Assembly (NCBI GenBank): GCA_021813085.1 | Contig: JAKAMA010000051.1 | Span: 1 to 10,488 of the forward strand | Reading direction: 5' to 3' | DNA: 10,488 bases | Origin: Chloroflexota bacterium | GTDB lineage: Bacteria > Chloroflexota > Dehalococcoidia > DSTF01 > JACRBR01 | Shown: piece by piece, positions 1 through 10,488 of the stretch | Layout: the number at the start of each line of letters is the position of its first letter | Numbering within the stretch: position 1 is the first letter of the stretch | Position numbers and translations under genes: made by a program | The notes under the pieces: model-generated | Seen by the model: only the letters and a program-made list of their open reading frames with translations | What the model was told of the DNA's origin: nothing | Database searches by the model: none

Positions 1-285
1 GTCGGCGCGCGCCCCCTGCGCGAGCTGCGTGCGCAGCGTGGGGCTACCGGCGAAGTTGAAGGTGATGTCGATGCCCGGGTGCGCCTGCCGGAACGCCGTC
101 GCCTCGGCGTGGAACGCATCGGTCAGCGACGCGGCGGCGAATACGGTCAGCGTGCCGGAGCGCAGGCCCGCCCCGGGCGTGGCCGAGCCCCCCGATTGCG
201 CCTTACCCCCGCACGCGCCGGCGATGATGCTTGCCCCGGCCACCAGCACGGCAGCGGCCAGGGTCAGACGCCCGATCTGCGGCAT
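1..285 (-). CDS. modA: Molybdate ABC transporter substrate-binding lipoprotein ModA, N-terminal part (cut by window edge)
   Basis: Reading leftward from an ATG at 285-283, the frame stays open for 95 codons to the window edge, so the C-terminal part is missing. The protein begins with a lipoprotein signal: a short basic N-terminus, a hydrophobic stretch ([13 protein letters not shown]) and a lipobox AGAC with the lipidated Cys near residue 24. A Gly/Ser-rich linker follows. Then comes the typical start of a ModA fold, [13 protein letters not shown], followed by [20 protein letters not shown]. In this family the AAASL(T/R) and GSS/GSP segments contribute to the oxyanion site. ModA captures molybdate or tungstate outside the membrane for the ModBC importer; modB would be expected beyond the left edge. 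A purine-rich GGAAGGGG lies 6-14 nt before the ATG, and a TACGAT -10-like box lies at 327-322. Another extracellular solute-binding lipoprotein is possible, but the motif match is good. Confidence 0.85.
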
Positions 286-458
286 GCCTCACCCCTTCCG
301 GCGGCCGGGGCCGGTCCCGCCATCGTATCGCAGCGGGCCGGCGCGGCACACGGGCCGGATGGCCCGCGGGAGGGCCCTTCGGCCCGCGAGGGGACGCACG
401 CCGCGCGAGTGCCCGCAGGCGCGCTGCGATGCGCGCGACGGTCGCGCGAGGTCGTCGG

Positions 459-499
459 TCCGGCTTCGCCGGACGCACAGCCGAGGGCGGCTGTGCTCC
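459..499 (+). repeat. REP-like double-hairpin repeat, copy 1
   Basis: Two adjacent perfect hairpins are present. The first is TCCGGC-TTC-GCCGGA at 459-473. The second is ACAGCC-GAGGGC-GGCTGT at 478-494, followed by GCTCC. The reverse complement of 2360-2399 matches this 41-nt segment with only one missing base. Paired short palindromes repeated between genes are the hallmark of REP/BIME-like elements. A longer member of this family may extend further, but the flanks of the two copies do not align. Confidence 0.75.
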
Positions 500-502
500 G
501 CG

Positions 503-543
503 CCCGACGGGCCCTCCGGGCCGACAGGCCCGTCCGGGCTTTT
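503..543 (+). terminator. Terminator-like GC hairpin followed by four T residues
   Basis: GACGGGCC at 506-513 is complementary to GGCCCGTC at 527-534, and the outer arm (CCC at 503-505, GGG at 536-538) extends the stem past a bulge. It is followed by CTTTT ending at 543. The geometry resembles a plus-strand intrinsic terminator, but no plus-strand gene ends nearby. It may be part of the repeat cluster, or it may insulate against read-through toward the minus-strand hydrolase gene. Confidence 0.35.
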
Positions 544-607
544 CGTCGCGTTCACCAACGCTCATCCGGAAGCACGGCTCACGCGACGCGCGCAACGGTC
601 GCGCCCG

Positions 608-1285
608 CTACCCACTCCGCCGCCGCTCCAGCTCCATGCGCACGTACGGATTCCGCTGCCGCTCCTGCCCGATCGTCGTCTGGTCCATGTGCCCTGGCAG
701 CACGATCGTATCGTCAGGGAGGGCCAGCAGGCGGTCGACGATGCTGCGCATCTCCTCGTCGTAGTCGCCCCCCGGCAGGTCGGTGCGCCCGATCGAGCCC
801 GCGAAGAGGGTATCGCCGCCAAACAGCACGCCGTTGGCGTAGAAGCAGACGCTGCCCGCCGTGTGCCCGGGCGTGTGGATCACGCGCAGCTTGAGCCCGT
901 CGGCCTCGACCTCGTCGCCATCGGCGAGCAGGGCGTCCGGTGGCGGCGGGTCCGCGATCTCCGCGCCCAGCCAGCGCCGCGCCGAAGCGGCGGTCGAGGC
1001 GACGAGCGCGGCGTCGCCCGGATGCAGGAGGAACTTCGCGCCGGTGGCTTCGCGCACGGCCCCGACGCCCAGGACGTGGTCGATGTGCCCATGCGAGTTG
1101 GCGATCACCTTGATGGAGACGCCCATGTCACGAGCCATCGCCAGCACCTCGCCGGGCTCGTCGCCCGGGTCGATGCAGATGGCCTCTCCTGTGCGCCGGT
1201 TGCCGATCACCCAGCAGTTCTCCTGGAACGCCCCGACGACGATGCCGCGGATGACCAGCTCCTCGACGACGGGCTCAGACTTCAT
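608..1285 (-). CDS. Metallo-beta-lactamase-fold hydrolase (glyoxalase II-like)
   Basis: A 225-residue protein from the ATG at 1285; a longer frame starting at 1348 adds 21 unconserved residues and is not preferred. The binuclear metal site is complete: HxHxDH as SHGHIDH (residues 64-70), His141 in TPGHTAGS, Asp158 in GGDTLF and His199 in LPGHM. GSIGRTDLPGGD (residues 163-174) is the usual segment of the small YcbL/glyoxalase II-like subgroup. Such enzymes are soluble cytosolic thioester or ester hydrolases binding two Zn or Fe ions. The exact substrate (S-lactoylglutathione-like or other) cannot be read from sequence, and the short C-terminus lacks the helical glutathione-binding domain of true GloB. 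The gene is divergent from the TPR gene. A TACACT box sits 6 nt before the ATG, while GGAG is only 1 nt away, so a leaderless mRNA is likely. Confidence 0.9.
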   Translation of the reverse strand: MKSEPVVEELVIRGIVVGAFQENCWVIGNRRTGEAICIDPGDEPGEVLAMARDMGVSIKVIANSHGHIDHVLGVGAVREATGAKFLLHPGDAALVASTAASARRWLGAEIADPPPPDALLADGDEVEADGLKLRVIHTPGHTAGSVCFYANGVLFGGDTLFAGSIGRTDLPGGDYDEEMRSIVDRLLALPDDTIVLPGHMDQTTIGQERQRNPYVRMELERRRSG

Positions 1286-1291
1286 GCTCCG

Positions 1292-1297
1292 AGTGTA
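1292..1297 (-). promoter_or_regulatory. Putative -10 box of the hydrolase gene (leaderless start)
   Basis: On the minus strand TACACT occupies 1297-1292, leaving six bases (CGGAGC) before the ATG at 1285. Transcription would then begin at or next to the A of the start codon. No good -35 hexamer is seen. Confidence 0.4.
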
Positions 1298-1397
1298 CGC
1301 AGTCTCCTCGCCGTGCACGAGGCCCCCACAGGCCGTGTCGGGCCCCACTGCAAGACGCGGCCCGGAGGGACGATATTAGAGCAGGCCCACGCGCACC

Positions 1398-1426
1398 TTG
1401 TGATCGCTGGATCGAGGCTCTACAAT
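1398..1426 (+). promoter_or_regulatory. Sigma-70-type promoter of the TPR gene
   Basis: TTGTGA at 1398-1403 and TACAAT at 1421-1426 are separated by the ideal 17 nt. The predicted start near 1433 gives a leader of about 36 nt containing the ribosome site GAGGGA, just before the ATG at 1469. It is one of the two best promoter matches in the window. Confidence 0.7.
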
Positions 1427-1468
1427 CACCCGATATTCCGCTCTGACCAGGACAGTTCCGAGGGACGC

Positions 1469-2305
1469 ATGACGTACGACACGCAAGACGCATCGCGCAT
1501 GAAGCGGGTCCGCACCGAGCAGGCGATCCAGTTCGCCATGCAGAGCCGCTGGGACGACGCCATCACCGCCAACCGCGCCATCCTCACCGCCTTCCCCGAC
1601 GACGCCGAAACGTACAACCGGCTGGGCAAGGCCCTCAGCGAGCGGGGGAAGATCAAGGAGGCGCGCGAGGCCTACCAGAAGGCGCTCGAGCTCGAACCGA
1701 CGAACACCATCGCCCGCAAGAACCTGGAGCGCCTCGCGGCCGCCCGTGCCAAGGCCGAGCCCGACAAGGCGCACCAGGTCGATGCCAGCCTCTTCATCGA
1801 AGAGATGGGCAAGACCGGTGTGACCATGCTCGCTGGCGTCAACATGAAGATGCTCGCCACCCTCTCGGCCGGCGACGAGGTCGCCCTCAAGCCGGCCGGC
1901 TCGCGCCTCGCGGTCGAGACGATGGCTGGCGACTACATCTCCGACATCGAGCCGAAGCTGGCCATGCGCCTCTCAAAGCTGATGGAAGGCGGCAACAAGT
2001 ACGCCGCCGCCATCGCCGGGATCCGCGACAACAGCGTCCGCGTGATCATCAAGGAGACGTTCCAGCATCCGACCCAGGTGGGACGTCTCTCCTTCCCCGC
2101 GGGGAAAGCCGGCGAGGCCATCCGCCCGTACACCAAGGAGAGCATGGTGCGCTCCGACATGGACGACGAGGACGAAGCCGTCGATGACACGGAGGAGTGG
2201 GAGGACGTGGACGCGGAGCCGGAGGCCGAGGTGGAACCGCGGGAGATGGGCCTCTTCGACGCCGCCCGCGCCGAAGAGCGCGACGACGCCGAGTTCGAAG
2301 AATAG
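1469..2305 (+). CDS. TPR protein with uncharacterised C-terminal domain and acidic tail
   Basis: A 278-residue soluble protein without signal or membrane segment. Residues 13-80 form about two tetratricopeptide repeats; the second is canonical (ETYNRLGKALSERGKIKEAR, then YQKALELEP). TPRs mediate protein-protein contact. After a basic linker, residues 105-222 form a conserved-looking alpha/beta region (VDASLFIEEMGKTGVTML, then GDEVALKP, GSRLAVET, YISDIEPKLAMRLSKLM, HPTQVGRLSFP) whose function I do not recognise. The last 50 residues are strongly acidic (MDDEDEAVDDTEEWEDVDAE). The same frame is open upstream for 480 codons, but that part is low-complexity and antisense to the hydrolase. A good promoter at 1398-1426 and a GAGGGA site 4-9 nt before the ATG fix the start at 1469. 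It is transcribed alone. The TPR call is firm; the cellular role is unknown. Confidence 0.88.
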   Translation: MTYDTQDASRMKRVRTEQAIQFAMQSRWDDAITANRAILTAFPDDAETYNRLGKALSERGKIKEAREAYQKALELEPTNTIARKNLERLAAARAKAEPDKAHQVDASLFIEEMGKTGVTMLAGVNMKMLATLSAGDEVALKPAGSRLAVETMAGDYISDIEPKLAMRLSKLMEGGNKYAAAIAGIRDNSVRVIIKETFQHPTQVGRLSFPAGKAGEAIRPYTKESMVRSDMDDEDEAVDDTEEWEDVDAEPEAEVEPREMGLFDAARAEERDDAEFEE

Positions 2306-2359
2306 CGGGCGGCGGCCGTCCGCGTCATCGCGGGCCGGCCGCTACGCGACGCGAAGCAT

Positions 2360-2399
2360 GGAGCACAGCCGCCCCGGCTGTGCGTCCGGCGAAGCCGGA
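2360..2399 (-). repeat. REP-like double-hairpin repeat, copy 2 (inverted)
   Basis: CACAGCCG-CCC-CGGCTGTG at 2365-2383 and TCCGGC-GAA-GCCGGA at 2385-2399 form two hairpins. Read on the minus strand, the segment equals 459-499 except for one base. It lies in the 235-nt spacer 2306-2540 after the TPR gene, in which I see no gene. It could form a 3' mRNA structure for the TPR transcript, but there is no U-tract. Confidence 0.75.
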
Positions 2400-2540
2400 T
2401 CGAGGCCGGACCGAGGCGGTACAGCGCGTCGTCTGACGGACGTCCTCCGCGTGCGATGCCGCCCGGCGAGCCGCCCGCGGCAGGGAAGCATGAGAAGCAC
2501 TACACCGGCGGACGCGTAGCCGCGTGATCGGAGCGCCTCG

Positions 2541-3275
2541 ATGTCTCCACGCACCGCACCGAGGATCGGCGTCACCCGCTGGGAGGACGTGCCGGGCGAG
2601 GCCGTCGAGCGCTACTGGGGCCGGCTGCGCGAGGCCGGCGCCGAGGTCGTCGACCTGCGCGAAGACACCGCGGGCCGCATCGACGAGATCGCCGCTGGCC
2701 TCGACGCACTGATGCTCACCGGCGGCGTGGACGTCGACCCCGGCCGCTATGGTGCGGAGCGGCACCCGAAGGTGAAGGAGACGCACCCGGCCCGCGACGA
2801 GATGGAGATCGCGTACTTGCGGGCCGCCCTCGACCGCGAGCTGCCGGTGCTTGCCATCTGCCGGGGCCACCAGCTCCTCAACGTCGCCTTCGGCGGCACG
2901 CTCCTGCAGCACGTCGAAAGCGGCGAGCATCGCGCCGACTACCGCGCCGAGGGCTTCCCCTCACGCTGGCACGATGTGCGGATCGAAGATGGCTCGATCC
3001 TGGCCGCCACCCTCGGCGCGACGCGCTTCGTCATCAACTCCCGCCACCACCAGGCCGTGCGCGCCGAAGACCTTGCGCCGGGCCTACGTCCGGTGGCCTA
3101 CGCCGAAGACCACGGCGCTGACCTCATCGAGGGCGTCGTCAGCGAGCGGCACCGCTGGGTCGTCGGCGTCCAGTGGCACCCGGAGCGGCTCGAGGAGCAT
3201 CGCCCCGAGTTTGCGCCCCGCATGCGCCCGCTGTTCGAGGCCTTTGTGCGCGAGGCGCGCGCCGTGCGCGCGTAG
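2541..3275 (+). CDS. Class I glutamine-amidotransferase-like peptidase (gamma-glutamyl-GABA hydrolase family)
   Basis: 244 residues, typical for the peptidase C26/PuuD family. It has the N-terminal strand RIGVTRWED, then ALMLTGGVDVDPGRYG (residues 56-71), in which the GGxDVxPxxYG motif marks this family. The nucleophile elbow is VLAICRGHQLLNVAFGGTL with Cys107. SRHHQAV (residues 167-173) and GVQWHPE with His213 and Glu215 complete the triad. Family members cleave gamma-glutamyl amide bonds, such as gamma-Glu-GABA in putrescine breakdown. No puuA, puuB or puuC homologue is nearby, so the substrate is open. The enzyme should be cytosolic. GGAG at 2530-2533, 7 nt before the ATG, supports the start. 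The gene stands alone, facing the LCP gene across a repeat-containing spacer. Confidence 0.9.
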   Translation: MSPRTAPRIGVTRWEDVPGEAVERYWGRLREAGAEVVDLREDTAGRIDEIAAGLDALMLTGGVDVDPGRYGAERHPKVKETHPARDEMEIAYLRAALDRELPVLAICRGHQLLNVAFGGTLLQHVESGEHRADYRAEGFPSRWHDVRIEDGSILAATLGATRFVINSRHHQAVRAEDLAPGLRPVAYAEDHGADLIEGVVSERHRWVVGVQWHPERLEEHRPEFAPRMRPLFEAFVREARAVRA

Positions 3276-3302
3276 CCGAACATAGATTCGCCCGGGGTCA
3301 GG

Positions 3303-3382
3303 CACTGGACGGTGGAAGATGGAGGGTGGAGGCGCGGGACGATGCTATCGGCGCGCAACCCGCGCGGGCTGAAGGCCCGTGC
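3303..3382. repeat. Dispersed spacer repeat C, copy 1 (purine-rich run plus hairpin)
   Basis: CACTGGA at 3303 is followed by a GGAAGATGGAGGGTGGAG purine run, then GGGACGATGC and TCGGCGCGCAACCCGCGCG. A hairpin of eight pairs, including one G-T, follows: GCGCGGGC at 3362-3369, loop TGAAG, GCCCGTGC at 3375-3382. The same landmarks, in the same order, recur at 4612-4720. It fills most of the spacer between the convergent peptidase and LCP genes. Confidence 0.55.
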
Positions 3383-3451
3383 TCCGATCTGGAGGGTGAT
3401 GTTCATCCGCGGGGGTGGCGCCTGGCCGGTACATGACGAACTGCGAGGATC

Positions 3452-4558
3452 TCACCCCGCCACGTGCGCCGCCACCAACAGCTCTGCCGCCCGCTGGCCC
3501 GCCGCCGGGTCGCCGAACGCGTCCGCCACGATCTGCTGCACCTTCGATGGCACGAGCAGCAGCAGCGCCCCCTCGCACGAGTTGCACGGCACGGTCGCGT
3601 CACCGAGCGACAGCGTCTTCAGATTGCCGCTCGGCACCTGCTTCAGCATCGCCAGCACACCGGCCGACTGGCGCATGCTCAAGTCCGTCCCGATCGCCTG
3701 GCGGTAGGCGCGCCAGACCGACGGGACGCGAAGGAGCGAGCCGGGTGACGTCGCGTCGGCGATCAGTGCCCGCGCCACCCGCTGCTGGCGCAGGATGCGG
3801 TCGAGGTCCGACGATCCCTGGCGGATGCGCCCGTACGCGACGGCCTGGTAGCCGTCGAGGTGCTGCCGTCCCGCCGGGAAGTACTGGGGCACGACGTGGA
3901 TGTCATCGTCGGAATAGTTGGACTGACCGAACGCCTTCGGGTTGTCGATCGTGACGCCGCCCATCGCGCTGATCAACTTCTCGGCCCCGTACTGGTCCCA
4001 GGTGACGTAGTAGTCCACCTTGATCCCCAGGTTGTGCTCGATGGTGAGCATCAGCGCCTTTGGCGCCGCCGATGGATGCTTTGCCGACCAGTCCCAGAAG
4101 TAGGCCGTGTTCACCCGGTCGCGCGTCCAGCCACCGCCCTGCTTGGGCACCTGCATCATCGAGTCGCGCGGGATGCTGAGGAACGCGGCCCGGTGCGCGT
4201 TCGGGTCGATGCGCAGCAGCAGGATCGTGTCCGTGCGACTTGGCCCGCTGTCCGTCGGCCGTCGGTCCAGCCCCGTCACCAGGACGATGAAGGGGCGATC
4301 CGGCAGCCCGAAGATCAGCGGCGCGCCGCCCGGAAACGGCACGGAAAGCCGGGCGGACGCCACGGGGATCGGTTGCACCGCGGTCACCACCGCCGCGAGC
4401 AGATAGGCCACGGCGAGCAGGATGATGTTCCGGAGCCAGTGCGAGCGCTTCTTCCGCCTCGGCGGCGGGATCGGAAGTGGCGGGCGCGGGCTGCCCGGAA
4501 CCGGCCGTTCCCGTAGCTGCCCGTAGGCTTCGATGTCTTCCATGACCCGGGCCATCAT
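3452..4558 (-). CDS. LytR-CpsA-Psr (LCP) family cell-wall polymer transferase
   Basis: A 368-residue protein with the standard LCP layout: a short cytoplasmic N-terminus with Pro-rich and basic stretches (PPPRRKKR), one membrane helix at about residues 43-60, and an extracytoplasmic LCP domain at about 90-270. Signature pieces are VTGLDRRPTDSGPSRTDTIL (Asp98, Arg108, Asp110), FLSIPRDSMMQVP (Arg131), RVNTAY, GGVTIDNPKAF, FPAGRQHLDGYQAVAYGRIR and the Arg-rich DLDRILRQQR. LCP enzymes move undecaprenyl-phosphate-linked glycopolymers onto peptidoglycan. The C-terminal 90 residues carry a CNSC pair (Cys325, Cys328), which may form a disulfide. Three in-frame ATGs (4558, 4555, 4543) are candidates and none has a clear ribosome site. 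A TATGAT box overlapping the first two argues for 4543. The family call is secure; the polymer attached is unknown. Confidence 0.92.
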   Translation of the reverse strand: MMARVMEDIEAYGQLRERPVPGSPRPPLPIPPPRRKKRSHWLRNIILLAVAYLLAAVVTAVQPIPVASARLSVPFPGGAPLIFGLPDRPFIVLVTGLDRRPTDSGPSRTDTILLLRIDPNAHRAAFLSIPRDSMMQVPKQGGGWTRDRVNTAYFWDWSAKHPSAAPKALMLTIEHNLGIKVDYYVTWDQYGAEKLISAMGGVTIDNPKAFGQSNYSDDDIHVVPQYFPAGRQHLDGYQAVAYGRIRQGSSDLDRILRQQRVARALIADATSPGSLLRVPSVWRAYRQAIGTDLSMRQSAGVLAMLKQVPSGNLKTLSLGDATVPCNSCEGALLLLVPSKVQQIVADAFGDPAAGQRAAELLVAAHVAG

Positions 4559-4560
4559 AC
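4555..4560 (-). promoter_or_regulatory. Possible -10 box overlapping the annotated LCP start
   Basis: TATGAT reads on the minus strand at 4560-4555, across the first two ATG codons. If used, transcription would begin close to the third ATG at 4543 and the protein would be five residues shorter. A weak TTCTGA lies 19 nt upstream. The assignment is tentative. Confidence 0.3.
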
Positions 4561-4611
4561 CCGACGCTCGTTGGACGGCTCAGAATGAACATACGGCGCC
4601 CGCGGGCCGGA

Positions 4612-4735
4612 CACTGGAAGATGGAAGGTAGAAGGCAGGCGGTAGAAGCAGGGGACGATGCCCGGCCAGACGGCCCGTATGGGACGGGCCCGTGTCGGGC
4701 GGTCGGCGCGCGACCCGCGCGCCCGTGGCGCAGCC
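4612..4735. repeat. Dispersed spacer repeat C, copy 2
   Basis: CACTGGAAGATGGAAGGTAG at 4612 opens a heptad-like purine run (GGAAGAT, GGAAGGT, GAAGG). GGGACGATGCCCGG, CGGCCCGTATGGGACGGG and TCGGCGCGCGACCCGCGCG follow. These match landmarks of 3303-3360, and the middle part resembles 7653-7682. It occupies the spacer between the divergent LCP and ispF genes, so it lies upstream of both promoters. Confidence 0.55.
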
Positions 4736-4751
4736 CGCGGAAGGCGCCCGG

Positions 4752-4757
4752 TACAAT
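4752..4757 (+). promoter_or_regulatory. -10 box of ispF (leaderless start)
   Basis: TACAAT ends exactly six bases before the ATG at 4764, so the mRNA would start at the initiator codon. No Shine-Dalgarno sequence is present there, which fits a leaderless message. No convincing -35 hexamer is seen. Confidence 0.55.
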
Positions 4758-4763
4758 CATGCG

Positions 4764-5231
4764 ATGAGGGTCGGCCAGGGGTTCGACGCACACGCGTTTG
4801 CCGAGGGACGCCCGCTGATGCTCGGCGGCGTCGAGGTGCCGCACGCGCGCGGCCTCGCCGGCCATTCCGACGGCGACCCCCTGCTCCACGCCGTCATCGA
4901 CGCCCTGCTGGGCGCCGCCGGCCTCGGCGACATTGGCGGCATGTTCCCGCCGTCAGACGAGTGCTGGCGGGGCGCAGCGAGCCTCGACCTGCTTGCGTCC
5001 GCCTCGCGGCGGGTGCGGGCGGCCGGCTTTCACGTCGTCAACGTCGACGCCACGGTCGTCGCGGAAGCGCCACGTCTGGCGCCCTACGTCGATGCGATGC
5101 GCGCGAGGATCGCCTCGGCGCTGGATATGGACATCACAGCCGTCAGCGTCAAGCCGAAGACCACCGACGGGCTGGGGTTTACGGGCCGCGGCGACGGCAT
5201 TGCCGCCTTCGCGGCCGTGCTGCTAGAGTAG
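4764..5231 (+). CDS. ispF: 2-C-methyl-D-erythritol 2,4-cyclodiphosphate synthase
   Basis: 155 residues, the usual IspF length. IspF converts CDP-methylerythritol 2-phosphate to the cyclic diphosphate with release of CMP, in the MEP pathway to IPP and DMAPP; the family is a cytosolic trimer. The metal ligands are Asp8 and His10 in GFDAHAF and His42 in GHSDGDPLLHA. DIGGMFPPSD and the nucleotide-binding KTTDGLGFTGRGDGIAA are in place. The usual Val after GHSDGD is Pro here, and the Glu of GRGEGIA is Asp, both mild changes. The start is the ATG opening MRVGQGFDAH; upstream codons in frame are low-complexity. The gene opens a plus-strand cluster with cysE and cysS, an order related to the Bacillus-type ispD-ispF-gltX-cysE-cysS cluster but lacking ispD and gltX. 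A 187-nt spacer before cysE means co-transcription is not proven. Confidence 0.96.
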   Translation: MRVGQGFDAHAFAEGRPLMLGGVEVPHARGLAGHSDGDPLLHAVIDALLGAAGLGDIGGMFPPSDECWRGAASLDLLASASRRVRAAGFHVVNVDATVVAEAPRLAPYVDAMRARIASALDMDITAVSVKPKTTDGLGFTGRGDGIAAFAAVLLE

Positions 5232-5300
5232 ACACGACGGCCCGCCGGATTCCGGCACGAGGACACTGTGGCGATGCTCCCCTTCCGCGATCGCGCCATG

Positions 5301-5365
5301 CGCCCCACGACCCACGGGGCGTCGTGCTGTTGTCCTACGGGGCGCTCCGCCTGACGGGCGCCCCG
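5301..5365 (+). other. Structured spacer upstream of cysE
   Basis: The 187-nt spacer has two GC hairpins. CGCCCC at 5301-5306 can pair with GGGGCG at 5316-5321, in competition with CACGAC (5306-5311) and GTCGTG (5321-5326). A second stem is CGGGGCGC (5338-5345) with GCGCCCCG (5358-5365). Neither is followed by a U-tract. No T-box or SAM-riboswitch motif is recognisable, although cysE/cysS leaders carry such elements in other Gram-positive-type genomes. Confidence 0.35.
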
Positions 5366-5418
5366 CCCAGCCCGAGACGCCCCCGGACACCCATGCGAAG
5401 GAGGAGGACGCCGTCCTC

Positions 5419-6213
5419 ATGTCTGTCCTGAAGTCGGTCAAGCGCGATATCGACGCGATCCTGGAGCGCGACCCCGCGGCGCGCGGTCGGCTCGAAGTCG
5501 TCGTCGCCTACCCCGGTTTCCACGCCCGCGAGCTGCACCGGCTCGCGCACACGCTGCATCGCCGCGGCGTGCCCGTCATCCCGCGTCTGCTCTCGAACGC
5601 CAGCCGCTTCCTGACGGGCATCGAGATCCACCCCGGCGCCCGCATCGGCGAGGGGCTGTTCATCGACCACGGCATGGGCGTCGTGATCGGCGAGACCGCG
5701 GAGATCGGCGACGACTGCCACATCCTGCAGGGCGTCACGCTCGGCGGCACCAGCATGCACCGCACGAAGCGCCACCCGACGCTCGGCAACCGCGTCGTCG
5801 TGGGCGCGGGCGCCAAGCTCATCGGCGCCATCGAGATTGGCGACAACGCGCGCATTGGCGCCGGCTCCGTGGTCGTCACCAACGTACCCGCGCATGCGAC
5901 GGTGGTCGGCGTGCCCGGCCACGTCGTCGCTGTCCACGACCCGGGCGGCGACACGATCACGCGCTTGCCCGACCCCGAATGGGACCGCATCGACGTGCTC
6001 GAGCGCCAGATCGAGCGCATGGACCGCGAGATGCGCGCGCTCCAGCAGCGCCTCGACCGCCTGACCGCCGACGCCGTGAGCGACGCGGATGCGGCGCCCG
6101 GAGAGCCGCTCCACCTGCACCGCCGTCGCAGCGACGACGACCCGCGGCCGCAAGACGGCGGCGACGCGCCGGCGGACGGCCCAACGCCAGCCAGGAAGGC
6201 TGCCGGCGGGTGA
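5419..6213 (+). CDS. cysE: Serine O-acetyltransferase with extended C-terminus
   Basis: 264 residues. CysE acetylates serine with acetyl-CoA, the first committed step of cysteine synthesis. This is the short-N-terminus (EpsC-like) form: a helical start to about residue 60, then left-handed beta-helix hexapeptide repeats at about 66-165. The catalytic IDHGMGVVIGETAEIGDDC contains Asp84 and His85; LQGVTLGGT and KRHPTLGNRVVVGAGAKLIG follow. After the helix, residues 190-216 (IDVLERQIERMDREMRALQQ) look like a coiled coil. They are followed by a 45-residue charged, His/Asp/Pro-rich tail, so the protein is longer than common EpsC-type enzymes. AAGGAGGAGG at 5398-5407 lies about 11 nt before the ATG. 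The stop overlaps the cysS start by 4 nt, which implies translational coupling. Confidence 0.94.
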   Translation: MSVLKSVKRDIDAILERDPAARGRLEVVVAYPGFHARELHRLAHTLHRRGVPVIPRLLSNASRFLTGIEIHPGARIGEGLFIDHGMGVVIGETAEIGDDCHILQGVTLGGTSMHRTKRHPTLGNRVVVGAGAKLIGAIEIGDNARIGAGSVVVTNVPAHATVVGVPGHVVAVHDPGGDTITRLPDPEWDRIDVLERQIERMDREMRALQQRLDRLTADAVSDADAAPGEPLHLHRRRSDDDPRPQDGGDAPADGPTPARKAAGG

Positions 6214-7589
6214 TCCGCTTCACGAACACACTCAGCCGTTCCATGGAGGACTTCGAGCCGCAGGGCGACCCTGTCACGATGTACGTCTGTGGCATCACGC
6301 CCTACGACGAGTCGCACATCGGCCACGCGATGAGCTACGTCGTCTTCGACGTGCTGAAGCGGTACCTGCGCTGGCGCGGCTACCACGTCAAGCACGTCCA
6401 GAACTTCACCGACATCGATGACCGGATCATCGAGCGTGCGAACCGCCTAGGCATCACGACCGACGAACTCGTTGAGAGGTACATCACGAAGTACATCGAC
6501 GACATGCGCGACCTCAACGTGCTGCCGGCCGACGAATACCCGCGCGCCACGCGCGAGGTGCCGGGCATGATCCGCATCATCGAGGGCCTGATCGAGAAGG
6601 GCTACGCGTACGAGGCGCCTTCGCCGCAGAGCGAGTGGTCCGACGTCTACTACCGCGTGTCCGCGAAGGCTGACTACGGCAAGCTCTCGCACCGCACGCA
6701 GGAATCGCTGCTTGCGGGCGCCCGCGTGGAGTCCGGGGAGGAGAAGGAGAACGCCGCCGACTTCGCGCTGTGGAAGGGCGCCAAGGCCGGCGAGCCGTCG
6801 TGGGACAGCCCCTGGGGCAAGGGCCGGCCCGGCTGGCACATCGAGTGCTCGGCCATGTCGCTCCGCTACCTCGGCGAGCGCATCGACATCCACGGCGGCG
6901 GCGAGGACCTGATCTTCCCCCACCACGAAAACGAGATCGCGCAGACCGAGGCCTACACGGGCGACGCGCCGTTCGTGCGCTACTGGCTGCACAACGCCTG
7001 GGTGAAGATGGGCGACGAGAAGATGAGCAAGTCGCTCGGCAACTTCATCACCATCCGCGACGGGCTCAACAAGGTCGGCGGCGACGGCCTGCGGCTGTGG
7101 ATCCTTACGTCGCACTACCGCAAGCCGCTGACCTTCACGGAAGAGACGCTCGAGGCGGCGAAGCACGGCGCCGCGCGCCTGCGCACCGCCGCCCGCGCGT
7201 CGACAGACGACGGCGACGGCGGCATCGCCCTCGCGGACGCGCGCGAGCGCTTCATCGCCGCGATGGACGACGACCTCAACACGCCGCAGGCGCTCGCCGT
7301 GCTCTTTGACCTGGCGAAGGAGATCAACCGCGCGCGCGACGGGGGCGCCGGCGTCCAGTCTGCCCAGGCCCTGCTGCTGGAGCTGGCGGATGTCCTGGGC
7401 CTCCGCCTCGAACAGGTCGAGGAGGAGATCGAGGCGGCGCCGTTCATCGAGCTGCTGGTCCAGATCCGCGGGGAGCTGCGCGCCGCGAAACAGTGGCAGC
7501 TCGCCGACCGCGTCCGGGACGGCCTCGCCGCGCTGCACATCGCCCTCGAAGACGGCGCGCAGGGCACCACCTGGAAGCGCGAGGCCTGA
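6210..7589 (+). CDS. cysS: Cysteinyl-tRNA synthetase
   Basis: 459 residues from a GTG at 6210, inside the cysE stop (GTGA), with AGGAAGG 10 nt upstream; the open frame further left is Arg-rich shadow. Class I synthetase that charges tRNA-Cys. Zinc ligands are Cys27 (YVCGITPYD), Cys213 (GWHIECSAM), His238 and Glu242 (FPHHENEIAQ). The ATP-binding signatures are HIGH (residues 36-39) and KMSKS (271-275). The helical DALR-type C-terminal part contains FIAAMDDDLNTPQALAVLFD. The CGITPYD wording, rather than the commoner CGPTVYD, also occurs in actinobacterial MshC (cysteine:glucosaminyl-inositol ligase). The full length, the DALR-type domain and coupling to cysE make CysRS far more likely. I see no further operon gene after it; a GC hairpin starts 18 nt past the stop. 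Confidence 0.95.
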   Translation: MIRFTNTLSRSMEDFEPQGDPVTMYVCGITPYDESHIGHAMSYVVFDVLKRYLRWRGYHVKHVQNFTDIDDRIIERANRLGITTDELVERYITKYIDDMRDLNVLPADEYPRATREVPGMIRIIEGLIEKGYAYEAPSPQSEWSDVYYRVSAKADYGKLSHRTQESLLAGARVESGEEKENAADFALWKGAKAGEPSWDSPWGKGRPGWHIECSAMSLRYLGERIDIHGGGEDLIFPHHENEIAQTEAYTGDAPFVRYWLHNAWVKMGDEKMSKSLGNFITIRDGLNKVGGDGLRLWILTSHYRKPLTFTEETLEAAKHGAARLRTAARASTDDGDGGIALADARERFIAAMDDDLNTPQALAVLFDLAKEINRARDGGAGVQSAQALLLELADVLGLRLEQVEEEIEAAPFIELLVQIRGELRAAKQWQLADRVRDGLAALHIALEDGAQGTTWKREA

Positions 7590-7607
7590 GCGTCGGAGGA
7601 CCCGCGC

Positions 7608-7631
7608 GGGGCGGGCACGTGGGCCCGCCCC
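7608..7631 (+). terminator. GC hairpin just after cysS (possible transcript end)
   Basis: GGGGCGGGC (7608-7616), loop ACGTGG and GCCCGCCCC (7623-7631) form a perfect 9-bp stem starting 18 nt after the cysS stop. No U-run follows (CTACGTG), so it is not a classic intrinsic terminator. It may protect the 3' end, assist Rho-independent pausing, or be a repeat. Confidence 0.4.
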
Positions 7632-7652
7632 TACGTGTCGCGACGGACCGGC

Positions 7653-7704
7653 GCGGGATGCCGCGCGGCCCCTATGGGAATGGCCGTGCTACGAGGGGCC
7701 GTTT
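7653..7704. repeat. Degenerate relative of spacer repeat C with an 8-bp stem
   Basis: GCGGGATGCCGCGCGGCCCC, followed by TATGGGA, parallels GGGACGATGCCCGG, CGGCCCGTATGGGA at 4651-4684. CGGCCCCT (7666-7673) can pair with AGGGGCCG (7694-7701), followed by TTT. Similarity to the other two copies is patchy. The part of this 397-nt spacer before 7741 contains only this and the preceding hairpin. Confidence 0.35.
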
Positions 7705-7740
7705 CGGGGGGCTGGCGCGGGACCCGCGGCCTTCTGCCGA

Positions 7741-7769
7741 TTGACTTTCTGGCGCCGGCGACGTAGCCT
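7741..7769 (+). promoter_or_regulatory. Promoter of the riboswitch/zinc-ribbon transcript
   Basis: TTGACT at 7741-7746 and TAGCCT at 7764-7769 are spaced by 17 nt. Predicted transcription starts near 7776, just before the riboswitch aptamer, so promoter and aptamer support one another. Confidence 0.65.
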
Positions 7770-7784
7770 GAGGACGACAACTGC

Positions 7785-7916
7785 ATAGAGCCGAACCCGC
7801 CCGGATCCGGGCGGGGCGGGGGAACCAACGACCTGGGGTGAATCGCGCGGCGACGCGCGTAGGCGAACTCCTTTGAGCCGAACCCGTCAGCTAACCCCGC
7901 AGGCATAAGGAGGAGG
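7785..7916 (+). ncRNA. Cyclic di-AMP riboswitch (ydaO/yuaA type)
   Basis: All conserved blocks of the ydaO aptamer appear in order: GCCGAACCCG (7790-7799), the GC-rich P2-side stem as the 20-nt palindrome CCCGCCCGGATCCGGGCGGG (7796-7815), GGGGGAACC (7818-7826), TGGGGTGAATC (7834-7844), a variable hairpin CGCGCG-GCGA-CGCGCG (7844-7859), GTAGGCGAAC, and the diagnostic GCCGAACCCGTCAGCTAACC, CCGCAGGC (7877-7904). The long-range pseudoknot known from the solved structures is kept: CTCCTT (7868-7873) with AAGGAG (7907-7912). These aptamers bind two c-di-AMP molecules and usually switch expression off at high ligand. Exact ends are uncertain by a few bases because the outer P1 pairing is weak. A terminator follows directly. 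Confidence 0.96.
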
Positions 7917-7923
7917 GTGAAAC

Positions 7924-7954
7924 CGGCTGAAGGTTCGCGCCTTCGGCCGTTTTT
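7924..7954 (+). terminator. Intrinsic terminator, expression platform of the c-di-AMP riboswitch
   Basis: CGGCTGAAGG (7924-7933), loop TTCGCG and CCTTCGGCCG (7940-7949) form a 10-bp stem with one G-U pair, followed by TTTTT (7950-7954). It lies between aptamer and gene. Its 5' arm can instead pair with CCTTTGAGCCG (7870-7880) inside the aptamer, giving a plausible antiterminator when no ligand holds the pseudoknot. Confidence 0.9.
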
Positions 7955-7986
7955 GTCCTCAGCGCACGTAGCCTTCGGAGGTCGCG

Positions 7987-8286
7987 GTGGCCATCGACTA
8001 CAGCCGCAGGAAGCAGGTCCGCAAGGGGGTGACGAAGGGGCAGTACGAAGCGATTACCGAGGCGATGCGGCTCATCGTCGAAGAGGACCGGGAACGCGGC
8101 ATCGACAGCTTGTCCGAGTTTGTCTGCGCCGCCTGCGCCCGTCCCCGCACGATGGTCGGTTCCGTCGAGTACGACGGCATCCGCCTCTGCAACGACTGCG
8201 CGACCGCGTTCGAGGTCGCGCGCGTGGACCACACGGCGGGTAGCTGTGCGGAGTTCGTGTCGGCGCGCACAGCCGGCCGGAACTAA
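7987..8286 (+). CDS. Small two-CxxC (putative zinc-ribbon) protein under c-di-AMP riboswitch control
   Basis: A 99-residue protein starting at GTG 7987, with GGAGG at 7977-7981, 5 nt upstream. Residues 1-40 are basic then helical (YSRRKQVRKGVTKGQYEAIT, then EAMRLIVEEDRERG). Residues 45-77 contain FVCAACARPRTMVGSVEYDG followed by IRLCNDCATAFEV, with Cys47/Cys50 and Cys68/Cys71, spacing CxxC-x17-CxxC. This looks like a treble-clef or zinc-ribbon fold and loosely recalls the ClpX N-terminal zinc finger, which ends in a similar C(D/N)xC hydrophobic helix. There is no AAA+ domain, signal peptide or membrane helix. A fifth Cys (87) is extra. It appears monocistronic: a cyclophilin gene converges on it. 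I do not recognise a family with a known function. Metal binding is inferred, and regulation by c-di-AMP follows from the leader. Confidence 0.85.
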   Translation: MAIDYSRRKQVRKGVTKGQYEAITEAMRLIVEEDRERGIDSLSEFVCAACARPRTMVGSVEYDGIRLCNDCATAFEVARVDHTAGSCAEFVSARTAGRN

Positions 8287-8319
8287 CGATCGACTGACAG
8301 GACAGCCTCCTCCTCCAAC

Positions 8320-8354
8320 GGCAAGGGCCGCCGAGCAATCGGCGGTCTCTTGCC
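8320..8354. terminator. Long hairpin between the convergent zinc-ribbon and cyclophilin genes
   Basis: GGCAAG (8320-8325) pairs with CTTGCC (8349-8354), enclosing CCGCCGA (8328-8334), a GCAA tetraloop and TCGGCGG (8339-8345). The GNRA loop and two-part stem make a stable structure on either strand. Neither strand has a proper U-run after it. Its place between two converging stop codons suggests a shared transcript-end structure. Confidence 0.45.
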
Positions 8355-8382
8355 ATCCGGGGGCCGCTGCGGGAGCGGTGGG

Positions 8383-9207
8383 TTAGGAGCTCAGGATGCT
8401 GATGCTGGTGATGCGTACGCCCGCTGGCGGGTTCTGCTGCGCCAGCGGGTCGCGCGGCGGCAGCTTCGACAGCACGTCGAGGCCCGAGAGTACCTTGCCG
8501 AACACGGTGTACTGCCCGTCGAACGTGGGTTCGGGTGTCGTCGTGATGAAGAACTGGCTCCCGTTGTTCGGCTGACCGGCGCCGGGTGGCCGCGCGGCCG
8601 CGAGCACGCCGGCGCTGTCGAAGCTCGATGCCAGCGTCGGCGTCGGCTCAGACGGCAGCGTGTACCCCGGCCCGCCTGTGCCCAGACCCGTCGGGTCGCC
8701 CGCCTGCACGAAGTGGACGGTGCCCTGCTTGTCCGCGATCACGCGGTAGAACGTGTTCCCGTTGTAGAACCCCTGCTGGGCGAGGAAGACGAAGTTGTTG
8801 ACAAGCTCCGGCGCCTGCTTCGGGAACAGCTCGACCTTCACGTCGCCCTTGTCCGTCTTGATGACGGCGGTGTACGTCTTGTTGAGGTCGATGCTCATCG
8901 GCGGCGGCGCCGCATACTGCTTGATCTCCGAGGCCGCACCGGTCGTGCTCGTCGCGCCCGCCTCCGGCGTCGTCCGGATCACGGGCTGGCCGCGCGGGCT
9001 GCTGCTGGTCGGGGTGTTGTTGCGCAGGAGCGCCGTGAAGCCGATGCTCCCGATCATGACGACAGCGCCGATGACGGCGAAGAGCTTGTAGTTGTGGAAG
9101 ACGCGGAAGAAGCCTTTGGGCCGCAGGTCGAGTGGCGCTGCGGACTCACCCTCGCGGTAGACCTTCGTGCGGCGTTTGCGCTGCACCAGTTGCTTCTTGC
9201 GTGGCAT
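8383..9207 (-). CDS. Membrane-anchored cyclophilin-type peptidyl-prolyl isomerase
   Basis: 274 residues. The N-terminus is very basic (MPRKKQLVQRKRRTKVYREG), followed by one hydrophobic segment at about residues 42-61, a Thr/Ser/Pro linker (62-105) and a cyclophilin domain at about 111-274. This predicts an N-in anchor with the catalytic domain outside. Family residues are visible: Arg155 in TFYRVI, Gln168 in VQAGDPTGLGTGGPGY, Gln218 and Phe220 in GSQFFIT, and TVFGKV. It lacks the usual Trp and has a loop insertion, as bacterial types often do. Likely job: folding of exported proteins by proline isomerisation. GGAGAGAGA lies 11-19 nt before the ATG, somewhat far. A TATGAT -10 box is at 9248-9243. 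The gene is divergent from the tRNA gene. Confidence 0.92.
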   Translation of the reverse strand: MPRKKQLVQRKRRTKVYREGESAAPLDLRPKGFFRVFHNYKLFAVIGAVVMIGSIGFTALLRNNTPTSSSPRGQPVIRTTPEAGATSTTGAASEIKQYAAPPPMSIDLNKTYTAVIKTDKGDVKVELFPKQAPELVNNFVFLAQQGFYNGNTFYRVIADKQGTVHFVQAGDPTGLGTGGPGYTLPSEPTPTLASSFDSAGVLAAARPPGAGQPNNGSQFFITTTPEPTFDGQYTVFGKVLSGLDVLSKLPPRDPLAQQNPPAGVRITSISILSS

Positions 9208-9242
9208 ACGTCTTGTCTCTCTCCGGTGGTGGGTGGTACTGC

Positions 9243-9272
9243 ATCATAGCATCCGCTTCGGAAGCCGCGGAA
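9243..9272 (-). promoter_or_regulatory. Putative promoter of the cyclophilin gene
   Basis: On the minus strand TTCCGC (9272-9267) and TATGAT (9248-9243) are 18 nt apart. The -10 box is good, the -35 weak. The start near 9236 would give a leader of about 30 nt that includes the GGAGAG ribosome site. Confidence 0.5.
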
Positions 9273-9344
9273 GCAGCCCTACACGGGGAACGCGCGGCGA
9301 CGGGGTGCCGTTGCAGGCGCGGGCGACCCGGCGGGAGACGAGTT

Positions 9345-9372
9345 TTGCCGGCGCGCACGTACGTCGTATAGT
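9345..9372 (+). promoter_or_regulatory. Promoter of the tRNA-Arg gene
   Basis: TTGCCG (9345-9350) and TATAGT (9367-9372) are spaced by 16 nt; TTTGCC one base earlier gives 17. Transcription would begin at about 9379, next to the mature 5' end. Confidence 0.6.
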
Positions 9373-9380
9373 GTTGGCAC

Positions 9381-9455
9381 GCCCCCGTAGCTCAGTGGAT
9401 AGAGCGCCAGCCTCCGGAGCTGGAAGCACAGGTTCGAGTCCTGTCGGGGGTACCA
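9381..9455 (+). tRNA. tRNA-Arg (anticodon CCG)
   Basis: A full cloverleaf can be drawn: acceptor GCCCCCG (9381-9387) with CGGGGGT (9445-9451), D arm GCTC/GAGC, anticodon stem CCAGC/GCTGG with loop CTCCGGA and anticodon CCG at 9414-9416, a 4-nt variable loop, T arm ACAGG-TTCGAGT-CCTGT, then A73 and an encoded CCA (9453-9455). It reads the CGG codon. The first acceptor pair is a G-U wobble rather than G-C. A 12-nt palindrome, CCCGGCGCCGGG (9461-9472), follows without a U-tract. Confidence 0.95.
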
Positions 9456-9485
9456 GGCGTCCCGGCGCCGGGCGCTGGCCGGCGG

Positions 9486-10488
9486 TCAGGCGCCGCGGAG
9501 CGAGGGGATCGCGGACGCGTCCGCGACCGCCAGACCGGAACGCGCGAGCCCCTGCGCCTGCGCCCCCGTCGCCTCGAAGCCTGTCCCGACGGTGCCGCCC
9601 TCCAGGAAGCGCGCGTAGATCCCCTCGACGATCACCGCCAGCTTGAAGTACGCCAGCACGATGTAGAAGTCCAGGTTCGCCAGATCGCGGCCGCTCTTCG
9701 CGGCGTAGCGCGCGATCGCCGCCTCGCGCTTCAGGAAGGCGGGCAGCGCGGTGACCGCGCCCGAGATCCCCTGCGCCGTCCCCTCGCCCTCGGCCGGTGC
9801 CCAGTACATGTACTGCATGCCGACATCGGCCAGCGGGTCTCCGAGCGTCGCCATCTCCCAGTCGAGGACCGCCGCGATGTGACCGTCGGGGCCGATCACG
9901 CAGTTGTCGAGGCGGTAGTCGCCGTGGACGATCGCCGCGCCTGACTCCGGGGGCATCCACGCGTTGAGCCGCCGCGCCAGCTCTTCCAGCTCGGGGACAT
10001 CGCGCGTGCGGTGCTGCTCGATCTGGCCGGTGAAGCGCCGCACCTGGCGTTCGATGAACCCCTGCGGCTTGCCGAAGTCCGCGAGCCCGACGGACGCAGG
10101 GTCGATGGCGTGCAGCAGCACCAGCGTGTCTACCAGCTCCTCGCCCAGGCGCCGCTGCGTCGCCGCGTCGTAGCGGCTCGCGACCAGAGCGGCGTCCGTC
10201 GGGACGAGCCCCTCCACGTACTCCATGATGTAGAACGGCGCGTCGTTGACGGAGACGTCCTCGCACAGGGCGACGGCCTCCGGCACCGGCACCGGCGTCG
10301 GCGCGAGGGCGGAGATGACGCGGAACTCGCGCTTCATGTCGTGCGCCGTCGGCATCACGTGCGACAGCGGCGGCCGTCGCAGCACCCACGACCGGTCGCC
10401 CGCCGAGAGCCGGTAGGTGATGTTCGACCGGCCGTGGCCGATCACCTCCGCCTCCAGCCGTTCGACGGGCGCCACGTGCTCGCGAAAC
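9486..10488 (-). CDS. Phosphotransferase family protein (APH/ACAD10-type kinase fold), N-terminus cut by window edge
   Basis: At least 333 residues are visible. The frame remains open to the right edge, and residues before the GTG at 10475 (FREH) look like the usual first helix of the family, so the true start probably lies outside the window. Counting from 10475, there is a glycine-rich nucleotide loop GHGRSNITYRL, the lysine-region equivalent WVLRRPP, FYIMEYVEG, the catalytic loop HGDYRLDN (His184, Asp186, Asn191) and the metal-binding VLDWEMATLGDPLADVG (Asp205). It belongs to the group related to the N-terminal kinase domain of ACAD10/ACAD11, which in bacteria often neighbours acyl-CoA dehydrogenases and is linked to phosphorylation of hydroxyacyl-CoA. 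That role is inferred, because no such neighbour is visible. It is soluble, and ends 31 nt from the convergent tRNA. Confidence 0.88.
   Translation of the reverse strand, partial: FREHVAPVERLEAEVIGHGRSNITYRLSAGDRSWVLRRPPLSHVMPTAHDMKREFRVISALAPTPVPVPEAVALCEDVSVNDAPFYIMEYVEGLVPTDAALVASRYDAATQRRLGEELVDTLVLLHAIDPASVGLADFGKPQGFIERQVRRFTGQIEQHRTRDVPELEELARRLNAWMPPESGAAIVHGDYRLDNCVIGPDGHIAAVLDWEMATLGDPLADVGMQYMYWAPAEGEGTAQGISGAVTALPAFLKREAAIARYAAKSGRDLANLDFYIVLAYFKLAVIVEGIYARFLEGGTVGTGFEATGAQAQGLARSGLAVADASAIPSLRGA

Follow-up and report, generated by a model that had tools for sequence, protein, structure and literature searches.

The stretch of DNA analysed here (10,488 nucleotides, hereafter the window) carries on its forward strand a c-di-AMP (ydaO) riboswitch aptamer (7779–7920), an intrinsic terminator at the position of the expression platform (7924–7954), a Shine-Dalgarno sequence GGAGG that can be read directly (7977–7981) and a small gene, here called A, which opens with a GTG start at 7987 and ends at 8286. 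The product of A has 99 amino acids, with a predicted N-terminal helix and a CxxC-x17-CxxC treble-clef-like finger. Past its stop codon lie a C-rich box, CCTCCTCCTCCAACGG (8306–8321, forward strand), and a hairpin of 15 pairs (8321–8353, forward strand) that marks the 3′ end of the unit. A gene for a cyclophilin-type peptidyl-prolyl isomerase (8383–9207, reverse strand; PF00160, E 1.4e-33) follows in convergent orientation, so that the window holds no further co-directional gene within short read-through reach; the cyclophilin gene is probably a conserved neighbour and not a riboswitch target. A tRNA-Arg (ccg) is located past it on the forward strand (9381–9455), and a tRNA is likewise found near the unit at the G001, G002, G004 and G006 loci.

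An Rfam covariance search matched RF00379 over the complete model (positions 1–134 of 134) with 96.2 bits against a cut-off of 38 (E 2.8e-22), which bears out the complete ydaO-type aptamer that a first-pass annotation had claimed from the letters of this DNA. The terminator of that annotation also stood, as did its GGAGG site with the 99-residue CxxC-x17-CxxC protein. The terminator consists of a stem (7924–7949) followed by TTTTT; one terminator-like hairpin with a T run was present in the leader against a shuffled mean of 0.3, and the stretch 7915–7960 folded with a z score of -4.4, none of 200 shuffles being equally stable. In the remaining eight of the nine leaders of A, a permissive search run without a shuffled control also recovered a hairpin and a T-rich stretch. 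When antiterminator duplexes were sought, 14 to 183 of 200 shuffles were equally good, depending on the leader, and none of the duplexes stood out. The class is described as an OFF switch in B. subtilis (in the part of a review consulted, PMC5575661). Of the promoter proposed at 7741–7769 on the forward strand (TTGACT-17-TAGCCT, 8 of 12 consensus bases), a strict consensus scan of the leader found no trace, but a looser scan recovered TTGAxx-17/18-(T/A)AnnnT at a similar distance 5′ of the aptamer in all 12 leaders, a score that 0 to 37 of 300 shuffles per leader also reached. Given this similar placement in every leader and the few shuffles that did as well, the putative promoter is probably real.

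Gene A represents a genuine family to which no named function is attached. Its four cysteines (C47, C50, C68 and C71) are all invariant among 20 aligned members, and the two nearest A genes compared gave dN/dS = 0.022/0.138, which indicates purifying selection. The AlphaFold model of the protein is confident (pLDDT 87.7, with residues 1–11 below 50) and shows strands at residues 44–46, 53–55, 60–62 and 65–67 and a helix at 69–80, i.e. two hairpins and a helix at the second CxxC. We read this model as a helix plus a treble clef, weakly GATA-like. Because the second CxxC begins a helix in the model, a treble clef fits better than the ‘zinc ribbon-like’ label under which the protein had been introduced. 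The GATA-type spacing (CxxC-x17/18-CxxC) is present in A, but the N-terminal helix is an addition to the GATA-type finger; sequence and structure scores against such a finger were both non-significant, other fingers scoring similarly, and the Pfam listings for A contained no GATA family.

A search of 393 genomes of the class, with 12 candidates scored per genome, yielded 17 copies of A in 10 genomes, a count that includes two weak copies (G043:C71, 9.2e-7; G041:C123, 1.2e-4). The aptamer lies directly 5′ of nine of these copies (those of G000, which is the window's own genome, G001, G002, G003 and G006, together with G041:C93, G038:C84, G071:C128 and the divergent G043:C71) including 5/5 copies in the window's family, and the cyclophilin gene is convergent beside A in eight of the nine. 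At the other eight copies no aptamer was found in the stretches scanned, even with relaxed filters, and no cyclophilin gene was found beside the seven of them whose flanks were examined. Distant relatives of A were detected in six genomes besides the window's own among 201 genomes drawn from the phylum, and the aptamer was absent from the stretches examined at all five of these loci that were scanned. That A homologues are preceded by the aptamer is thus true for part of the copies in the class and for none of the loci tested outside it, and the riboswitch is not the partner of the A family as a whole. Two unlinked paralogues (G041:C130 and G071:C94) lie on the same strand as, and about 80 and 120 bases past, a gene that looks response-regulator-like when read by eye. 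The distant relatives at L184–L188, elsewhere in the phylum and without an aptamer, end in the tail DKLMPSNEPC in four of five cases and in TLRPSNEPC in the fifth.

The box past A is identical in all eight units of the window's family. When these units are compared from 60 bases 5′ of the aptamer to the unit end, the longest exact match shared by all of them is this box of 16 bases, the blocks within the aptamer being shorter than 14 nt. Box and hairpin stand at the end of the unit in all eight family genomes examined, past the A stop codon in the five that have A, and the distance from aptamer to box is 381–386 bases with A and 52–69 bases without it. The last 15 bases of the box gave exactly one match per genome in 8/8 family genomes, always downstream of the aptamer and on its strand, and no match in 12 other relatives; a reversed control pattern gave no matches. 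The hairpin covaries. The eight sequences compared are related, two being nearly identical, and the pairs were taken from one of them; in this set 118 of 118 cells were paired and five of the 15 pairs showed double-sided changes, and the covariation score was reached by none of 500 shuffles; versions slid along the alignment paired in 32–59% of cells. The exact box was missing from the stretches examined at the other four aptamer-linked A loci (G041, G038, G071 and G043), so the box-hairpin element seems limited to the window's family. No Rfam small RNA family scored above its gathering score, CsrC, on the opposite strand of L199, reaching 26.7 bits of the 61 required.

Three of the eight units, from three genomes in two genera, are without A. 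The gene was not found in G004, G005 and G007 (84, 96 and 72% complete, respectively), nor was anything A-like found downstream of the corresponding aptamers (G004:C322, G005:C13 and G007:C123). These units contain aptamer and terminator, with CCTCCTCCTCCAACGG and the hairpin directly after the terminator; their aptamers score 98.5, 104.5 and 92.0 bits, and both the promoter-like site and a hairpin with compensatory changes are kept. The cyclophilin neighbour identifies the G004 unit as the same locus, and the correspondence of the G005 and G007 loci is based on aptamer and box. A conserved box with a terminator-like hairpin is therefore present independently of the ORF, and A, which had been presented as the only target, does not stand alone among the unit's conserved products, both being kept in its absence. 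As judged from these sequences, what stays constant in the window's family may be the RNA element, with the ORF optional, and the unit would then owe some or all of its function to the RNA.

We lean towards an explanation in which c-di-AMP, through a transcription-terminating riboswitch, controls a single short transcript that yields two products, the mRNA of A and a conserved 3′ RNA element. With c-di-AMP bound, the aptamer would fold and RNA polymerase would stop at the terminator (7924–7954). At low c-di-AMP, read-through would produce the mRNA of A, whose protein, with its N-terminal helix and Cys4 treble-clef-like finger, would most likely be a small metal-binding adaptor for nucleic acid or protein. 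Read-through would also produce the 3′ element, i.e. the CCUCCUCCUCCAACGG box and a hairpin that would end the transcript; the T run past this hairpin is short, which counts against this explanation, as do the want of a distinct antiterminator and the missing box at A copies outside the window's family. The box would most simply pair with purine-rich RNA, either at the ribosome-binding sites of other mRNAs or in G-rich stretches of its own transcript.

The sequence CCUCCUCC is complementary to Shine-Dalgarno sequences, and we tentatively raise the possibility that at low c-di-AMP the read-through RNA, with its anti-Shine-Dalgarno box, acts on the ribosome-binding sites of other mRNAs, the treble-clef protein being an optional partner. 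Such action in trans is favoured by the retention of the box without A and by the folding of the element alone, in which the box was mostly unpaired (stretches of 51–67 nt from four units). Against it, the box is hidden in whole predicted read-through RNAs, being mostly paired in 4/4 A-bearing units tried (of five) and, among the A-less units, mostly paired in one of three and partly open in the other two; the purine-rich 3′ tail of the aptamer offers a possible pairing partner in cis in 8/8 units (-16.4 to -22.4 kcal/mol, compared with -12.0 kcal/mol for the box with a consensus Shine-Dalgarno sequence); and two patterns searched in the eight genomes revealed no recurring ribosome-binding-site target for the box. 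One of these, GTTGGAGGAGG, occurred at 24 sites besides the box against 14 for its reversed control, and by our reading four of the 22 sites inspected precede a gene start, all four before proteins that read as secreted or lipid-anchored, a number too small to weigh. The other, TTGGRGGRGGRGG, occurred at five sites against five for the control.

The same pairing energies bear on a comparably doubtful alternative, that the box acts in cis on the G-rich tail of the aptamer or on the Shine-Dalgarno sequence of A and so tunes refolding, stability or translation. Tail pairing is open to every unit and is stronger than pairing with a consensus Shine-Dalgarno sequence, and the box is mostly paired in whole-transcript folds, as cis action would have it. 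However, the tail varies among the eight units while the box is constant, so that no compensatory change is seen; the A-less units have no A start to hide; and the box would be transcribed only after the terminator decision has been taken. Rather unlikely, in our estimate, is that the unit functions through protein A only, with an ordinary conserved terminator region in place of a functional box and hairpin and with A-less units that are decaying relics left by the loss of A. The hairpin is indeed terminator-like, and the order aptamer, A, isomerase also occurs without the box in other families. Yet a terminator needs no invariant 16-mer 5′ of its stem, let alone one that exceeds any exact aptamer block common to the eight units, and relics would hardly be expected to keep a promoter-like site, strong aptamers and a compensated hairpin in three genomes of two genera.

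A further alternative concerns the protein, which might be an iron-sulphur or redox protein resembling FtrD and not a zinc finger. Seven of 20 A members match PF10080 at E values up to 0.1 (best 1.3e-5), but the window protein itself scores 19.8 bits against a gathering cut-off of 26.3, has no long hydrophobic stretch by eye and, in the model, carries its second CxxC at a helix start as fingers do, and we regard this identity as improbable. That read-through serves as antisense RNA against the isomerase gene is very improbable indeed, for although this gene is convergent at eight of the nine A loci with an aptamer and also at A-less G004, the hairpin precedes it, and the 1.5 and 2.3 kb examined downstream of the A-less units of G005 and G007 gave no match to an isomerase.

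A diadenylate cyclase domain (PF02457), which would supply the ligand, is encoded in the window's own genome (G000:C251, E 1.2e-42). In a set of 60 genomes this domain was detected in 35 and the aptamer in 33; when the two tables are read together, the cyclase domain is present in 32 of the 33 aptamer-bearing genomes as opposed to three of the 27 without an aptamer. The window's genome (77% complete) contains four aptamers, which precede the A unit, a trehalose-6-phosphate synthase/phosphatase, a membrane glycosyltransferase-like protein and a member of a second small family, here called B. Trehalose-6-phosphate synthase, an osmolyte-synthesis target, lies directly 3′ of aptamers at G000:C266 (L053) and at 14 further loci that BLAST placed in the same group (15 of 67 other targets), a cluster in which the Pfam check covers the window genome's member only. 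Glycosyltransferase-like proteins of about 620 residues lie 3′ of aptamers at G000:C231 (L003), G004:C53 (L086) and 14 BLAST-grouped loci (16 of 67); the fragment in the window's genome is below the Pfam cut-off and its relative in G004 above it. At G011:C54 (L016), from another family of the order, the first 200 bases past the aptamer contain hairpins, CCCTCCTCCTC and a last hairpin that closes with TTTT, but no evident ORF, and this locus perhaps encodes a parallel riboswitch-led RNA. At G036:C7 (L084) hairpins come after the aptamer, then a strong ORF in antisense orientation, and the aptamer has no evident ORF to itself.

Family B comprises zinc-ribbon proteins of ~70 residues, unrelated to A, in which the tail QRRRQPSHGK is invariant (16 aligned members). 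One of them lies behind an aptamer in the window's own genome (G000:C134:3087-3529, L004), so A is not the solitary small Cys4 target for which it had been taken. Across the 60 genomes, 94 of the 96 aptamer matches were examined, and at 19 of these 94 loci B was the gene 3′ of the aptamer. Of the 23 genomes that encode a full-length B (E below about 1e-25; counted by hand), 19 had an aptamer-linked copy; the other four were rescanned and no aptamer was found. The aptamer was also upstream at 39 of 40 further B loci (L144–L183), which were taken, not at random, from 113 further full-length loci (again counted by hand). The one exception, G101, was the single locus sampled from a weaker-scoring subgroup of about 18 loci (E 1e-28 to 1e-25), and another genome of its genus, G036, belongs to the four that were rescanned; this subgroup is therefore probably without the aptamer, and 39/40 overstates the linkage for the B family as a whole. 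B is nevertheless a very common small target of the c-di-AMP riboswitch here. The gene after B encodes an ABM domain in both loci looked at (L004 and L100). In four genomes (L154, L155, L156 and L162), cobalamin riboswitches are located near the B aptamer unit in divergent orientation.

Known targets of c-di-AMP riboswitches, in the parts of the literature consulted, comprise transporters for K+ and amino acids together with genes for the cell wall or for osmotic functions (PMC7266159; PMC3766115), and the class is described as switching K+, osmolyte and cell-wall genes directly. The window resembles other RF00379 riboswitches in its complete aptamer followed by an intrinsic terminator, and departs from them in that its target is a small Cys4 protein with an RNA element instead of a transporter, cell-wall or osmotic gene. 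Here this class of aptamer is found again and again upstream of very small Cys4 proteins; in one family it heads a unit in which the longest stretch of perfect conservation is an RNA box with complementarity to Shine-Dalgarno sequences. Should the box act in trans, a single riboswitch would put many genes within reach of c-di-AMP, and, taken with family B, the proposed reading would have c-di-AMP govern a layer of small regulators in the Dehalococcoidia besides transport and osmolyte genes. Since the three A-less genomes separate RNA from protein, the question is directly testable.

The unit is a new variant of riboswitch control, of which we infer whatever goes beyond sequence and structure prediction. 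Riboswitch-controlled small RNAs are represented by Rli55 of Listeria and EutX of Enterococcus, which are under a B12 riboswitch and act on a protein. As in those systems, a riboswitch here would decide whether a short RNA is completed, and the A-less units have no ORF for A; the present unit differs in its c-di-AMP aptamer, its Shine-Dalgarno-complementary box and its optional ORF. Rsa-type small RNAs of Gram-positive bacteria carry a C-rich seed, and the window element is similar to these in that a C/U-rich box adjoins a terminator-like hairpin, but it matches no Rfam small RNA above the cut-off and its box may be structured.
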